Assembly: GCF_000745835.1 (NCBI RefSeq)
Contig: NZ_JQKB01000002.1
Span: 1 to 64,000, forward strand
Length of the DNA stretch: 64,000 bases
Reading direction: 5' to 3'
Source of the DNA: Belnapia moabensis DSM 16746
GTDB lineage: Bacteria > Pseudomonadota > Alphaproteobacteria > Acetobacterales > Acetobacteraceae
Part shown: piece by piece, positions 1 through 64,000 of the stretch
Position numbering within the stretch: the first letter of the stretch is position 1
Layout: every line of letters begins with the position of its first letter
Made by a program: the position numbers and the translations under genes
Notes under the pieces: model-generated
What the model saw: the letters and a program-made list of their open reading frames with translations, nothing else
Database searches by the model: none
What the model was told of the DNA's origin: nothing

Positions 1-33
1 GATGGGCATGGCGAAGCTCCCCTGTTCGCCACG

Positions 34-444
34 TTGAATCAGAGCGCCGTCCTCCTGGGAATCCCCAGCAAGTCACGCTCTCCGAGACTTGGTATGAAGC
101 AGGACAAGACGGTGCCGAAGGAGATGAACCGTCCGCCGGTCGCAGGCGGAGGCGCACAACAGCCAGCACCGCCACCCGGCCCACCGGACACGAAGGGGAG
201 CCTCATCCTGACAAAAGGCGTCCTGACGACCGTCCAAACCGAACCGGCAGGCTTCAAGGCATTGCAGAGCGCGACGCTGCAACTGCCAGCGGAGAATGTG
301 ACACTTCTCGTCTACGATCTCGAGGAGGAGTTCCCGGATGGGACGAAGCGAATCTCCGGACCCTTTCTCCGATATGTCCGGGCACCGAGCGCCATCGCGA
401 CCGGAGCCGACCTGATGCTGGCGCAGCACAGCAAGCTGCGCTGA
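34..444 (+). CDS. Hypothetical protein
   Basis: I do not recognise a family. The frame starts at ATG 34; a second ATG at 94 (residue 21) is an equally plausible start. Residues 34-52 are Gly/Pro/Ala-rich, and from about residue 56 to the end the protein reads like a small folded domain with alternating hydrophobic residues (for example TLLVYDLEEEF). No signal peptide or membrane segment is visible. Base composition is less GC-rich than the genes that follow. An antisense frame over the same stretch is open too, so coding status is uncertain. Confidence 0.4.
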   Translation: MNQSAVLLGIPSKSRSPRLGMKQDKTVPKEMNRPPVAGGGAQQPAPPPGPPDTKGSLILTKGVLTTVQTEPAGFKALQSATLQLPAENVTLLVYDLEEEFPDGTKRISGPFLRYVRAPSAIATGADLMLAQHSKLR

Positions 445-567
445 CAGGCAAATCAATGCCGGAGTATCGCCTCGAGCAGACCCCGGTCGGGTGGAATCAC
501 CTGATCGGAGTAGCCTGCACGGTCAGCGGCAGGCAGATCCGGCGGTTTCGTCCATGACGCCAAACTT

Positions 568-1548
568 CTACTGCCGCAGCAGGGCGCGGTAACGCTCCAG
601 CATCGCCCGCCCATCGGGGCCGGCCTTGACCAGCCATTCCTCCTCCTGCTTCGCGCCGATGGCGCGGAGGCCGGACATGAGCGCCTCGCTCGGCGTCGGG
701 GTCTGCATGCCATGGGCCTGGAGGCGGGCGGTCATCTCCCGCTCGGAAGCCTGGGAGGCTTCCAGGCCACGAGCCGCGGCGCGCTCGGCGGCGGCGGTGA
801 TGGCGGCCTGGGTCGCGGCATCGAGCGAGCGCAGCGCGCGGGTATTCGCCACGACCACGTTCCGGGTCAGGGTGAAGCCGATGTTGTAGAAGTACTTCGA
901 GTAATCCCAGGCGGCGCTGTCGACGCCGGTCTGGGCGCTCGTCACCATGGCGTTGACGATGCCGGTGGCGAAGGCCTGCGGGATGTCGGCCGCCTGCACC
1001 AGCACCGGCGTCGCGCCGAGCAGCTCCGCCATGCGGGCGATGATCGGCGTCTGGGCGCGGAAGCGGCTGCCGCGCAGGTCCTCGACGCTGCGCAGCTCGG
1101 TGCGGCTGTAGAGGGCCTGGCTCGGCCAGGGAACCATGTAGAGGGCGGTGAGGCCCTGGCGCTCGAGCCTGGCGCGGATGGCGGGCTCGACCGCCTGGCC
1201 GAGGGCGCGGCCTTCCGTCCAATTGCTGGCGAGGAAGGGGATGAAGTCGACCTCGTAGATCGGGTCCTCGTTGCCATAGGCGCCGAGGAGGAATTCGCCG
1301 AGCTGGATCTGGCCCGTCTGCACGCCGCGCTTGATCTGGGTCAGCGGCATCAGCGAGGCGTTGCTGTGGAGCTGGACGGCGAGCTTGCCGGGCGCCGCTG
1401 CCTCGATATCGGCGAGGAAGGCGCGGACGGTCTGAGTGTGGAAATTGGCGTCCGGATAGGCGGTGGCCATGACCCAGCGGGTCTGCGCCAATGCGGGGGC
1501 CGACATGGCGATGAGCGCGGCGAGGGCCGCGGTGACGAGGCGGTGCAT
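568..1548 (-). CDS. TRAP transporter solute-binding protein, DctP family
   Basis: A periplasmic receptor that would deliver a carboxylate-type substrate to a TRAP membrane permease. The 326-residue product starts with a clear Sec signal peptide (hydrophobic core 5-15, likely cleavage after ALA21). The mature part shows family features: WVMATAYPDANFHT near the start, the conserved SRFRAQTPIIARMAELLGATP stretch that includes the substrate-anchoring Arg region, and a helical C-terminus. No DctQ/DctM permease genes lie beside it, so it is an orphan receptor here or its partners are elsewhere. The substrate cannot be told from sequence. Confidence 0.85.
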   Translation of the reverse strand: MHRLVTAALAALIAMSAPALAQTRWVMATAYPDANFHTQTVRAFLADIEAAAPGKLAVQLHSNASLMPLTQIKRGVQTGQIQLGEFLLGAYGNEDPIYEVDFIPFLASNWTEGRALGQAVEPAIRARLERQGLTALYMVPWPSQALYSRTELRSVEDLRGSRFRAQTPIIARMAELLGATPVLVQAADIPQAFATGIVNAMVTSAQTGVDSAAWDYSKYFYNIGFTLTRNVVVANTRALRSLDAATQAAITAAAERAAARGLEASQASEREMTARLQAHGMQTPTPSEALMSGLRAIGAKQEEEWLVKAGPDGRAMLERYRALLRQ

Positions 1549-1623
1549 GCCGCTCCTTCCTGAGTGCAGGTGTGCCGTGGAGCGGGCGTTCTTCCCGGCT
1601 GCGTTATGGCAGGGGGTGGCCGC

Positions 1624-2685
1624 TCAGGTCCAGTAGAGGCGGCGGGCCTGGGGCAGGTGGCCGGCGAGGCTGGCCTCCAGCCCACGGCGGAGCGACGCCA
1701 TCTGCTCGCGGGGGAAGACGTATTTGATGCCGCCGAATTTGGTGGTCTTCCGGCTGCGCTGGGCGTCCTCCATCTCGAGGCGACTGCCGGGATACCAGTC
1801 GCGCAGGATCTTGCGCGAGGACTCGGTGAAGCGGTGGGTTATGAGCTCGACGGTGAGGTCGGGGTCGGGGATGCCGTCCAGGGCCTCGGCGCAGTCCGCC
1901 AGGAGCCGGTCGTATTGCGCTTCCCAGCCGGCGATGGGCAGGATCGGCGCGATGGTGAGGCCGATGCGGTAGCCGGCCCCGGCCATCCGGCGCAGCGCGG
2001 CGAGGCGGGCCGGCATACGGGGTGCGCCGCCTTCGAAGCGCTCGGCGCCGGCGGCATTCAGCGAGAAGCGGATGCGCGTGCGGCGGTTGTGCTGCAGGCC
2101 GAGCAGCGGCTCCACCGCGTCGTACTTCGTGGTGAAGCGGAGCTGCACCGGCGCCTCCCATTCGCCGAAGCGGCGGATGGTGGTGGCAAGCGCCCCGGTG
2201 ATGTGCTCGAGCGCCAGCGGGTCGGTGTAGCAGGAGCATTCGAAGGTGGTGCCCTCCCCTGCCCTCGCCGCGTCGGTCGAGGTGACGCGGCCCTGGCCGA
2301 GGAGGGGCGGCAGTTCCGCCAGGATCTCGGGCAGGTTGGCATAGGCGCGGATGATAGGCGGGCCGGCCAGCGATCCCGCCAGGTAGCAATACTGGCAATG
2401 CGCCGGGCAGCCGGCGGCGAGGTCGAAGCGGAAATCGGCGCTGGGCGGTATGGGCTGGGGGCGGCGCTTGCTCGGCGGGGCGACGACCAGGGCGAGGGTC
2501 GTCTTGGCGTCGCGGTAGGTGTCGGGCAGGCCGGTCAGGCGGTCGGACTTCAGCCGGACCAGCTCGGCGCCGAGGGCCGCCGCGCGCTCGGCCATGGCGG
2601 CGCCTTCCGGCCAGGCGAGGGCGGCGGGCGTCGCCAGCACGCGCTTCGGCACCCAGAGGCGCGGCGGGGCGGCATCAAAAGGCAT
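1624..2685 (-). CDS. Spore-photoproduct-lyase-like radical SAM protein (second of tandem pair)
   Basis: 353 residues. A radical SAM iron-sulfur motif CPAHCQYC gives C93, C97 and C100 in the CxxxCxxC form, followed by the TIM-barrel part with RIRFSLNA and VELITHRF segments seen in the SPL family. True spore photoproduct lyase repairs thymine dimers in Firmicute spores. This organism gives no sign of sporulation, so a DNA-repair or other radical role is inference only. The gene overlaps the upstream paralog by 11 nt, implying co-expression. The start ATG at 2685 lies inside the end of that gene. Confidence 0.8.
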   Translation of the reverse strand: MPFDAAPPRLWVPKRVLATPAALAWPEGAAMAERAAALGAELVRLKSDRLTGLPDTYRDAKTTLALVVAPPSKRRPQPIPPSADFRFDLAAGCPAHCQYCYLAGSLAGPPIIRAYANLPEILAELPPLLGQGRVTSTDAARAGEGTTFECSCYTDPLALEHITGALATTIRRFGEWEAPVQLRFTTKYDAVEPLLGLQHNRRTRIRFSLNAAGAERFEGGAPRMPARLAALRRMAGAGYRIGLTIAPILPIAGWEAQYDRLLADCAEALDGIPDPDLTVELITHRFTESSRKILRDWYPGSRLEMEDAQRSRKTTKFGGIKYVFPREQMASLRRGLEASLAGHLPQARRLYWT

Positions 2686-3730
2686 AGCGCACCCGGCAGT
2701 AGGGCATGTGCTGCGCGAGCAGGGCCTGGAAACGGGCGAGCCAGCGGCCCTTCCAGCCGGTGCGGTAGCGAAGGTTCACCCCGCCGGCCTCGGAACGCTT
2801 CTCCTCCTGGATGTCGGGGCGCCAGAGCATCTCCTCGGCCTTGGGGTGCCAGGCGAGGTTGACGTCGTGCAGCGCCTCGTTGTGGGTGAGCATGATAATC
2901 TCGGCCGCCAGTTGCTGCTTCACCGCAGCGGGCAGCAGGGCATCGAGTTCCGCGAAGAGCGCGGTCCATTCCGCCTCCCATCCCTCGTGCAGCACAACCG
3001 GGGAGAAGTTGAGGTGCACCTCGTAGCCGGCACGATGCAGTTCCGGCACGAAAGCCATGCGCTCGGCGATCGGCGGGGCGCGCACGTCAAGCAGCTTCGC
3101 CATGCCGTGCGGCATCAGCGACATGCGGATGCGGGTGCGGCCCTGCGGGTCGTAGTCGAGCAGCGCGGGGTTGACGCCCTTGGTGGCGAAGCTGCCCTTG
3201 GCGTTGGGCAGAGTGCGGAAGAGGGCGACGAGGTCGCGGACATTGTCTGAGATCAGCGCATCGACCGAGAGGTCGCCGTTCTCGCCGAGGTCGTAGACCC
3301 AGTCGCGCGGGTCCACTTGGTTCGGCTCCGGCTTCGGCCCCTGCTTCTCTGCATGGCGGGCGGTGGCGGCCATGATCTGCTCGATATTGGCGAAGACAGT
3401 GATCGGGTTGGCGTGGCCCTTGCGGCGGGCGACGTAGCAATAGGCGCAGGCCATTGCGCAGCCATTGGAGCTGGAGGGGGCGATGAAGTCGGCGCTGCGG
3501 CCGTTCGGGCGGAAGGGGAGGCCTTTCTTCACGCCGAGGACCAACACCTCGCGCTTGGGGCGGAGGTAGTCCTCCGGGTCGGCCTCGCGCAGTTCCGGGA
3601 TGCGCCAGTGGGAGGCGACCTCGATGCGCTCTGCCTCGGGGAAGCGGGCAAGGACCTCACGGCCGCGCGGCAGGGCAGCGGCCGCGGCTTCGAGGTAGAT
3701 GCGGCGGATGTCGAGGAGCGGGGCGGCCAT
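2675..3730 (-). CDS. Spore-photoproduct-lyase-like radical SAM protein (first of tandem pair)
   Basis: 351 residues with the radical SAM cluster motif CAMACAYC (C91, C95, C98; CxxxCxxC) and a following TRIRMSLMPHG segment that matches RTRIRFSLNA of its downstream neighbour. The two proteins are similar in size and organisation but clearly diverged, so they are an old duplication or a two-subunit arrangement rather than a recent copy. The C-terminus (about 310-351, RYRTGWKGRWLARF) fits the SPL family. It heads the two-gene unit and no photolyase is nearby. Family assignment is firm; substrate is unknown. Confidence 0.82.
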   Translation of the reverse strand: MAAPLLDIRRIYLEAAAAALPRGREVLARFPEAERIEVASHWRIPELREADPEDYLRPKREVLVLGVKKGLPFRPNGRSADFIAPSSSNGCAMACAYCYVARRKGHANPITVFANIEQIMAATARHAEKQGPKPEPNQVDPRDWVYDLGENGDLSVDALISDNVRDLVALFRTLPNAKGSFATKGVNPALLDYDPQGRTRIRMSLMPHGMAKLLDVRAPPIAERMAFVPELHRAGYEVHLNFSPVVLHEGWEAEWTALFAELDALLPAAVKQQLAAEIIMLTHNEALHDVNLAWHPKAEEMLWRPDIQEEKRSEAGGVNLRYRTGWKGRWLARFQALLAQHMPYCRVRYAF

Positions 3731-3762
3731 CCTCCATCAGATGGGGGCGCGGACCCGGAACG

Positions 3763-5121
3763 TCAGGCCAGGAGGCGGCGCATCACCTGGGCATAGGCGG
3801 CGGCGATGGAAGCGGCGGCGATATGACGGCCTGCTTCCACTACCGGACGGCCGCCGGCGATGACGGTGCGGATGGGGTTCGCCGCGCCCGAGAAGACCCA
3901 GGCGTCCAGCAGGCCATCGGCCGAATGCCCGACGAGTGACGGATGGTCCGCATCGAGTTCTACCAGGTCGCAGCGGCGGCCGGGGGCGATGGCGCCGATG
4001 GGCCGGCCGCAGGCGATGGCGCCGCCGGAGAGCGCACCCTCCAGCAGGAAGCGGCCGGGATGGGGGAGTGCTTCGCTCGCCGCGACGGCGCGGGATTGGA
4101 GCAGCAGGCGCTGGCCGGTCTCCAGCAGGCGCAGCTCGTCGCGGGCGGCGGTGCCGACATGGCTGTCCGTGCCGATGCCGAACCGGCCGCCGGCGGCGAG
4201 CCAGCCGGGCAGCGGGAAGAAGCCGTCGCCGAGCGAGGCCTCGGTGGTCGGGCAGAGGCCGGCGACGGCGCCGGTCGCGGCCAGCGCCGCCGTCTCGGCG
4301 GGGTTCATGTGGGTGGCGTGGATCAGGCACCAGCGCCCATCGACCGGCGCGTTGTCGAGCAGCCATTGCACCGGGCGGGCGCCGGTGGCGAGCAGGCATT
4401 CCGCCACCTCGCGCTGCTGCTCGGCGATGTGGATATGCAGCGGCCCCGGCTCAGCCGCCACCGCTGCCAGCATCTCCGGCGTCACCGCGCGCAGGCTGTG
4501 CGGGGCGAGGCCGACCGTCGCTTGCGGGTCGCCCGTGACTGCGGAGCGGCAGGCTTCGGCGATGCGCAGATAGGGGTCGAGGTCGTTGAGGAAGCGGCGC
4601 TGTCCCGGCGCGGGCGGGCGGCCGAAGATGCCGCCATGGCGGTAGAGCACCGGCAGCAGGGTCAGGCCGATGCCGGTGCGGCGGGCGGCGGCGAGGTTGC
4701 GGAGTGCCATCTCGTCGGGATCGGCATAGGGCGTGCCGTCCGGCTGGTGGTGCAGGTAGTGGAATTCGGCGAGGCTGGTGAAGCCGCCCTCCAGCAGCTC
4801 CACCTGGAGCTGCGCGGCGATCGCCTCCGCCTCTTCCGGGCCGAGGCGCTCGCCGAAACGGTACATTACCTCGCGCCAGGACCAGAAGCTGTCCTGCCCT
4901 TCCGGGCTGCGCCGCTCCGTCGCACCCGCCATGGCGCGCTGGAAGCTGTGGGAATGGAGGTTCGGCAGGCCGGGGATTAGCGCGCCGTGCAAACGCCGCG
5001 CCGCGCCGGGCGCCACGCCAGGGGTGACGGCGGTGATGCTGCCGGCGGCATCGGCGGCGATGAGCACATCCGCAGCCCATCCGTCGGGCAGCAGGGCGGC
5101 GGGGGCGTGGAAGTCGGGCAT
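3763..5121 (-). CDS. hutF: Formimidoylglutamate deiminase
   Basis: Hydrolyses N-formimidoyl-L-glutamate to N-formyl-L-glutamate and ammonia in the five-step histidine degradation route. The 452-residue amidohydrolase carries the metal-binding NLHSHSF motif (H56, H58), then PHSLRA, HIHIAEQ, IHATHMN and GTDSHVG blocks in the expected order. I chose ATG 5121 because the frame open further upstream has no homologous sequence and would run into the next gene. The rest of the pathway (hutU, hutH, hutI) lies 3.7 kb away on the other strand, with lipid-metabolism genes between. No hutG deformylase is visible. Confidence 0.9.
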   Translation of the reverse strand: MPDFHAPAALLPDGWAADVLIAADAAGSITAVTPGVAPGAARRLHGALIPGLPNLHSHSFQRAMAGATERRSPEGQDSFWSWREVMYRFGERLGPEEAEAIAAQLQVELLEGGFTSLAEFHYLHHQPDGTPYADPDEMALRNLAAARRTGIGLTLLPVLYRHGGIFGRPPAPGQRRFLNDLDPYLRIAEACRSAVTGDPQATVGLAPHSLRAVTPEMLAAVAAEPGPLHIHIAEQQREVAECLLATGARPVQWLLDNAPVDGRWCLIHATHMNPAETAALAATGAVAGLCPTTEASLGDGFFPLPGWLAAGGRFGIGTDSHVGTAARDELRLLETGQRLLLQSRAVAASEALPHPGRFLLEGALSGGAIACGRPIGAIAPGRRCDLVELDADHPSLVGHSADGLLDAWVFSGAANPIRTVIAGGRPVVEAGRHIAAASIAAAYAQVMRRLLA

Positions 5122-5138
5122 CGGCGCATCATGGCCGC

Positions 5139-6041
5139 TCAGCCGGGCGGCGCGAAGACCCGCAGCGCCGCCCGGTGCAGGCGGAAGACGGCCGGGGTGT
5201 GGGTTGTCAACTCGCCATCGGTGTTGACCGGGCGGGGCTTGCGCGTCCGCACCTCCAGCGCCGTGGTGCGGAAGGCGCGCACATCCTGCCAGCGGCCCTG
5301 GGTGCCGCTGCGCAGCCAGGGGATCAGCGCCACCAGCCGCCACCAATGCGCGACCTCGAGGCTGTAGACGTCGAAGAGGCCGTCATCCGGCCTGGCATCC
5401 TCGGCGACGGTCATCCCGCCGCCGTAGTGCCGGCCGTTGCCGACAGAGACCTGGATGGTCTTGATCCGCTTCGTCACCCCGTCATGGATCAGCGTCGCGG
5501 TGAAGGGCCGGGCGCGGCGCAGCAGGCGGAAGGCGGCGATGCCGTAGCCGAGCTTGCCGAAGCGCCGCTTCGCATCCGCCTTCAGCTCGCCCGCCAGCTC
5601 GGCACTGAAGCCGATGCTGGCGACGTTGAAGTAGCGGTGGCCGTTGACCTCGCCGAGATCGACCGGCCGCGGCTGCTCCCTGGCGATGACCTGCGCCGCC
5701 TCCTCCAGCTCGAGCGGGATGCCGAGGCTGCGCGCCAGGTCGTTCGCCGTGCCGAGGGGGAGGATGCCGAAGGGCAGCCCCGCCTGCAGCAGGCCCGGGA
5801 TGGCACCGTTCAGCGTGCCGTCGCCGCCGCCGATGACGATGCGGTCGATCCCCCCCTCCCCGGTCCCGAAGCGGGCGAGGCCTGCGGTGACGGAGTCGGC
5901 GCAGGACATGCCGGAGGGTGTCTCGAAGCGGGCGACGCCGAGGCCCGCCATCTCCAGCGCGTCATGGGCCGCCTCCGCCGCCTCGGCGCCGCGGCGGGCC
6001 TGGCGGTTCACGATCAGCAGGGCACGGCCTCGGTCATGCAT
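5139..6041 (-). CDS. Diacylglycerol kinase family lipid kinase
   Basis: A 300-residue soluble lipid kinase of the YegS/DgkB type, phosphorylating diacylglycerol, sphingoid or related lipids with ATP. The nucleotide-binding GGGDGT motif is at residues 71-76 (IVIGGGDGTLNG), followed by LPLGTANDLARSLG and a C-terminal beta-sandwich ending in VNTDGEL. I prefer ATG 6041, which directly precedes the LLIVNRQAR strand that opens the kinase domain; an upstream in-frame ATG at 6128 would add 29 residues without family similarity. It ends 17 nt before hutF on the same strand and is divergent from a PAP2 phosphatase, an opposing lipid-phosphate activity. Confidence 0.85.
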   Translation of the reverse strand: MHDRGRALLIVNRQARRGAEAAEAAHDALEMAGLGVARFETPSGMSCADSVTAGLARFGTGEGGIDRIVIGGGDGTLNGAIPGLLQAGLPFGILPLGTANDLARSLGIPLELEEAAQVIAREQPRPVDLGEVNGHRYFNVASIGFSAELAGELKADAKRRFGKLGYGIAAFRLLRRARPFTATLIHDGVTKRIKTIQVSVGNGRHYGGGMTVAEDARPDDGLFDVYSLEVAHWWRLVALIPWLRSGTQGRWQDVRAFRTTALEVRTRKPRPVNTDGELTTHTPAVFRLHRAALRVFAPPG

Positions 6042-6118
6042 CGTCGGAATGTCCCGGTATCGACCTGTTGCGGCGATGCAACCGGCGAAGCGGCCGGAGG
6101 TTGCCTGCGGATCGATAC

Positions 6119-6164
6119 CCTGAAGCATGGTCCGCGGTCACCGGATCGCGGACCATGCTTCAGG
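6119..6164. repeat. Perfect 18-bp inverted repeat (long hairpin) between divergent genes
   Basis: CCTGAAGCATGGTCCGCG at 6119-6136 pairs without mismatch with 6147-6164, leaving a 10-nt loop. It sits in the divergent gap between the lipid kinase and the PAP2 gene and is followed on the plus strand by a T-rich ATTTTGTTTCG. It resembles an intergenic palindromic repeat or a hairpin terminator, although the position between divergent starts makes a normal terminator role odd. Confidence 0.7.
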
Positions 6165-6177
6165 ATTTTGTTTCGTC

Positions 6178-6215
6178 GCATGATCCACGTCTTCGGCGAT
6201 GATGCTTTAGGAGCG
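6178..6215 (+). repeat. Short intergenic repeat, copy 1
   Basis: GCATGATCCACG at 6178-6189, a short spacer, then a 21-nt block at 6195-6215 ending TTTAGGAGCG. The same two blocks occur at 45675-45750, where the 21-nt blocks match at 18 of 21 positions. Here the AGGAG of the block sits 8 nt before the PAP2 start and may serve as its ribosome binding site. Confidence 0.55.
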
Positions 6216-6222
6216 ATACCGC

Positions 6223-6921
6223 ATGCCGGACCCCGCCGAGCCCCGCCCCCTCCCCCTGCGGACCAGGCACCTGGCTCCGCTGCTGGCGCTCGCGGTCTGC
6301 GCCGGCGGGCTGTTCGGCTTCCTTGAGGTGATGGAGGTGCTGGAGGGCGACGGCCGCCATATCGACGAGGCGGTGCTGCTGGCGTTGCGCAACCCGGCCG
6401 ACCCGGCGGACCCGCTCGGCCCGCCCTGGCTCGAGTTGACGATGCGCGACCTGACCGCGCTCGGCGGCATCCCGGTCCTCGGCCTGCTGTCGCTGCTGGC
6501 GCTGGGGTGGCTGGTGCTGCGGCGGCGCTGGCGCTCCGTCACGCTGCTGCTGCTCGCCCTGCCGGGCGGGCTGCTGGTGAACATGCTGCTGAAGCGCGGC
6601 TTCGACCGGCCGCGGCCGAGCCTCGTCGCGCATCTGGTCGAGGTGGAGACGAGCAGCTTCCCGAGCGGCCATGCGATGCTCTCGGCGATTGGCTTCCTCA
6701 CCCTCGGCGCGCTGCTGGCCGGGGGGGCGGAGCGGCGGCGGGAGCGGGGCTACATCCTCGCTGCCGCCGTCGTGCTGACGCTGGCGGTCGGCGGCAGCCG
6801 GGTCTATCTCGGCGTTCACTGGCCGAGCGACGTGCTGGCCGGCTGGTTCCTCGGCGCCGCCTGGGCGACGGGGTGCTGGCTGCTGCTGGACCTCGCCCGG
6901 CGGGTCTTTCCCAACCGATGA
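6223..6921 (+). CDS. PAP2-family membrane phosphatase
   Basis: A 232-residue integral membrane acid phosphatase, likely acting on phosphatidic acid, undecaprenyl diphosphate or a similar lipid phosphate at the outer face of the inner membrane. All three signature blocks are present: KRGFDRPRP (124-132), SFPSGH (145-150, with H150) and SRVYLGVHWPSD (192-203, with R193, H199 and D203). Five to six hydrophobic helices surround them. The start ATG at 6223 has an AGGAG 8 nt upstream. It is divergent from the lipid kinase, and its end nearly touches the convergent glycosyltransferase gene. The exact lipid substrate cannot be told. Confidence 0.88.
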   Translation: MPDPAEPRPLPLRTRHLAPLLALAVCAGGLFGFLEVMEVLEGDGRHIDEAVLLALRNPADPADPLGPPWLELTMRDLTALGGIPVLGLLSLLALGWLVLRRRWRSVTLLLLALPGGLLVNMLLKRGFDRPRPSLVAHLVEVETSSFPSGHAMLSAIGFLTLGALLAGGAERRRERGYILAAAVVLTLAVGGSRVYLGVHWPSDVLAGWFLGAAWATGCWLLLDLARRVFPNR

Positions 6922-6925
6922 GGCG

Positions 6926-8749
6926 CTATTCCCGCGCCTCCGGCCGCAGCGGCCGGGCGCGGGCGGTCTGCGCGGCGGGGTTGTCGGCGCGGATGACGAG
7001 CGCGTGCACGGCGCAGGCCGGAGCCGGGCCATTGGCGATGGCGCCCCGGTCCTCGACCAGCCCGGCCGCCTCCAGCCGCTCGCGGTAGGCGGGGATGGAG
7101 CGGTCGGCGACATGGCGGCCGCCCACCGGCGTCTTCCCCGCGTCCTGCTCGCCGCGCCAGAAGATCTCCGGCAGGAGGATGAGGTCGAGCTGGGCGCTCT
7201 CGGCCATGAGCTTGTCCCAGTCGATGCTGGTCTCGCTGTCGTTCACCAGCTCGATCACATGGGCGCGCATGTCGCGGCGGAGGAAGCCGTTGTTCACCGT
7301 GTTCGGATTGACCGACGTGGTGAGGCCGAAGACGCCGATGCGCAGCCGGTCGCCCTCGGGGCGCTGCGGCAGCAGGTTCGTCAGCCCGGCGAGGTCGCAG
7401 GCGTTATTGTCGCGCCAGCTTGCCTTCATCAATGGCCGCAGGGGCCGGCCTGGCAGCGGCCCGGCGACGGCGATCGCCCAGGCGAGGCCGAGCTGCACCA
7501 GCCCGGCCGCCGCCACCAGCACCGCCGCGCCGCGGGCGATGCGGCCATATTGCGGGTCGCGCAGCGCCCGGCCCATCGCCAGCCCGACCGGGAAGGCGGC
7601 CAGGATCAGGCTGATGCCGACATAGCGGTCGGTCTGGTTGGCGGAGAAGCTGTAGGCGAAGATTGCGGGCAGCGCGGCCACCACGGCGAGCGCGGCGAAG
7701 CTCCGCCGCCCCGGGCCGAGCCGCCGCCAGCAGAGCAGGAACAGCACCGCGCCGGCCGCCAGCAGCGCCAGGCCGCTGAAGCCCACTATGTCCCAGATCA
7801 GGCCATTGGCGACGCGCACGGGCTGGGACAGGCCGAGATCCTCGGGCTGGACGAAATAGGCGTAGCCCGCCGCCGTCTGCTTGGCATAGCCGACATAGCG
7901 GCCGCCATTCAGCAGGTAGAAGGGCCAGGCGGCGAGCGCGAGCCCGACCGCCGGCAGAAGTAGGCGCAGCCGCAGCGCCGGCGCGTCGCGGTCCTGCCAC
8001 CAGCGCCAGAGCGCGATGCCGACCCAGGTGAGGCCGATGGTCGGAAGGAAGGTCAGCTTGGCCAGCGCGCCGAGGCCGAGCACCGGCCCGAGCAGGCCGA
8101 GCCGCCAGATGGAGGCGCGCGGCGCCACCGCCTCGTGCAGGAGCAGGGCGAGGGCGCAGGCGGCGGCGAAATGCAGCGGCAGCTCCGTCATGAAGCTCTG
8201 CGCGCCGATCATGTTGAGCGGCGCCAGCAGGTAGACCAGCACGCCCGCCGCCGCGCCGGCGGCGCCCGCGACGCGGCGCAGGCCGAGCCAGATAACGCCC
8301 GCCGTCAGCGCCGTCATCACCGAGGCGAAGAGCCGCAGCGCGGTCTGCGGATCGGCGGGGAAGAGCGCCGCGACCGGCAGGCCGAGCAGCCGGAGGCCCG
8401 GCGGCAGCCAGCGGTCCTGCAGCAGCAGGTCGTCGCGCAACGCGGCCAGGTCGCCGCTGCGCAGCACCATCGCATCGCCCATGGAGAGGTTGAGGTGCAT
8501 CACCTCGTCCCAGGTGCTGAGCATCGGATTGCGCTGAATCCAGAGCCAGGCGAGGCCGATCAGCGTCGCCAGCGCCAGCACCGCGACCAGTCCGAGCAGT
8601 CGCCCGGGCCAGCGTGGCGCATCGAGCCCTGGCACGGCGGTGGCTTTGGCGTCCGGGACGTGGGTATCCGGCAAGGCGTTGATCCTGGCTGTGTGGCGCT
8701 GTCTGCTGCGCCGCAACAACCGCCATCGGTCCCGCCATGCAACGCACAT
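6926..8749 (-). CDS. GT39/ArnT-like membrane glycosyltransferase
   Basis: A 607-residue polytopic protein with about ten hydrophobic helices between residues 50 and 430 and a soluble C-terminal domain. The first periplasmic loop has STWDEVMH (D81, E82), the acidic pair typical of GT-C glycosyltransferases that use lipid-linked sugars (protein mannosyltransferase/ArnT type). [13 protein letters not shown] and [13 protein letters not shown] are typical membrane segments. Acceptor and donor are unknown. The start at 8749 is the longest option; residues 1-45 look non-conserved, so translation may begin later. It is divergent from hutU. Confidence 0.75.
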
Positions 8750-8822
8750 CTGCGCCAGCCATGGTGCCAGCGGCCCCGCCGTGCCGGCTGACGCGGGGAA
8801 CCGGACGGTTTATCATCCCCCG

Positions 8823-10499
<1,677 letters not shown>

Positions 10500-10517
10500 C
10501 GCGCGGGAGGGGGAGCG

Positions 10518-12017
10518 ATGACGGTCATTCCGGGCGAGGCTGTGCTCAGCCAGTGGCGGGCGGTGATGCAGGGCGAGACTCTGGCGCTCGCTCCCGGCTG
10601 GCAGGCGGTGGCGCAGGCGAGCGTCGCAGCGCTGGAGGCACGGCTGGCGACGGGTGAGGCGCTCTATGGCGTCAATACCGGGTTCGGCAAGCTGGCGGGG
10701 ACGCGGATCGATGCGGCGCGGCTGGCACAGTTGCAGGTCAACCTGCTCCGCAGCCATGCCGCCGGGACGGGCCCGCTGCTGCCGGCGCCGGTGGTGCGGC
10801 TGGTGCTGGCGCTGAAGGCGGCCTCGCTGGCGCGCGGCGCCTCCGCCATCCGCGCCGAGGTGATCGAGGCCCTGCTGGCGCTGCTCGCGGCCGATGTGTT
10901 GCCAGCTATCCCCGCGCGCGGCTCGGTCGGCGCCTCGGGCGACCTGGCGCCGCTCGCGCACATGGCCTTGGTGTTGATCGGCGAGGGCGAGGCCTTCCAG
11001 GGCGAGCGGGTGCTGCGCGGGGCGGAGGCGTTGGCGGCGGCGGGGCTTGCGCCGCTCACCCTCGGCCCGAAGGAAGGCTTGGCGCTGCTCAACGGTACGC
11101 AGGTGAGCACGGCGCTGGCGCTGGCCGGGCTCTTCGCGGCGGAAGACCTGCTGCGGACGGCGCTCGTCGCCGGGGCGATGTCGGTCGATGCGGCGCGCGG
11201 CAGCGACACGCCCTTCGATGCGCGCATCCATGCGCTGCGCGGCCAACCGGGGCAGATCCGCGTGGCGGCGGCGCTGCGCGGGCTGCTCGCAGGCAGCCAG
11301 ATCCGCGAGAGCCACCGGATCGGCGATCCGCGCGTACAGGATCCCTATTCGCTGCGCTGCCAGCCGCAGGTGGCGGGCGCCTGCCTCGACCTGCTCGGCC
11401 AGGCCGCCCAGGTGCTGGAGCGGGAGGCGAATGCCGTCACCGACAATCCGCTCGTTGTCGATGGTGACGTTCTGTCGGGCGGCAATTTCCATGCGGAGCC
11501 GGTGGCCTTCGCGGCCGATACCATGGCGCTGGCGCTCGCCGAGCTGGGCGCGATCAGCGAGCGGCGCATCGCCTTGCTGACGGACCCGGTGCTGTCGGGC
11601 CTGCCGGCTTTCCTGGTCCGCGATGGCGGAGTGAATTCCGGCTTCATGATCGCGCAGGTGACGGCCGCGGCGCTCACCGCCGAGAACCGCGCGCTGGCCA
11701 TGCCGCGCAGCGTGGACAGCATCCCGACCAGCGCCAACCAGGAGGATCATGTCAGCATGGCGACCGGCGCCGCGCTGCGCCTGCACGACATGGCGGACAA
11801 CCTGGCAGGCATCCTCTCCATCGAATTGCTGGCGGCGGCCCAGGGCGTCGAATTCCATCGCCCGCTGCAGAGCGCCGCGCCAATCGAGGCAGCGCATGGG
11901 CTGGTGCGGGGTGTCGCAGCGGCGTGGGACGAGGATCGCGCCATGGCGCCCGACATCGCCGCGGTGAAGGCGCTGGTGGAGCGGGGCCGCTTCGCCGCCC
12001 TGGTGGACGTCTCCTAG
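10518..12017 (+). CDS. hutH: Histidine ammonia-lyase
   Basis: Deaminates L-histidine to urocanate, the entry step of the Hut pathway. The 499-residue protein has the [15 protein letters not shown] motif in which A139-S140-G141 cyclise to the MIO electrophile, YGVNTGFG (50-57) at the active site, and the [10 protein letters not shown] block near the C-terminus. A GGGAGGGGGAG ribosome binding site precedes ATG 10518. Its TAG stop shares one base with the GTG start of hutI (TAGTG), so the two are translationally coupled. Confidence 0.97.
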
Positions 12018-13201
12018 TGTTCGACCGCATCTGGCTGAATGCGCATCTGGCGACGATGCAGGGCGACGGCCTCGGCATCGTCGAGGATGGCGCCATTGCC
12101 GCGAAGGATGGCCGAATCGCCTGGGTCGGGCCACGGGCGGCGGTGCCGGGGCGCGGGATCGAGACGACGGATTGCGGCGGCGCCTGGATCCTGCCCGGGC
12201 TGATCGACTGCCACACGCATCTCGTCTTCGGCGGCGACCGCGCGGACGAGTTCGAGCGGCGGCTTGCCGGCGAGGATTACCAGGCGATCCTGAAGGCGGG
12301 TGGCGGCATCCTCTCGACCGTGCGCGCGACGCGGGCGGCGGATGAGGAGGGGTTGCTTGCCGCCGCCCTGCCGCGCGCCGAGGCGCTGATGGCCGAGGGC
12401 GTCACCACCATCGAGATCAAGTCCGGCTATGGGCTGGAGCAGGAGGCGGAGCTGCGCCAGCTCCGCGCCGCCCGCCGCCTGGCCGAGGCGCTGCCCGTTG
12501 CGGTGCGGACGACGCTGCTCGCCGCGCATGCGGTGCCGCCGGAGTATGCCGGCCGCCGCGCCGATTATGCGCGCCTCGTCGCCGCGGCGATGGTGCCCGC
12601 GGCGCAGGGCCTCGCCGATGCGGTCGATATCTTCCACGATCCGCTCGCCTTCGACAGCGAGGATGCGAGGCTGGTGATCGGCGCCGCCCGGCGTGCCGGG
12701 CTGCCGGTGAAGCTGCATGGCGACCAGCATGGCGACATGGGCAGCGCGGCGCTCGGCGCGGAATGCGGCGCGCTCTCGGTCGATCACCTGGAGCATGCGA
12801 ATACGGAAGGCCTCGCTGCCATGGGGCGGGCGGGGACGGTTGCCGTGCTGCTGCCGGGGGCGACGCTCTTCCTCCGTGAGACGCGCATCCCCGATATCGG
12901 CGCGATGCGGGCGGCGGGGGTACGGATGGCGGTCAGCACGGATATGAATCCGGGCTCCTCCCCTGCCCTGTCCCTGCTGCTGATGCTGAACCTCGCTTGC
13001 ACACTCTATCGCCTCACCGTCACCGAGGCGTTGCGCGGCGCGACGGTCGAGGCGGCGGCGGCGCTCGGGTTGGATGACCGAGGGCGGCTGGTGCCTGGGC
13101 TGCGCTGCGACCTCGCGCTCTATCGCATCGCCCGGCCGGCGGAGCTCTGCTACTGGATGGGCCGCAATCCCTGCATCGGCCGTGTGCTGGAAGGACGCTG
13201 A
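12017..13201 (+). CDS. hutI: Imidazolonepropionase
   Basis: Hydrolyses 4-imidazolone-5-propionate to N-formimidoyl-L-glutamate, the substrate of HutF. The 394-residue amidohydrolase has the zinc motif DCHTHLVFGGDR (H66, H68), EIKSGYGL, KLHGDQHGD and STDMNPGSSP in the usual order. I assign a GTG start at 12017 that overlaps the hutH stop, because [14 protein letters not shown] is the normal N-terminus; the longer open frame to 11924 lies inside hutH. The TGA stop overlaps the ATG of the thioesterase by one base, continuing the coupled run. Confidence 0.96.
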   Translation: MFDRIWLNAHLATMQGDGLGIVEDGAIAAKDGRIAWVGPRAAVPGRGIETTDCGGAWILPGLIDCHTHLVFGGDRADEFERRLAGEDYQAILKAGGGILSTVRATRAADEEGLLAAALPRAEALMAEGVTTIEIKSGYGLEQEAELRQLRAARRLAEALPVAVRTTLLAAHAVPPEYAGRRADYARLVAAAMVPAAQGLADAVDIFHDPLAFDSEDARLVIGAARRAGLPVKLHGDQHGDMGSAALGAECGALSVDHLEHANTEGLAAMGRAGTVAVLLPGATLFLRETRIPDIGAMRAAGVRMAVSTDMNPGSSPALSLLLMLNLACTLYRLTVTEALRGATVEAAAALGLDDRGRLVPGLRCDLALYRIARPAELCYWMGRNPCIGRVLEGR

Positions 13202-13617
13202 TGGATCTCGCCACCATGCTCGCCGTGATTCGCCGCGGCGTGCCGCTCGCCGAGGACTGGGGCGTCGAATTGCTCGAGGCCGAGGACGGCCGTGCCGTGC
13301 TGCGGCTGCCTGCCTCGACGCGGCTGCTGCGGCCGGGCGACACGCTCTCCGGCCCGGCGCTGATGGGGCTTGCCGATGTGGCGATGTGGGCGGCGCTGCT
13401 CTCGGTGAATGATGGGCGTGACAACAGCGTCACCTCCACCATGACGGTGAATTTCCTCCGCCCTGCCGGCAGCGGCCCGGTGCTGGCCGAGGCGCGGCTC
13501 GTCAAGCGCGGCAGGCGCATGGTCTTCGGCGAGATCATGATCCATGCGGAGGACAGCGAGGAGGTTGCCGTGCATGTGACGACGACATGGGCGGTGATCG
13601 CGCCGGCCGCCCGATGA
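13201..13617 (+). CDS. PaaI-family hotdog thioesterase
   Basis: A 138-residue single hotdog-fold protein of the PaaI/YdiI type, expected to hydrolyse acyl- or aryl-CoA thioesters. Recognisable parts are LRPGDTLSGPALMGLADVAMWAAL, the long helix with its catalytic-region residues, then TSTMTVNFLRPA and GRRMVFGEIMI strands. It starts at the last base of the hutI stop (TGATG) and its own TGA lies inside the ATGA of the next gene, so it is co-translated with hut genes although no CoA ester occurs in the Hut pathway. Substrate is unknown. Confidence 0.85.
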   Translation: MDLATMLAVIRRGVPLAEDWGVELLEAEDGRAVLRLPASTRLLRPGDTLSGPALMGLADVAMWAALLSVNDGRDNSVTSTMTVNFLRPAGSGPVLAEARLVKRGRRMVFGEIMIHAEDSEEVAVHVTTTWAVIAPAAR

Positions 13618-14351
13618 AGCGGCTTGCCCTCGCCCTCGCCGCGCTGCTGCTGGCCTCGCCCGCCGGCGCCGCGGGCTTCGACGAATTCCAAGTCTATGAC
13701 GGGCGCATCGCCGAACCGGGCGTGCCCGACATCAACATCCACTTCAATGCCGGTCGCCGCGGCAGGCTTGGCGACGGAGCGCCCCGCAACGGGCTGCTGG
13801 CGACGGCGGAGCTCGGCTTCGCCACCGCCCCCTGGCATGAGGTGGCGCTGCTGCTGCCGGTCGCGCGCGAATTCTCCGGCGACACCTATGGCGGCGGATT
13901 CAAGCTGCGCAACAGCTTCATCAGCCCTGGCGCCGACACCCGGCCCTTCGCCTATGGCATGGATATCGAGATCGGCCACCAGTCGGTCCGCTTCGCCGAA
14001 TCCAATCTGGCCTTGACCCTGCGGCCCATCATCGACATGCGCAGCGGGCCCTGGCAGCTGATCCTCAACCCGTCCGTGGTGTTCCCGCTCGGCCAGGGCG
14101 GGCCGGTCTTCGTGCCCTCGGTGCGCGGCGTACGGCAGGTGGCGCCGATCGTCTGGCTTGGGCTGGAGCACTACATGGATTTCGGCCGCATCAGCCGCGG
14201 CGAGGGGCTGCCGCAGCAGGCGCACCAGCTTTTCTTCACGACGGACATCAAGATCAGCAACCGCTTCGCCGTACATCTGGGCATCGGCCATGGGCTGACC
14301 CATGCGAGCGATCGCTGGCTCGGCAAGATGATCCTGAGCGTGGATTTCTAG
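13614..14351 (+). CDS. Exported protein of unknown function
   Basis: 245 residues. It starts with a clean signal peptide (MKRLALALAALLLASPAGAA), then a region with alternating hydrophobic/polar stretches (LLATAELGFATAPWHEVALLLPV, KLRNSFISPG, WQLILNPSVVFPL, HLGIGHGLTHASD, ending KMILSVDF). The terminal aromatic residue and strand-like pattern suggest an outer-membrane beta-barrel or an outer-membrane-associated protein; this is inference. It overlaps the thioesterase by four bases (ATGA) and its stop shares a CTAG with the convergent FAD protein. Start ATG 13614 was chosen for the signal peptide. Confidence 0.7.
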   Translation: MKRLALALAALLLASPAGAAGFDEFQVYDGRIAEPGVPDINIHFNAGRRGRLGDGAPRNGLLATAELGFATAPWHEVALLLPVAREFSGDTYGGGFKLRNSFISPGADTRPFAYGMDIEIGHQSVRFAESNLALTLRPIIDMRSGPWQLILNPSVVFPLGQGGPVFVPSVRGVRQVAPIVWLGLEHYMDFGRISRGEGLPQQAHQLFFTTDIKISNRFAVHLGIGHGLTHASDRWLGKMILSVDF

Positions 14352-15874
14352 GCCATCCCCTTCAGCGCGGCCCAGGCGGAGAGCACCGCGCCCTCCTGCC
14401 AGCCGGTGAACCAGGAGAGGTACTCGCCGGCGAAGTGGTAGGGGCCTTCGGGGCTCCGCAGCAGCGGGTAGAGGCCGCGGCGCTGCTCCGCGGTCCATTC
14501 CGCCCAGGCGCCGCGGGCGCGCGGCATGCGGCGCCAGGCGATGGAAACCGGCGCCGCGACTTCGCGGGAGAGGCCGGGATGCAGCGCCTCGCCATCGGCG
14601 GCGATGACGGCGGCGCGCTCGGCCGGGCTGCGGGCGCCGAAGCGCTCGCCGGTCTCGTCCTCCCAGATATAGGCGCCGATCAGGATGCCCTTGGCGGCGT
14701 GGAAGCCGTGCGAGGGATACCAGAGCTGCGTGGCCTCGCGCGGCAGCCAGGAGATGCCGCCATAGATGGCGTGGTCCTCCTCCCAGAAGCGGCGGTCGCA
14801 TTGGAAGGCAAGCTTGGCGGCGGCGGCGCAATGCAGCGCGGCGAGGCCGATCTTGCGTTCAGACGAAAGGTCGGTGTCGAGCCGCGCCAGGACCGGGGCC
14901 GGCAGGGCGAGGAGGATGCGGGGCGCCTCATCCTGCCGCACCGTGCCATCCGCGCCGCGCCAGGTGATGCGGGCGCCGGCCTCGGTGCGGCGGAGCGAGA
15001 GCACCTCGGCCTCCGTCACCAACGAATCCCCAAGTGCCGTGGCGAAGGCGGCGGCGATGCGGTCCATTCCGCCGACGGGCTGCAGCATGGTCGCCGCGTA
15101 ATCGACGCCCTCGGCGAAGGCGGCGCCCTCCCACAGCGCCGGCTCCAGCAGCAGGCGCGGGTCGAGCGGTGCCATCGCGCGCGGCGGGGCGAGGCCGGCG
15201 CCGGGCGGCTCCGCCCAGCCGGCGCGGGAGGTGCCATGGTAGCGCATGTCCCGGCCGAGAGCGCCGAAGCGGCGCAGCATGGCGCGCAGCGCATCGAGAT
15301 CGGCCTCCCCAAGCGGTGCCTCGGCGGTGCCGCGCTCCAGACCCTTGGCGGCGAGTTCGGCGACGAGGCCGCGCAGGTCGGCCTGCACGCGCCGCATCGG
15401 CACGGGGCCGGTTGAGGCTTCGAGCCGCGCGGCGCGGTTCTCGTCGACCAGAACCTCCAGCGGCACGCCGAGGGCGCGGCAATAGCCGAGGATGCCGTGA
15501 TGGTGGTGCGGGATGCGGGCCGGGCCGGGATTGGCGTAGAGATGCGGCGCGGCATCCCACGCGACGCGCTGGGCGGGAGAGCCTTCCTCCTCCACCACGT
15601 CGCCGGCGCGGAGCGTCATGCAACGGCCGCCGGCGCGCGGTGCGGCTTCCAGCACGCGGGCCGACCAGCCGGCCCGCTTCATCTCCAGCGCCGCGACCAG
15701 TCCGGCGATGCCGGCGCCGACGACCAGTGCCCGGCGTCCATCCCGTGGCAAGGCGGGCGGCGCGGCCGAGGACGGCATCGCCGGCAGCCCGCCGAGCGCG
15801 GCGAGCACCGCGACCGCCGCCCGCGCTCCGCCCGCTGCCGCCGCGCCCTCCAGCAGCGCGCGGCGGGAGATCAT
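14348..15874 (-). CDS. FAD-dependent amine-oxidase-like protein with N-terminal export signal
   Basis: 508 residues. A twin-arginine-like start MISRRALLEG with a hydrophobic Ala/Gly segment to about residue 38 suggests Tat export. It is followed by the dinucleotide fold VVGAGIAGLVAALE (GxGxxG 53-58, acidic E76) and AGGRCMTL, typical of flavin monoamine oxidases and phytoene-desaturase-like enzymes. The C-terminus YHFAGEYLSWFTGWQEGAVLSAWAAL matches the second FAD-binding block of monoamine oxidases. Its start overlaps the stop of the upstream dehydrogenase gene by four bases, so they are one unit. Substrate unknown; an exported amine oxidase is the best guess. Confidence 0.82.
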   Translation of the reverse strand: MISRRALLEGAAAAGGARAAVAVLAALGGLPAMPSSAAPPALPRDGRRALVVGAGIAGLVAALEMKRAGWSARVLEAAPRAGGRCMTLRAGDVVEEEGSPAQRVAWDAAPHLYANPGPARIPHHHHGILGYCRALGVPLEVLVDENRAARLEASTGPVPMRRVQADLRGLVAELAAKGLERGTAEAPLGEADLDALRAMLRRFGALGRDMRYHGTSRAGWAEPPGAGLAPPRAMAPLDPRLLLEPALWEGAAFAEGVDYAATMLQPVGGMDRIAAAFATALGDSLVTEAEVLSLRRTEAGARITWRGADGTVRQDEAPRILLALPAPVLARLDTDLSSERKIGLAALHCAAAAKLAFQCDRRFWEEDHAIYGGISWLPREATQLWYPSHGFHAAKGILIGAYIWEDETGERFGARSPAERAAVIAADGEALHPGLSREVAAPVSIAWRRMPRARGAWAEWTAEQRRGLYPLLRSPEGPYHFAGEYLSWFTGWQEGAVLSAWAALKGMA

Positions 15875-16956
15875 CCGCCGATCTGCTCCGCGACGGCCCG
15901 CATCACCGCCGCGGTGCCGTCGCCGCCGCCGATATCGGCGGTGCGCAGCCCGGCGGCGAAGGCGGCATCCACCGCCGCCTCCAGTTCCGCCCCCGCCTCG
16001 GCGAAGCCCTGGCCGGCGCCGCGGCTGGCGAGCCAGTCGAGCATCATCGCCGCCGAGAGCAGCATCGCCGTCGGGTTGGCGATGCCCTGCCCGGCGATGT
16101 CGGGAGCAGTGCCATGCGCCGGCTGGAAGACCGCATGCTCGTCGCCGATATCGGCCGAGGGCGAGAAGCCCATGCCGCCCACCAGCCCGGCGGCAAGGTC
16201 CGAGAGGATGTCGCCGAACATGTTCTCGGTTGGCAGCACGTCGAAGGCCCAGGGCTTCCGCACCAGGTCGAGCGCCATGGCATCGACATAGTGGTGGCCG
16301 CTCTCGACGCCGGGGAATTCCACGGCGACACCGTCGAAGACCGCGCGCATGAAGGCGAAGGCGCGGAAGACATTCGCCTTGTCGACCAGCGTGACGCGCC
16401 CCTTCCGGCCGAGCCGTGCCGCGCGCCGCTCGGCGAGGCGGAAGCTGAAGCGGGAGAGCTTTTCCGTCGTCGCGCGGGTGATGCGGAGCGTCTCCTCCGC
16501 CCGGTCCTCCGTCACCAGCCCGGCGCCGCGCGAGTGAAACAGCCCTTCCGTGCTCTCGCGCACCAGAACGAAGTCAATGCCCTGGGCGCGCGGGTCGGCC
16601 AGCGCCACCGGTACGCCGGGGATGGCGCGGACCGGCCGCACCCCGGCATAGAGGCCGAGGCGGAAGCGGAGGTCGAGTTGCGGCGCGATCTCCGTGCCGT
16701 CCGCCTGGCGGATGCCAGGCCAGCCCATGGCGCCGAGCAGAATCGCATCGGCCGCCTCGGCGGCGCGGAAGCTGCTCTCGGGGAAGGCCTCGCCGGTCGC
16801 CTGGTAATGGAAGGCGCCGGCCGGCAGCGTCTCGGTCGAGAGGCCGATGCCGTGGCGGCGCGCGAGCGGCTCCAGCACCGCGAGCGCCGCGTCCGTCACC
16901 TCCGTGCCGATGCCGTCGCCCGGCAGCACCGCGATCCGTACCGAATTGGCGGCCAT
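15871..16956 (-). CDS. Isocitrate/isopropylmalate dehydrogenase family protein (tartrate/D-malate dehydrogenase-like)
   Basis: A 361-residue NAD-dependent beta-decarboxylating dehydrogenase. Seen are LPGDGIGTEV at the N-terminus, LVRESTEGLFH, the catalytic DKANVFRAF, and NMFGDILSDLAAGLVGG with FQPAHGTAPDIAG. The RESTEG sequence and the neighbourhood (a Bug-type receptor and an amine oxidase rather than leu genes) favour the tartrate/D-malate (TtuC/DmlA) branch over LeuB, but this is inference. It is divergent from the Bug receptor across a 62-nt gap and overlaps the FAD gene by ATGA. Confidence 0.8.
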   Translation of the reverse strand: MAANSVRIAVLPGDGIGTEVTDAALAVLEPLARRHGIGLSTETLPAGAFHYQATGEAFPESSFRAAEAADAILLGAMGWPGIRQADGTEIAPQLDLRFRLGLYAGVRPVRAIPGVPVALADPRAQGIDFVLVRESTEGLFHSRGAGLVTEDRAEETLRITRATTEKLSRFSFRLAERRAARLGRKGRVTLVDKANVFRAFAFMRAVFDGVAVEFPGVESGHHYVDAMALDLVRKPWAFDVLPTENMFGDILSDLAAGLVGGMGFSPSADIGDEHAVFQPAHGTAPDIAGQGIANPTAMLLSAAMMLDWLASRGAGQGFAEAGAELEAAVDAAFAAGLRTADIGGGDGTAAVMRAVAEQIGG

Positions 16957-17018
16957 GCGCTTTCCCTCTCCCGTGATTTGGCGCCATCCTGCGGCAAAGA
17001 GTCCGGGAGGGACAGTTC

Positions 17019-17996
17019 ATGACGCATCTCACGCGCCGCAGCCTGCTCGGGGCAGCCGCCATGGTGCCGGGCCTCGCCCGTGCGCAGCAGCCGGCTTGGC
17101 CGGAGAAGCCGGTGCGCATCATCGTGCCCTTCCCGCCCGGGCAGGCGGCCGACATCTTCACCCGGCTCTATGCGGATGAGCTGTCGCGGCGCTGGCCGCA
17201 GAGGGTCGTCGTCGAGAATCGCGGTGGTGGCGCCGGAGCACCGGCGCTGGAGGCGGGGGCACGGGCGGCGCCGGATGGCTATACGCTGACGGCGGGGACG
17301 TCGGGGACGCTCGGCGTCAATCCCTCCGTGCTGCCGCGCATTCCCTATGACGCGGAACGGGACTTCGCTTTCGTCGGCAATGTGGTGGTGCTGCCGCTGC
17401 TGATCGTGGCGCACCCGTCGCTCGGCATGCGTTCGGTGGCGGAGGTCGTCGCGGCGGCCAAGGCGGCGCCCGGGGCGATCGACCTGGCGACGGCGGGGCC
17501 GGCGACGAGCCAGCACATGTCGGCGGAGCTCTTCGTTCACCGCACCGGCATCCGGATGAACATGGTGCATTATCGCGGCAGCGGGCCGGCCATGGCCGAC
17601 CTGCTCTCGGGCAACGTGAAGCTGATGTTCGACAGCGTCGCCTCGGCCCTGCCGCATATCCAGGCGGGGAAGGTCATCCCCATCGCCGTCACCACGCCGG
17701 AGCGGGCGCCGCAGCTGCCGGAGGTGCCGACCATCTCGGAGACGGTGGCGCCGGGCTATGGCGCCTATGGCTGGACCGGGCTCTGCGCCCCGGCGGGGAC
17801 GCCGGCGGAGGTCGTGCAGAAGGTAAATGCCGATCTCAACGCCATCCTGCGCCAGCCGGCGATGCAGGCGCGCTTCATCGAGCTGGGCGGCACGGCGGCG
17901 CCGGGCACGCCGGAAGAATTCGGGGCGTTCGTGCGGCGGGAGATCGCGCAATGGCGCGAGGTGGCCCGCATCGCCAATGTCAGGCTGGAGGGGTGA
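17019..17996 (+). CDS. Bug/TctC-family periplasmic solute-binding protein
   Basis: Receptor of the tripartite tricarboxylate transporter type. 325 residues with an N-terminal export signal (RRSLLGAAAMVPGLARAQ), then WPEKPVRIIVPFPPGQAADIFTR, the classic opening of the family, VVENRGGGAGAPALEAGARAAPDGYTL, and LSGNVKLMFDSVASALPHI. The ribosome binding site GGGAGGGA precedes ATG 17019. No TctA/TctB membrane genes are adjacent, as is common for the large Bug family in these bacteria. Divergent placement from the tartrate/malate-type dehydrogenase suggests, but does not prove, a small hydroxy-dicarboxylate ligand. Confidence 0.9.
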   Translation: MTHLTRRSLLGAAAMVPGLARAQQPAWPEKPVRIIVPFPPGQAADIFTRLYADELSRRWPQRVVVENRGGGAGAPALEAGARAAPDGYTLTAGTSGTLGVNPSVLPRIPYDAERDFAFVGNVVVLPLLIVAHPSLGMRSVAEVVAAAKAAPGAIDLATAGPATSQHMSAELFVHRTGIRMNMVHYRGSGPAMADLLSGNVKLMFDSVASALPHIQAGKVIPIAVTTPERAPQLPEVPTISETVAPGYGAYGWTGLCAPAGTPAEVVQKVNADLNAILRQPAMQARFIELGGTAAPGTPEEFGAFVRREIAQWREVARIANVRLEG

Positions 17997-18038
17997 GGTC
18001 CCGCAGCGCCCGAAGGCGCCGCGGGAGCTAGGCCGGCG

Positions 18039-18383
18039 TCAGCCGCCAATGCGGTCGGTGGTGCGCTCGGCGAGGGTCGGGCTGCCGGCCTGGACCGGGG
18101 CATAGACCAGGGCCTGCTCACGGCCGCCGCCAACGAGCCGGGCGACATAGCCGGTCACGGGCTGGCCCGCCGTCGGGCCGGAATAGGCGACGCTGCGGTT
18201 GCTGGCCTCGCCGGTGATGCGGGCATAGCCGCCGCCGACGACGTTCTGGCTGGGCTCGGCATACTCGACCCGCGGGCCGCCATCGGCGCCGCCGCCGATC
18301 AGCCGGGGGCCATTGTCCTGGGCCAGCGCGGCACCGGCCGTGCCAAAGAGCACCACAGAGGCGATCAGTGCGTTGCGGAACAT
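18039..18383 (-). CDS. Small exported Gly-rich repeat protein
   Basis: 114 residues, no family recognised. A signal peptide (MFRNALIASVVLFGTAGAALAQ) supports ATG 18383 over the longer open frame. The mature chain consists of about three degenerate units built on a L/V-I/V-GGG core followed by a VxYAxP-type segment: PRLIGGGADGGPRVEYAEP, VVGGGYARITGEASNRSVAY and ARLVGGGREQALVYAP. It is divergent from an OhrR-like regulator, with two related palindromes in the 179-nt gap, so it may be a target of that regulator. Confidence 0.7.
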   Translation of the reverse strand: MFRNALIASVVLFGTAGAALAQDNGPRLIGGGADGGPRVEYAEPSQNVVGGGYARITGEASNRSVAYSGPTAGQPVTGYVARLVGGGREQALVYAPVQAGSPTLAERTTDRIGG

Positions 18384-18440
18384 GGTTAAGTCTCCTTCAG
18401 GCACCGACAACCGGCGCCGTGTTGGGAGGCTATGTAGCGG

Positions 18441-18453
18441 GCGATTAGGTCGC
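18441..18453. promoter_or_regulatory. Imperfect GCGATT-type operator, site 1
   Basis: GCGATTAGGTCGC: outer GCGA/TCGC arms match the perfect site 58 nt away and the centre is degenerate. It lies 58 nt upstream of the exported repeat protein start, a plausible position for repressor binding over its promoter. Confidence 0.4.
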
Positions 18454-18498
18454 ACACGATAGACATATCCGCATATCGGCCATGCGGGTCTTTCATGT

Positions 18499-18511
18499 GC
18501 GATTAAATCGC
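18499..18511. promoter_or_regulatory. Candidate OhrR-like operator, site 2 (perfect palindrome)
   Basis: GCGATT-A-AATCGC is a perfect 6-1-6 inverted repeat in the divergent gap, 51 nt before the regulator start. The ATT/AAT core is reminiscent of known OhrR operators, which have AATT-rich palindromes; assignment to this regulator is inference from position. Confidence 0.5.
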
Positions 18512-18562
18512 GCGATATTCATTTGGTGAGGTAAGGGTCACCCTTCAGATGGGGATGCAGCC

Positions 18563-19021
18563 ATGAGCGAATCGACACCGACCGGCCCGAGCCTGGATCT
18601 GAACGAGTTCCTCTGCTTCGCGCTGCACTCGACGGCGCAAGCGATCGGGCGCGCCAACAAGCCGATGCTGGAGAAGATCGGCCTTACCTATCCGCAGTAC
18701 CTAGTCATGATCGTGCTGTGGAAGGAGGACAACCGCACCGTCAGCGCCATCGGCGACAAGCTCTTCCTCGAATCGAGCACGCTGACGCCGATGCTGAAGC
18801 GGCTGGAGGCTCTCGGCTACATCCGGCGCGAGCGCGACACGGCGGATGAGCGGCAGGTGCGCATCCGCCTCACCGATCAGGGCCGCGCCTTGCACGACAA
18901 GGCCTGCGAGCTCCATCCGGATTGGGTGGAACATGTCTTCGGCGGCGACATGAAGGCCGTCCATGACCTGAAGCAGCGCGTCATCGCCCTGCGGGACAAG
19001 CTGCTCTCGGTCGAGGGGTAG
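18563..19021 (+). CDS. MarR-family peroxide-sensing regulator, OhrR-like
   Basis: 152 residues with winged-helix layout. The N-terminal FLCFALHSTAQAIGRANKPMLE aligns with OhrR, with C18 at the position of the peroxide-reactive cysteine; LTYPQYLVMIVLW keeps the tyrosine of the TYPQYL block (Y43). SSTLTPMLKRLEALGYIRR is the recognition helix and DERQVRIRLTDQG the wing. A second cysteine, C115, could resolve C18 as in two-cysteine OhrR proteins. The usual cysteine-contacting tyrosine before KPLL appears as N32. No ohr peroxidase gene is adjacent, which is unusual. Its stop directly abuts the ycjF-like gene on the other strand. Confidence 0.82.
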   Translation: MSESTPTGPSLDLNEFLCFALHSTAQAIGRANKPMLEKIGLTYPQYLVMIVLWKEDNRTVSAIGDKLFLESSTLTPMLKRLEALGYIRRERDTADERQVRIRLTDQGRALHDKACELHPDWVEHVFGGDMKAVHDLKQRVIALRDKLLSVEG

Positions 19022-19891
19022 TCAGCGCGCCGGCGGGACGATCCGGCAGGCCTCCGCCGCGACGCGGGCGAGGCGCAGCATCCGCCGCGCCGCTACCGCC
19101 CCGGCCGCCGCCTCGCCGGCGAATTGCTCCAGCAGCTTGTTGGAGAGCAGCGCCCGCGCCGCCGCATCCACCGCCACATCCGTCGCAGCGACGGTCGCGG
19201 CGTCGAACAGCGTTCGCCGCAGCAGGGCGAACGTCCCCGCGAGGCCCGGCCGCAGCCCGTGCAGCGCCGCCACCTGCCGCACCAGCCGCACCCCGCGCCA
19301 GGCGAAGACCAACGCATCCAGCCCCGGCGAGGGGCTGACCGCGGTGATCGAGAAGGCCTGCACCGCCGCCACCCGGCCGAGCCCCGCGGCCTCGGCATCG
19401 AGCAGCCGCAGCGGCCCGCCTTCGAGCAGCGCGCGCAACTCCTCCGTGCTGCCGGCCTGGCGCAGGGCGGGTTGCAGGCTGGCCGCCTCGGCGACGCTGC
19501 CGGCCCAGCGCAGCGCCTCGGCCCGCGCCGTCTCCAGGTCCTGCCGGGCGAAGGCGGCCCGTGCCCGGTCCACGGCCCGCAGCGCGGCGAGGCTCCGCAG
19601 CTCGCGCCAGGCGCCGCCGGCCAGCAGACCGAAGCCGACCCCCACCACGCCGAGCGTCGCCCAGCCCTGCACCGGACCGCGGCCGAACTGATCGACGACG
19701 AAATTCGCCGCATCCAGCGCCGCGAGGCCAAGGCCGAGCACCGCCGCCCCCGCCGCTGCGCGGCCGAGGCCGGACCAACGGGACCGCGGGACCGGCGCCG
19801 CCACCGGCACCACCGCCTGCTCCCATTGGAAATCGAGCCGCGGCGCCGGCTCCTCCAGGATCACCCGCGGGCCCTTCGGCGCATCGCTCAC
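19022..19891 (-). CDS. YcjF-like DUF697 membrane protein
   Basis: A 289-residue inner-membrane protein of the YcjF/TIGR01620 family. Two hydrophobic helices (about 42-65 and 72-92) follow a soluble N-terminus, and the C-terminal half carries the DUF697-type segment with FSITAVSPSPGLDALVFAWRG and a row of Ala-rich helices. It overlaps the stop of the YcjX-like GTPase by four bases, the same order and coupling found for ycjX-ycjF in other proteobacteria, where the pair belongs to a stress-induced regulon. The molecular role is not established. Confidence 0.8.
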   Translation of the reverse strand: MSDAPKGPRVILEEPAPRLDFQWEQAVVPVAAPVPRSRWSGLGRAAAGAAVLGLGLAALDAANFVVDQFGRGPVQGWATLGVVGVGFGLLAGGAWRELRSLAALRAVDRARAAFARQDLETARAEALRWAGSVAEAASLQPALRQAGSTEELRALLEGGPLRLLDAEAAGLGRVAAVQAFSITAVSPSPGLDALVFAWRGVRLVRQVAALHGLRPGLAGTFALLRRTLFDAATVAATDVAVDAAARALLSNKLLEQFAGEAAAGAVAARRMLRLARVAAEACRIVPPAR

Positions 19892-21297
19892 AGCAGATCT
19901 CCGATCAGCGCCGCCAGCAGCGCATCCAGCCCGAGATGCGGAACGCCCGAGCCGCCCGCCGCGTCCAGCCGCGGCGGCTGGAATTCGGGCATCTCGAAGA
20001 AGCCATGCTCCCAGAAGCCCGGCTCCGGCGGCCGCAGCGGAATCTCGCCGGGATAGACCTTGGCGCTCCGTCCGTTCGCCAGCAGCAGGCCGCGCACGGC
20101 GGCGACGGGGCGGCCGTCCAGCACCGCCACGTCATCCTCGGTGCAGCGGAGCGAGGCGAGGGCGTGGACGCTGGTCGGCACGCCCGCCTCGCCCGCCCTG
20201 CCCTGCGGCCCGGCGACCAGATGGCCGAGCAGCGCCGCCAGCGCATCGCGCTGCCGGGCCGGGACGTGGTCGGCCTTGGTGGCGGCGAAGGCGATGCGGG
20301 CGATGCCGGCGCCGGTCAGCCAGTCGAGCCAGCCGCCGCCATACCGCAGCGCGCCGGCGATGGCCGCCAGCGCCTCCGCCGTATCCTCGAAGGCGGCCTG
20401 CCCGGCGTGCAGCGCGCCGAGGACATCGACCAGTACCGCCTGCCGGTCGAAGCGGCGGAAGAAGGGCTCGAAGAACTCCGCGCGCTGCGCCGCGACATAG
20501 GCTGCGTGGCGCTCGGCCAGCAGCGCCGCAAGGCCGCCGCCGCGTGGATGCGGCAGGGGGAAGAACCAGAGCAGCGGCGTTTCCCCGCGCGGACCCGGGT
20601 TGAGCACCCGCCCCGGCTGGAGGAAGCGGAAGCCGAGCCGGTCGCGGCAGTCCCGCAGGGCGTCGCGATAGAGAGCGTGGCCGCGTCGGGCCAGGGTCTC
20701 GTCCGCCGCGGCCCCGGCCGGCAGCGCCTCGGCCCAGGCGAGGAACGCCCGGGCTGCCTCGGAGGCCTCCGCCCGGCGCAGCCGCCGCAGCGCCTCGGCC
20801 GACCATGCGGCATAGGCCTGGTCGAGCATCGGCAGGTCGAGCAGCCATTCGCCCGGATAGTCGAGCAGCTCCAGCGTCACCGTCCGGTGCCCGATCAGCC
20901 CGCCCACCATGCTGCCGAGGCTGCTGCCGCGTTCGAGCTCCAGGGTCAGTTGCAGCGTGGAGAGATCCTCCGTCCGCCCCGGCCAGGCCGGTGGATCGGC
21001 CGCCAGCGCCGCCAGATGCGCCTCCACGTCGAAGCGCGGCAGGGCCTCGCTCGCCGAGGGCACCAGCCGCACCCCGCGCAGCCGCCCCCCCGCCGACTGC
21101 TCCAGCAGCGGCAACGTCCGCCGCCCCCGCCCGGCGGCCAGCAGGTTGGCGACGAGGGCGGTGAGGAAGACCGTTTTCCCCGCCCGGGTCAGGCCGGTGA
21201 CCGCGAGCCGGATGCGGGGCTGGCCGATCAGGTTGCGGAAGCCACGCTCGGGCATCTCCGCCAGATCGCGGAGGAGGCCGAAAGGATCAGCGGGCAT
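19888..21297 (-). CDS. YcjX-like P-loop GTPase/NTPase
   Basis: 469 residues. The N-terminus MPADPFGLLRDLAEMPERGF leads to IRLAVTGLTRAGKTVFLTALV with a P-loop GLTRAGKT at 35-42 and a Walker-B-like LELLDYPGEWLLDLPML (DYPGEW 146-151), both diagnostic of the YcjX/DUF463 family. ATG 21297 is chosen since the family starts there; the longer open frame has no support. It is translated into the YcjF partner through an ATGA overlap and is divergent from the hybrid kinase. Function is not firmly known. Confidence 0.88.
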   Translation of the reverse strand: MPADPFGLLRDLAEMPERGFRNLIGQPRIRLAVTGLTRAGKTVFLTALVANLLAAGRGRRTLPLLEQSAGGRLRGVRLVPSASEALPRFDVEAHLAALAADPPAWPGRTEDLSTLQLTLELERGSSLGSMVGGLIGHRTVTLELLDYPGEWLLDLPMLDQAYAAWSAEALRRLRRAEASEAARAFLAWAEALPAGAAADETLARRGHALYRDALRDCRDRLGFRFLQPGRVLNPGPRGETPLLWFFPLPHPRGGGLAALLAERHAAYVAAQRAEFFEPFFRRFDRQAVLVDVLGALHAGQAAFEDTAEALAAIAGALRYGGGWLDWLTGAGIARIAFAATKADHVPARQRDALAALLGHLVAGPQGRAGEAGVPTSVHALASLRCTEDDVAVLDGRPVAAVRGLLLANGRSAKVYPGEIPLRPPEPGFWEHGFFEMPEFQPPRLDAAGGSGVPHLGLDALLAALIGDLL

Positions 21298-21431
21298 CGG
21301 CAGAGCGGGTCCCCCTTGTCTCGGCCCGGGGTGTAGGGGCCGGCCGGGGCAGCGGCAAGGCGGGGCTCCGATCACGGATTTGGGCGTGGCCTCGCATTGG
21401 CGCCGGTGCAAGCTTAAAATGGTAGCGAAAC

Positions 21432-21437
21432 AGGAGG
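21432..21437 (+). promoter_or_regulatory. Perfect Shine-Dalgarno AGGAGG of leader ORF
   Basis: AGGAGG lies 7 nt before an ATG at 21445 that opens only nine codons. No comparable site precedes the kinase start at 21474, so ribosomes probably load here. Confidence 0.65.
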
Positions 21438-21444
21438 TGGCGGG

Positions 21445-21474
21445 ATGCGGCCCAGGGTCGGCGGCGGGCGCTGA
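21445..21474 (+). CDS. Nine-residue leader peptide coupled to the hybrid kinase
   Basis: ATG 21445 to TGA 21472-21474 encodes MRPRVGGGR. It has a perfect AGGAGG at ideal spacing, and its TGA shares one base with the kinase ATG (TGATG). This is the layout of a leader ORF that feeds ribosomes into the next gene by termination-reinitiation. Arg and Gly codons dominate, but no regulatory codon run is evident. It could instead mark a frameshifted or mis-called kinase start. Confidence 0.5.
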   Translation: MRPRVGGGR

Positions 21475-23252
21475 TGGCCATGATGCCGGAGCTCGAATGC
21501 GAGCGTGTCAGAGCGGTCTTCGCCCAGGCGCCGGTGGCGCTGGCGGCGACGCTGGTGAATGCCAGCCTGGCCGCCGGCCTCATCATCCTCGAGCGCGGCG
21601 ACTGGCGGGCCCTGTCCTGGTTGCTGGCGACGCTCGGCATCATCGTCCTTCGCTTCGTGACCTGGCGACGCTACCGCGCCTCGGCCAGCCAGGATGCCGT
21701 CGACTGGCGATGGGCCTTGCTGGGCGGCAGCTTGGCTTCCGGCCTGGCCTGGGGCGGCGGCGCCGCCTGGCTGATGCCGGAGACCGAGACCTACCGGCTG
21801 TTCTGGATCTTCCTGGTCGGCGGCATGTGCGCCGGGGCGGCCGCGCTGCACTACCCGCATCGGCCGACGGTGCTCGCCTTCATCCTGCCGGCCGGGCTGC
21901 CGCTGGTGCTGCGGAGCATGATCGAGGGCAGCAGCCAGGGAGTGGTGGAGGCCCTGCTGCTCCTTGCCTTCATCGCGGTGCTGGCGGTGTCGGCCCGCGG
22001 CTTCGGCCTGCAATTCGATGCGATGATCCGCTTGCGGATAGACCTTGCCGTGCTCAGGACCCGGCTCGCCGCCGAAATCGCCGAGCACCGCGCCACCGAG
22101 GCCAATCTCTTCCACGCCCAGAAGATGGAGGCGGTCGGCCACCTCACCGGCGGCATCGCGCATGACTTCAACAACCTGCTGATGGCCGTGCTCGGCAGCC
22201 TGAAGCTGCTCCGCAAGCGCCTGCCGGTGGAGGATGCCAAGGCCCGGCAACTGATCGACAACGCGCTGGCCGGGGCGGAGCGCGGCGCCGGGCTGACCCG
22301 CCGCCTGCTCGCCTTCGGCCGCCGGACGCCGAGCCAGCCCGAGCGGGTGGAGCTGCCCCGGCTGGTCCGCGGCATGGCCGACCTGCTGCACAACTCGCTG
22401 AGCGCCGCCATCCAGCTCCAGCTTCGCCTGCCGGCGGAGCTGCCGCCCGTGCGGGTGGATCCCAACCAGCTCGAGCTCGCCCTGCTCAACCTCGTGGTCA
22501 ATGCGCGGGATGCGATGCCGGGCGGCGGCACCATCACCATCACCGGCCGGGTGGCGGAGCCGGAGGCGGATACCCTGCCGCCCGGGGCCTATGTCGTGCT
22601 CTCCGTCGCCGATACCGGCGAGGGGATGGACGATGCGACCCTCGCCCGCGCCGCCGAGCCCTTCTTCACCACCAAGCCGGCCGGCAAGGGGACGGGGCTC
22701 GGCCTGCCGATGGTGCAGGGGCTGGCACTCGGCTCGGGCGGGCAGTTCCTGCTGCGCAGCGTCCCCGGCATCGGCACCGAGGCGGAGCTCTGGCTGCCCC
22801 GGGCACCGGCCGAGGCCGCGGCGGAGGCACCGCCCAGCCCTGCCCCCGCCGCACCGCCCAGCCCCACCGTCCGGCGCACCGTGCTGCTGGTCGATGACGA
22901 TCCGCTGGTGCTCGCCAGCACCCGCGCCATGCTGGAGGATCTCGGCCATGCCGTGCTGGAGGCGAGTTCGGGCCCGGAGGCGCTGGAGCTGCTGCGTGCC
23001 GGCCGCGCCGCCGACCTGGTCATCACCGATTATGCGATGCCGGGGATGACCGGCGTGCAGCTCGCCGCCACCATCCGCCAGCACTGGCCCGGCCTGCCGG
23101 TGCTGCTGGCGACCGGCTATGCGGAAGTGCCGGGCGAGGGCGAGGGCGCCCTGCCCCGCCTGGAGAAGCCCTTCGATGCCGAGGCGCTCGCCAGGGCGAC
23201 GAGCAACCCCCGGCTGGATCAGAGCGAACCCCGCTCAGGCGGCATCACCTGA
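21474..23252 (+). CDS. Membrane-anchored hybrid histidine kinase/response regulator
   Basis: 592 residues. Five to six hydrophobic helices lie within residues 18-175, then a short coiled linker and the HisKA box HLTGGIAHDFNNLL with phospho-acceptor H230. The HATPase has the N box NLVVNARDAMPGG (340-351), VADTGEGM, and the G2 box GKGTGLGLPM (404-413). A Pro/Ala linker (445-466) leads to a receiver domain with D474/D475, phospho-acceptor D519 (VITDYAMPG) and K565. It is an orphan with no partner regulator next to it. Input is unknown. The last codons form one arm of a hairpin that overlaps the stop. Confidence 0.88.
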   Translation: MAMMPELECERVRAVFAQAPVALAATLVNASLAAGLIILERGDWRALSWLLATLGIIVLRFVTWRRYRASASQDAVDWRWALLGGSLASGLAWGGGAAWLMPETETYRLFWIFLVGGMCAGAAALHYPHRPTVLAFILPAGLPLVLRSMIEGSSQGVVEALLLLAFIAVLAVSARGFGLQFDAMIRLRIDLAVLRTRLAAEIAEHRATEANLFHAQKMEAVGHLTGGIAHDFNNLLMAVLGSLKLLRKRLPVEDAKARQLIDNALAGAERGAGLTRRLLAFGRRTPSQPERVELPRLVRGMADLLHNSLSAAIQLQLRLPAELPPVRVDPNQLELALLNLVVNARDAMPGGGTITITGRVAEPEADTLPPGAYVVLSVADTGEGMDDATLARAAEPFFTTKPAGKGTGLGLPMVQGLALGSGGQFLLRSVPGIGTEAELWLPRAPAEAAAEAPPSPAPAAPPSPTVRRTVLLVDDDPLVLASTRAMLEDLGHAVLEASSGPEALELLRAGRAADLVITDYAMPGMTGVQLAATIRQHWPGLPVLLATGYAEVPGEGEGALPRLEKPFDAEALARATSNPRLDQSEPRSGGIT

Positions 23253-23259
23253 GCGGGGT
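23228..23259. terminator. Bidirectional hairpin overlapping the kinase stop codon
   Basis: ACCCCGCTCAGG (23228-23239) pairs perfectly with 23248-23259 around an 8-nt loop; the kinase TGA is in the 3' arm. It lies between convergent genes (kinase and gloA). No long T-run follows, so termination could need Rho or act as a 3' end stabiliser. Confidence 0.55.
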
Positions 23260-23322
23260 AATTCGCTCGCTGAACCACCAAGCTGGAATGGGGTCCGTGA
23301 GCCGGTGCGACCGGAGGCCGCT

Positions 23323-23712
23323 CTAGCGCTGGATCAGCTCGATCTTGTAGCCGTCCGGGTCCTCGACGAAGGCGATGATCGTGGTGCCGAACTTCACCGG
23401 CCCGGCCTCGCGCGTCACGCGGCCACCCCCGGCCCGCACCTTCTCGCAGGTCGCCGCCACGTCCGGCACGCCGACCGCGAGATGGCCGAAGGCATTGCCC
23501 TGCTCGTACTTCTCGGTGCCGTAGTTGTAGGTCAGCTCGATCTCGGCCTGGCCCTCGGCATTGCCCTCGCCATAGCCGAGGAAGGCCAGGGTGTACTTGC
23601 CATCGGGCACGTCGCGGCGGCGCAGCTCCTTCATGTCCAGAAGCTCGGTGTAGAATTTGACGCTGCGGTCGAGGTCGCCGACCCGGATCATGGTGTGCAG
23701 GAATTTGCTCAT
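23323..23712 (-). CDS. gloA: Lactoylglutathione lyase (glyoxalase I)
   Basis: Isomerises the hemithioacetal of methylglyoxal and glutathione to S-lactoylglutathione in the cytosol. 129 residues, the standard short bacterial form. Metal ligands expected from the E. coli enzyme are all present: H6 (FLHTMIRV), E59 (EIELTYNYG), H77 (GHLAVGV) and E125 (KIELIQR). The ATG overlaps the lpxI stop by four bases, so it forms the last gene of the envelope operon, an unusual coupling of methylglyoxal detoxification to lipid A genes. Confidence 0.95.
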
Positions 23713-24563
23713 GGCGTCGTCTCCTTGAGGAATTCGTCAGGGTCGAGTGCGAGCAGGAAGAGCCCGGCCGCATCGGCTGCCGCCACCGTGGCGGGCCTGT
23801 CCACCACGATGGTGCCGCGTGCCTCGATGGCAATGCCGACCAGCCCCGCCCCGGCGGCGCCGGCAACCGTCACCGGGCCGATGGTCGGCAGGTCCACCCG
23901 GCGATCCTGCCCCGGCTTGACCAGCTTCACCAGCACCCCGCCGGGCCCCTCCCGCCTGAGCCCGGCGCAACGCGCCAGCAGCGCATCGGTCCCCTCGATC
24001 GCCTCGACGCCCAGCACCAGCCCCTGCTGCACCACCGCGCATTGGCCGACATCGGCAGCCCCCAGCGCCCGCACCACGGCGATGCCCCGGCGGATGTCCC
24101 CCCGCGCCAGTTCCCCGGGTGCCGTGGCACCGAGAAGCCCTGGCTCGGGCAGGATGTCGCGGACGATGGCCTGGGAGGGGACGACCTCGAACCCGTCCTC
24201 CTCCAAGATGCGGACCACGGCCTTCAGCAGCCCGTCATCCCCCTGCCAGGCCGCGATGCCGACCCGGACCAGCATGCGGGCCATGCCGGCATCCGGCCGG
24301 ATGGCCATGAGGGAGGGCCGCTGCGCCCTGCCGCACATGACGATCTGGCGGACGCCATGGGCGCGGAACTGCTCGATGGCATAGCCGCCGGCGCCAACGC
24401 GCACTACGACATGCGGCACATGGCTGAAATCCGCCGGCTCGGCCCAGCCCTCCACCACCACGGCGAAGACCTGCCGGCCGGCAGCCTGGGCGGCGGCGAT
24501 TACCCGGAGCGGCATCTGACCGCCTCCGGCGATGAGGCCGAGTGGGCCCGGATCGGGGCTCAT
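23709..24563 (-). CDS. lpxI: UDP-2,3-diacylglucosamine pyrophosphatase LpxI
   Basis: Cleaves UDP-2,3-diacylglucosamine to lipid X and UMP in lipid A synthesis; LpxI replaces LpxH in many alphaproteobacteria. The 284-residue DUF1009 protein starts [15 protein letters not shown], has [29 protein letters not shown]-type C-terminal residues, and ends with the small-residue-rich second domain. I chose ATG 24563, 10 nt after the lpxA stop; a longer frame to 24611 overlaps lpxA. The position between lpxA and gloA supports the call. Confidence 0.92.
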
Positions 24564-24573
24564 CGCCCGGCCG

Positions 24574-25416
24574 TCACTGGCCGTCCCCGTTCTCCTCGTC
24601 CACGCCGCCAAGCTCGGGCGCGGTCATCCGCCCCGGCCGGACGAGCTGGCGGCGGCGGTTGGCGTCGTGGATGAAGGCGATGATCTCCATCACCAGCGGC
24701 TCATCCGCATAGCGCTCCTCGGCCTGGGCGAGCTTCGCCGCGAATTCGCCGGGGTCCTTGAAGAGCAGGTTGTTGGCGACGCGGAGGGTACGGAGCTGGT
24801 CGCGGCTCGCCCCGCGGCGCAGAAGGCCGATCTTGTTGAAGCCGACCAGCCGGGCCGGCAGGCCGAAGACATAGCCGAAGGGCGGGATGTCGTTGGTGAC
24901 GCCCGCAAGTCCGCTCACCATCGCCAGCCGGCCGATCCGCACCGTCTGATGCACCGCCGCCCCGCCGCCGATGAAGGCGCCGTCGCCGACATGCACATGC
25001 CCGCCGAGCATCACGTTGTTGGCGAGGATGACGCCCTCGCCCACGATGCAGTCATGCGCCACATGCGCCTGGGCCATCAGCATGCAGCCGGCGCCGACGC
25101 TGGTGACGCCGGCACCGCCCACCGAGGCGCGGTGGATGGTGCAGCCCTCGCGCACCAGGGTCCGGGCGCCGAGCTCGCAGCGGGTCGGCTCGCCCTTGTA
25201 CTTGGTGTCCTGCGGCGGGGTGCCGATGGAGGCGAAGGGCAGGATTCGGGCGCCGGCGCCGATGCGCGTCGCGCCATCGACGACGACATGGGAGACGAGC
25301 TCGACGCCTGCCTCCAGCACCGCCTCGGGGCCGATCTGGCAGAAGGGGCCGATGCTGACATCGTCGGCGATCTGGGCGCCGGGTGCGACGACCGCGCTGG
25401 GATGGATCTGCGCCAA
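24574..25416 (-). CDS. lpxA: UDP-N-acetylglucosamine acyltransferase
   Basis: First committed acyl transfer of lipid A synthesis: moves a 3-hydroxyacyl chain from ACP to the 3-OH of UDP-GlcNAc. 280 residues with N-terminal left-handed beta-helix hexapeptide repeats (IHPSAVVAPGAQIADDVSIGPF and on) and the catalytic His in AHVAHDC (H121). The helical C-terminal third (about 190-280) completes the trimer fold. It follows fabZ after 4 nt, in the order lpxD-fabZ-lpxA-lpxI. Confidence 0.96.
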   Translation of the reverse strand: MAQIHPSAVVAPGAQIADDVSIGPFCQIGPEAVLEAGVELVSHVVVDGATRIGAGARILPFASIGTPPQDTKYKGEPTRCELGARTLVREGCTIHRASVGGAGVTSVGAGCMLMAQAHVAHDCIVGEGVILANNVMLGGHVHVGDGAFIGGGAAVHQTVRIGRLAMVSGLAGVTNDIPPFGYVFGLPARLVGFNKIGLLRRGASRDQLRTLRVANNLLFKDPGEFAAKLAQAEERYADEPLVMEIIAFIHDANRRRQLVRPGRMTAPELGGVDEENGDGQ

Positions 25417-25420
25417 GGCC

Positions 25421-25921
25421 TCAGCGATCCAGGATCATGGCGGTATAGGTCGCCTCGGCGACGACCTTGCCGTCGACCTTCGCCTCGGCGGCGAATTTCC
25501 AGATATTGCCCCGCTGCCGGTCCTTGTTGACATGGATGCGGAGCTGGTCGCCGGGGCCCACCGGCTTGCGGAATTTCGCGCCCTCGACGGACATGAAATA
25601 GACCAGCTTGCCGCGCGCCGCGGGACCGAGCGTCTCGACCACCAGCACGGCCGCGGTCTGCGCCATGCTCTCGACGATCAGCACGCCCGGCATCACCGGA
25701 TGCTCGGGGAAGTGGCCCTGGAAGAAGTTCTCGTTGATGGTGACGTTCTTGATGCCGACGCAGGAGTGGTTCTTCCGCACCTCGACGATGCGGTCCACCA
25801 GCAGGAAGGGGTAGCGGTGCGGGATGGCGCGCATGATCTGCGCGATGTCGAAGGCTTCGACCCGCCCTTCCTCGCCGACCGGACCGGCGGTCTCCGCCGC
25901 CCTCGCCTCGTTCGCATCCAT
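25421..25921 (-). CDS. fabZ: 3-hydroxyacyl-ACP dehydratase
   Basis: Dehydrates 3-hydroxyacyl-ACP in fatty acid elongation and competes with LpxA/LpxD for the same acyl-ACP pool. 166 residues, slightly long because of a roughly 24-residue acidic N-terminal leader before [22 protein letters not shown]. Catalytic H70 lies in [11 protein letters not shown] and E84 in VESMAQ. It sits between lpxD and lpxA with gaps of 3 and 4 nt, the standard arrangement. A shorter start at a later Met is possible but the whole leader is in frame. Confidence 0.96.
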
Positions 25922-25924
25922 CGC

Positions 25925-26968
25925 TTAACCTGCCTTCCCCTCGTCCTTGGCGCCTGGCGCGGCGCCCATCTTCCGCAGCCGGGCGATCGCGCGCCAGAAC
26001 TCCCGGGCCGGCCAGGCCGGGCTGCCGATGACATCCGTCTTGGCAGGCACGTCGTTCATCACCCCGGCCTGCCCGCCGATGCGGGCGCCGCTGCCGATCT
26101 CGAGATGGCCGGCAATACCCGCCTGGGCGGCAACCTGTACATAGTCGCCAAGCGTCGACGAACCGGAAATACCAGCCAGGCCGACGATGATGCAGCCCCG
26201 GCCGGTGCGCACGTTGTGCCCGACCTGCACCAGGTTGTCGAGGCGCGAGCCCGGCCCGATGACCGTATCGCCCTGGCTGCCGCGATCGACGCAGCTATTG
26301 GCACCGATCTCGCAGAAGTCACCGAGCAGCACACGGCCGAGCTGCGGCATGGTGAGGAAGCCGCCTTCCGGCGTCGGCGCGAAGCCGAACCCCTCCTGCC
26401 CGACCCGCGCGCCGGGGTGCAGCACCACGCCGCGCCCGGCCACCGCATGGCTGATGCTGCAATGCGCGTGCAGCCGGCAGCCCTCGCCGAGTTCCACCCC
26501 CGGCCCGACCACGGCATGGGCGCCGATGATGCAGCCGCGACCGATGGTCGCCCCGGCGCCGATCACGGCGCAGGGCCCGATCTCGCACCCCTCCCCGATC
26601 ACCGCGCCATCGCCGATGACGGCGCTTGGATGCACCCCCGGCACCGGCGCCGGCGCCGGGTGGAACAGCGCCGCGACCCGGGCGAAGGCGAGGTAGGGCG
26701 CAGCCGCGGTGATGGCGATGGTCCCGTCCGGCACCTGCCCGGCCAGCGCCGGGACCAGCACCACAGCGCCGGCTTTCGTTGCGACGAGCGCCGGCAGGTA
26801 TTTCCGGTTGTCGAGGAAGCTCACCTCACCCGGCCCGGCCGATTGCAGCGGCGCGACGCCGGTGAAGGCCCGGGCCGGGTCGCCCGCGCTCTGCCCGCCG
26901 GCGGCGAGGAGGATATCGGCCAGCACCTGCGGCCCGGCCGAAGCGAAGAAACGTGGATCGACCGCCAC
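25925..26968 (-). CDS. lpxD: UDP-3-O-acylglucosamine N-acyltransferase
   Basis: Adds the second 3-hydroxyacyl chain (N-linked) in lipid A synthesis. 347 residues: an N-terminal uridine-binding domain (1-105, with GDPARAFTGVAPLQSAGPGEVSFLDN), then a left-handed beta-helix of hexapeptide repeats from GVHPSAVIGDGAVIGEG onward. The catalytic His is H251 in VQVGHNVRTG. It ends in a short charged C-terminal helix. It is co-transcribed with skp upstream (15-nt gap) and fabZ downstream (3-nt gap). Confidence 0.96.
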   Translation of the reverse strand: MAVDPRFFASAGPQVLADILLAAGGQSAGDPARAFTGVAPLQSAGPGEVSFLDNRKYLPALVATKAGAVVLVPALAGQVPDGTIAITAAAPYLAFARVAALFHPAPAPVPGVHPSAVIGDGAVIGEGCEIGPCAVIGAGATIGRGCIIGAHAVVGPGVELGEGCRLHAHCSISHAVAGRGVVLHPGARVGQEGFGFAPTPEGGFLTMPQLGRVLLGDFCEIGANSCVDRGSQGDTVIGPGSRLDNLVQVGHNVRTGRGCIIVGLAGISGSSTLGDYVQVAAQAGIAGHLEIGSGARIGGQAGVMNDVPAKTDVIGSPAWPAREFWRAIARLRKMGAAPGAKDEGKAG

Positions 26969-26983
26969 GGCCGCCCCCCTGGA

Positions 26984-27793
26984 TCAGCGCCGCTGCTGCG
27001 CGGCAGGCGCCTGCGCCGGCGCGGCCGGACGGGCCGGTGCCTGGGCGGCCGGGGCCTCGCCCCCGCCGGCGGCGTCGGGCGGCATGGTGACGTTGCGCAG
27101 CACGCGGTTGAACTGCTGCGCCACCTCCTCGGTCAGGTCGAAGGGCGGGTCGTTGAAGATCACCAGCGGCCGCGGGAGCACCAAATTCACCTTGCGGCTC
27201 GCCGCCACCTGCCGGATCACGCCGCCGAGCGCCTGCTCGATCTCCTGCAGGGCCTGCTGCGCTGCCTGCTCGATGGCGCGCGACCGCTCGCGGAAGATGC
27301 GCTGGCTGTCGGTGATGCGGTCCTGCAAGGTCCGCTCCCGCTCGCGCAGCTGGTCGGGCGGCAGGGATGCGCGCTGGTTGGCCAGCTGCTGCTGCTGCTC
27401 GCGCCAGTTGTTCTGCTCACGCTGGAGGTCGTCGTTGAGCCGCTGGCGGCGCCGCTCGATCTCGTCCCGCACCTGGTTGAAGGCGGTCGAGACACGCTGG
27501 ATCTCCGGCACGTCCACGATGCCAATGACGGCATCCGGCGGCTGCTGGCCGGGCGGCAGCGGGGCCGGCGCCTGGGTGCTCGGCCGCGCCGGGGCCTGGG
27601 CCGGACGCTGCTGCTGCTGCTGCGCCGGCTGGGCCGGCCGCGGCTGCTGCGGCGGCTGGGCGGGCCGCTGGCCGCCGGGGATGAAGAAGCCGGGATCCTG
27701 CTGCTGGGCCAGCGCCGGCCCCCCGACCAGGGCGGCGATCGCCAGGGCCGAGGCCGAACGAAGAAGGGCGGACGAAGCGCGGAAGGCTGGCAT
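26984..27793 (-). CDS. skp: OmpH/Skp-family periplasmic chaperone with Pro/Gln-rich flanks
   Basis: Periplasmic holdase for unfolded outer-membrane proteins, working with BamA encoded just upstream. 269 residues, longer than the usual 160-200. After the signal peptide (cleavage near ALA29) comes a disordered Pro/Gln/Ala-rich segment (30-87), then the Skp core (about 88-235: IGIVDVPEIQRVSTAFNQV, long charged coiled-coil arms, then the VNLVLPRPLVIFNDPPFDLTEE end), and a Pro/Ala tail (236-269). The core supports the family call; the low-complexity flanks are odd. Confidence 0.85.
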   Translation of the reverse strand: MPAFRASSALLRSASALAIAALVGGPALAQQQDPGFFIPGGQRPAQPPQQPRPAQPAQQQQQRPAQAPARPSTQAPAPLPPGQQPPDAVIGIVDVPEIQRVSTAFNQVRDEIERRRQRLNDDLQREQNNWREQQQQLANQRASLPPDQLRERERTLQDRITDSQRIFRERSRAIEQAAQQALQEIEQALGGVIRQVAASRKVNLVLPRPLVIFNDPPFDLTEEVAQQFNRVLRNVTMPPDAAGGGEAPAAQAPARPAAPAQAPAAQQRR

Positions 27794-27840
27794 AGGCAGG
27801 AAAATCCCAGGGTTCAGATGATCGGGGTCACAAGCTGCGG

Positions 27841-30228
27841 TCAGAACCGGGTGCCGAAGCCGAACCGGAAGATCTGCGTCTCGTCGTAGGACTTCTTCAC
27901 CACCGCCTGGGCGATGTCGATATTGATCAGGCCGAAGGGACTCCGCCAGGAGACGCCGACACCGGCACCGACCCGCGGCGAGGAATCGTCGACGACGCCC
28001 GGGCCGCTCGCACTCTGCGACAGCGACCCGACATCGACGAAGGCGCGGCCGACGAGCCCGAGCTCGGCCGGCAGGGGCAGCGGGTAGCGCAACTCGGTCG
28101 TCTGCGTCCAGAGGAACCGGCCGCCGAGGCTGTCGCGGGTATTGATGTCGCGCGGTCCGGCGCCGGCGATGCGGAAGCCGCGGAGATTCTCGCCGCCGAG
28201 GAAGAAGCGGTCGATGATGCGGGTCTGCTTGCCGAACAGATCCTCGAGATAGCCGACGCTGCCGGAGATGGAGAGCAGGTAGTCCGGATCGCCGAGCCAG
28301 GACTCGAGCGGCACGTAGTAGGTGCCGTCGAGCCGGGCGCGCAGATAGGCCACGTCGCCGCCGAGGCCCGCGAAGTCGGTGCCGAGGCGGAGCACGGCGC
28401 CGCGACGCGGATCCACGATCGAATCGCGCAGGTCGTAGGTCAGCGTCTGGCCGATCTGCGACAGCAGGGTCGCCCCCTGCTGCTCGAGGATGAAGCGCGA
28501 GGCGCCCTGCGCGATGTCGGTGATGCGCCGGTTGGTGAGCGTATAGGCCCAGGTCTGCCGCAGCCGCTCGTTGAAGGCATAGCCCATGCGGAGGGTGAAG
28601 CCCTGCCGCTCCTCGCGGTAGGAGGCGATGTTCAGCAGGTTGCGCTGGACGTAGAAGATGTCGACGCCGGCCGCGAGGTTGCGGTCGAGGAAGTAGGGGT
28701 CGGTGATCGAGATGTCGACCTGGCTGCGGCGCTGCGCGATGGTGCCGTTGATGCGCGCATCGATGCCGGTGCCGAGCAGGTTGCGCTCGCGCAGGCCCAC
28801 ATCGGCCAGCGCGCCCGCATCCGTCGAGTAGCCGCCGCCGATCGAGACCTCGCCCGTGGCGCGCTCGGCGACCTGGGTGTTGAGGATCGCCCGGTCCGGC
28901 GCGCTGCCCGGGGTCGAGGTGATCTGCACGTCGGAGAAGTAGCCGAGGTCGCGCAGCCGCTGCCGGCTCCGCCGAATCTGTGCGGCGTTGAAGGCATCGC
29001 CCTCGGCGAGCCGGAATTCGCGCCGCAGCACGCGGTCCTGGGTGCGGGTATTGCCGTTGATCTCGATGCGCTCGACATAGACCCGCGGCGCCTCGTTGAT
29101 CTCGAAGGTCAGGTCGACCCGGCGGTCCTCGCGGTTGCGGGTGATGCGCGGCTGCACGTCGACGAAGGGGAAGCCACGAAGGTTGGCGGCATCCTGGATC
29201 GCCTGCGCGGTACGCTCGACGACATCGCCGTCATACCAGTCGCCTTCCGAGAGATCGACCAGCCGCCGGACGCTCGCCGCGTCGAGGTTGCGGAGGTTGG
29301 AGACGACCTCCACCTTGCCGACACGGTAGCGAACGCCCTCGTCGATCGAGTAGGTGACGAAGAAGCCGGTGCGGTCCTGCGCCAGCTCCGCCGTCGCATT
29401 GGTGACCTGCACATCGGCATAGCCGTTGCGGAGGTAGTACCGGCGCAGCAGCTCGCGGTCGAAGGCCAGGCGTTCCGGGTCGAACTGGTCGGAGGTGGAG
29501 AGCAGCCGGTACCAGGCCTGTTCCTTGGTCGCCACGATCTCCTTCAGCTTGCTGTCCGAGTAGGACTGGTTGCCGACGAAGTTGATGCGGGCGACGAGGG
29601 CGGCCTCGCCTTCCTGGATCTCGTAGACGACATCGACGCGGTTCTGGTCGCGCTGGATGATCTTCGGCTCGACCGTCGCGGCGAAGCGGCCGCGGCGGGC
29701 ATAGAGGTCCATGATCCGCTGGCGGTCGGCCTGCACCGCCTGGGTGGTGTAGACGGAGCGCGAACGGAGCTGCAGCTCCTTGCTGAGCACGTCGTCCGAG
29801 ACCTTGCGGTTGCCCTCGAAGGCGACGCGGCTGACGATCGGGTTCTCCGTCACCTGCACAAGGACGCGGCCGCCCTCGCGGCGGACCTGCACGTCGCTGA
29901 AGAGGCCGGTCGCGTAGAGCGACTTCAGGCTGCGGTCGAGCCGGTCGGCATCGAAGGGATCGCCCGGCTGCAGCAGCATGTAGGAGCGGATGGTGTCGCC
30001 CTCGATGCGCTGGTTGCCGGTGACGTCGACGGCCTGGACGATCCCGTCCGCCGCCGGCGCCCGGGCCGGCACCGCGCGCCGCGTCGCCGCGCGCGGCTGG
30101 AGCTGCGCCTGCTGCTGCCGGGCGCGCGCCCCTTCCGCTGGGCGGGTCTGGGCCTCGGCCGCCGACGGGATCAGACCCGAGGCGATGCAGGCGGTGGCAG
30201 CGAGGAGGACACGGAAGGAAGGGAGCAA
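27841..30228 (-). CDS. bamA: Outer membrane protein assembly factor BamA
   Basis: Central subunit of the BAM complex that inserts beta-barrels into the outer membrane. 795 residues: signal peptide (about 1-26, ending AEAQ), a short linker, five POTRA repeats (from VQAVDVTGNQRIEGDTI at about 64 to about 400; the sequences VxGNxR and GDxFN/D recur), then the 16-strand barrel with the conserved GxENLRGF (FLGGENLRGFRIAG) and terminal FRFGFGTRF ending in Phe. It is placed between rseP and skp as in most proteobacteria. A 138-nt upstream gap could hold its own promoter. Confidence 0.97.
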   Translation of the reverse strand: MLPSFRVLLAATACIASGLIPSAAEAQTRPAEGARARQQQAQLQPRAATRRAVPARAPAADGIVQAVDVTGNQRIEGDTIRSYMLLQPGDPFDADRLDRSLKSLYATGLFSDVQVRREGGRVLVQVTENPIVSRVAFEGNRKVSDDVLSKELQLRSRSVYTTQAVQADRQRIMDLYARRGRFAATVEPKIIQRDQNRVDVVYEIQEGEAALVARINFVGNQSYSDSKLKEIVATKEQAWYRLLSTSDQFDPERLAFDRELLRRYYLRNGYADVQVTNATAELAQDRTGFFVTYSIDEGVRYRVGKVEVVSNLRNLDAASVRRLVDLSEGDWYDGDVVERTAQAIQDAANLRGFPFVDVQPRITRNREDRRVDLTFEINEAPRVYVERIEINGNTRTQDRVLRREFRLAEGDAFNAAQIRRSRQRLRDLGYFSDVQITSTPGSAPDRAILNTQVAERATGEVSIGGGYSTDAGALADVGLRERNLLGTGIDARINGTIAQRRSQVDISITDPYFLDRNLAAGVDIFYVQRNLLNIASYREERQGFTLRMGYAFNERLRQTWAYTLTNRRITDIAQGASRFILEQQGATLLSQIGQTLTYDLRDSIVDPRRGAVLRLGTDFAGLGGDVAYLRARLDGTYYVPLESWLGDPDYLLSISGSVGYLEDLFGKQTRIIDRFFLGGENLRGFRIAGAGPRDINTRDSLGGRFLWTQTTELRYPLPLPAELGLVGRAFVDVGSLSQSASGPGVVDDSSPRVGAGVGVSWRSPFGLINIDIAQAVVKKSYDETQIFRFGFGTRF

Positions 30229-30366
30229 AGTGCGGGCCCGTAACGTTGGGGTTCAGCGAGCGGCCGGAGAATAGCCGCGCACCCTCGCCACCGCCACCCC
30301 ACACCTCGCGCCTTCGCTACTAATCCACTCAAAGACTTAGCTGGCGCATCGCAGACGGAAAAAAGC

Positions 30367-31500
30367 CTAGCCTACGAGACCCGCGACCCAGCGCCCGATC
30401 GCCCCGCCGGCGATGTCGTTCCAGGACGCAAAGAGGAAGAGCGAGACCAGCAGCGCGAATCCGGCCCGGAATCCGTATTCCTGCGCCCGCGGCGGCAGCG
30501 GCCGGCCGCGCACCGCCTCGGCCGCATAGAAGACGAGATGCCCGCCATCCAGCAGCGGAATGGGGAAGAGGTTCAGCAGGCCGAGGCTCACCGAGAGCAG
30601 CGCCATCAGGTTGATCAGCGGCGACAGGCCGAGCGAGGCCGCCTCGCCCGAAACCTCGGCGATGCGGATTGGCCCGCCGAGTTCCTTGGCGCTGCGCTCG
30701 CCGGCAAGCATCTCGCCGATACCCTTCAGCGTCTGCCAAGTGATGTCGGCCGTCTGCACGGCGCCGGCCGCGACGGCGGAGAACGGGTCCAGCCGCTCGA
30801 AGCGGGAGGCGCCGCCCTGGATGCCGAGCACGCCGACCGGGCCGCTGCCATTGTCTCTGACATCCGGCGTCACGGTCACGGTCTGCTCGGCCCCGTCGCG
30901 GGTGATGGCGACCGCCACCGGCTGGCCCGCCCGCGGCTGAATGTAGCGCTGCACCTGCTCGAAGCGGCTGACCCGCTGCCCGTCGAGCGAGAGGATGGCA
31001 TCGCCCGGCAGCAGCCCGGCCCGCGCCGCGGCCGAGCCCTCGACCACGGTGTTGATGCCCGTGCCGCCGACCGGCTGGCCGATGGTCATGAAGAGTCCAG
31101 CAAAGAGCAGGATGGCCAGCAGGAAATTGGCGACCGGCCCAGCCGCGACGACGATGGCACGGTCGCCCACCGACTTCTCGTGAAAGGTCCGCCCCGACTG
31201 CCAGTTCGCCCGCACCTCGGGGGAGACATCCTCCGGCGTCTCCTGCCCATGCAGCTTCACGTAGCCGCCGAGCGGAATCCAGCCGAGCCGCCATTCCGTC
31301 CCGCGCCGGTCGCGCCCCTGGAGCAGCGGCCGCCCGAAGCCGATGGAAAAGGCATCGACATGCACGCCGCGCCAGCGGGCGGCGAGGTAGTGGCCCATCT
31401 CATGGACGAAGACGAGGACACCGAGGACGACGGCGAAGGCGATCAGCGTACGCGGCAGGGCCGGCAGCATGTTCCAGAGATAGCCAAAGGATTCCAACAC
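30367..31500 (-). CDS. rseP: Site-2 intramembrane zinc metalloprotease RseP
   Basis: Cleaves membrane-embedded anti-sigma factors or signal peptide remnants inside the inner membrane. 377 residues with the zinc motif FVHEMGHYLAARW (H33, E34, H37) in the first membrane helix, a periplasmic PDZ domain (about 120-225, AARAGLLPGDAILSLDG), and the C-terminal LDGGHL motif (NLFPIPLLDGGHLVFY) that supplies the third zinc ligand. It follows dxr after 12 nt. Single PDZ domain, shorter than the two-PDZ E. coli protein, as usual in alphaproteobacteria. Confidence 0.96.
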   Translation of the reverse strand: MLESFGYLWNMLPALPRTLIAFAVVLGVLVFVHEMGHYLAARWRGVHVDAFSIGFGRPLLQGRDRRGTEWRLGWIPLGGYVKLHGQETPEDVSPEVRANWQSGRTFHEKSVGDRAIVVAAGPVANFLLAILLFAGLFMTIGQPVGGTGINTVVEGSAAARAGLLPGDAILSLDGQRVSRFEQVQRYIQPRAGQPVAVAITRDGAEQTVTVTPDVRDNGSGPVGVLGIQGGASRFERLDPFSAVAAGAVQTADITWQTLKGIGEMLAGERSAKELGGPIRIAEVSGEAASLGLSPLINLMALLSVSLGLLNLFPIPLLDGGHLVFYAAEAVRGRPLPPRAQEYGFRAGFALLVSLFLFASWNDIAGGAIGRWVAGLVG

Positions 31501-31512
31501 CGTCGCTCCTGC

Positions 31513-32682
31513 TCAGGCCGCAGCGCGCGTCGCAGCGAGCCGTCCGGCCTCCTCACGCGCCGCCGCATCCACGGCCAGCACCGCCTCCAGCCCGTCGATG
31601 GCGGGGTTGCCGAGGGCGGCCAGCGTCTCCTCCACCACTGCGGCGATGTCGAGGAAGCCAAGCCGCCGATCGAGGAACAGCGCCACCGCGATCTCGTTAG
31701 CGGCGTTCAATATGGTGGTGGCGCCCTGCCCTGCCTGCAACGCCGCCCGGCACAGCCGAAGAGCAGGGAATCGTACCGCATCCGGAGCGAAGAATTCCAG
31801 CTTTCCGAGCGCGACGAGGTCGAGGCGCGGCATATCGACGGCCATCCGCTCCGGCCAGGCGAGCGCATGGGCGATCGGGGTGCGCATGTCGGGCGAGCCG
31901 AGCTGGGCGAGGACCGAGCCATCGGCATACTGGACCAAGCCATGCACGGTCGATTGCGGATGGATCAAGATCTCGATCCGCTCTTCAGGCACCGGGAAGA
32001 GCCGCGCCGCCTCGATCAGCTCCAGCCCCTTGTTGAACATGGTGGCGCTGTCGACCGAGATCTTGGCGCCCATCGACCAGACCGGGTGGCGCACTGCCGC
32101 TTCCGGCGTTGCCGCCCGCATGGTGGCGAGGTCGGCATTGCGGAAGGGCCCGCCCGAGGCGGTCAGCACGATCTTCTCGATCACCGCCGGGTCGCGCGTG
32201 TCGAGGGCCTGGAAGATGGCGTTGTGCTCGGAGTCGACCGGCAGCAACGTGGCCCCCGAGCGGCGGGCCTCGGCGAGTACGATCTCGCCGGCGCAGACCA
32301 GGCTCTCCTTGTTGGCCAGCGCCAGCGTGCCGCCGCGGCCAAGCGCGGCCAGGGTGCTGCGCAGCCCGGCGGCGCCGACGATGGCCGCCATGGTCCAGTC
32401 GGCCGGCCGGGCGGCGGCCTCGACCACCGCCTCCGGCCCCGCCGCCGTCTCGATGCCGCTGCCGGCCAGCGCCTCGCGCAGCACGCCATGGCAGGCCGGG
32501 TCGGCCACCACCGCCAGCCGCGCGCCGAAGCGCCTGGCCTGCGTCGCCAACGCCGTCACGTCCCGCCCGGCGACCAGCGCCTCGACGGCGAAGGTGCCGG
32601 GTGGCGCCGCCTCCAGCAAGGCCATTGTGCTGCGGCCGACGGAGCCGGTGCTGCCGAGAACGGTGATGCGCTTCAACGCCAT
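31513..32682 (-). CDS. dxr: 1-deoxy-D-xylulose-5-phosphate reductoisomerase
   Basis: NADPH-dependent conversion of DXP to methylerythritol phosphate, the committed MEP-pathway step that feeds undecaprenyl phosphate synthesis by UppS in the same operon. 389 residues: Rossmann start ITVLGSTGSVGRSTM, ANKESLVCAGE, the metal/substrate stretch VDSEHNAIFQAL, and HPVWSMGAKISVDSATMFNKGLELIEA. The start overlaps the cdsA stop by 10 nt. A Pro-free Ala-rich tail ends the protein. Confidence 0.97.
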   Translation of the reverse strand: MALKRITVLGSTGSVGRSTMALLEAAPPGTFAVEALVAGRDVTALATQARRFGARLAVVADPACHGVLREALAGSGIETAAGPEAVVEAAARPADWTMAAIVGAAGLRSTLAALGRGGTLALANKESLVCAGEIVLAEARRSGATLLPVDSEHNAIFQALDTRDPAVIEKIVLTASGGPFRNADLATMRAATPEAAVRHPVWSMGAKISVDSATMFNKGLELIEAARLFPVPEERIEILIHPQSTVHGLVQYADGSVLAQLGSPDMRTPIAHALAWPERMAVDMPRLDLVALGKLEFFAPDAVRFPALRLCRAALQAGQGATTILNAANEIAVALFLDRRLGFLDIAAVVEETLAALGNPAIDGLEAVLAVDAAAREEAGRLAATRAAA

Positions 32683-33524
32683 AAGGCTTCCCCAGGGCCC
32701 AGCAGCACGCCAAGCAGCGCCGCGGCGGGCGCTGCCGAGATCACCCCGTCCAGCCGGTCCAGCAGGCCGCCATGGCCGGGGATGAGGCGGGAGGAATCCT
32801 TCACGTTGAAGCGCCGCTTGATCCAGCTTTCAAACAGATCCCCTGCCTGCGAGAGCAGGCCGAGGATGGCGGCGATCGCCAGCACCCGCGGAAGGGGCAC
32901 CGTCGCCGGCTCCATGACATACGCCGAGAGCACGCCGACCGCCATGGCCGAGACGAGCCCGCCTAGCGCCCCGGACCAGGTCTTGTTGGGCGAGATGGCC
33001 GGCGCCAGCTTCGGCCCGCCGAAGGCCCGGCCGGCGGCATAGGCGCCGATATCGCTCGACCAGACGATCAGGAAGAGGAAGATGACGTTGCGCAGCCCCG
33101 CCACCGCATCGCCGCGGAGATGGATGAGGGAGACGCCGGCGAGGCCGATATAGATTACCCCGAAGGCCAGCCAGAAGCCTGGCACCGCCCGGCGGAAGCG
33201 CGGCGGCTCGGCCACCGCCCAAAGTCCGAGGAAGCCGAAGCCCAGTACGGCGAAGGCCCAGTTCCAGGCCCCGCCCACCGCCAGCACGCCGGCCAGCAGC
33301 ACCGCGACCGGCACCACCATCCCCGGCGGGCGCTTGGTGGAGAAGCCACAGAGCCGCACCCATTCCCAGGCCAGCAGGGCGACGGCGGCGGCCATCAGCG
33401 CCGTCCAGGCCTCCGCCCCGAGCCAGATGCAGAGCAGGGCTGCCGGCCCGAGCAGCATGGCGGAGAGCGCGCGTTTGCGCAGGTCGGGCCAGCGCGAGGC
33501 GGGCCGGGCGGCCAGGTCGGTCAC
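32673..33524 (-). CDS. cdsA: Phosphatidate cytidylyltransferase
   Basis: Makes CDP-diacylglycerol from phosphatidate and CTP in the inner membrane. 283 residues with about seven membrane helices, IVWSSDIGAYAAGRAFGGPKLAPAISPNKTW, and the family signature SWIKRRFNVKDSSRLIPGHGGLLDRLDG near the C-terminus. I assign a GTG start at 33524, 13 nt after the uppS stop; an in-frame ATG at 33578 would overlap uppS, and the longer open frame is antisense-like noise. The order uppS-cdsA-dxr is conserved. Confidence 0.93.
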   Translation of the reverse strand: MTDLAARPASRWPDLRKRALSAMLLGPAALLCIWLGAEAWTALMAAAVALLAWEWVRLCGFSTKRPPGMVVPVAVLLAGVLAVGGAWNWAFAVLGFGFLGLWAVAEPPRFRRAVPGFWLAFGVIYIGLAGVSLIHLRGDAVAGLRNVIFLFLIVWSSDIGAYAAGRAFGGPKLAPAISPNKTWSGALGGLVSAMAVGVLSAYVMEPATVPLPRVLAIAAILGLLSQAGDLFESWIKRRFNVKDSSRLIPGHGGLLDRLDGVISAAPAAALLGVLLGPGEALWR

Positions 33525-33537
33525 GCGTGGCGACCGC

Positions 33538-34311
33538 TCAGCCCGTGCGGGCGCCAAAGCGCCGCTCCCGCCTGCCATATTCGCGGAGCGCCCGCGCCAG
33601 ATGCTCGGCGCCGTAATCCGGCCAGAGCACGTCCTGGAAGACGAATTCGGCATAGGCCGCCTGCCAGAGCAGGAAATTCGACAGCCGCTGCTCGCCCGAG
33701 GTGCGGATGATGAGGTCCGGGTCCGGCATGCCGGCGGTGAAGAGGTGCCGCGCGAAGGCCGCGTCGTCGATCGCCTCCGGATCGAGCCGCCCCTCCCGCG
33801 CCGCCGCCGCCACGGCCCGCGCCGCAGCGAGGATCTCGTCCCGTGCGCCATAGGACAGCGCGACATTGAGGTTCAGCCGGGTCCCGCCGGCGGTGACCTC
33901 CTCCGCCTGGTCAATCTCCCGCACCATCTCGGCGCCGAACCGCGCCCGGTCGCCGATCACCCGGAGGCGGATGCCCTCCTTGGCGAAGGTAGCGACCTCG
34001 GAGCGCAGATAGACCTTCAACAGGCCGGTCAGCGCCCGCACCTCATCGGCCGGCCGCAGCCAGTTCTCCGAGGAGAAGGCGAAAAGGGTCAGCCAGCCGA
34101 TGCCCTGTCCGGCACAGGCCTCGATGGTGCGGCGCACCGCCTCCGCCCCCGCCTTGTGGCCGAGCGCGACCGGCAGGCCGCGGGCCTCTGCCCAGCGCCG
34201 ATTGCCGTCCATGATGATGGCCACGTGCTGCGGCAGCGCGCCGGGGGACGTTCCCTGCGGGGCGGCATCGGGCAGCGGCTGGAGCTTGGGGGCGCCGGAC
34301 ACGAGGCTCAA
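33538..34311 (-). CDS. uppS: Undecaprenyl diphosphate synthase
   Basis: Condenses isopentenyl diphosphate units onto farnesyl diphosphate to form the C55 carrier used for peptidoglycan and LPS. 257 residues with a roughly 25-residue leader, then HVAIIMDGNRRWAEARGLP (catalytic D35 with GNRRW), HKAGAEAVRRTIEAC, FAFSSENWLRP and RTSGEQRLSNFLLWQAAYAEFVF, all family blocks. The start overlaps the frr stop by four bases. Confidence 0.97.
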   Translation of the reverse strand: MSLVSGAPKLQPLPDAAPQGTSPGALPQHVAIIMDGNRRWAEARGLPVALGHKAGAEAVRRTIEACAGQGIGWLTLFAFSSENWLRPADEVRALTGLLKVYLRSEVATFAKEGIRLRVIGDRARFGAEMVREIDQAEEVTAGGTRLNLNVALSYGARDEILAAARAVAAAAREGRLDPEAIDDAAFARHLFTAGMPDPDLIIRTSGEQRLSNFLLWQAAYAEFVFQDVLWPDYGAEHLARALREYGRRERRFGARTG

Positions 34312-34880
34312 ACCTGCCGGATGTCCTTCTCCTTCTCGGCCAGCGTGCTGTCGATCTGCTTGATGTACTGATCGGTCAGCTTCTGCACCTCGTCGGACCA
34401 GTGCTTCACATCGTCCTGGCTGATCGGCGCCTTCTTGTCCTTCTCCTGCGCCTTCACCTGCTCCATGCCGTCCCGCCGCACGCCGCGGATCGCCACCTTG
34501 GCGCTCTCGGCATACTTGCCGGCGGTCTTGATGAGCTCGTTGCGCCGCTCCTGGGTCAGCGGCGGCAGCGGCACGCGGATCACCTGCCCCTCGGTCTGCG
34601 GGTTCAACCCCAGCCCGGAGTCGCGGATGGCGATCTCGACCGCCTTCACCACCGACTTGTCCCAGACCTGGACGGAGAGCAGCCCCGGCCCGGAGACCGA
34701 GACATTGGCCACCTGGTTCAGCGGCTGGTTGTTGCCATAGGCCTCCACCCGGATCGGCTCCAGCAGCGCCGGGCTGGCGCGGCCGGTCCGCAGACCGGTG
34801 AATTCCTTCTTCAGCATCTCGATCGCGCCGTCCATGCGGCGCGTCAGGTCCTGCTTCAGCGTCTTGAGGTCGGCCGGCAT
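34308..34880 (-). CDS. frr: Ribosome recycling factor
   Basis: Splits post-termination ribosomes with EF-G. 190 residues: LKQDLTRRMDGAIEMLKKEFTGLRTGRASPALLEPIRVEAYG opens the protein, with VSGPGLLSVQVWDKSVVKAVEIAI and the long helical hairpin RKTAGKYAE-type segment and KQIDSTLAEKEKDIRQV at the end. ATG 34880 was chosen since MPADLKTLKQ is the normal start; the longer frame upstream is unsupported. A 118-nt gap separates it from pyrH. Confidence 0.97.
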   Translation of the reverse strand: MPADLKTLKQDLTRRMDGAIEMLKKEFTGLRTGRASPALLEPIRVEAYGNNQPLNQVANVSVSGPGLLSVQVWDKSVVKAVEIAIRDSGLGLNPQTEGQVIRVPLPPLTQERRNELIKTAGKYAESAKVAIRGVRRDGMEQVKAQEKDKKAPISQDDVKHWSDEVQKLTDQYIKQIDSTLAEKEKDIRQV

Positions 34881-34998
34881 GGCCTGTCTCTCCCGATCGG
34901 TGCGGCCCTGGACATGGTCCCAGGCCTCGTCATAGCGCGCCCAGGGCGCATTCAAGCCCAATCCACCATGCGAAGATGGCGGGAAGCGGGCGGCGGTG

Positions 34999-35724
34999 TC
35001 AGTGCTGCTCGACCACCGTGGTGAACTTCCCCTCGCCCTTCATGACGGCCGTGAAGGCGCCGGGCTCGTGGATATTGAAGACGATGATCGGCAGCTTGTT
35101 CTCGCGGCAGAGGCTGATCGCCGCGGCATCCATCACCAGCAGGTCGCGGGCGAGCATGTCGAGATAGGTGAGCGTGACGTAGCGCTCCGCCTTCGGGTTC
35201 TTGCGCGGGTCGGCGGAGTAGACGCCATCCACCTGCGTGCCCTTGAAGAGCGCGTCGCATTCCATCTCGGCGGCGCGGAGCGCGGCGGCGGTGTCGGTGG
35301 TGAAGAAGGGGTTGCCCGTGCCGGCGGCGAAGATCACCACCCGGCCCTTCTCCATGTGGCGGATGGCCCGCCTACGGATATAGGGCTCGCAGAGCGACTG
35401 CATGGGGATGGCGCTCAGCACTCGGGTCGGCAGGCCCTGCTTCTCGAGCGCCGACTGCATGGCCAGCGCGTTCATCACCGTCGCCAGCATGCCCATGTAG
35501 TCGGCCTGGGCGCGGTCCATGCCGGCCGCCGCGCCGGCGATGCCGCGAAAGATGTTGCCGCCGCCGATGACGAGGCAGACCTCCGCGCCGAGCGCGACCG
35601 CGCCCTTCACATCCTCGGCGATGCGGCGGACGGTAGCGGATTCGAGGCCGTAGTCGCGGTTGCCCATCAGCGCCTCGCCGGACACCTTGAGCATGACACG
35701 CTTGTAGCTGGTCGGCTGGTTCAT
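34999..35724 (-). CDS. pyrH: Uridylate kinase
   Basis: Phosphorylates UMP to UDP, supplying UDP-sugar and CTP pools. 241 residues of the amino-acid-kinase fold: [81 protein letters not shown] 35724 was chosen; the longer frame to 35778 has no family sequence. It lies between tsf and frr as in most bacteria. A 123-nt gap with a strong hairpin separates it from tsf. Confidence 0.97.
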
Positions 35725-35803
35725 TATGGGACCGTCACGGGGGCGAGGAACGATATGCAGCGGCCCCCGGCCCCGCAAGGCCCTGGTCGAGCCGCGGACG
35801 CCA

Positions 35804-35834
35804 CATGCGGGTGAGCAGAGGCTCCACCCGCATG
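35804..35834 (-). terminator. Hairpin in the tsf-pyrH gap
   Basis: CATGCGGGTG at 35804-35813 pairs perfectly with 35825-35834, and AGC/GCT near the loop can extend it. It begins 14 nt after the tsf stop. No T-run follows, so a partial terminator, an mRNA processing site or a stabiliser are all possible. Confidence 0.45.
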
Positions 35835-35847
35835 CAACGGTTTCGGC

Positions 35848-36768
35848 TCAGGCGGCGCCGACGCCCGAGACCTTCGCCACTTCGGAGGCGAAGTCGGGCC
35901 CGACCGGCTTGTCGATGCCCTCGCCGAGCTGGAAGCGGGCGAAGCCCGTCAGCTTGCCGCCGGTCTTCTGGACGATCGCCTTCACGCGGCTCTCGCCGTC
36001 ATGCACCCAGACCTGCTCCAGCAGCACCACTTCCTCGTAGTACTTGCGGATGCGGCCCTCGACCATCTTCTCGATGATGGCCTCCGGCTTGCCGCTGGCA
36101 CGAGCCTGCTCGGAGAGCACCGCCTTCTCCCGCTCGAGCGAGGCGGGGTCGACGGCGGTGACGTCGAGTGCCTCCGGACGGGTGGCGGCGACATGCATGC
36201 CGATCTGCCGGCCAAGGCCCTCGAGCGCATCGATCTCGGAGGCCCCCTCCAGCGCGACCAGCACCCCGATCTTGCCGAGGCCGGGGCGGATGGCGTTGTG
36301 GGTATAGGTGGCGACGGCGCCGCTGCTGACCTCGAGCCGGCGGGCGCGACGGATCGTCATGTTCTCGCCGATGGTGGCGATGAGGCGCGTCAGCTCCTCG
36401 GCCACGCTGTGCTGGGCGCCGGGATAGGTCGCCGCCTTCAGCGCCTCGACATCCTCGCCGACGGTCAGCGCCAGCCCCGCCACCTCGGCGACGAAATTCT
36501 GGAACTGCTCGTTGCGGGCGACGAAGTCGGTCTCGGCATTCACCTCGACCATGGCGGCGACGTTCGGCGCGCTGGCGACGCCGACCAGCCCCTCGGCGGC
36601 GACGCGGCCGGACTTCTTCGCGGCGGCCGAGAGGCCCTTCTTCCGCAGCCAGTCGATCGCGGCTTCCATGTCGCCATTCGACTCAACCAGGGCCTTCTTG
36701 CAGTCCATCATGCCGGCGCCGGTCTTGTCGCGCAGGTCGCGGACCATCGCTGCGGTGATTTCGGCCAT
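35848..36768 (-). CDS. tsf: Translation elongation factor Ts
   Basis: Nucleotide exchange factor for EF-Tu. 306 residues: the UBA-like N-terminus [42 protein letters not shown], the core with [20 protein letters not shown] (signature), and a second half with [21 protein letters not shown]. It follows rpsB by 90 nt, the universal rpsB-tsf order. Confidence 0.98.
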
Positions 36769-36858
36769 GGATCAACCCTCCATAGGATTGCGGCCGCCCA
36801 TCCCGGACGGCCGCTCATCGTCACATCCAAACATCCCGCCCGGAGGCGGCGCGAACTC

Positions 36859-37698
36859 TCAGCCCTGGGCGGCAGGCTGCTCGGCCGGGGCTTCCTCGGC
36901 CGCCGCGGCCGCGGTGAACTCCTCCGGCGTTGCCTCCTCGGCGGCGGCGGTCAGCGCCTCGTCTTCGGGCAACTCCTCGACGGCGCCCATATCGACGCCC
37001 GAGGCCTGCAGCCCGGCCGAGATGCCGTCGATGACGGCGCCGGCGATCAGGTCGCAGTAGAGGTTGATCGCGCGGATCGCGTCGTCATTGCCCGGGATCG
37101 GGAAGGCGACGCCCTGCGGATCGGCATTGCTGTCCACCACGGCGATGACGGGGATGCCGAGCTTGTTGGCCTCCTCGATCGCCAGCTTCTCCTTCACCAC
37201 GTCGATGACGAAGATGATGTCGGGCAGGCCGCCCATCTCCTTGATGCCGCCGAGCGCGCGGTCGAGCTTCTCCTTCTCGCGCGTCAGCATCAGGATCTCC
37301 TTCTTGGTGAGACCCTGGATGTTGCCGCCGAGCTGCTCCTCCATCTGCTTCAGGCGCTTGATCGAGCCCGTGATGGTCTTCCAGTTGGTGAGCATGCCGC
37401 CCAGCCAGCGGTGGTTCACGTAGTACTGGCCGCAGCGCGTCGAGGCCTCGGCCACGTACTCGGCTGCCGCCTTCTTGGTGCCGACGAAGAGCACGCGCCC
37501 GCCGGCCGCCACCACGTCGCGGACGGCGCGCAGCGCGCGGTCCAGCATAGGGACGGTCTGCTGCAGGTCGAGGATGTGGACCTGGTTGCGGACGCCGAAG
37601 ATGTAGGGCGCCATGCGCGGGTTCCAGCGCCGCGTATGGTGGCCGAAATGGACGCCTGCCTCGAGCAGCAGGCGAAGGGAAACCTGGGGCATCGCCAT
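36859..37698 (-). CDS. rpsB: 30S ribosomal protein S2 with acidic Ala-rich tail
   Basis: Small-subunit ribosomal protein. 279 residues: [59 protein letters not shown], and [22 protein letters not shown]-type core. Residues 238-279 form an Ala/Glu/Pro tail ([20 protein letters not shown] and on) beyond the conserved fold; such tails occur in other alphaproteobacteria. ATG 37698 fits the family; upstream in-frame sequence is not conserved. This is the first gene of the operon that runs to gloA. Confidence 0.97.
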
Positions 37699-37849
37699 GA
37701 TGGGCGAGATCCTTCCTGTCAGTCCGGTTGGGCCTCCGCGGCGCCTTCCCGGAAACCGGGACCGGACCCTGCCTGATGGAAGGGCGCGCCGCGTGCGAAT
37801 TTGCCGCGCCGGGTAGGCCCGGCGGCAGCGCGGCGCATATGGCATGGCC

Positions 37850-37877
37850 GGCGCCCCGGGGCAAGGCCCGGGGCGCC
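37850..37877 (-). terminator. GC-rich hairpin after the family 5 solute receptor
   Basis: GGCGCCCCGGG (37850-37860) pairs perfectly with 37867-37877 around a 6-nt loop. It starts 8 nt past the receptor stop and 150 nt before rpsB, a suitable place to insulate the ribosomal operon. No T-run follows. Confidence 0.5.
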
Positions 37878-37884
37878 CTCCCCA

Positions 37885-39468
37885 TCACCGCCGCTCGATG
37901 CCCCAGAAGACCGGGAAGCTGAAGGGCACCACCCCGCGCAGGTCCGCCCGCCAGGCCGGCGGCCCGGAGAACTGCCCGCCGGGGATGAAGGTCACGGCGT
38001 CATGCACCACCGTCTGCAACTCGTCCGCCAGCCGCCGCCGCTCCTCCGGCGTCGCCGCCTCGGAGTAGCGGACGGTGAGGCCCTTCAGCCGCGCGTCGCA
38101 GTACCAGCCGGGATACTCGACGCAGTTATAGGCGATCAGCGGGTTCGCCAGCGGGTTCACCATGTCGACGCCGTTCAGCACGATCGGTGCCACCGACCAG
38201 CCGCCTTGCTCCACCGGCGCCCGGCTCAGACGCTTCTGCGCGACGGTCGCGTAATCGGTGCTGCGGAGATCGACATTGAAGCCCGCCCGCCGCATCTGGT
38301 CGGCCATGACGAGGCCGATCGGGTTCAGCAGCGCCGAGGCCGCGGCATGGAGGAAGACCACCGGCTCGCCCCGGTAGCCGGTAGCGCGCAGCAGGGTGCG
38401 AGCCCGCTCGGTCGAGGCGGCGCGTAGCCCCTCGGTCCCTGCTTCGGTCGTGCCGGCGGCGTTGCACATATAGATCGAGCCGCACCAGGGCACGACCATG
38501 TCGTCCGGCAGCCCCATCGCCGCCATCACCTCGGGCTGCATGATCGCCGCTTGCAAAGCACGGCGGACGCCCGGGTCGTTGAAGGGCGGCACCGCATGGT
38601 TGACGTTCAGCACAGCGAGGAACTGGTCGATGCCGCGCGGCTGGCCGACCGCCAGGTTCCGGTTCCGCCGCATCCGGGCAACGAAGTCGAGGGGCAGGAT
38701 CTCGAGGAAGTCGAGCTCGCCCGACTCGAGCGCGGCGGCGCGCGTCGCCTGGTCGGTGATGCTGACCAGTTCGATCCGCTCCATGCGCGCCACCTTGCCG
38801 CCGGCCAGCGCCGAGGGCGGCTCCTCGCGCGGCCGGTAACGCGGGTTGCGGACGAAGCTCGCCCGCTCGCCCGGCCGCCACTCGGATTGCAGGAAGCGGT
38901 AGGGGCCAGAGCCCACGATCTCCGTCACCGCCGTGTTCGGGTCGCCGGCGGCGATCCGCGCCGGCATCATCACCGGGATGGTGTGCCCCGCCTTGCCCAG
39001 CGCATCGATGACGAAGGCGAAGGGCCGGTTGAGCGCGATCTCGAAGCGCTTCGCGTCCAGCACCCGCATCTCGCGCGTCGCCGCCATCAGCTGGGCGCCG
39101 AGCGCCTCCCGCTTCGCCCAGCGGCGGATCGAGGCGACGCAATCCTCGGCCGTGACCGGCTGGCCGTCGCTCCATTCCAGCCCGTCGCGCAGGGTGAAGG
39201 TATAGGTCAGCCGGTCGGGGCTGATCGCCCAGCCCTCGAGCATCTGCGGCCGGTAGACCCCCTCTGCGTCGAGGCTGACCAGCGTGTCGAAGACCAGATA
39301 GGCAAAGACCCGGGTGGCGTTGATCGTCGTCACCAGCGGGTCGAGAATCTGCAGCTCGGTATTCAGCGACACCCGCAGCGTGCTCCGGCGGTCCTGAGCC
39401 CAAGCCGAGGATGGCAATGCGGCGCAGGGCAGCAGGAGCAGCAGCAGGGCAAGACGGCACAGCCTCAT
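37885..39468 (-). CDS. ABC transporter substrate-binding protein, family 5 (peptide/opine/nickel type)
   Basis: A 527-residue periplasmic receptor of the DppA/OppA superfamily. Signal peptide with cleavage near AWA24; then TLRVSLNTELQILDPLVTTINATRVFAYLVFDTLV, the standard opening, YTFTLRDGLEWSDGQPVTAEDCVASIRRW (family signature) and IVGSGPYRF. No permease or ATPase genes lie nearby. It ends a minus-strand run behind glycerate kinase, pyruvate kinase, DHA kinase and a 2OG oxygenase, separated from the last by 47 nt. Ligand is unknown. Confidence 0.88.
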   Translation of the reverse strand: MRLCRLALLLLLLPCAALPSSAWAQDRRSTLRVSLNTELQILDPLVTTINATRVFAYLVFDTLVSLDAEGVYRPQMLEGWAISPDRLTYTFTLRDGLEWSDGQPVTAEDCVASIRRWAKREALGAQLMAATREMRVLDAKRFEIALNRPFAFVIDALGKAGHTIPVMMPARIAAGDPNTAVTEIVGSGPYRFLQSEWRPGERASFVRNPRYRPREEPPSALAGGKVARMERIELVSITDQATRAAALESGELDFLEILPLDFVARMRRNRNLAVGQPRGIDQFLAVLNVNHAVPPFNDPGVRRALQAAIMQPEVMAAMGLPDDMVVPWCGSIYMCNAAGTTEAGTEGLRAASTERARTLLRATGYRGEPVVFLHAAASALLNPIGLVMADQMRRAGFNVDLRSTDYATVAQKRLSRAPVEQGGWSVAPIVLNGVDMVNPLANPLIAYNCVEYPGWYCDARLKGLTVRYSEAATPEERRRLADELQTVVHDAVTFIPGGQFSGPPAWRADLRGVVPFSFPVFWGIERR

Positions 39469-39515
39469 TGACGCTCTCCAGAAAGCGTTGGGCCGTGGCT
39501 GGCGTTGTTGGCCGC

Positions 39516-40472
39516 CTATTCGGCGGCGGCGGCCTTATCCTTGCGGAAATGCGCGTAATTCTGGCCACGGAACCAGGCCATGTACTCGCCGACCGTCTGC
39601 GCCGGGAAGCGCGGCGGGTTGGCCTCGCTGACGCAGGTGGGCAGCGCCTCGATCATCGTCTCGGGGTTGGGGTGGAAGAAGTAGGGGATGGCGTAGCGCG
39701 GCGCATCCATCGTGTTGAAGGCGCGGTGCGGCGTCGAGAGGAAGCGCCCGTTGGTCCAGCGGTTCAACACGTCGCCGGTATTGACCACGAAGGTCTGCGG
39801 GATGACAGGCGCCGAGATCCACTCGCCCTCCTGGGTGCGGATCTGCAGGCCGGGCACCGGGTTCTGCGCCAGCAGCGTGAAGAAGCTCGAATCGGTATGC
39901 GGCGCGATGCCGTACTCGTCGGAGCCGTACTGCACCGGCGGATAGTGCGTCAGCCGCAGCGAGCTGAGCGAGCGGTCGCAGAGCGGCGTGAAGTAGTCCG
40001 GCGGCAGGTCAAGCGCGCGGGCATAGACCGGCAGCAGCCGCATCGCCAGCGCCTCGAGCGCGGCGAAGTAGCGCAGCGTCACCTCGCGGAATTCGGGGAT
40101 CGCCTCCGGCCAGCGATTGGCCGGGCGGGCCGGGTCGCGCTCCGGGTTGACGAAGAAGGCCTCGTTCTCGTTCGGCTTGCGCACGGCGACGAGGCCGTTG
40201 GCCCGCGTGGTGCTGCTCTTGTAGGGCAGGTAGCCCTGCATGGCGTCGTCGAGCTTCACCGCCATCTTCGCCTCGAGCGGCTGGGCGTGGAAGCGTGCAG
40301 CGGCATCGAAGGTCGCATCCACCAGCGACCAGGGCACGCCATGATTGGCGATGAAGAGGAAGCCGACGGTCTCGCAGATGCGGCGCAACTCGGCGGCGGC
40401 GGCCTCCAGCGCGCCGGGCTCGTCGGCGAAGGCGGGGCCGAGGTCGAGCAGCGGAATTGCGGTATCGGGCAT
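39516..40472 (-). CDS. 2-oxoglutarate/Fe(II)-dependent oxygenase, isopenicillin N synthase-like
   Basis: 318 residues of the IPNS-like 2OG-Fe(II) superfamily. The N-terminal DIOX_N segment (IPLLDLGPAF, ETVGFLFIANHGVP) is followed by the double-stranded beta-helix with iron ligands H192 and D194 (APHTDSSFFTLLAQ) and H249 (TPHRAFN), and R259 for the co-substrate carboxylate. The usual RxS after the third ligand is RYA here, a small departure. Substrate cannot be assigned. ATG 40472 chosen because MPDTAIPLLDL is the typical start. Confidence 0.85.
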   Translation of the reverse strand: MPDTAIPLLDLGPAFADEPGALEAAAAELRRICETVGFLFIANHGVPWSLVDATFDAAARFHAQPLEAKMAVKLDDAMQGYLPYKSSTTRANGLVAVRKPNENEAFFVNPERDPARPANRWPEAIPEFREVTLRYFAALEALAMRLLPVYARALDLPPDYFTPLCDRSLSSLRLTHYPPVQYGSDEYGIAPHTDSSFFTLLAQNPVPGLQIRTQEGEWISAPVIPQTFVVNTGDVLNRWTNGRFLSTPHRAFNTMDAPRYAIPYFFHPNPETMIEALPTCVSEANPPRFPAQTVGEYMAWFRGQNYAHFRKDKAAAAE

Positions 40473-40540
40473 CGGATCGGTTTCCTTTCGGCAGCGGCGT
40501 CCTGTCCCCACCGGAAGCATGAGCGAGCATGGAGGAATGG

Positions 40541-42184
40541 TCAAACCGCTCCGGCCAAGGCACGCATCCAGACCGCGACCGCCGCCGCCCCGGCATCCGG
40601 CACGCCGACCGCCCGCGCGCCGAGATAGCTCGCTCGGCCGAGCCGCGGGGTCATCGCCGCGGTCGCCGCCGCCCCTTGCTCCGCCGCCTCGGCCGCCGCG
40701 GCGAGGCCGCCCTGCTCCAGCGCCTCCGCCGCTGGGGCCAGCGCGTCCAGCATGGTCCTGTCGCCCGGCTTTGCGCCGCCCAGCTCGGCGATGGCCACGA
40801 TCCCGGCGCGGAAGGCAGCCGGCCAGTCACCGCCCTGCTGCATCGCCCGCGCCGCCCGCAGCAGGCCCGTCGCGTAGAACGGCCCCGAACTGCCGCCGAG
40901 CGCCCGCCGCAGCGCCTCGCCAAGCGCGGCCAGCGCCGTCGGCGAATCGGCCCAGGCACCTTCCGGCAAGGCGCGGATCGCCGCCGCGCCGCGCACCATG
41001 CTGAGGCCGAGATCGCCATCGCCGGCCGCGGCGTCCAGCTCGGTCAGCCGGGCTTCCGCTGCTTCCAGCGCCGCCGCCACCGCCAGCCCTGCGGCCTGCA
41101 GCCGGGGCGCCAGCGGCCCCGGCGCGCCGAAGGTAAGCGGCGCGGCCGGCGGCGCCACCACGACGGCCCGCGCCGCGATCCGCCCAGGGCCTGGCCAAGC
41201 GGGCGCCTCGCCAGGCGCATCGAGCAGGGCGAGCCGTACATCGTCCAGCTTCAGCAGGGAGAGGGAGCAGCCCGGCATCTCCAGCGCGGTGAGGAAGTTG
41301 CCGGCCCAGGCCCGCTCCACCACCAGCCCCCGCTCGCGCAGCAGGCCGATGGCGCGGCGGGCGACGATCGACAGCTCCATCGGCGGCGTCCCGCCCAGCC
41401 CATTGACCAGCAGCGCCACCCGGTCGCCCGCGCCGAGCCCGCGATCGGCGAGGATCGCCCCAAGCATCCGCCCGACCAGCGCATCCGCCGGTGCCATGGC
41501 CGCGCGCTCGACGCCCTGCTCGCCATGGATGCCAAGGCCCAGCTCGATCTCGCCCTCGCCCAGGGCGAAGCCCGGCTTCCCCGCCGCCGGCACGGTGCAG
41601 GCGCCGAGCGCGACCCCCATGCTGCCCAGCTCCGTCGCCGCCGCGCGGGCGATGGCCGCGACCTCCGCCACCCCCTGCCCCGCCGCCGCGGCGGCGCCGG
41701 CCAGCTTGTGGACCAGCACCGTACCGGCGATGCCGCGGCGCCGCTCCGGCGGCACCGTTTCGCGCAGCGCCACGTCATCAGCGACGACGACCACCTCGCA
41801 GGGGATGCCCTCCGCCCGCGCCAGCTCGGCGGCGAGACCGAAATTCAGCCGGTCGCCGGTGTAGTTCTTGACGATCAGCACCGCCCCCGTCGACCCGGCC
41901 GCGGCGCGGATGCCGCTCAGCACCGCATCGACGCTCGGAGAGGTGAAGACATCGCCGGCGATGGCGCCCGCCAGCAGGCCGGGCCCGACATAGCCGGCAT
42001 GGGCCGGCTCATGCCCCGCCCCGCCGCCCGAGAGCACCGCAACCGGCCGCGCCGCGGGCACTGGCAGCCCGGCGCGGACAACCACCAGCTCGCCGTCCAG
42101 CAGGGCGAGGCCGGGATGCAGGTCGCACAGGCCTTCGAGCATCTCCCGCACCACATGGCGCGGGTCGTTGACCAGCTTCTTCAT
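40541..42184 (-). CDS. Dihydroxyacetone kinase, fused DhaK-DhaL form
   Basis: ATP-dependent phosphorylation of dihydroxyacetone or a similar triose. 547 residues, close to the single-chain enzymes of about 550. The K domain (1-330) has SGGGAGHEPAHAGYVG (52-67), KNYTGD (106-111) and the substrate-binding His H220 in LGIHGEQG. The L domain (about 356-547) has the Mg-ATP motif DAAAGDGDLG with D384, D389 and D391. It follows pyruvate kinase after 21 nt. Because no PTS phosphotransferase subunit is fused, it should use ATP directly. Sugar specificity could be another small ketose. Confidence 0.9.
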   Translation of the reverse strand: MKKLVNDPRHVVREMLEGLCDLHPGLALLDGELVVVRAGLPVPAARPVAVLSGGGAGHEPAHAGYVGPGLLAGAIAGDVFTSPSVDAVLSGIRAAAGSTGAVLIVKNYTGDRLNFGLAAELARAEGIPCEVVVVADDVALRETVPPERRRGIAGTVLVHKLAGAAAAAGQGVAEVAAIARAAATELGSMGVALGACTVPAAGKPGFALGEGEIELGLGIHGEQGVERAAMAPADALVGRMLGAILADRGLGAGDRVALLVNGLGGTPPMELSIVARRAIGLLRERGLVVERAWAGNFLTALEMPGCSLSLLKLDDVRLALLDAPGEAPAWPGPGRIAARAVVVAPPAAPLTFGAPGPLAPRLQAAGLAVAAALEAAEARLTELDAAAGDGDLGLSMVRGAAAIRALPEGAWADSPTALAALGEALRRALGGSSGPFYATGLLRAARAMQQGGDWPAAFRAGIVAIAELGGAKPGDRTMLDALAPAAEALEQGGLAAAAEAAEQGAAATAAMTPRLGRASYLGARAVGVPDAGAAAVAVWMRALAGAV

Positions 42185-42205
42185 CCCCTCCCCTCCCTTT
42201 GCGTC

Positions 42206-43849
42206 CTACTTCACCGATGCCACCCGCAGCGCATTGGTGGTGCCAGGCGTGCCGAAGGGAACGCCCGCGGTCACCACCACTTCCTGCCCCGGCGCGGCGA
42301 AGCCCTCGGCCTGGGCCGAGCGCAGCGCCTTCGCCACCATATCCGACATCGAATGCGGCTCTTGCGAGACCAGCGGATGCACGCCCCAGACGACGGCGAG
42401 CCGCCGCGCGCTCTCGATGCTGGCGGTGAGGCCGAGGATCGGACAATCCGGCCGCTCGCGGGCGACACGCAGGGTCGTCGAGCCGGTCGAGGTGAAGGTC
42501 GCGATCACCTGGGCGCCGATGGTATGCGCCACCTGCCGCGCCGCGGCGGCGATGGCGCCGGCGCTGTTGGGCTCCGGTGCCGGCCGGGCATTGTCGGTGA
42601 GCGAGCGCCAGTCCGGGTCCTGCTCAACCCGTGCCACGATGCGGTCCATCATGTTGACAGCCTCGAAGGGGTACTGCCCCGCCGCCGTCTCGGCCGAGAG
42701 CATCACCGCATCCGCTCCATCGAACACAGCGGTGGCGACGTCCGATGCTTCCGCCCGCGTCGGCGCCGGCGCCGAGATCATGCTCTCCAGCATCTGCGTG
42801 GCGACGACCACCGGCCGGCCCAGGGCGCGTGCCGCACGCACGATGCGCTTTTGCACCAGTGGCACCTCCTCCGGCGGCAGCTCGACGCCGAGGTCGCCGC
42901 GCGCCACCATGACGCAATCGGCCAGCGCGATGATGGCGTCGAGATTCTCGACCGCCTGCGGCTTCTCCATCTTCACCATGACGAGGGCGCGGCCGGCGCA
43001 GATCGCCTTGGTCTCCGCCACGTCCTCCGGCCGCTGGACGAAGCTGAGGCCGATATACTCGACGCCCCGATCGAGGACGAAGGAGAGGTCCTCGCGGTCC
43101 TTCTCCGTCAGCGCCGGGATCGGCAGCGCCACATCGGGGACATTGACACCCTTGCGGTCGGAGAGCGGCCCGCCGACGACGATCTCCGTTTCCAGGTGGT
43201 CCTCGCGCACGCGCGTGACCCGGAGCCGCAGCTTGCCGTCGTCGAGCAGGAGCGAGGTGCCGATCTGCGCCGCCTTGATGATCTCCGGATGCGGCAGCTG
43301 CACCCGGCGCACATCGCCCGGATTGGGGCTGAGGTCGAGGCGGAAGGGCTGGCCGGTCTGCAGCTGCACCCGCCCGCCTTGGAAGCGCCCTACGCGGAGC
43401 TTCGGCCCCTGCACATCGGCGAGGATGCCGATGGGCCGCCCGACCTTCCGCTCCAGCGCGCGGATAATGGCGATGCGCTCGGCATGGTCGGCGTGGCTGC
43501 CGTGGGAGAAGTTCAGGCGGAAGACATCGGCCCCTGCCCGGTAGAGCCGCTCGATCACCTCGGGGCTGGAGCTGGCCGGGCCGAGGGTCGCCACGATCTT
43601 GGTGCGGCGGCGGCGGCGCAGCGGGATGCGTGTGGCCATGCGGGGCGTGTTCCCTTCGAGCGGGGTCTTGTGGAGGTCCGGCCGCAGCCGATGCGGCGGC
43701 AGGTCGAGCAGGCGGGACAGCTCGGCGACCCGGTCGGCGGGCACGCGCTGCCATTGCGAAACCGCGGCCGGGGAGATGCCGAGGGCGGTCGCGATGCGGG
43801 TGACGGTGCCGCGTCGGGCGAGAAGGTCATCCAGTTCTGGGTCGCGCAT
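42206..43849 (-). CDS. pyk: Pyruvate kinase with N-terminal YdaS/Cro-like HTH extension
   Basis: Transfers phosphate from phosphoenolpyruvate to ADP. Residues 71-547 are a full-length pyruvate kinase: RRTKIVATLGPASSSPEVIE, FRLNFSHGSH, ILADVQGPKLRVG, and the catalytic-lysine block LVMVKMEKPQAVENLD. Residues 1-70 form a separate module: TVTRIATALGISPAAVSQWQ, then VPADRVAELSRLLDLPPHRLRPDLH, which reads like YdaS/Cro-type helix-turn-helix proteins. The frame is unbroken between them. Either a true fusion is made from 43849, or translation begins at the internal ATG 43639 (residue 71), which has GAAGGG 12 nt upstream. Neighbouring kinase genes are co-directional. Confidence 0.88.
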   Translation of the reverse strand: MRDPELDDLLARRGTVTRIATALGISPAAVSQWQRVPADRVAELSRLLDLPPHRLRPDLHKTPLEGNTPRMATRIPLRRRRRTKIVATLGPASSSPEVIERLYRAGADVFRLNFSHGSHADHAERIAIIRALERKVGRPIGILADVQGPKLRVGRFQGGRVQLQTGQPFRLDLSPNPGDVRRVQLPHPEIIKAAQIGTSLLLDDGKLRLRVTRVREDHLETEIVVGGPLSDRKGVNVPDVALPIPALTEKDREDLSFVLDRGVEYIGLSFVQRPEDVAETKAICAGRALVMVKMEKPQAVENLDAIIALADCVMVARGDLGVELPPEEVPLVQKRIVRAARALGRPVVVATQMLESMISAPAPTRAEASDVATAVFDGADAVMLSAETAAGQYPFEAVNMMDRIVARVEQDPDWRSLTDNARPAPEPNSAGAIAAAARQVAHTIGAQVIATFTSTGSTTLRVARERPDCPILGLTASIESARRLAVVWGVHPLVSQEPHSMSDMVAKALRSAQAEGFAAPGQEVVVTAGVPFGTPGTTNALRVASVK

Positions 43850-43853
43850 GGGT

Positions 43854-43925
43854 GTAACTTACAAAGTTTAAGCCCATGCCGCCAGGACCGCTTTGGCTTA
43901 AATTTGGAAAGGCATGTTAAGTTAC
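43854..43925. promoter_or_regulatory. AT-rich spacer with two nested inverted repeats
   Basis: In the 67-nt gap before the HTH-pyruvate kinase start, GTAACTTA (43854-43861) is mirrored by TAAGTTAC (43918-43925), and TTTAAGCC (43867-43874) by GGCTTAAA (43895-43902). A small palindrome AACTT-ACA-AAGTT lies at 43856-43868. The stretch is far richer in A+T than its surroundings. It looks like operator/promoter DNA and could be bound by the adjacent HTH module (inference). Confidence 0.5.
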
Positions 43926-45227
43926 GATCACCGCCCGGACATCGTTCACATTGGTCAGCGTCGGCCCGGTGACGATGAGGTCCCCGAGCGCGGCGAAGAC
44001 CCCGTAGCTGTCATGGGCGGCGAGCATGGCCCTCGGGTCGAGCCCCGCCGCCCGGGCCCGCACCAGCGTATCCGGCGCCGCGATGGCGCCCGCGGCATCC
44101 GACTTGCCGTCGATCCCATCGGTATCCGCCATCAGCGCCCAGATGCCGGGGTGCCCTTCCAGCGCCAGCGCCAGGCCGAGCAGCCCCTCCATGCTGCGCC
44201 CGCCCCGGCCGCCGGCGCCGGGCGGCAAGGTCACCGTTGTCTCCCCACCAGAGAGGATCAGCGCCGGCCGTCCGACCGGCAGCCCATGCGCCGCGCTGCT
44301 CCGGGCGATGCCGGCCAAGACCTTTCCAAGCACCGAGGCCTCGCCTTCCAACGCATCGCCGAGGATGAGCGGGGCGAGGCCGATCGCCTCCGCCTCCCGC
44401 GCCATGGCCCGGAGCGCCATCAAGGGCGTGGCGATCATCCTGAGTTCCGCGCCCGTGAGGCGCGGGTCACCCGGCTTCGGGCTTTCCTCCCGCGCCTCCT
44501 CCAGATGCCGCATGACGGCGGGCGGCAGGCGCATCCCGTAATGCGCGGCCAGCGCCCGCGCCTCGGCGAAGCTGGTGGGGTCGGGCACCGTCGGGCCGGA
44601 GGCGATCACTGCCGGGTCGTCCCCCGGCACGTCGGAGATGGCCAGCGTCACCACCCTCGCCGGATGCGCCGCCGCTGCCACCCGCCCGCCGGAGAAGGTC
44701 GAGAGATGCTTGCGGATGCAATTCATCTCCTGGATCGGCGCGCCGGAACGCAGCAGCTCCCGGTTCACCGCCATCAGATCGTCGAGGGAGAGGCCCGCCG
44801 CCGGCAGGGTCGAAAGCGAGGAGCCACCGCCCGAGACGAGGAACAGCACAAGGTCCTCAGCCGAGAGCCCTCGCAGCAGCCCGAGCATTTCGGCCGCCGC
44901 TGCCGCTCCGGCCGCATCGGGCACCGGGTGGCTGCCGAACCGCACCGCGATCCGCCGCCCCGGCGGCGGGTCCGGCACGTCGGCGCCATGGGTGGTGATG
45001 ACGAGGCCGGATAGCGGCCGTCCGGCCCAGGCCCGTTCCACCGCGAGCGCCATCTTCGCCGCCGCCTTGCCGACGCCGATGACGATGCAGCGGCCCCGTG
45101 GCGCCTCCGGCAGATGCGCCGGCAGCGCGGTCAGCGGGTCCGCCGCCGCCAGTGCCGCCTGGAACACCCGGTGCAGCGCCGCCCGCGCCCGCGCATCGTC
45201 CCAGGCATCGTTCCGGTCTGCGGCCAT
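43917..45227 (-). CDS. Glycerate 2-kinase, MOFRL type (TtuD/hydroxypyruvate-reductase-annotated family)
   Basis: Phosphorylates D-glycerate to 2-phosphoglycerate, feeding lower glycolysis next to pyruvate kinase. 436 residues: CIVIGVGKAAAKMALAVERAW, FLVSGGGSSLSTLPAAGLSLDDL, NCIRKHLSTFSGGRVAAAAHPA, SDVPGDDPAVIASGPTVPDPT, and the C-terminal MOFRL part with LILSGGETTVTL and WALMADTDGIDGKSDAAGA. Members are often annotated as hydroxypyruvate reductase; the kinase role is the better-established one. ATG 45227 chosen. In tartrate operons a ttuD-type gene precedes a pyruvate kinase, as here. Confidence 0.9.
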   Translation of the reverse strand: MAADRNDAWDDARARAALHRVFQAALAAADPLTALPAHLPEAPRGRCIVIGVGKAAAKMALAVERAWAGRPLSGLVITTHGADVPDPPPGRRIAVRFGSHPVPDAAGAAAAAEMLGLLRGLSAEDLVLFLVSGGGSSLSTLPAAGLSLDDLMAVNRELLRSGAPIQEMNCIRKHLSTFSGGRVAAAAHPARVVTLAISDVPGDDPAVIASGPTVPDPTSFAEARALAAHYGMRLPPAVMRHLEEAREESPKPGDPRLTGAELRMIATPLMALRAMAREAEAIGLAPLILGDALEGEASVLGKVLAGIARSSAAHGLPVGRPALILSGGETTVTLPPGAGGRGGRSMEGLLGLALALEGHPGIWALMADTDGIDGKSDAAGAIAAPDTLVRARAAGLDPRAMLAAHDSYGVFAALGDLIVTGPTLTNVNDVRAVIVT

Positions 45228-45300
45228 GCTCTGCTCCCCCTCCCCTTTGCCTCGGCGCCAGTATGGACCATCTAGGGCCCTGACCGAGAGGGAGAGACCC

Positions 45301-45609
45301 ATGCCCGATATCGACCCCGCCACCCGCACCGAGCTTGAGGCCGCCGCCTTCCGCCGCCTGGTGGAGCACCTGCGCGAGCGGACCGACGTGCAGAACATCG
45401 ACCTGATGAACCTCGCCGGCTTCTGCCGGAACTGCCTCAGCAAGTGGTACCGCGCCGCCGCCGAGGAAAAGGGTATCCCGCTCGCCGACCCCGAGGCGCG
45501 GGAGATCATCTACGGCATGCCCTACAAGGAGTGGCAGGCGAAGCACCAGGTCGAGGCGACCGCGGCACAGAAGGCGCAGTTCGCCGCCTCCAACCCCGGC
45601 CACGGCTGA
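45301..45609 (+). CDS. DUF1244 family protein
   Basis: A 102-residue small protein conserved in alphaproteobacteria. The body LRERTDVQNIDLMNLAGFCRNCLSKWYRAAAEEKGIPL with its CRNC pair, followed by AREIIYGMPYKEWQAKHQ, is the family hallmark. The two close cysteines may bind metal or form a disulfide; function is unknown. It is divergent from the glycerate kinase across a 73-nt gap. A GAGAGGGAGAG purine run just upstream is the ribosome binding site of ATG 45301. Confidence 0.9.
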   Translation: MPDIDPATRTELEAAAFRRLVEHLRERTDVQNIDLMNLAGFCRNCLSKWYRAAAEEKGIPLADPEAREIIYGMPYKEWQAKHQVEATAAQKAQFAASNPGHG

Positions 45610-45674
45610 TCGTCGTTGCTGCCGGGCCGCGGGCGCGGTAGGAGCGTGAGCGGCGCGGGCCGGTCTGGCCGGCC

Positions 45675-45750
45675 GCATGATTCACGCGACAAAACAACGG
45701 ACTAGGCCGTGTTTCTCGCTTCCATTGGCGGCGATCATGGTCTAGGAGCG
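45675..45750 (+). repeat. Short intergenic repeat, copy 2 (with insertion)
   Basis: GCATGATTCACG at 45675-45686 and a 21-nt block at 45730-45750 ending TCTAGGAGCG repeat the two blocks at 6178-6215. Here 43 nt separate them instead of 5. Both copies lie just upstream of plus-strand gene starts. Confidence 0.55.
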
Positions 45751-45776
45751 CCGCCCGCCCTGGAGCTAGGCAGCAG

Positions 45777-46082
45777 ATGAGCGACATCGACTACGAGGAC
45801 GAAGCCCGCGCCAGCCGCGCCCGCCAGGAAGCCGATCCGGACCCGGAGGTGGGCGGCATCGCCGTTGACCGGCTGCGCTCGATCATCGAGCGGATCGAGC
45901 GGCTGGAGGAGGAGCGCAAGGCGCTCGCCAACGACATCAAAGACATCTACGCCGAGGCCAAGTCGGCCGGCTTCGACGTCAAGGTGGTCCGCACGCTGAT
46001 CTCGCTCCGCAAGAAGGAGCCGGCCGAGGTGGAGGAGCAGGAGACGCTGCTCGACCTCTACAAGCGCGCCCTTGGGATGTGA
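45777..46082 (+). CDS. DUF2312 family protein (GapR-like)
   Basis: 101 residues: an acidic N-terminus followed by [55 protein letters not shown], the DUF2312 core, a long helical coiled coil. The Caulobacter member GapR is a nucleoid-associated protein that binds AT-rich or overtwisted DNA, so a chromosome-structuring role is likely here (family knowledge). Stands alone between DUF1244 and the multi-PAS kinase on the same strand. Confidence 0.92.
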
Positions 46083-46180
46083 TCGGCCGGGCCCCCTTGC
46101 GGTCCGTCTTTCCATAACGAGTTGAGCTCCGAGGCTGCCGGGCGGAACCGTCCGGCGGCTGCCTTCCGCCCCGCGAGGCC

Positions 46181-49021
46181 GTGCTGACCGAGCATTCCGA
46201 CACCAGGGCGCCTGCCCGGCCCGCCTTCCTGGCGGGTGGCGGCCGCATGGGCGCGCTGATGCGCGGGCTCGACTGGTCGCAATCTCCGCTCGGTCCGCCA
46301 GAGGGCTGGCCCGCCTCGCTGCGCACCGTGGTCGGGCTCATGCTCGCCTCGCGCTTCCCCATGTTCGTCGCCTGGGGACCGCAGCTCGCCTTCCTCTACA
46401 ACGACGGCTATGAGCCGATCCTGGGTGCCAAGCACCCGCGCGCCATGGGCCGGCCATTCCAGGAGATCTGGGCCGAGATCTGGCCGGACATCCTGCCCTT
46501 GGTCGACCGGGCGCTGGCCGGCGAGGCCACCTGGGCCGAGGACATGTACCTCGTCATGGAGCGGCACGGCTATCCGGAGGATACCTGGTACACCTTCTCC
46601 TACAGCCCCGTCCGCGACGAGGACGGGACGATCGCCGGCATGTTCTGCGTGTGCACCGAGACCACCGGCCAACTCCTCGCCGACCGCCAGCGTGCCACGG
46701 CCGAGGCGGCGCTCCGCGAGAGCGAGGCCCGCTTCCGCACCATGGCCGACCATGCGCCGGTGATGATCTGGACCACCGAGCCGGATGGCCATTGCAGCTA
46801 CCTCAACAGCCGCTGGTACGAGTTCACCGGCCAAGCCCCCGGCACGGGCGAGGGCTTCGGATGGCTCGACACCTCGCATCCTGAGGACAGGCCTCGGGTG
46901 GAGGCCAGCTTCCGCGCGGCCAATGCAGCGCGGGAGCCCTTCCAGGCGGATTACCGGCTGCGTCGGGCCGATGGCAGCCTCGCCTGGGTTCTCGACAAGG
47001 CGGTGCCCCGCTTTGGCGAGCAGGGCGAGTATCTCGGCTTCATAGGCTCGGTGATCGACATCTCCGAGCGCCAGCAGGCCACCGCCGCGGTGGCGGAGAG
47101 CGAGGCCCGCTTCCGCGCTCTGGTCGAAGCCTCCGCCCTGATGGTCTGGACCACCGATGCTGATGGCATGGTTCGGGAGGATTCGCCCTCCTGGCGCGCC
47201 TTCACCGGCCAGACCCCGGAGGAATGGATCGGCTACGGCTGGCTGAACGTCGTCCACCCCGAGGACCGTGCCGAGGCCGAAGACCGCTGGCGCGAAAGCG
47301 TCGCCGGCCTGCGCCCCTACGAGGTCGAATACCGTCTCCGCCACCATGCCGGCGGCTGGCGCTGGACCCTCGCCCGCGGCGTGCCGCTGCTCGACGCCGA
47401 GGGCCGGCTGCAATCCTGGGTCGGCATGAATATCGACATCGAGGAGCAGCGCCAGGCCGAGGCCGCGCTGCGGACCCTCAACACCCAGTTGGAGGCCCGC
47501 GTCGGCGAAAGGACGCGGGAGCGCGACCGGATGTGGCGCCTCTCCCAGGACCTGATGCTGGTCGCCGAGTTCGACGGCACCATCGTCGCGGTCAATCCGG
47601 CCTGGGAGCGCCTGCTCGGTCGCGACGCGGCGATCCTGCCAGGCACCTCTTTCGCCGATCTCATCCATCCCGAGGACATCGCAGCCACCATGAAGGAGGC
47701 CGGCCGCCTGGCCGATGGCCTGACTACACTGCGCTTCGAGAACCGCTACCGCCATGCCGATGGCAGCTGGCGCTGGATTTCCTGGACCGCGGTGCCGGCC
47801 GAGGGGCAGATCCACGCCCTCGGTCGCGACGTCACCGCCGAGAAGGACGCCGCCGCCGCCCTGGCCGCGGCCGAGGAGCAGCTGCGCCAAGCGCAGAAGA
47901 TGGAGGCGGTCGGCCAGCTCACCGGCGGCATCGCGCATGACTTCAACAACCTGCTGACCGGCATCATCGGCTCGCTGGCCCTGCTGAAGAAGCGCGTCGC
48001 CGAAGGCCGCGTCGCCGAGACGGCCCGCTACGTCGCCGCCGCCACTGAATCGGCCGAGCGCGCGGCGGCGCTGACCCAGCGCCTGCTCGCCTTCGCTCGC
48101 CGCCAGCCGCTCGACCCGCGCGCGGTCGATGTCGTCGGCCTGATCCGCTCGATGGAGGAGTTGCTGCGGCGCACCCTCGGCGAGGCGATCACCCTCTCGA
48201 TCGAGATCGCGCCCGGCCTGCCGGCCACGCTCTGCGACCCGAACCAGCTTGAGAACGCCATCCTCAATCTCGTCATCAATGCCCGCGACGCCATGCCGGG
48301 CGGCGGCCGGCTCGCCATCGCCGCCGCCGAAACCCGCCTCGTGGCGGGCGAGGAGGCGCCACCCGGCGATTATGTCGCGATCACGGTCAGCGATACCGGC
48401 ATCGGCATGCCGCCCGCGGTCGCGGCGCGCGCCTTCGACCCATTCTTCACGACCAAGCCGACCGGCCAGGGCACCGGGCTCGGCCTGTCGATGATCTATG
48501 GCTTCGTCCGCCAGTCGGGCGGCATGGTCGACATCCGCACGGCGCCCGGCGCCGGGACCGCCGTGCGCCTCTGCCTGCCGCGCCACGCCGGCGCCGCCAG
48601 CGCCGTGCGCATCAGCCCCCTGCCCGGCCTCGCCGGCGCGCCCGCCGCCCGCACCGGCGAGACCGTGCTGGTGGTCGAGGATGAGCCGGTGGTGCGCAGC
48701 GTGCTCATCGAGGTGCTGCACGACCTCGGCTATCACGCGCTGGAGGCTGTCGATGGGCGTGAGGCGCTCGGCCTGCTGCGCGGCGACTGGCAGCTCGACC
48801 TGATGGTCACCGATGTCGGCCTGCCCGGCGGCATGAACGGCCGGCAACTCGCCAGCCTGGCAAGAGAGCAGCGGCCGGGGCTGAAGGTGCTCTTCGTCAC
48901 CGGCTATGCCGATGCGGCCGGCCTCTCGGGCGATGTGCTGGAGCCGGGCATGGCGCTGATCGCTAAGCCCTTCGAGGCGGGCAACCTGGCCCGCCGGATC
49001 CGCGCCCTCATCGAGGGCTGA
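46181..49021 (+). CDS. Soluble multi-PAS hybrid histidine kinase
   Basis: 946 residues without membrane helices. A PAS-like domain (about 15-165, starting GGGRMGALMRGLDWSQSPLGPPEGWP), then three PAS domains (about 175-300, 301-430 and 445-560), a HisKA box QLTGGIAHDFNNLL with H586, a HATPase with NLVINARDAMPGG and GQGTGLGLSM, and a C-terminal receiver (about 827-945) with D878 in VTDVGLPGGMNG. Start is GTG 46181; ATG 46247 is an alternative but would cut the conserved N-terminal segment. No adjacent regulator gene. The signal is unknown. Confidence 0.88.
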   Translation: MLTEHSDTRAPARPAFLAGGGRMGALMRGLDWSQSPLGPPEGWPASLRTVVGLMLASRFPMFVAWGPQLAFLYNDGYEPILGAKHPRAMGRPFQEIWAEIWPDILPLVDRALAGEATWAEDMYLVMERHGYPEDTWYTFSYSPVRDEDGTIAGMFCVCTETTGQLLADRQRATAEAALRESEARFRTMADHAPVMIWTTEPDGHCSYLNSRWYEFTGQAPGTGEGFGWLDTSHPEDRPRVEASFRAANAAREPFQADYRLRRADGSLAWVLDKAVPRFGEQGEYLGFIGSVIDISERQQATAAVAESEARFRALVEASALMVWTTDADGMVREDSPSWRAFTGQTPEEWIGYGWLNVVHPEDRAEAEDRWRESVAGLRPYEVEYRLRHHAGGWRWTLARGVPLLDAEGRLQSWVGMNIDIEEQRQAEAALRTLNTQLEARVGERTRERDRMWRLSQDLMLVAEFDGTIVAVNPAWERLLGRDAAILPGTSFADLIHPEDIAATMKEAGRLADGLTTLRFENRYRHADGSWRWISWTAVPAEGQIHALGRDVTAEKDAAAALAAAEEQLRQAQKMEAVGQLTGGIAHDFNNLLTGIIGSLALLKKRVAEGRVAETARYVAAATESAERAAALTQRLLAFARRQPLDPRAVDVVGLIRSMEELLRRTLGEAITLSIEIAPGLPATLCDPNQLENAILNLVINARDAMPGGGRLAIAAAETRLVAGEEAPPGDYVAITVSDTGIGMPPAVAARAFDPFFTTKPTGQGTGLGLSMIYGFVRQSGGMVDIRTAPGAGTAVRLCLPRHAGAASAVRISPLPGLAGAPAARTGETVLVVEDEPVVRSVLIEVLHDLGYHALEAVDGREALGLLRGDWQLDLMVTDVGLPGGMNGRQLASLAREQRPGLKVLFVTGYADAAGLSGDVLEPGMALIAKPFEAGNLARRIRALIEG

Positions 49022-49033
49022 GCGTCAGCCGGG

Positions 49034-49111
49034 TCAGCGCACCTGGGTCAGCGCCGCCGCCGCGGCCATCAGGCCGACCGCCCAGGGCAGCATGGAGATG
49101 AGTTCGTTCAT
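49034..49111 (-). CDS. Candidate 25-residue hydrophobic peptide
   Basis: ATG 49111 to TGA 49034 encodes 25 residues: MNELISM, then an uncharged membrane-helix-like stretch LPWAVGLMAAAAAL, ending TQVR with a terminal Arg. The size and charge pattern suit a small single-pass membrane peptide. A 20-bp palindrome lies 21 nt upstream. The Shine-Dalgarno is weak (CGGGAT). It starts 13 nt after the stop of the convergent kinase. Expression is unproven. Confidence 0.4.
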   Translation of the reverse strand: MNELISMLPWAVGLMAAAAALTQVR

Positions 49112-49132
49112 GGTCGGTAATCCCGCACGTCA

Positions 49133-49152
49133 AGATTGCACGTATGCAATCT
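49133..49152. promoter_or_regulatory. 20-bp palindrome AGATTGCA-N4-TGCAATCT
   Basis: Perfect 8-4-8 inverted repeat, centre CGTA, in the gap between the small peptide ORF and the TPR gene. No T-run on either side, so an operator is likelier than a terminator. The binding protein is unknown. Confidence 0.5.
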
Positions 49153-49190
49153 AAGGCTGCGGAAGATGACATTCCACTCATCATTCCATC

Positions 49191-49207
49191 TTGCTGCCAT
49201 GCAGCAA
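49191..49207. repeat. Inverted repeat TTGCTGC-CAT-GCAGCAA
   Basis: Perfect 7-3-7 hairpin, 18 nt past the stop of the TPR gene on the minus strand. It may form the 3' end of the zur-TPR transcript; no T-run follows. Confidence 0.4.
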
Positions 49208-49225
49208 CAGAATGGCACTTCACGC

Positions 49226-49795
49226 CTATGTGGCCTCGCCCTCGGCCTTCCTCCGCTGCTCGCGCAGCCGCGTCGCGCCGCCCGGCATGCGTGGGTTGAT
49301 GGTGAGCGCCGCGGTCAGGCTGCGCAGCGCGCCTCTGGCATCGCCCGCCCCGTCCTGGATCGCCGCGAGCGCGAGAAGCGCCGGCCAGTGCCGCGGCTCC
49401 AGCCGCAGCACCTCCTGCAGATCACGCGCCGCCGCCGCCCCGTCGCCGGCGGCCAGATAGGCCTGGGCACGGAGGAACCAGGCCTCGGCGAAATCCGGCG
49501 CCAGGGTGATGGCGGCATCACAATCCTCCAGCGCCTCGTTCGGCAGCCGGGCTTCGAGGTTGCGGGCGCCGCGGCGCAGCAGCAGCACGACCGAGGGGCT
49601 GGCCGCCTGGGTCCAGAGGGCGCGGATGCGCGCCTCCACCAGCGCCGCACCCGTCTCGTCCGGCGCCGTGCGCAGCGCGTCGAAGGCGCGGTCGAGCTCC
49701 GCCTTTCGTGCCTCCGGCCCTGGCCGCTGCGGCGCTTGGGCGAAGGCCGGGGCGGGCAGCAGCAGGAGCAGCGCGGGCAGCAGGCGCCGCCGCAT
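49226..49795 (-). CDS. Exported TPR-repeat protein
   Basis: 189 residues. A signal peptide ([19 protein letters not shown]) supports ATG 49795. The mature part has about two to three tetratricopeptide repeats ([59 protein letters not shown]), which usually mediate protein contacts. It overlaps the zur stop by one base (TGATG), so it is co-translated with that regulator. Function unknown; a periplasmic helper linked to zinc status is only a guess from position. Confidence 0.82.
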
Positions 49796-50289
49796 CAGCC
49801 TGCGGCGTCCCGGCAGGCGGCGCAGAGCCCCTCCGCCTCCACCGTGCTGCGCGTGAGCGCGAAGCCGGCTGCGGCAGCGGCGCGGTGCAGGGCAAGCGCC
49901 ACGCCCGGGTCGCTGATCTCCATCGTCCCGCCGCAACGGGCGCAGATCAGGAACTGGTGCGGATGGTCATGCGCCGCGCCGCAATCGCAATCGTCAGGGT
50001 GTTCCTCCACCTCGGCGCAGCCGATGAAGGCGCCGAGCCGCTCCACCTTGTGGATCAGCCCCTGCTCCACCAGGAAGTCGAGGGCGCGGTAGACGGTCGG
50101 CGGGGCGGCGCCGGCGCGGCTGGCCTTCAGCCGGTCGAGCAGCGCATAGGCGCCGACCGGCTGGCCGCTCTCCAGCACCAAACGCAGCACCTGCCGGCGC
50201 AGCTCGGTCAGCTGGGCGCCGCGCCGGGCGCAGAGGGAGGCGGCACGGTCGAGGCTCGCCTCCAGGGCGTCGGGCATGGGCTCCTCCAT
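49795..50289 (-). CDS. zur: Fur-family regulator, Zur-like
   Basis: 164 residues. Winged helix with [29 protein letters not shown] and [29 protein letters not shown], then a dimerisation domain with [15 protein letters not shown] (H107, H109, H111, C116, C119) and LCAACR (C156, C159), giving the two CxxC structural zinc pairs. The HDHPHQF order and the proximity of a COG0523 metallochaperone and a zinc enzyme favour zinc over iron or peroxide sensing. Start at 50289 or at the in-frame ATG 50277. Divergent from hisI. Confidence 0.85.
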
Positions 50290-50291
50290 CC

Positions 50292-50315
50292 GGGCATCCT
50301 GCCCTTATATAGGGG
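50292..50315. promoter_or_regulatory. Overlapping inverted repeats in the zur-hisI gap
   Basis: GGGCA-TCC-TGCCC (50292-50304) runs into CCCT-TATAT-AGGG (50302-50314) directly before the hisI start. TTATAT could serve as a -10 element, leaving almost no 5' leader. Candidate autoregulatory site for the Zur-like protein (inference). Confidence 0.35.
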
Positions 50316-50316
50316 A

Positions 50317-50736
50317 ATGAGCAGCCCCCCGAAGACCCACGAGCCGGAGCCCTGCCTCCCCCTGCTGGACTCCATCCGCTTCGACCTGCGCGGCCTCGTC
50401 CCCGCCATCGCCCAGCAGCATGATACCGGGGAGGTGCTGATGCTCGCCTGGATGAACCGCGCAGCGGTGGAGGAGACGCTGGCGACCGGCCGCGCCTGCT
50501 ACTTCTCCCGCTCGCGCAACGCGCTCTGGCGGAAGGGCGAGACCTCGGGCCAGGTGCAGCGGCTGGTCGATATCCGCCTCGACTGCGACGGCGACGCGCT
50601 GCTGCTGCTGGTCGACCAGACCGGCGTCGCCTGCCATACCGGGCGGCGGAGCTGCTTCTACCTCGCGCCCCGCGACGGCGTGCTGGCCGAGCTGACCAAG
50701 CCCGAGGTCTCGCCGGAGGCGTTGTACGGCGCATGA
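50317..50736 (+). CDS. hisI: Phosphoribosyl-AMP cyclohydrolase
   Basis: Opens the adenine ring of PR-AMP in histidine synthesis. 139 residues. Mg and Zn ligands are visible: DCDGD (D89, D91, D93, with C90), ACHTG (C106, H107) and RRSCFY (C113). [19 protein letters not shown] is the substrate block. A purine run AGGGGA abuts the ATG. No other his genes are close; instead it is coupled by an ATGA overlap to a COG0523 GTPase. HisI is a zinc enzyme, which fits the Zur neighbourhood. The Glu-phosphohydrolase HisE is not fused. Confidence 0.95.
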
Positions 50737-51743
50737 GCACGATCCCCGTCACGGTGCTGACCGGCTTCCTCGGCGCCGGCAAGACGACGCTGCTCAACCG
50801 GCTCCTGCGCGACCCGGCGCTCGCCAACACCGCGGTGCTGGTGAACGAGTTCGGCGAGATCGGCCTCGACCACCTGCTGATCGAGCGGCTCGACGGCGAC
50901 ACCGTGCTGCTCAATGCCGGCTGCCTCTGCTGCACGGTGCGGGGCGACCTGGTGCGGGCGCTGCGCGACCTCATGGGTCGCGACATCCGTCGCGTCATCG
51001 TCGAGACCACCGGCCTCGCCGACCCGGCGCCGATCCTGCAGACGCTGATGGCCGATCCCATGCTCCTCGCCCGCTACCGGCTCGACGGCGTGGTCACGCT
51101 GGTCGATGCGGTGGCCGGCATGGCGACGCTCGATGCGCAGATGGAAGCGGTGAAGCAGGCCGCCGTCGCCGACCGCATCGTCCTCAGCAAGACCGACCTC
51201 GCCGAACCCCAGGCGGTGGCGGCGCTCGAGGCGCGGCTGCGCACCCTCAATCCCGGCGCGCCGCTGCTGCGGGCCGATGCCCCGGCCTCGGCGCTGCTCG
51301 ATTGCGGGCTCTACGAGGTGGCTGGCAAGCACCCCGATGTGCGGCGCTGGCTGGATGCCGAGGCCTTCGCCGATCCGCATCACCACCATCACCACCACGA
51401 TGTCAGCCGGCACGACGCCCGCATCCACAGCTTCTGCCTCACCTTCGACGAGCCGCTGCCCTGGGACGGGCTGGCCACCTGGCTCGAGGTGCTGACCATG
51501 ACGCGGGGCGAGAGCGTGCTGCGCATCAAGGGCATCCTGAACATCGAGGGCGAGGAGCGGCCGGTCGCCATCCATGGCGTGCAAAGCCTCTTCCACCCGC
51601 CGCTGATGCTGGAGCGCTGGCCCGATGCGGACCGGCGCTCGCGCCTCGTCTTCATCCTGCGCGACCTCGACCGGGCGGTGGTGGAGAACGGCCTCCGTGC
51701 CTTCGCCGAGAGCGCGCGACGGGAGCGCGAGGTCGCGCGATGA
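50733..51743 (+). CDS. COG0523 family GTPase metallochaperone (CobW/ZagA-like)
   Basis: 336 residues. Walker A GFLGAGKT (11-18), the hallmark metal motif CLCC (C64, C66, C67), [10 protein letters not shown], and SKTD base recognition. A run of seven histidines (216-222) after AFADP is a metal-binding loop. CobW C-terminal domain with [23 protein letters not shown]. Members deliver zinc to client enzymes when zinc is scarce. Coupling to hisI by four bases and proximity to the Zur-like gene make zinc service of HisI or others a reasonable hypothesis; CobW (cobalt) is unlikely without cob genes. Confidence 0.92.
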
Positions 51744-52324
51744 GGCTCGAAACCCTGGACGGCGCCGCCGCGCGGGCGGTGCTGCCGGCGCTGGCGCGGC
51801 TGCGCATCGCGGTCTTCGCCGAATGGCCCTACCTTTACGATGGCGACGCGGCGCAGGAGGAAGCCTATCTGGCGACCCTGCTTGCCGGGCGTGACGCGGC
51901 GATCGTCGTGGCCCGGGAAGGCGAGGAGCCGGTCGGCATGGCGACCTGCCAACCCATGGGCGAATCCTACGCGATGGTGCAGGCCGCCTTCCGCCGACGC
52001 GGGCTCGATCCCGCGCGCTTCTGCTATTTCGGCGAGAGCGTTCTGCTGCCCGCCTTCCGCGGCCGGGGGATCGGCCTCGGCTTCTTCGCGGCGCGGGAGG
52101 CGCATGCGCGGCGGCTTGGCCTCCAGGCCACGGCCTTCTGCTCTGTGGTGCGCAACGCCAACGACCCGCGGCGGCCGCCCAGCTACATCCCGCTCGACGG
52201 GTTCTGGCGGCGGCGCGGCTATGTCCCGCGGCCCGACCTTTCCTGCGTCTTCCATTGGCGCGAGCCTGGCGATGCGGCGGAGACGCCGCATGCGCTCGGC
52301 TTCTGGCTGAAGGACTCGCTGTGA
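51740..52324 (+). CDS. GNAT-family N-acetyltransferase
   Basis: 194 residues. The N-terminal strand/helix LRIAVFAEWPYLYDGD and the acetyl-CoA motif A VLLPAFRGRGIGLGFFAARE identify the fold. Acceptor unknown. The ATG overlaps the COG0523 stop (ATGA) and the stop overlaps the next gene's GTG (GTGA), so it is translated in tandem with a nitrilase-family protein, a pairing that recurs in some bacteria. The longer open frame upstream lies inside the COG0523 gene and is rejected. Confidence 0.85.
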   Translation: MRLETLDGAAARAVLPALARLRIAVFAEWPYLYDGDAAQEEAYLATLLAGRDAAIVVAREGEEPVGMATCQPMGESYAMVQAAFRRRGLDPARFCYFGESVLLPAFRGRGIGLGFFAAREAHARRLGLQATAFCSVVRNANDPRRPPSYIPLDGFWRRRGYVPRPDLSCVFHWREPGDAAETPHALGFWLKDSL

Positions 52325-53187
52325 CCGCCCTCCGGCTCGGCGCCCTGGCCTGGCCCGTCGGGCGGCCGGCGGGGATCGAGGGCTATGCGGCGCGGCTCGA
52401 CGGCTTCGTCGCCGAGGCCAAGGGACGGGCCGACCTCCTCCTGATGCCCGAATATGCGCCGATGGAGATCGTCGGCGGCGCGGGCGGCGAGGCCGCAGAG
52501 CTGCGCGCCATGGTCGAGGCCGCGCCCGCGGTGGTCGAGGCGATGCGCGGCGTCGCGCTGCGGCATGGCGTCTGGCTGGCGCCGGGCAGCCTGCCGATGG
52601 CGGTGGGCGACCGGGTGGTGAACCGGGCGCCGCTGATCGCGCCGGACGGGCGGCTCGCCTTCCAGGACAAGCGGATGATGACCCGCTTCGAGGCGGAGCG
52701 ATGGGGCGTCTCGGCCGGGGCGGGGCCCGTGGTGTTCCCGACGCCCTGGGGGCTGGTCGGGCTCTCCGTCTGCTACGATGCCGAATTCCCCAAGCATGTG
52801 CGGGCCCAGGTGGAGGCCGGGGCCTGGCTGGTGCTGGTGCCGGCCTGCACCGACAGCCTCCACGGCTACAACCGGGTGCGCCTCTCGGCCCAGGCGCGGG
52901 CGTTGGAGAACCAATGCGTCGTCGCGGTCGCGCCGACGGTGGGGCGGGCGCCCTGGTCGGCGGCGCTCGATGTCAATCATGGGGCGGCCTCGATGCACGG
53001 GCCGGTGGACCGCGGTTTCCCCGAGGATGGCGTGCTGGCCGAGGGCGCGATGGATCAGCCCGGCTGGGTCTTCTGTTCGCTCGATCCCGGCGCTGTCGAG
53101 CGGGTGCGGCGGGAGGGGGCGGTACTCAATCATCGGGACTGGCCGAAAGGGCCGGTCGACCCCCCTGCCCTGGCCATCTTTGCATGA
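52321..53187 (+). CDS. Carbon-nitrogen hydrolase (nitrilase/omega-amidase superfamily)
   Basis: 288 residues with the Glu-Lys-Cys triad: E44 in LLLMPEYAPME, K117 in AFQDKRMMTRFE, and C151 in GLSVCYDAEFP. The fold acts on amides or nitriles; the close RhlY/GNAT-paired subfamily has no firm substrate that I can assign. I assign a GTG start at 52321 that overlaps the GNAT stop by four bases. lpxB follows after 52 nt on the same strand. Confidence 0.87.
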   Translation: MTALRLGALAWPVGRPAGIEGYAARLDGFVAEAKGRADLLLMPEYAPMEIVGGAGGEAAELRAMVEAAPAVVEAMRGVALRHGVWLAPGSLPMAVGDRVVNRAPLIAPDGRLAFQDKRMMTRFEAERWGVSAGAGPVVFPTPWGLVGLSVCYDAEFPKHVRAQVEAGAWLVLVPACTDSLHGYNRVRLSAQARALENQCVVAVAPTVGRAPWSAALDVNHGAASMHGPVDRGFPEDGVLAEGAMDQPGWVFCSLDPGAVERVRREGAVLNHRDWPKGPVDPPALAIFA

Positions 53188-53239
53188 TGCGTAGCCGGTC
53201 CACGCCTCCGGGCAAGCCCTCCGTCGATCGGGTGCGAGC

Positions 53240-54427
53240 ATGACCCTCATCTACATGGCGGCCGGCGAGGCCTCGGGCGACATCCTCGGCGCGCGGCTGA
53301 TCGCGGCGCTCAGGCGGCACCGGCCCGACCTCGAATTCGCCGGCATCGGCGGCGAGCGAATGGCCGAGCACGGCGTCCGAAGCCTGTTCCCCATGCGCGA
53401 ACTCTCCCTGATGGGGCTGCTGGAGGTGCTGCCCAATCTCCGCCGCCTCGCCCGGCGCATGGCCGAGGCGGAGGCGGATGTGCTCGCCAGGCGGCCGGCC
53501 CTGCTCGTCACCATCGATGCACCGGGCTTCACGCTCCGGCTCGGCGGGCGGGTGAAGGCGCGCGGTGTCCCGGTGCTGCATTACGTAGCGCCACAGGTCT
53601 GGGCCTGGCGGCCGGGACGGGTGCGGCGGATCGCCGAGGAGGTGGACCGCATCCTCGCGCTGCTGCCCTTCGAGCCGCCCTTCTTCGAGGCGGCCGGCAT
53701 CCCGGTTCGCTTCGTCGGCCATCCGGTGCTGGAGAGCGGTGCCGATGGCGGGGATGCGGCGCGCTTCCGGGCAGCGCATGGCATCCGGCCGGAGGAGCGG
53801 GTGGTCGTCGTCATGCCGGGCAGCCGGCGCTCCGAAGTGCGGCGGCTGCTCGGCACCTTCGGCGAGGCGCTGCGGCTCACGGGGCAGGCCGTGCCGGGGC
53901 TGCGGCCGGTGGTGGCCCTGGCCGGGGCGGTCGAGGAGACGGTGCGCGAGGGCTGCGCCGGATGGCCGGCGCAGCCGGTGCTGGTCCGGGAGGTTTCGGA
54001 CAAATACGATTCCTTCGCCGCGGCGGCAGCGGGACTCATCAAATCGGGCACCTCCAGCCTCGAAGTGGCGGTGGGCGGGGTGCCGCATGTGGTGGGCTAT
54101 CGGGTCAATCCGATCACCGCCGCGATCGTCCGGCGGCTGATCAAGGTGCCCCATGTCTCGCTGGTGAACCTGCTAGCGGAGCGCGAGGTGGTGCCGGAAT
54201 ACCTCCAGGAACGCTGCACCCCGGCGCTGCTGGCGGAGGGGCTGGTGCGGCTGCTGCGCGAGCCCGAGGCGGCGGCGGCGCAGCGCGAGGGCTTCGCCGA
54301 GGCGCTCGGCCGGCTGCGGCCGCCGGAGGGCGCGCCGAGCGAGGCGGCGGCGGCGGCGGTGCTGGAGATGGTCGGAGAAGGCCGGGCTGAGGCGGCTCGA
54401 ACCGCCTCAAATCCCCTCAAGGTTTGA
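53240..54427 (+). CDS. lpxB: Lipid-A-disaccharide synthase
   Basis: Joins lipid X and UDP-2,3-diacylglucosamine into the lipid A disaccharide at the inner membrane. 395 residues of the GT19 fold: MAAGEASGDILGARLIAAL, MRELSLMGLLEVLPNL, HYVAPQVWAWRPGR, VMPGSRRSEVRRL and IKSGTSSLEVAVGGVPHVVGYRVNP. It stands apart from the lpxD-fabZ-lpxA-lpxI block 27 kb away. The C-terminal codons form one arm of a hairpin cluster that overlaps the stop. Confidence 0.96.
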   Translation: MTLIYMAAGEASGDILGARLIAALRRHRPDLEFAGIGGERMAEHGVRSLFPMRELSLMGLLEVLPNLRRLARRMAEAEADVLARRPALLVTIDAPGFTLRLGGRVKARGVPVLHYVAPQVWAWRPGRVRRIAEEVDRILALLPFEPPFFEAAGIPVRFVGHPVLESGADGGDAARFRAAHGIRPEERVVVVMPGSRRSEVRRLLGTFGEALRLTGQAVPGLRPVVALAGAVEETVREGCAGWPAQPVLVREVSDKYDSFAAAAAGLIKSGTSSLEVAVGGVPHVVGYRVNPITAAIVRRLIKVPHVSLVNLLAEREVVPEYLQERCTPALLAEGLVRLLREPEAAAAQREGFAEALGRLRPPEGAPSEAAAAAVLEMVGEGRAEAARTASNPLKV

Positions 54428-54446
54428 GGCGCCGACGCGCGTCGGC
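54388..54446. terminator. Cluster of three inverted repeats at the lpxB 3' end
   Basis: TGAGGCGG/CCGCCTCA (54388-54395, 54402-54409), CCTCAA-GGT-TTGAGG (54415-54429, containing the stop) and GCCGACGC/GCGTCGGC (54431-54446, no loop). They sit between convergent lpxB and the Gfo/Idh gene, consistent with a bidirectional transcript end, though no T-run is present. Confidence 0.45.
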
Positions 54447-54462
54447 TCGGTCGCGCAAGACT

Positions 54463-55413
54463 CTATACAGGAACGCAACGGGAAAGTCCAGTGATGGCGG
54501 CCTCGATGCGGAGGGCGGCATCCAGCGCGGCAAGGCCCGCCTCGCCGCTCGCCTCGACCGGGGTGCCCGCCTCGATGCTGGCGAGGAAGGCGGCCTGCTC
54601 GGCCTCCAGGCTGTCATGCTCGGTCCAGGTGGCGCGGGTGATGCCCCAGCCGGGCATGGTCTCGACCGGCTCCTCGCCGCCCGGATGCAGGCGCTCGAGG
54701 CTGCGGGCCAGGAAGTCCACGCGGGTCTCGCCCTGGGTGCCGAGGATGCGCAGGCGGCGCTCCATCCCGACGCTGACGCGGCTGGCGGTGATGGTGGCCC
54801 GCGCCCCGCTCTCGAAGCGGAGATGGGCGACGGCGAAATCCGGGTGGCCCGACATGATCCGGGCACCGCTCGCCCGGACCTCGGCGAGCGGCGAGGCGGC
54901 GAGGCTGAGCACCAGGTCGAGGTCGTGGATCATCAGGTCCAGCACCACCGAGACGTCGAGGCTGCGCGGGCGGAAGGGGGCGACGCGCGTCGCCTCGAAG
55001 CTCATCGCGCCTGCTTCGGCGCCGCTGGCGCGCAGCGTGCGGATGGCGGCCGAATAGCGCTCGATATGCCCGACCTGCAGCACCAGGCCGGCGGCGCGGG
55101 CGGCAGCCAGGATTTCCCTTCCATGCTCCAGCGAGCCAGCGAGCGGCTTCTCGACGAAGAGGTGGCGGCCGGCGGCGATCGCCTGCATCGCCAGCGCATG
55201 GTGATGCGCGGTGGGCACGGCGATGACCACGGCGTCGCAGGCGGCGAGCAGCGTCTCGGGCGCGAGCGCCGGGGCGCCCGTCTCCGCGGCGATCTGCGCG
55301 GCGCGGGCGGCATCGGCGTCGTAGAGGCCGGCGAGCAGGCCGCGCGCGGCGAGCTTCAGCGCGTGGAAGCGGCCGAAATGGCCGGTGCCGAGGACGCCGA
55401 TGCGGAGGGGCAT
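54463..55413 (-). CDS. Gfo/Idh/MocA-family oxidoreductase
   Basis: 316 residues. NAD(P) Rossmann motif IGVLGTGHFGRFHALKL at the N-terminus, IAVPTAHHHALAMQAIAAGRHLFVEKPLAGSLEHG with the EKP triad, and HIERYSAAIRTL in the substrate domain. In alphaproteobacteria a member of this family commonly sits near lpxA/lpxB and may modify UDP-sugar precursors such as UDP-GlcNAc3N; here it is convergent with lpxB, supporting that role without proving it. ATG 55413 preferred over GTG 55425. Confidence 0.85.
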   Translation of the reverse strand: MPLRIGVLGTGHFGRFHALKLAARGLLAGLYDADAARAAQIAAETGAPALAPETLLAACDAVVIAVPTAHHHALAMQAIAAGRHLFVEKPLAGSLEHGREILAAARAAGLVLQVGHIERYSAAIRTLRASGAEAGAMSFEATRVAPFRPRSLDVSVVLDLMIHDLDLVLSLAASPLAEVRASGARIMSGHPDFAVAHLRFESGARATITASRVSVGMERRLRILGTQGETRVDFLARSLERLHPGGEEPVETMPGWGITRATWTEHDSLEAEQAAFLASIEAGTPVEASGEAGLAALDAALRIEAAITGLSRCVPV

Positions 55414-55456
55414 GGTCAGCTTCACCCTTGGGGCGTGGAGGGCGGCTTGTAGCAGG

Positions 55457-58066
55457 TCACCGCGCGCCGATCATCTCGCGGATGCGGTTGGCCAGCGTCT
55501 CCATGGCGAAGGGCTTGGTCAGCACATGCATTCCCGGCTCAAGATGGCCATGGCCAATGGCGGCGTTCTCGGCGTAGCCGGTGATGAACAGCACCTTGAG
55601 CCCGTCGCGCAGCGCCCGCCCGGCATCGGCGAGCTGGCGGCCGTTCATGCCGCCCGGCAGGCCGACATCGGTGACGAGCAGGTCGATGCGGGCGGTGGAG
55701 CGCAGCACGCGGAGGCCGGCGGCGCCGTCCTCGGCCTCGATGGCGGTGTATCCCAGCTCGCCCAGCACATCGGCGACCAGCATGCGCACCGTCGGCTCGT
55801 CATCGACGATGAGCACGGTCTCGCCATGCTCGGCACGCGGCGCGATGCTGGAGGCGGCGGCGGGCTCGGCTTCCTCCGTCGGACCGAAATGGCGCGGCAG
55901 GTAGATGGTGACGAGCGTCCCCTGCCCCACCTCCGAGTAGATCCGCACCTGGCCGCCCGACTGCCGCGCGAAGCCGTAGATCATGGAAAGACCGAGACCG
56001 GTGCCCTGGCCGAGCGGCTTCGTCGTGAAGAAGGGATCGAAGGCCTTGGCGATGATGTCGGGCGGCATGCCGGAGCCGGTGTCGCTGACGCCGATCGCCA
56101 CATACTGGCCGGGCGGCAGGTCGCGGCTGGCGCCGGCGCGCTCGTCGAGCCAGCGATTGGCCGTCTCGACGGTGATGCGGCCGCCATCGGGCATGGCGTC
56201 GCGGGCATTGATGCAGAGGTTGAGGACGGCATTCTCGAGCTGGCTGCGGTCGACCATCACCGGCCAGAGCCCGGCGGCGCCGACCACCTCCACCGTGATG
56301 GCGGGGCCGACGGTGCGGCGGACCAGATCCTCCAGCCCCGCGATCAGGCGGTTGGCATCGGTCGGCTTCGGCTCCAGCGTCTGGCGGCGGGAGAAGGCGA
56401 GCAGGCGGTGGGTCAGCGCGGCGGCGCGGTCGGCGGCGCCGCGGGCGGCGGTCAGGTAGCGCGGGACGTCGTTCAGCCTTCCCTGGGCGATGCGGGTCTT
56501 CATCAATTCCAAACTCCCGGCGATGCCGGCGAGCAGGTTGTTGAAGTCGTGGGCGAGGCCGCCCGTGAGCTGGCCGACCGCCTCCATCTTCTGCGACTGG
56601 CGAAGCGCGGCTTCGGCCTCCATCAGCGCGGCGGTGCGGGCGGCGACCTCCGACTCGAGGGAGGCGGCGAGCGACTTCAGGTCCTGCTCGGCCTGGCGCC
56701 GGGCGATGGCCATCCGGGTCCGCTCCGCGACGGCACGGACGAAGGCCATCTCCTCCGGGCGCCAGTCGCGGGCGGTGGCGTGGTTGAGGTAGAGCAGCGC
56801 GACCAGGCCGTTGCGCTCGGTTACCGGCATGTTAATGACGGCCTGGGCGCTGATCGCCTTCAGCGCCGCGGCGGTGGCGGCGGTGCGCGGGTCGCGCTCG
56901 GCATCGGCGAAGACCACGGTCTCGCCGCGCTTCAGGTCCTCGATATAGGTGCCGTAGTCGCGGAAATGCAGCAGGCCGGCGAGGCTGCGGATGCCCGGAG
57001 CGTTCCAGTCCCGCTCGATGGCGATGGTCTCGGCGACCGGGTCGACCTGACCATAGCCGGCGCGGCTGACCTCGAGGGTGCGGCCGAGGGTCTCGGCGGC
57101 GGCATAGGCAAGCTCGGCGGGATCGTCGAGGCCGCGGAGGCGGTCGTCGAGCTCCAGCAGGGCGCGGTCCCGCGCCTGCTGCTGCTTGCGGGCGGTGATG
57201 TCGCGGGAGGTGCCGGCCATGCGGAGCGGGCGGCCCCCGGCGTCGCGGAGGAAGCGGGCGCGCAGCTCGATCCAGCCGGGGCGGCCGTCAGGCCGGCGGA
57301 CGCGGCATTCGAGGCCGAATTCATGGCCGGTGCGGAGGCCTTCCGCGATGGCCGCCTCGAAGCGCGGGCGGTCGGCGGCATGCAGGGCGGCGCGGAGCAC
57401 CTCGTAGGTGAAGGGAGCGTCGGAGCCGAGGCCGAAATCGGCCCGGCAGATGGGCGATGCGGTGAGATCGCCACTGTGGAAATCGAGCTCCCAGATGCCG
57501 AGGCGTCCGGCCTCGGTGGCGAAGCGGAGCCGGGCCTCGCTCTCCTCCAGTGAACGGAGACGCTCGTTGAGCTCGGCCAGCAGCGCGGCATTGTGGCTCC
57601 GCAGGCCGGCCATGCGCTCGCGCTCGGTCGTGACGTCGAGCTGGCTGGCGAAGAAGTAGGTCAGCTCGCCGGCGGCGTCGCGGACCGGTGCGATCAGCAG
57701 CCGGTTCCAGAAGGCAGAGCCGTCCTTGCGGCGGTTGCGGATGTCGATCTCGATCGGCTCGCGCGCCTCGACGGCGTCGTGGATGGCGCGGACGGTGGCC
57801 GGGTCGCTCTCCGGCCCCTGGAGGAAGCGGCAGTTCCGGCCGAGAATCTCCTCGCGCGCATAGCCGGTGAGGCGGGTGAAGGCGTCGTTGGCGAAGATGA
57901 CGGGATTGTCGGGCAGGCGCGGATTGGTGACGATCATCGGCATGCGCGTGGCGCGCACGGCGGAGACGAAGGGGTCCGTGCTCCTGTCGAGCCCGAGCAC
58001 TTCCGCGCCGATGCGGGCCTCCTCGGCCGCCAGCTCGGAGGGGGTGCTGCCTGGGGTATCGGACAT
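55457..58066 (-). CDS. LOV-PAS-GAF hybrid histidine kinase (blue-light sensor)
   Basis: 869 residues, no membrane helices. A LOV domain (about 30-148) has GRNCRFLQG with the flavin-adduct C79, plus the flavin-contacting N111, N121 and Q142. It is followed by a PAS domain (about 165-290), a GAF domain (about 305-455), HisKA QLTGGLAHDFNNLL with H506, a HATPase with NLCINARDAMPDGG and GQGTGLGLSM, and a receiver at the end with VTDVGLPGGMNG. All residues required for blue-light photochemistry are present. Its targets are unknown; no adjacent regulator is encoded. Confidence 0.9.
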   Translation of the reverse strand: MSDTPGSTPSELAAEEARIGAEVLGLDRSTDPFVSAVRATRMPMIVTNPRLPDNPVIFANDAFTRLTGYAREEILGRNCRFLQGPESDPATVRAIHDAVEAREPIEIDIRNRRKDGSAFWNRLLIAPVRDAAGELTYFFASQLDVTTERERMAGLRSHNAALLAELNERLRSLEESEARLRFATEAGRLGIWELDFHSGDLTASPICRADFGLGSDAPFTYEVLRAALHAADRPRFEAAIAEGLRTGHEFGLECRVRRPDGRPGWIELRARFLRDAGGRPLRMAGTSRDITARKQQQARDRALLELDDRLRGLDDPAELAYAAAETLGRTLEVSRAGYGQVDPVAETIAIERDWNAPGIRSLAGLLHFRDYGTYIEDLKRGETVVFADAERDPRTAATAAALKAISAQAVINMPVTERNGLVALLYLNHATARDWRPEEMAFVRAVAERTRMAIARRQAEQDLKSLAASLESEVAARTAALMEAEAALRQSQKMEAVGQLTGGLAHDFNNLLAGIAGSLELMKTRIAQGRLNDVPRYLTAARGAADRAAALTHRLLAFSRRQTLEPKPTDANRLIAGLEDLVRRTVGPAITVEVVGAAGLWPVMVDRSQLENAVLNLCINARDAMPDGGRITVETANRWLDERAGASRDLPPGQYVAIGVSDTGSGMPPDIIAKAFDPFFTTKPLGQGTGLGLSMIYGFARQSGGQVRIYSEVGQGTLVTIYLPRHFGPTEEAEPAAASSIAPRAEHGETVLIVDDEPTVRMLVADVLGELGYTAIEAEDGAAGLRVLRSTARIDLLVTDVGLPGGMNGRQLADAGRALRDGLKVLFITGYAENAAIGHGHLEPGMHVLTKPFAMETLANRIREMIGAR

Positions 58067-58353
58067 GGCTCGGGCGTCGGCCTTTCGGTCGGCTTTCAGG
58101 AGGAAGGGGACGGGGCGGCAGGTGGCGCGGTCAGGGCGAAGCGCAACCCCTGGGCGGGGGCGATGGGCTGGGTTCTGGCCTGGTCATGGCGCCTTCCGTG
58201 TCGGATCGGGGTGCGTATGTTACGGCGGTGAACACCCATGGAAGGTCAGGGTTGCATCGCTGCCCGGGCATCGTCACATTCCGGCGCGAATGCCAGGCCG
58301 GGATGGCGCCCGGCGCCGAAAGTTCCCTTATTTCCGATGAGTAGCACCCGATC
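58067..58353. other. Divergent gap before secDF, no gene seen
   Basis: 287 nt between the LOV kinase and secDF starts. Short frames on both strands look like chance. No yajC, which often precedes secD, is found. It presumably contains promoters for both flanking genes, but no clear promoter elements are visible. Confidence 0.6.
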
Positions 58354-60933
58354 ATGATGTTCTTCGCGCGCTGGAAGACCCTGTCCATCCTGGCGGTCTG
58401 CCTGCTCGGAGTGCTGCTCTGCACCCCGAACCTCTTCCCCAAGGCCTCGCTGCCCTCCTGGGCGCGGCAGTTCTCGCTCGGCCTCGACCTGCGCGGCGGC
58501 TCCTACCTGCTGCTCGAGGTCGATATGGACGCGGTGGTGAAGGAGCGGCTGGAAAGTCTGGCCGATGCGGTGCGCGGCCGGCTGCGGGCGGCCAATATCG
58601 GCTATGTCAACCTTGCCGCCGAGCCGGCGCAGCGGCGCGTCTCGCTGCGCGTGCGCGACACGGGCCAAGCGCAGGCGGCGATGGCGGTGCTGCGCGAGCA
58701 GGCGAACCAGATCCCGACCAGCCTCGGCAACACGGTCCCCGACATCGACGTGGCCGCGACACCGGACGGGCTGGTGACCGCGACGCTGAGCGAGGCGGGC
58801 CTGCGCGCCAAGGCGACGGCGGCGGTCGAGCAGTCGATCGAGATCGTCAGGCGCCGCATCGACGAGACGGGCGTCTCCGAGGCGCTGATCGCGCGGCAGG
58901 GCCAGGCACGCATCCTGGTGCAGCTGCCAGGCGTCGAGGATCCGAACCGGATCAAGCAGCTGCTCGGCCAGACGGCGCGGATGACCTTCCACCTGCTCGA
59001 CGAGACGGCCAACCCGGCCTCGCCGACGCCGCCGCCGGGCGTGCAGTTCCTCGACGGCGAGGCGCGGCCGGGGCAGCCGGCGCAGCGCTACGCGGTGCGC
59101 CGGCGCGTCGAGGTGGACGGCGCCAACCTCACCGATGCCCGCGCGGGCCAGGACAACCGAACCGGCGAGTGGGTGGTCAACTTCGTCTTCGACTCCACCG
59201 GGACGCGACGCTTCGCGGATGTGACGCGGGCGAATGTCGGGCGGCCCTTCGCCATCGTGCTCGACAACAAGGTGATCACGGCGCCGAACATCCGCGAGGC
59301 GATCACCGGCGGCCGCGGGCAGATCAGCGGCAGTTTCAGCGCGGCGAGTGCCAACGAGCTCGCCGTGCTGCTGCGGGCGGGCGCGCTGCCGGCGCCGCTG
59401 ACGGTGGTGGAGGAGCGGACGGTCGGGCCCGAGCTCGGGGCGGATGCGATCCGCGCCGGCATGCTTGCGCTGGCGGCCGGCGCGCTCTTCGTCTTCCTCT
59501 ACATGGGCTTCGCCTACGGGCTGTTCGGCTGGTTCGCCAACCTGGGGCTGCTGGTGAACATCGTCTTCCTGCTCGCCGCGCTCTCGGTGATGGAGGCGAC
59601 GCTGACCCTGCCGGGCATCGCCGGCATCGTGCTGACGCTCGGCACCGCGCTCGACGCCAACATCCTCATCAACGAGCGCATCCGCGAGGAGGTGAAGAAC
59701 GGGCGGCCGCCCTTGAGCGCGCTGGAGGCCGGCTTCACCAAGGCCTCCGGCACGATCATGGACAGCAACCTGACGAACCTCATCGCCATGGCCTGCCTCT
59801 ACGGCTTCGGCAGCGGGCCGGTGAAGGGCTTCGCGGTGACCGTCGCCATCGGCACCATCGTCCAGATGTGGACGGCGACGACGCTGGTGCGGCTGATGGT
59901 CAGCATCTGGTACCGCTGGACCCGGCCGAAATCCCTGCCGGTGCTGGAGGATGGGCGCGGCCTGCGGGAGCGGCTGGCGCGGCCGCTCTTCCGCATCATC
60001 CCCGACGTGACGCACATCCCCTTCATGAAGGGGGCGCGGGTCGGGCTGATGGTCTCGGCCATCCTCTCCACCGCGTCGCTCATCGGCGCCTTCTATCCGG
60101 GGCTGGAGAAGGGCATCGACTTCAAGGGCGGCATCGTCATGGAGGTGCGGACGCCGGGGCCGGCCGACCTCGCGGCATTGCGCACGAAGGTCTCCGGCCT
60201 CGATCTCGGCGATGTCGGGCTCCAGCAATTCGGCGATGCCGAGACGGTGCTGCTGCGCCTGCCCGTGCAGGCGGATGAGGGCGGCACGCAGGCGGCCGTC
60301 AACAAGGTGCGCGAGGGGGTGGAGCAGGTGGCGCCCGGGGCGCGCATCCTCCGCGTCGAGGCGGTGGGCAACCGCGTCTCAGACGAGCTGTTCCTCGGCG
60401 GGATGATCGCGCTCGGGATCAGCCTGCTGGCGATGCTGATCTACATCTGGTTCCGCTTCGAATGGCAGTTCGCCATCGCGGCCATCATCACGCTGGTCCT
60501 CGATACGACGAAGACCGTCGGCTTCATGGTGCTGTTCGGGGTGGAGTTCAACCTGACCACCGTGGCGGCGATCCTCACCGTCATCGGCTTCTCGGCGAAC
60601 GACAAGGTCGTGGTGTTCGACCGGATGCGGGAGAACCTGCGGAAGTACAAGCAGATGCCGCTGCGGCAGCTGGTCGACCAGTCGATCAACGAGACGTTGA
60701 ACCGCTCGCTCGGCACCTCGATGACGCTGCTGCTCTCGGCGCTGCCGCTGGCCTTCTTCGGCGGCGACACGCTGGCGGGCTTCGCCTGGGTGATGCTGTT
60801 CGGCATCGTGGTGAGCGCGTCCTCCTCGGTCTTCATCGCCGCGCCGATCGTGCTCTACACCGGCAAGGACCGGCTGCGCCGCGGCACGGATGCGCCCGCG
60901 GTGGGACCGAAGCAGGCGCCCGCGGGGGTCTGA
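58354..60933 (+). CDS. secDF: Protein translocase SecDF (single-chain fusion)
   Basis: Proton-driven accessory of Sec export. 859 residues: N-terminal helix, LGLDLRGGSYLLLEVDMD, periplasmic domains, VTAPNIREAITGGRGQISG-type block, and the SecD membrane half (about 369-520, with GTALDANILINERIREE). A short linker leads into SecF from about residue 555 (GLEKGIDFKGGIVMEV; later GFSANDKVVVFDRMREN and LNRSLGTSMT). In most proteobacteria these are two genes; here the frame is continuous. ATG 58354 was taken. Confidence 0.95.
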   Translation: MMFFARWKTLSILAVCLLGVLLCTPNLFPKASLPSWARQFSLGLDLRGGSYLLLEVDMDAVVKERLESLADAVRGRLRAANIGYVNLAAEPAQRRVSLRVRDTGQAQAAMAVLREQANQIPTSLGNTVPDIDVAATPDGLVTATLSEAGLRAKATAAVEQSIEIVRRRIDETGVSEALIARQGQARILVQLPGVEDPNRIKQLLGQTARMTFHLLDETANPASPTPPPGVQFLDGEARPGQPAQRYAVRRRVEVDGANLTDARAGQDNRTGEWVVNFVFDSTGTRRFADVTRANVGRPFAIVLDNKVITAPNIREAITGGRGQISGSFSAASANELAVLLRAGALPAPLTVVEERTVGPELGADAIRAGMLALAAGALFVFLYMGFAYGLFGWFANLGLLVNIVFLLAALSVMEATLTLPGIAGIVLTLGTALDANILINERIREEVKNGRPPLSALEAGFTKASGTIMDSNLTNLIAMACLYGFGSGPVKGFAVTVAIGTIVQMWTATTLVRLMVSIWYRWTRPKSLPVLEDGRGLRERLARPLFRIIPDVTHIPFMKGARVGLMVSAILSTASLIGAFYPGLEKGIDFKGGIVMEVRTPGPADLAALRTKVSGLDLGDVGLQQFGDAETVLLRLPVQADEGGTQAAVNKVREGVEQVAPGARILRVEAVGNRVSDELFLGGMIALGISLLAMLIYIWFRFEWQFAIAAIITLVLDTTKTVGFMVLFGVEFNLTTVAAILTVIGFSANDKVVVFDRMRENLRKYKQMPLRQLVDQSINETLNRSLGTSMTLLLSALPLAFFGGDTLAGFAWVMLFGIVVSASSSVFIAAPIVLYTGKDRLRRGTDAPAVGPKQAPAGV

Positions 60934-61256
60934 CCCGAGGGCTCAGGGCTTTCCCCTCCGGGACACGACCTCGAGGGGAGCCCGGCGGCGGGATGGGGTT
61001 CAGGCCGGACGAGTTTAAGGCGTCTTCATCGATCTTGGTGAGAGGCAGAGCCGACGCGGCGTCCCGGGAGCGCGGGCGCAGCTTTCCTCGGCGTTGGCCG
61101 TTACAGCCCTGCGGCCGGCGACCGCAGGGCGGTCCCTGCAGGGACAAAGACATGCAGGCTCATTCGCCGATTCGTAAAAAAATGGAAAATGCCCATGGCG
61201 CGGCCCGCTTGCTCCAATTATTGTGGCATCGCTACAGTCGGAAAGACATCCGGGCA
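60934..61256. other. 323-nt gap before the EAL gene
   Basis: No convincing gene. It holds stacked palindromes at 61106-61145, an A7 run at about 61175, and a GC-rich stretch open on the minus strand (61153 down into the 3' end of secDF) that reads like a non-coding repeat. In-frame ATGs at 61152 and 61182 could extend the EAL protein but add no domain. Confidence 0.55.
61106..61145. repeat. Stacked palindromes upstream of the EAL gene
   Basis: GCCCTGCGG (61106-61114) pairs with CCGCAGGGC (61122-61130), immediately followed by the 14-bp palindrome GTCCCTGCAGGGAC (61132-61145). All share a CCCTGC core. They may be operators, RNA structure or a dispersed repeat. Confidence 0.5.
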
Positions 61257-62093
61257 ATGACGATGGCTGCCGGGTCAGCGATGCCACGGCTGGCCGCCCG
61301 TCCCGAGTTCGTGCCGCTGCCGGGGTTCCAGGAGGATGCGGCGGATCTGGCAGACGGCCTCCACAACGGCGAGGTTTCCGTGCATTACCAGCCGGTCGTG
61401 CGCCTGGCCGACCGGCGCCCGGTCATGGTAGAGGCCCTGGCGCGCTGGCACCGGCCGCCGCGGCTGATCTCACCCGATCGCTTCGTCCCGCTCGCCGAAA
61501 GCTGCGGCCTGGTGCGGACCCTGTCCATGGTGGTGACGGCGCGGGCCGCGGCGGAGGTCGCCCCGCTCTGGCAGCGGCTGCGGCTGACCGTCTCGGTCAA
61601 CCTGCCGCTCGGGCAGTTGCTGCTGCCGGACCTGCCGGCCTGGCTGCACCGGGCGCTGCGGGCGGGCGGGTTGCAGCCGGGCCAGGTGGCGCTGGAGCTG
61701 ACCGAGACGACGCCGGTGCGCGACCGCTCCGCCCTGCGGCGGGCGCTGCTGCGGCTGCGCGGCGCGGGGCACCGGGTGCTGCTCGACGACATCATCCTGC
61801 ATGACGACCGGAGCTGGCTGTTCGGCCTGCCCTTCGGCGCCTTCAAGCTCGACCGCTCGCTGGTGGAGCGCCTGCCGGCGGATGGGCATGCGCGCCGCGA
61901 GGTGCGGCGCCTGGTGCGGATGGCCGATGCCTCCGGCCAGCAGGTGATCGCCGAGGCGGTGTCCGACCAGCGGCTATGGCAGGTCGTGCGCGGCCTCGGC
62001 GTCCACCATGCGCAGGGCTATTTGGTCAGCCGGCCGCTCCCGGCCGATGCGCTGGCGCGGTGGCATGGTCGGTGGCGAGGCACGGGGCATTAG
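61257..62093 (+). CDS. EAL-domain protein, degenerate
   Basis: 278 residues, stand-alone EAL fold without GGDEF or sensor. Retained are EALARW (E59), N115 in VSVNLP, ELTET (E147, E150), DD at 177-178, K198 (FKLDRSLV), E233 (IAEAVS) and Q253 (AQGY). Changed are loop 6, which normally reads DDFGTG and is DDIILHD here, and AEGVET, which is AEAVSD. This suggests a weak or inactive c-di-GMP phosphodiesterase or a c-di-GMP/protein-binding module. ATG 61257 chosen; starts at 61152, 61182 or 61263 are possible. Confidence 0.8.
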   Translation: MTMAAGSAMPRLAARPEFVPLPGFQEDAADLADGLHNGEVSVHYQPVVRLADRRPVMVEALARWHRPPRLISPDRFVPLAESCGLVRTLSMVVTARAAAEVAPLWQRLRLTVSVNLPLGQLLLPDLPAWLHRALRAGGLQPGQVALELTETTPVRDRSALRRALLRLRGAGHRVLLDDIILHDDRSWLFGLPFGAFKLDRSLVERLPADGHARREVRRLVRMADASGQQVIAEAVSDQRLWQVVRGLGVHHAQGYLVSRPLPADALARWHGRWRGTGH

Positions 62094-62114
62094 CCTGCCC
62101 CTCCCCTTCCGCGG

Positions 62115-63284
62115 TCAGGCATAGACCCGGCGATAGAGGTCGACGATCTCCGCCTCGCTCGGCACCCGCGGGTTGTTGGCCGGGCTGCCGGAGGCGAGGG
62201 CCTGCTTCGCCATCAGCGGCAGCAACCCTTCCCACCGGTTGCCGCCGATGCCGTAATCCTTCGGCGTCGGCACGCCAAGCTCCTGATTGAGGGCGCGCAG
62301 CTCCTCCAGCAGCCTGGAGGCTGCGGCCTCGTCGCTGTCCTCACGGGTGGCGACGCCCATGGCCCGCGCCGCCTCGGCATAGCGCGGCAGGGCGTCGTTC
62401 AGGCCGAATTCCGTCACCGCCGGCAGCAGCATCGCGTTGGAGAGGCCGTGCGGCACATGGAAATGGGCGCCGATTGGCCGGCTCATGCCATGCACCAGCG
62501 CGACCGAGGAGTTGGAGAAGGCGAGGCCGGCCTGCATGGCGCCGAGCATCATCGCCTCGCGCGCTGCGGCATTCTTCGGCTGGTGGTAGGCGGGGCGGAG
62601 ATGCCGGCCGATGAGCTGCATGGCGGAGAGCGCCAGGCTGTCGGCATGCGGGTTGGCGCGCTTCGAGACATAGGCCTCCAGCGCATGGGTCAGGCTGTCG
62701 ATGCCGGTATCGGCAGTGGTGCGGGGCGGGACGCTGAAGGTCAGCTCGTAATCGACGATGGCGGCGAGCGGCAGGGCGCCGAGGCCGGCGATCAGCATCT
62801 TCTCGTCGGTCTCGGTGTCGGTGATGACGGTGAAGCGCGTCGCCTCCGAGCCAGTGCCGGCCGTCGTCGGGATGCAGATGATGGGGACAAGGCCGCGATC
62901 CGCCTGGGCGGGCACCTTGAAGTCGCGCATCTTCGCCCCGGCGGGCGCGGCGGCGAGGATGGCCATGGCCTTCGCCGTGTCCATCGGGCTGCCGCCGCCG
63001 AAGCCGATCAGGCAGTCGAATTCTCCACCCCGCAGCAGGGCGGCGCCGGCCTCGATGACGGTGTCGGTCGGGTCGGGGACGGTTTCGCTGAACACCTCCA
63101 GGCGGAGGCCGGCGGCGCGCAGCGGGGCGAGGAGCGCGCGCTCGATGGTGCCGGAGGAGACCATCCATGGGTCGGTGACGACGAGCGGGCGGGAGAGGCC
63201 GAAGAGGCCGAGCACCTCGGCGGCCTGGGCGACGCTGCCGCCGCCGATGCGCATCAGGCGCGGCGAGACGATGGTGGCGGTCAT
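62115..63284 (-). CDS. Iron-containing alcohol dehydrogenase
   Basis: 389 residues of the group III Fe-ADH family. NAD-binding GGGSPMD (96-102), PTTAGTGSEATRFTVI, and metal ligands D196, H200 (TGIDSLTHALEAYVS), H265 (LVHGMSRP) and H279 (VPHGLSNAM). The substrate may be a primary alcohol, a 4-hydroxybutyrate-type acid or maleylacetate; sequence alone does not decide. Encoded convergent to the EAL gene (21-nt gap) and 56 nt downstream of a lipoprotein gene. Confidence 0.92.
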   Translation of the reverse strand: MTATIVSPRLMRIGGGSVAQAAEVLGLFGLSRPLVVTDPWMVSSGTIERALLAPLRAAGLRLEVFSETVPDPTDTVIEAGAALLRGGEFDCLIGFGGGSPMDTAKAMAILAAAPAGAKMRDFKVPAQADRGLVPIICIPTTAGTGSEATRFTVITDTETDEKMLIAGLGALPLAAIVDYELTFSVPPRTTADTGIDSLTHALEAYVSKRANPHADSLALSAMQLIGRHLRPAYHQPKNAAAREAMMLGAMQAGLAFSNSSVALVHGMSRPIGAHFHVPHGLSNAMLLPAVTEFGLNDALPRYAEAARAMGVATREDSDEAAASRLLEELRALNQELGVPTPKDYGIGGNRWEGLLPLMAKQALASGSPANNPRVPSEAEIVDLYRRVYA

Positions 63285-63340
63285 GGCTGGGCTCCTCCCC
63301 CGGAATTGGCGCGGAGGATAGGCGGGGCCGCGAGGCGGGG

Positions 63341-63967
63341 CTAGTAGCCCACGCCGCTGCCGCCGAGGCCGAAGGTGGTGATGTTGACGCCGCTGGTCTC
63401 CGCCTGGCGGGTGCCGTTCCAGCCGCTTTCGGCGTCGAGCTGCGCGATCTGCTGGGCCAGCAGTGCGGTCGCGTTGGACGCCTGGGGCAGTGGGCCCAGA
63501 TCGCCGAGGCGGGCGACCGAGCGCTCGCCGCCGGGGCGGAAGAGCGGCGCGGGCAGCGCGCGGGCGGCGGCCGCCCGGTCATTGGCGCGAAGGGCGCGGG
63601 CGGCGGCGAGCAGTCCGTCGATCACCGGCCGGGGCGGCGCCGACTCCTGCACGCCGAGGGCGTCGCGCAGCTCGGTGCGGGCCAGCTCCATCTGGCGGCG
63701 GATGGCCTCGGGGATGGGGGCGAAGCGCGGGTCGGTCGCCAAGGCGTCGGTCGCGTATTCGAGCCGGGCGGCCGCCATCGCCGCGGCAACCGGCTGGCCG
63801 GAGAGGCCACGGCCGCGATCGGCGAAGGCCTGGGCCGCGCCGCCGATCGCGGCCCGCGCCGGGTCCGAGGCGCTGGCGGCAAGGTCCATTGGCGGCGTCG
63901 GCGGGCGCTGCCGCATCTCCGCGCAACCGGCGGCGGCGAGCAGCAGCAGCAGGCCGGCCCGGCGCAT
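63341..63967 (-). CDS. Predicted lipoprotein of unknown function
   Basis: 208 residues. A short signal peptide ends in the lipobox LAAAGC with C15 as the lipid-modified cysteine. The mature sequence is Ala/Arg-rich and helical (for example FADRGRGLSGQPVAAAMAAARLEYATDALATD) with a Gly-rich end TTFGLGGSGVGY. No family recognised. Its ATG overlaps the stop of the gene at the window edge (TGATG). Confidence 0.75.
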   Translation of the reverse strand: MRRAGLLLLLAAAGCAEMRQRPPTPPMDLAASASDPARAAIGGAAQAFADRGRGLSGQPVAAAMAAARLEYATDALATDPRFAPIPEAIRRQMELARTELRDALGVQESAPPRPVIDGLLAAARALRANDRAAAARALPAPLFRPGGERSVARLGDLGPLPQASNATALLAQQIAQLDAESGWNGTRQAETSGVNITTFGLGGSGVGY

Positions 63968-64000
63968 CAGAGGCGCAGGCTCGAGCTGGAGTCGCGCTGG
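63967..64000 (-). CDS. Possible C-terminus of an upstream gene (partial)
   Basis: The last bases of the window read, on the minus strand, QRDSSSSLRL followed by TGA that overlaps the lipoprotein ATG. This is consistent with a coupled upstream gene, but too little is visible to name it. Confidence 0.35.
   Translation of the reverse strand, partial: QRDSSSSLRL

Follow-up and report, generated by a model that had tools for sequence, protein, structure and literature searches.

Introduction

It has been previously reported that some enzymes also act as repressors of transcription. These are the so-called trigger enzymes, of which PutA and BirA are described examples, and the accessible part of the review on them contains no occurrence of the term "pyruvate kinase" (PMC6978683). 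In BzdR, an HTH-XRE domain is joined to a shikimate-kinase-like domain, and the protein became a dedicated repressor, as the available sections of the report describe (PMC3602430). In phages, Cro and YdaS repress their own promoters, and the accessible part of the same source also refers to paaR2 and cI genes that are leaderless (PMC8630535). Judged by titles and abstracts, we recognised no report in the open-licence PMC literature of a pyruvate kinase with a helix-turn-helix (HTH) domain of the Cro/YdaS type. Here, we describe such a protein (HTH-PK), encoded by the pyk gene of Belnapia moabensis DSM 16746: a real, conserved, in-frame fusion of an HTH domain to a complete pyruvate kinase (PK).

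Results

The pyruvate kinase of Belnapia moabensis carries an N-terminal HTH domain

Coordinates refer to the window, that is, the whole stretch of 64,000 nucleotides of contig NZ_JQKB01000002.1 that was analysed. The gene, its parts and its neighbours are:

42206..43849, minus strand: HTH-pyruvate kinase fusion gene, 547 aa (open frame and Pfam)
43670..43849, minus strand: Cro/YdaS-type HTH domain, residues 1-60 (Pfam, structure model, fold search, conservation)
43625..43669, minus strand: variable linker, residues 61-75
43637..43639, minus strand: ATG of Met71 inside the frame, probably where pyk started before it was fused
42209..43609, minus strand: pyruvate kinase barrel and C-terminal domains, residues 81-547 (Pfam, fold search)
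43917..45509, minus strand: upstream neighbour, DUF4147 + MOFRL protein, with its stop 67 nt before the fusion
40541..42184, minus strand: downstream neighbour, Dak1 + Dak2 protein

A first-pass annotation, made from the sequence alone, had proposed an unbroken frame joining an HTH to pyruvate kinase, and this was borne out: the minus strand from 42206 to 43849 is a single open frame of 547 codons plus a stop, with the Pfam domains of both parts in frame. The PK barrel (residues 81-398, 368.4 bits) and PK_C (residues 432-543, 120.4 bits) both score above the curated Pfam cut-offs. For the HTH, the annotation had suggested a profile search of residues 1-70. P22_Cro (PF14549) reached 32.6 bits at residues 11-46, against a cut-off of 30.2, which by score places the domain in the P22 Cro family; YdaS (PF15943, cut-off 30) stayed below its cut-off in the full protein (25.4 bits) and came to 30.2 bits when residues 1-70 were searched alone. 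On the enzyme side, R111, N113, S115, D145, R152, K293, E295, G318, D319 and T351, whose catalytic roles we assume from other pyruvate kinases, are all present in the fusion protein and invariant among 38 aligned fusions. The only PK match in the B. moabensis genome (G000, 6.73 Mb, 98.95% complete) is the fusion protein. A second, distant PK-like protein with 34-37% identity to P0001 is found in some relatives (G009, G010, G011, G022, G023, G027 and G028) and was not found in the B. moabensis genome. A sequencing or assembly artefact was ruled out because the frame is kept in 65 records.

In a structure model, residues 1-75 form five helices with a mean pLDDT of 76, and the helices forming the turn are predicted at residues 15-23 and 27-31. 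The annotation had quoted two stretches as the HTH: the HTH is indeed there, and the second stretch, RLLDLPPHRLRPDLH, spans later helices and an LRPDL tail. Foldseek comparison of the HTH model with the PDB ranked Xfaso 1 Cro, the YdaS N-domain and XPH1 at the top and P22 Cro eighth, all as weak matches (E 0.03-0.3, none below 0.001). By sequence, the best matches were XPH1, Xfaso 1 Cro and P22 Cro, and in the alignment P22 Cro also has the segment AAVSQW. For the full protein, modelled as a monomer, the closest folds were the pyruvate kinases 7oo1 and 7ueh.

The fusion is conserved and its HTH domain is constrained

We examined whether relatives keep the fusion, a check that the annotation had also proposed. 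The scan of named genomes returned 80 loci, of which one (L037) was dropped by a motif filter; the remaining 79 and the window make 80 records, and 65 of these are fused and 15 unfused (64 of 79 usable loci fused when the window is left out), in a scan that favours fused loci because MRDPELDD was among its patterns. Within the family, at least 44 of 299 genomes, our own included, align from residue 1. When the same fusion was sought across the class (385 genomes), no genome except that of B. moabensis reached E<=1e-28 among the matches listed, which included four other genomes of its family. The fusion is spread over Roseomonadaceae-type Acetobacteraceae, and by record titles the fused genera are Belnapia, Paeniroseomonas, Siccirubricoccus, Dankookia, Paracraurococcus, Roseicella, Falsiroseomonas, Neoroseomonas, Plastoroseomonas, Roseococcus, Rubritepida, Humitalea and Pararoseomonas. 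Frameshifts or a loss of protein conservation in the 70 upstream codons, which the annotation had named as evidence against its proposal, were sought and not seen in the 65 fused records. In the 15 unfused records, the HTH module is wholly absent.

All 64 aligned fusions have an identical recognition segment, AAVSQW, and R2, D3, L6, R13, G14, I19, A20, L23, I25, A28-W33, P37 and R40 are invariant in the 64 complete ones. Pooled over 1896 pairs of these complete fusions, dN/dS was 0.35 for the HTH, 0.69 for the linker (residues 58-75), 0.29 for PK_C and 0.185 for the barrel, so that the HTH value is about twice that of the barrel. By this measure the HTH is under purifying selection and, given the invariant residues as well, it is kept as a protein domain. 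The linker, with pLDDT below 50 at residues 61-73 in the protein model, looks like a tether.

Five changes of the fused label suffice in a quick tree, compared to 23.6 with shuffled labels, and at least three of the five are forced by well-supported branches. This pattern is compatible with, though no proof of, one gain and about four losses of the fusion.

A conserved palindrome precedes fused pyk genes

The annotation had overlooked a palindrome, CTTA-N7-TAAG, in the spacer 5' of the fused genes. The predicted elements in the window are:

43858..43872, no strand assigned: predicted proximal operator, CTTAAACTTTGTAAG
43897..43911, no strand assigned: predicted distal operator, CTTTCCAAATTTAAG, with a single mismatch, at a distance of 39 bp from the first
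43856..43861, minus strand: predicted -10 element TAAGTT, which lies partly inside the proximal operator
43879..43884, minus strand: predicted weak -35-like element TGGCGG, with a 17-nt spacer

With up to one mismatch, the last 90 nt of 65 spacers contain 112 sites with a gap of 7, against 1.45 expected from a mononucleotide shuffle; among gap lengths 0-15, the runner-up was gap 12 with 46 sites (same mismatch limit, 65 loci). At the same limit, 59 of 65 fused genes have a proximal copy that begins at -22 to -25, some 23 nt ahead of the start codon, and six lack it; the distal copy lies at -58 to -68 in 47 and is missing in 18. A perfect proximal site at exactly -23 is seen in 39 of the 65, and the commonest spacing between the two copies is 41 bp. 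In unselected alignment columns, information content was 0.92-1.65 bits within the proximal half-sites (-23..-20 and -12..-9) and did not exceed 0.11 bits in the 7 bp between them. Furthermore, in the 1710 spacer pairs with less than 40% identity outside the half-sites (mean 0.28), identity within the proximal half-sites was 0.72. The spacer around the palindrome is nearly random in sequence.

The palindrome might have belonged to the neighbouring DUF4147 + MOFRL gene, which we take to be a ttuD-type glycerate kinase. This was ruled out because loci without a neighbouring ttuD retain the proximal site as well (24 of 28, compared to 35 of 37 with ttuD adjacent).

In genes of the Roseicella/Dankookia/Paracraurococcus type, the proximal site is imperfect or missing in five of six. 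The HTHs with a GTGAKIA segment include those of L040, L044, L046, L047 and L094 (Paracraurococcus, Roseicella), where the proximal operator is imperfect or not found at up to one mismatch, and that of L039 (Dankookia), where it is perfect. Judging by sequence, co-change of protein and site is possible in the GTGAKIA-type genes.

The palindrome accompanies the HTH domain

We found no site within 350 nt in any of the 15 unfused named loci. The outgroup set comprised 14 loci (L018-L031), three of which were not located by motif; among the 11 examined, ten lacked a site and one had a one-mismatch site at -210. Counted genome-wide as perfect sites only, eight fused genomes contain 1-5 each, compared to 9-32 for a reversed control pattern. 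Each of the eight has one perfect site before pyk, which is the sole perfect site in two of them; the B. moabensis genome has four further ones. Seven genomes taken as unfused controls hold 0-3 perfect sites each, five of them aligning from residue 31 or later and two (G086, G101) classed by weaker scores only. Three of ten fused genomes contain the exact double site, each in a single copy that lies before pyk; the number is this small because second sites have mismatches or other spacing. A search for other relatives of this HTH at E<=0.001 found none in nine of ten fused genomes and one weak additional relative in the tenth (G035).

Free-standing relatives of the HTH in phages share the palindrome in most lineages

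A scan of viral contigs (IMG/VR) yielded 22 loci with free-standing relatives of the HTH; grouping by eye gave 13 lineages. At 59% identity, L153-L155 are the closest, with the N-terminus MRDPALEELLSRRGAVKRIAEACDISTAAVSQWKRVP. The palindrome is found within 110 nt upstream in ten of the 13 lineages, compared to a mean of 0.44 and a maximum of 3 in 1000 shuffles, and to 81 of 3436 random windows. In five lineages it stands at -23 or -24, matching its place before pyk. Two viral loci were examined for neighbours (L154 and L158), and each has a divergent XRE-type repressor gene, that is, a neighbour of the cI type. No divergent cI-type repressor gene adjoins the fusion, whose neighbours are the DUF4147/MOFRL and Dak genes. 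The palindrome is absent upstream in the other three viral lineages; one of these, L174, has AAVSQW unchanged, and helix and site therefore do not co-vary cleanly. The simplest account of these sequence data would be that a phage cro gene was captured together with its promoter and operators.

The best named phage match, Komagataeibacter phage phiKM1, has no CTTA-N7-TAAG, and its segment differs (PGAVCQW). The gene in question is an unannotated Cro-like gene (L181 1501-1677; LC644974.1 7111-7287), 52.5% identical to the L154 Cro, which adjoins an XRE gene and is preceded by a dyad, ACTAAAC-ATG-GTTTAGT, recognised by eye. The cro region of Rhizobium phage RHph_I1_23 was read by eye only.

Six more distant YdaS-type relatives in genomes (L147-L152) have no site in the 120 nt before the match, and three of them are fusions of YdaS to other proteins. 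In L148 (G051:C86), a YdaS-type HTH (YdaS 74.7 bits) is in frame with an NAD(P)H-hydrate epimerase/dehydratase (YjeF_N + Carb_kinase), and TAAGCATAACTT occurs twice upstream as a possible operator. In L149, L150 and L175-L180, from several alphaproteobacterial genomes, the HTH is fused to nitrate-reductase-delta-type proteins, presumably TorD-like; all 8 that were scanned score above the cut-off for both domains. Capture of YdaS by other proteins may be a wider pattern.

The predicted proximal operator overlaps a presumed promoter fixed to codon 1

In fused genes, the right half of the proximal operator runs on as TAAGnT at -12..-7, positions -35..-33 are enriched for T, G/T and G at a spacer of 17 nt, and position -1 is C in 92%. 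A scan with the strict sigma-70 consensus found no promoter. The spacing of the -10 and -35 elements, together with the C at -1, points to a transcription start on the A of codon 1; the pyk mRNA is probably leaderless, which would argue for translation from residue 1.

We consider it highly likely that pyk acquired the Cro lytic repressor of a phage, along with the promoter and operators of that repressor, and that the two were fused in frame, giving a bifunctional, self-repressing enzyme. The capture would have taken place in an ancestor of the Roseomonadaceae group, with the Cro coding region placed in front of pyk. Pyruvate kinases are usually tetramers, and the oligomer and allostery assumed here are those of other pyruvate kinases. 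The PK part would form an oligomer and so bring HTH domains together, pairs of which would bind CTTA-N7-TAAG. Since the proximal site overlaps the -10 element, binding there would cover that element and block RNA polymerase at the enzyme's own promoter, and with the second site about 41 bp (four turns) upstream, one tetramer could hold both. The idea of an enzyme that also binds DNA, put forward in the annotation, draws strong support from comparison, namely from the conserved in-frame HTH, the conserved operator just upstream of it, the lack of the operator where there is no HTH, and the same operator before phage cro genes. HTH-PK very probably binds and represses its own promoter. We infer DNA binding, a leaderless start and bridging of two sites by a tetramer, as well as repression rather than activation, the latter from the position of the site and from the behaviour of Cro and YdaS. 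That the enzyme also reads its own metabolite state, as the annotation had suggested, is conceivable.

Although HTH-PK might bind the operators and activate pyk, or chiefly control other genes, we regard this as unlikely. The distal site does lie on the far side of the presumed -35 element, where an activator would be expected to bind, and there are four other perfect sites in the own genome; however, the presumed -10 element falls partly within the proximal site, self-repression is what Cro and YdaS show in the part of the literature available (PMC8630535), and the pyk site is the sole perfect one in two of eight fused genomes.

We see only a slim chance that the palindromes are sites of another regulator or parts of the promoter, with the HTH of the enzyme a relic or serving another purpose such as oligomerisation. 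The overlap of the right half of the proximal site with the presumed -10 and the lack of good sites before some fused genes would be expected on that account. On the other hand, AAVSQW is invariant in an HTH under purifying selection, the site is in 0 of 15 unfused loci and precedes the free-standing phage relatives of the HTH, nine of ten fused genomes lack a second relative of this HTH at E<=0.001, and neither the left half nor the distal site is a promoter hexamer.

It is very improbable that the gene makes two products, as in the annotation's alternative of an overprinted regulator with the enzyme restarting at ATG 43639: this ATG is present as named, Met71 is kept in 65% of 64 fusions, and 60 of 65 linkers have some start codon, 43 of them behind a four-base SD-like word (raw counts), but 35% of the fusions lack Met71, the conserved promoter and operator directly precede codon 1, where -1 is C, and in none of the 65 fused records is the HTH closed by a stop codon, so that a separate regulator could not form. 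Restart at residue 71 was rejected as the main account, given the incomplete conservation of Met71 and the promoter fixed to codon 1; a minor internal start in the linker is conceivable.

Discussion

Self-repression by a captured Cro, the reading preferred here, would make this locus a traceable case in which bacteria turned a phage switch, both protein and DNA sites, into a control that is part of a central enzyme of metabolism. Living genera include some that keep it, some with an imperfect form and some without it, and the phage form can still be found, which makes testable how enzymes become transcription regulators. If metabolites alter binding, one protein would form a circuit from glycolytic flux to transcription. 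More tentatively, and with the odds against it, the PK tetramer could be a flux sensor in which ligands or the assembly state rearrange four phage-derived HTHs on a pair of operators with a spacing of about 39-41 bp; the glycolytic state would then directly set pyk transcription, and capture of Cro/YdaS by metabolic genes could be a recurrent route to self-regulating proteins.

The closest described systems on the DNA-binding side are P22 Cro and YdaS, lytic regulators of lambdoid phages (PF14549, PF15943; 3bd1 for Xfaso 1 Cro, 8co2 for the YdaS N-domain, 1rzs for P22 Cro), with which HTH-PK shares HTH sequence and perhaps the fold. It has the recognition segment AAVSQW in common with P22 Cro and, as in these regulators, operators would lie over the promoter of its own gene. 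Unlike these regulators, HTH-PK is fused to pyruvate kinase, stands in a bacterial operon and has no cI partner adjoining; its operator also differs from the GTTTAGTAA repeats reported for CP-933P in the accessible part of PMC8630535. The cro-like genes from IMG/VR (L153-L174) are 37-59% identical to the HTH and share CTTA-N7-TAAG in the ten lineages noted above, but they encode separate small proteins of 65-78 aa, with a divergent XRE-type repressor in the two examined.

On the enzyme side, the pyruvate kinases of Pseudomonas aeruginosa (7oo1) and Zymomonas mobilis (7ueh) share the catalytic and C-terminal domains at 52-56% identity in the fold search, and the match starts only at residue 79-81 of HTH-PK. 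BzdR resembles HTH-PK in having an N-terminal HTH on a kinase-type domain; unlike BzdR, HTH-PK is the only PK found in its genome and keeps the catalytic residues. As in the trigger enzymes, an enzyme and a DNA-binding domain are combined in one conserved protein, which probably represses transcription as they do. Unlike PutA and BirA, however, HTH-PK is a glycolytic enzyme, and its DNA-binding domain and operators appear to be of traceable phage origin.
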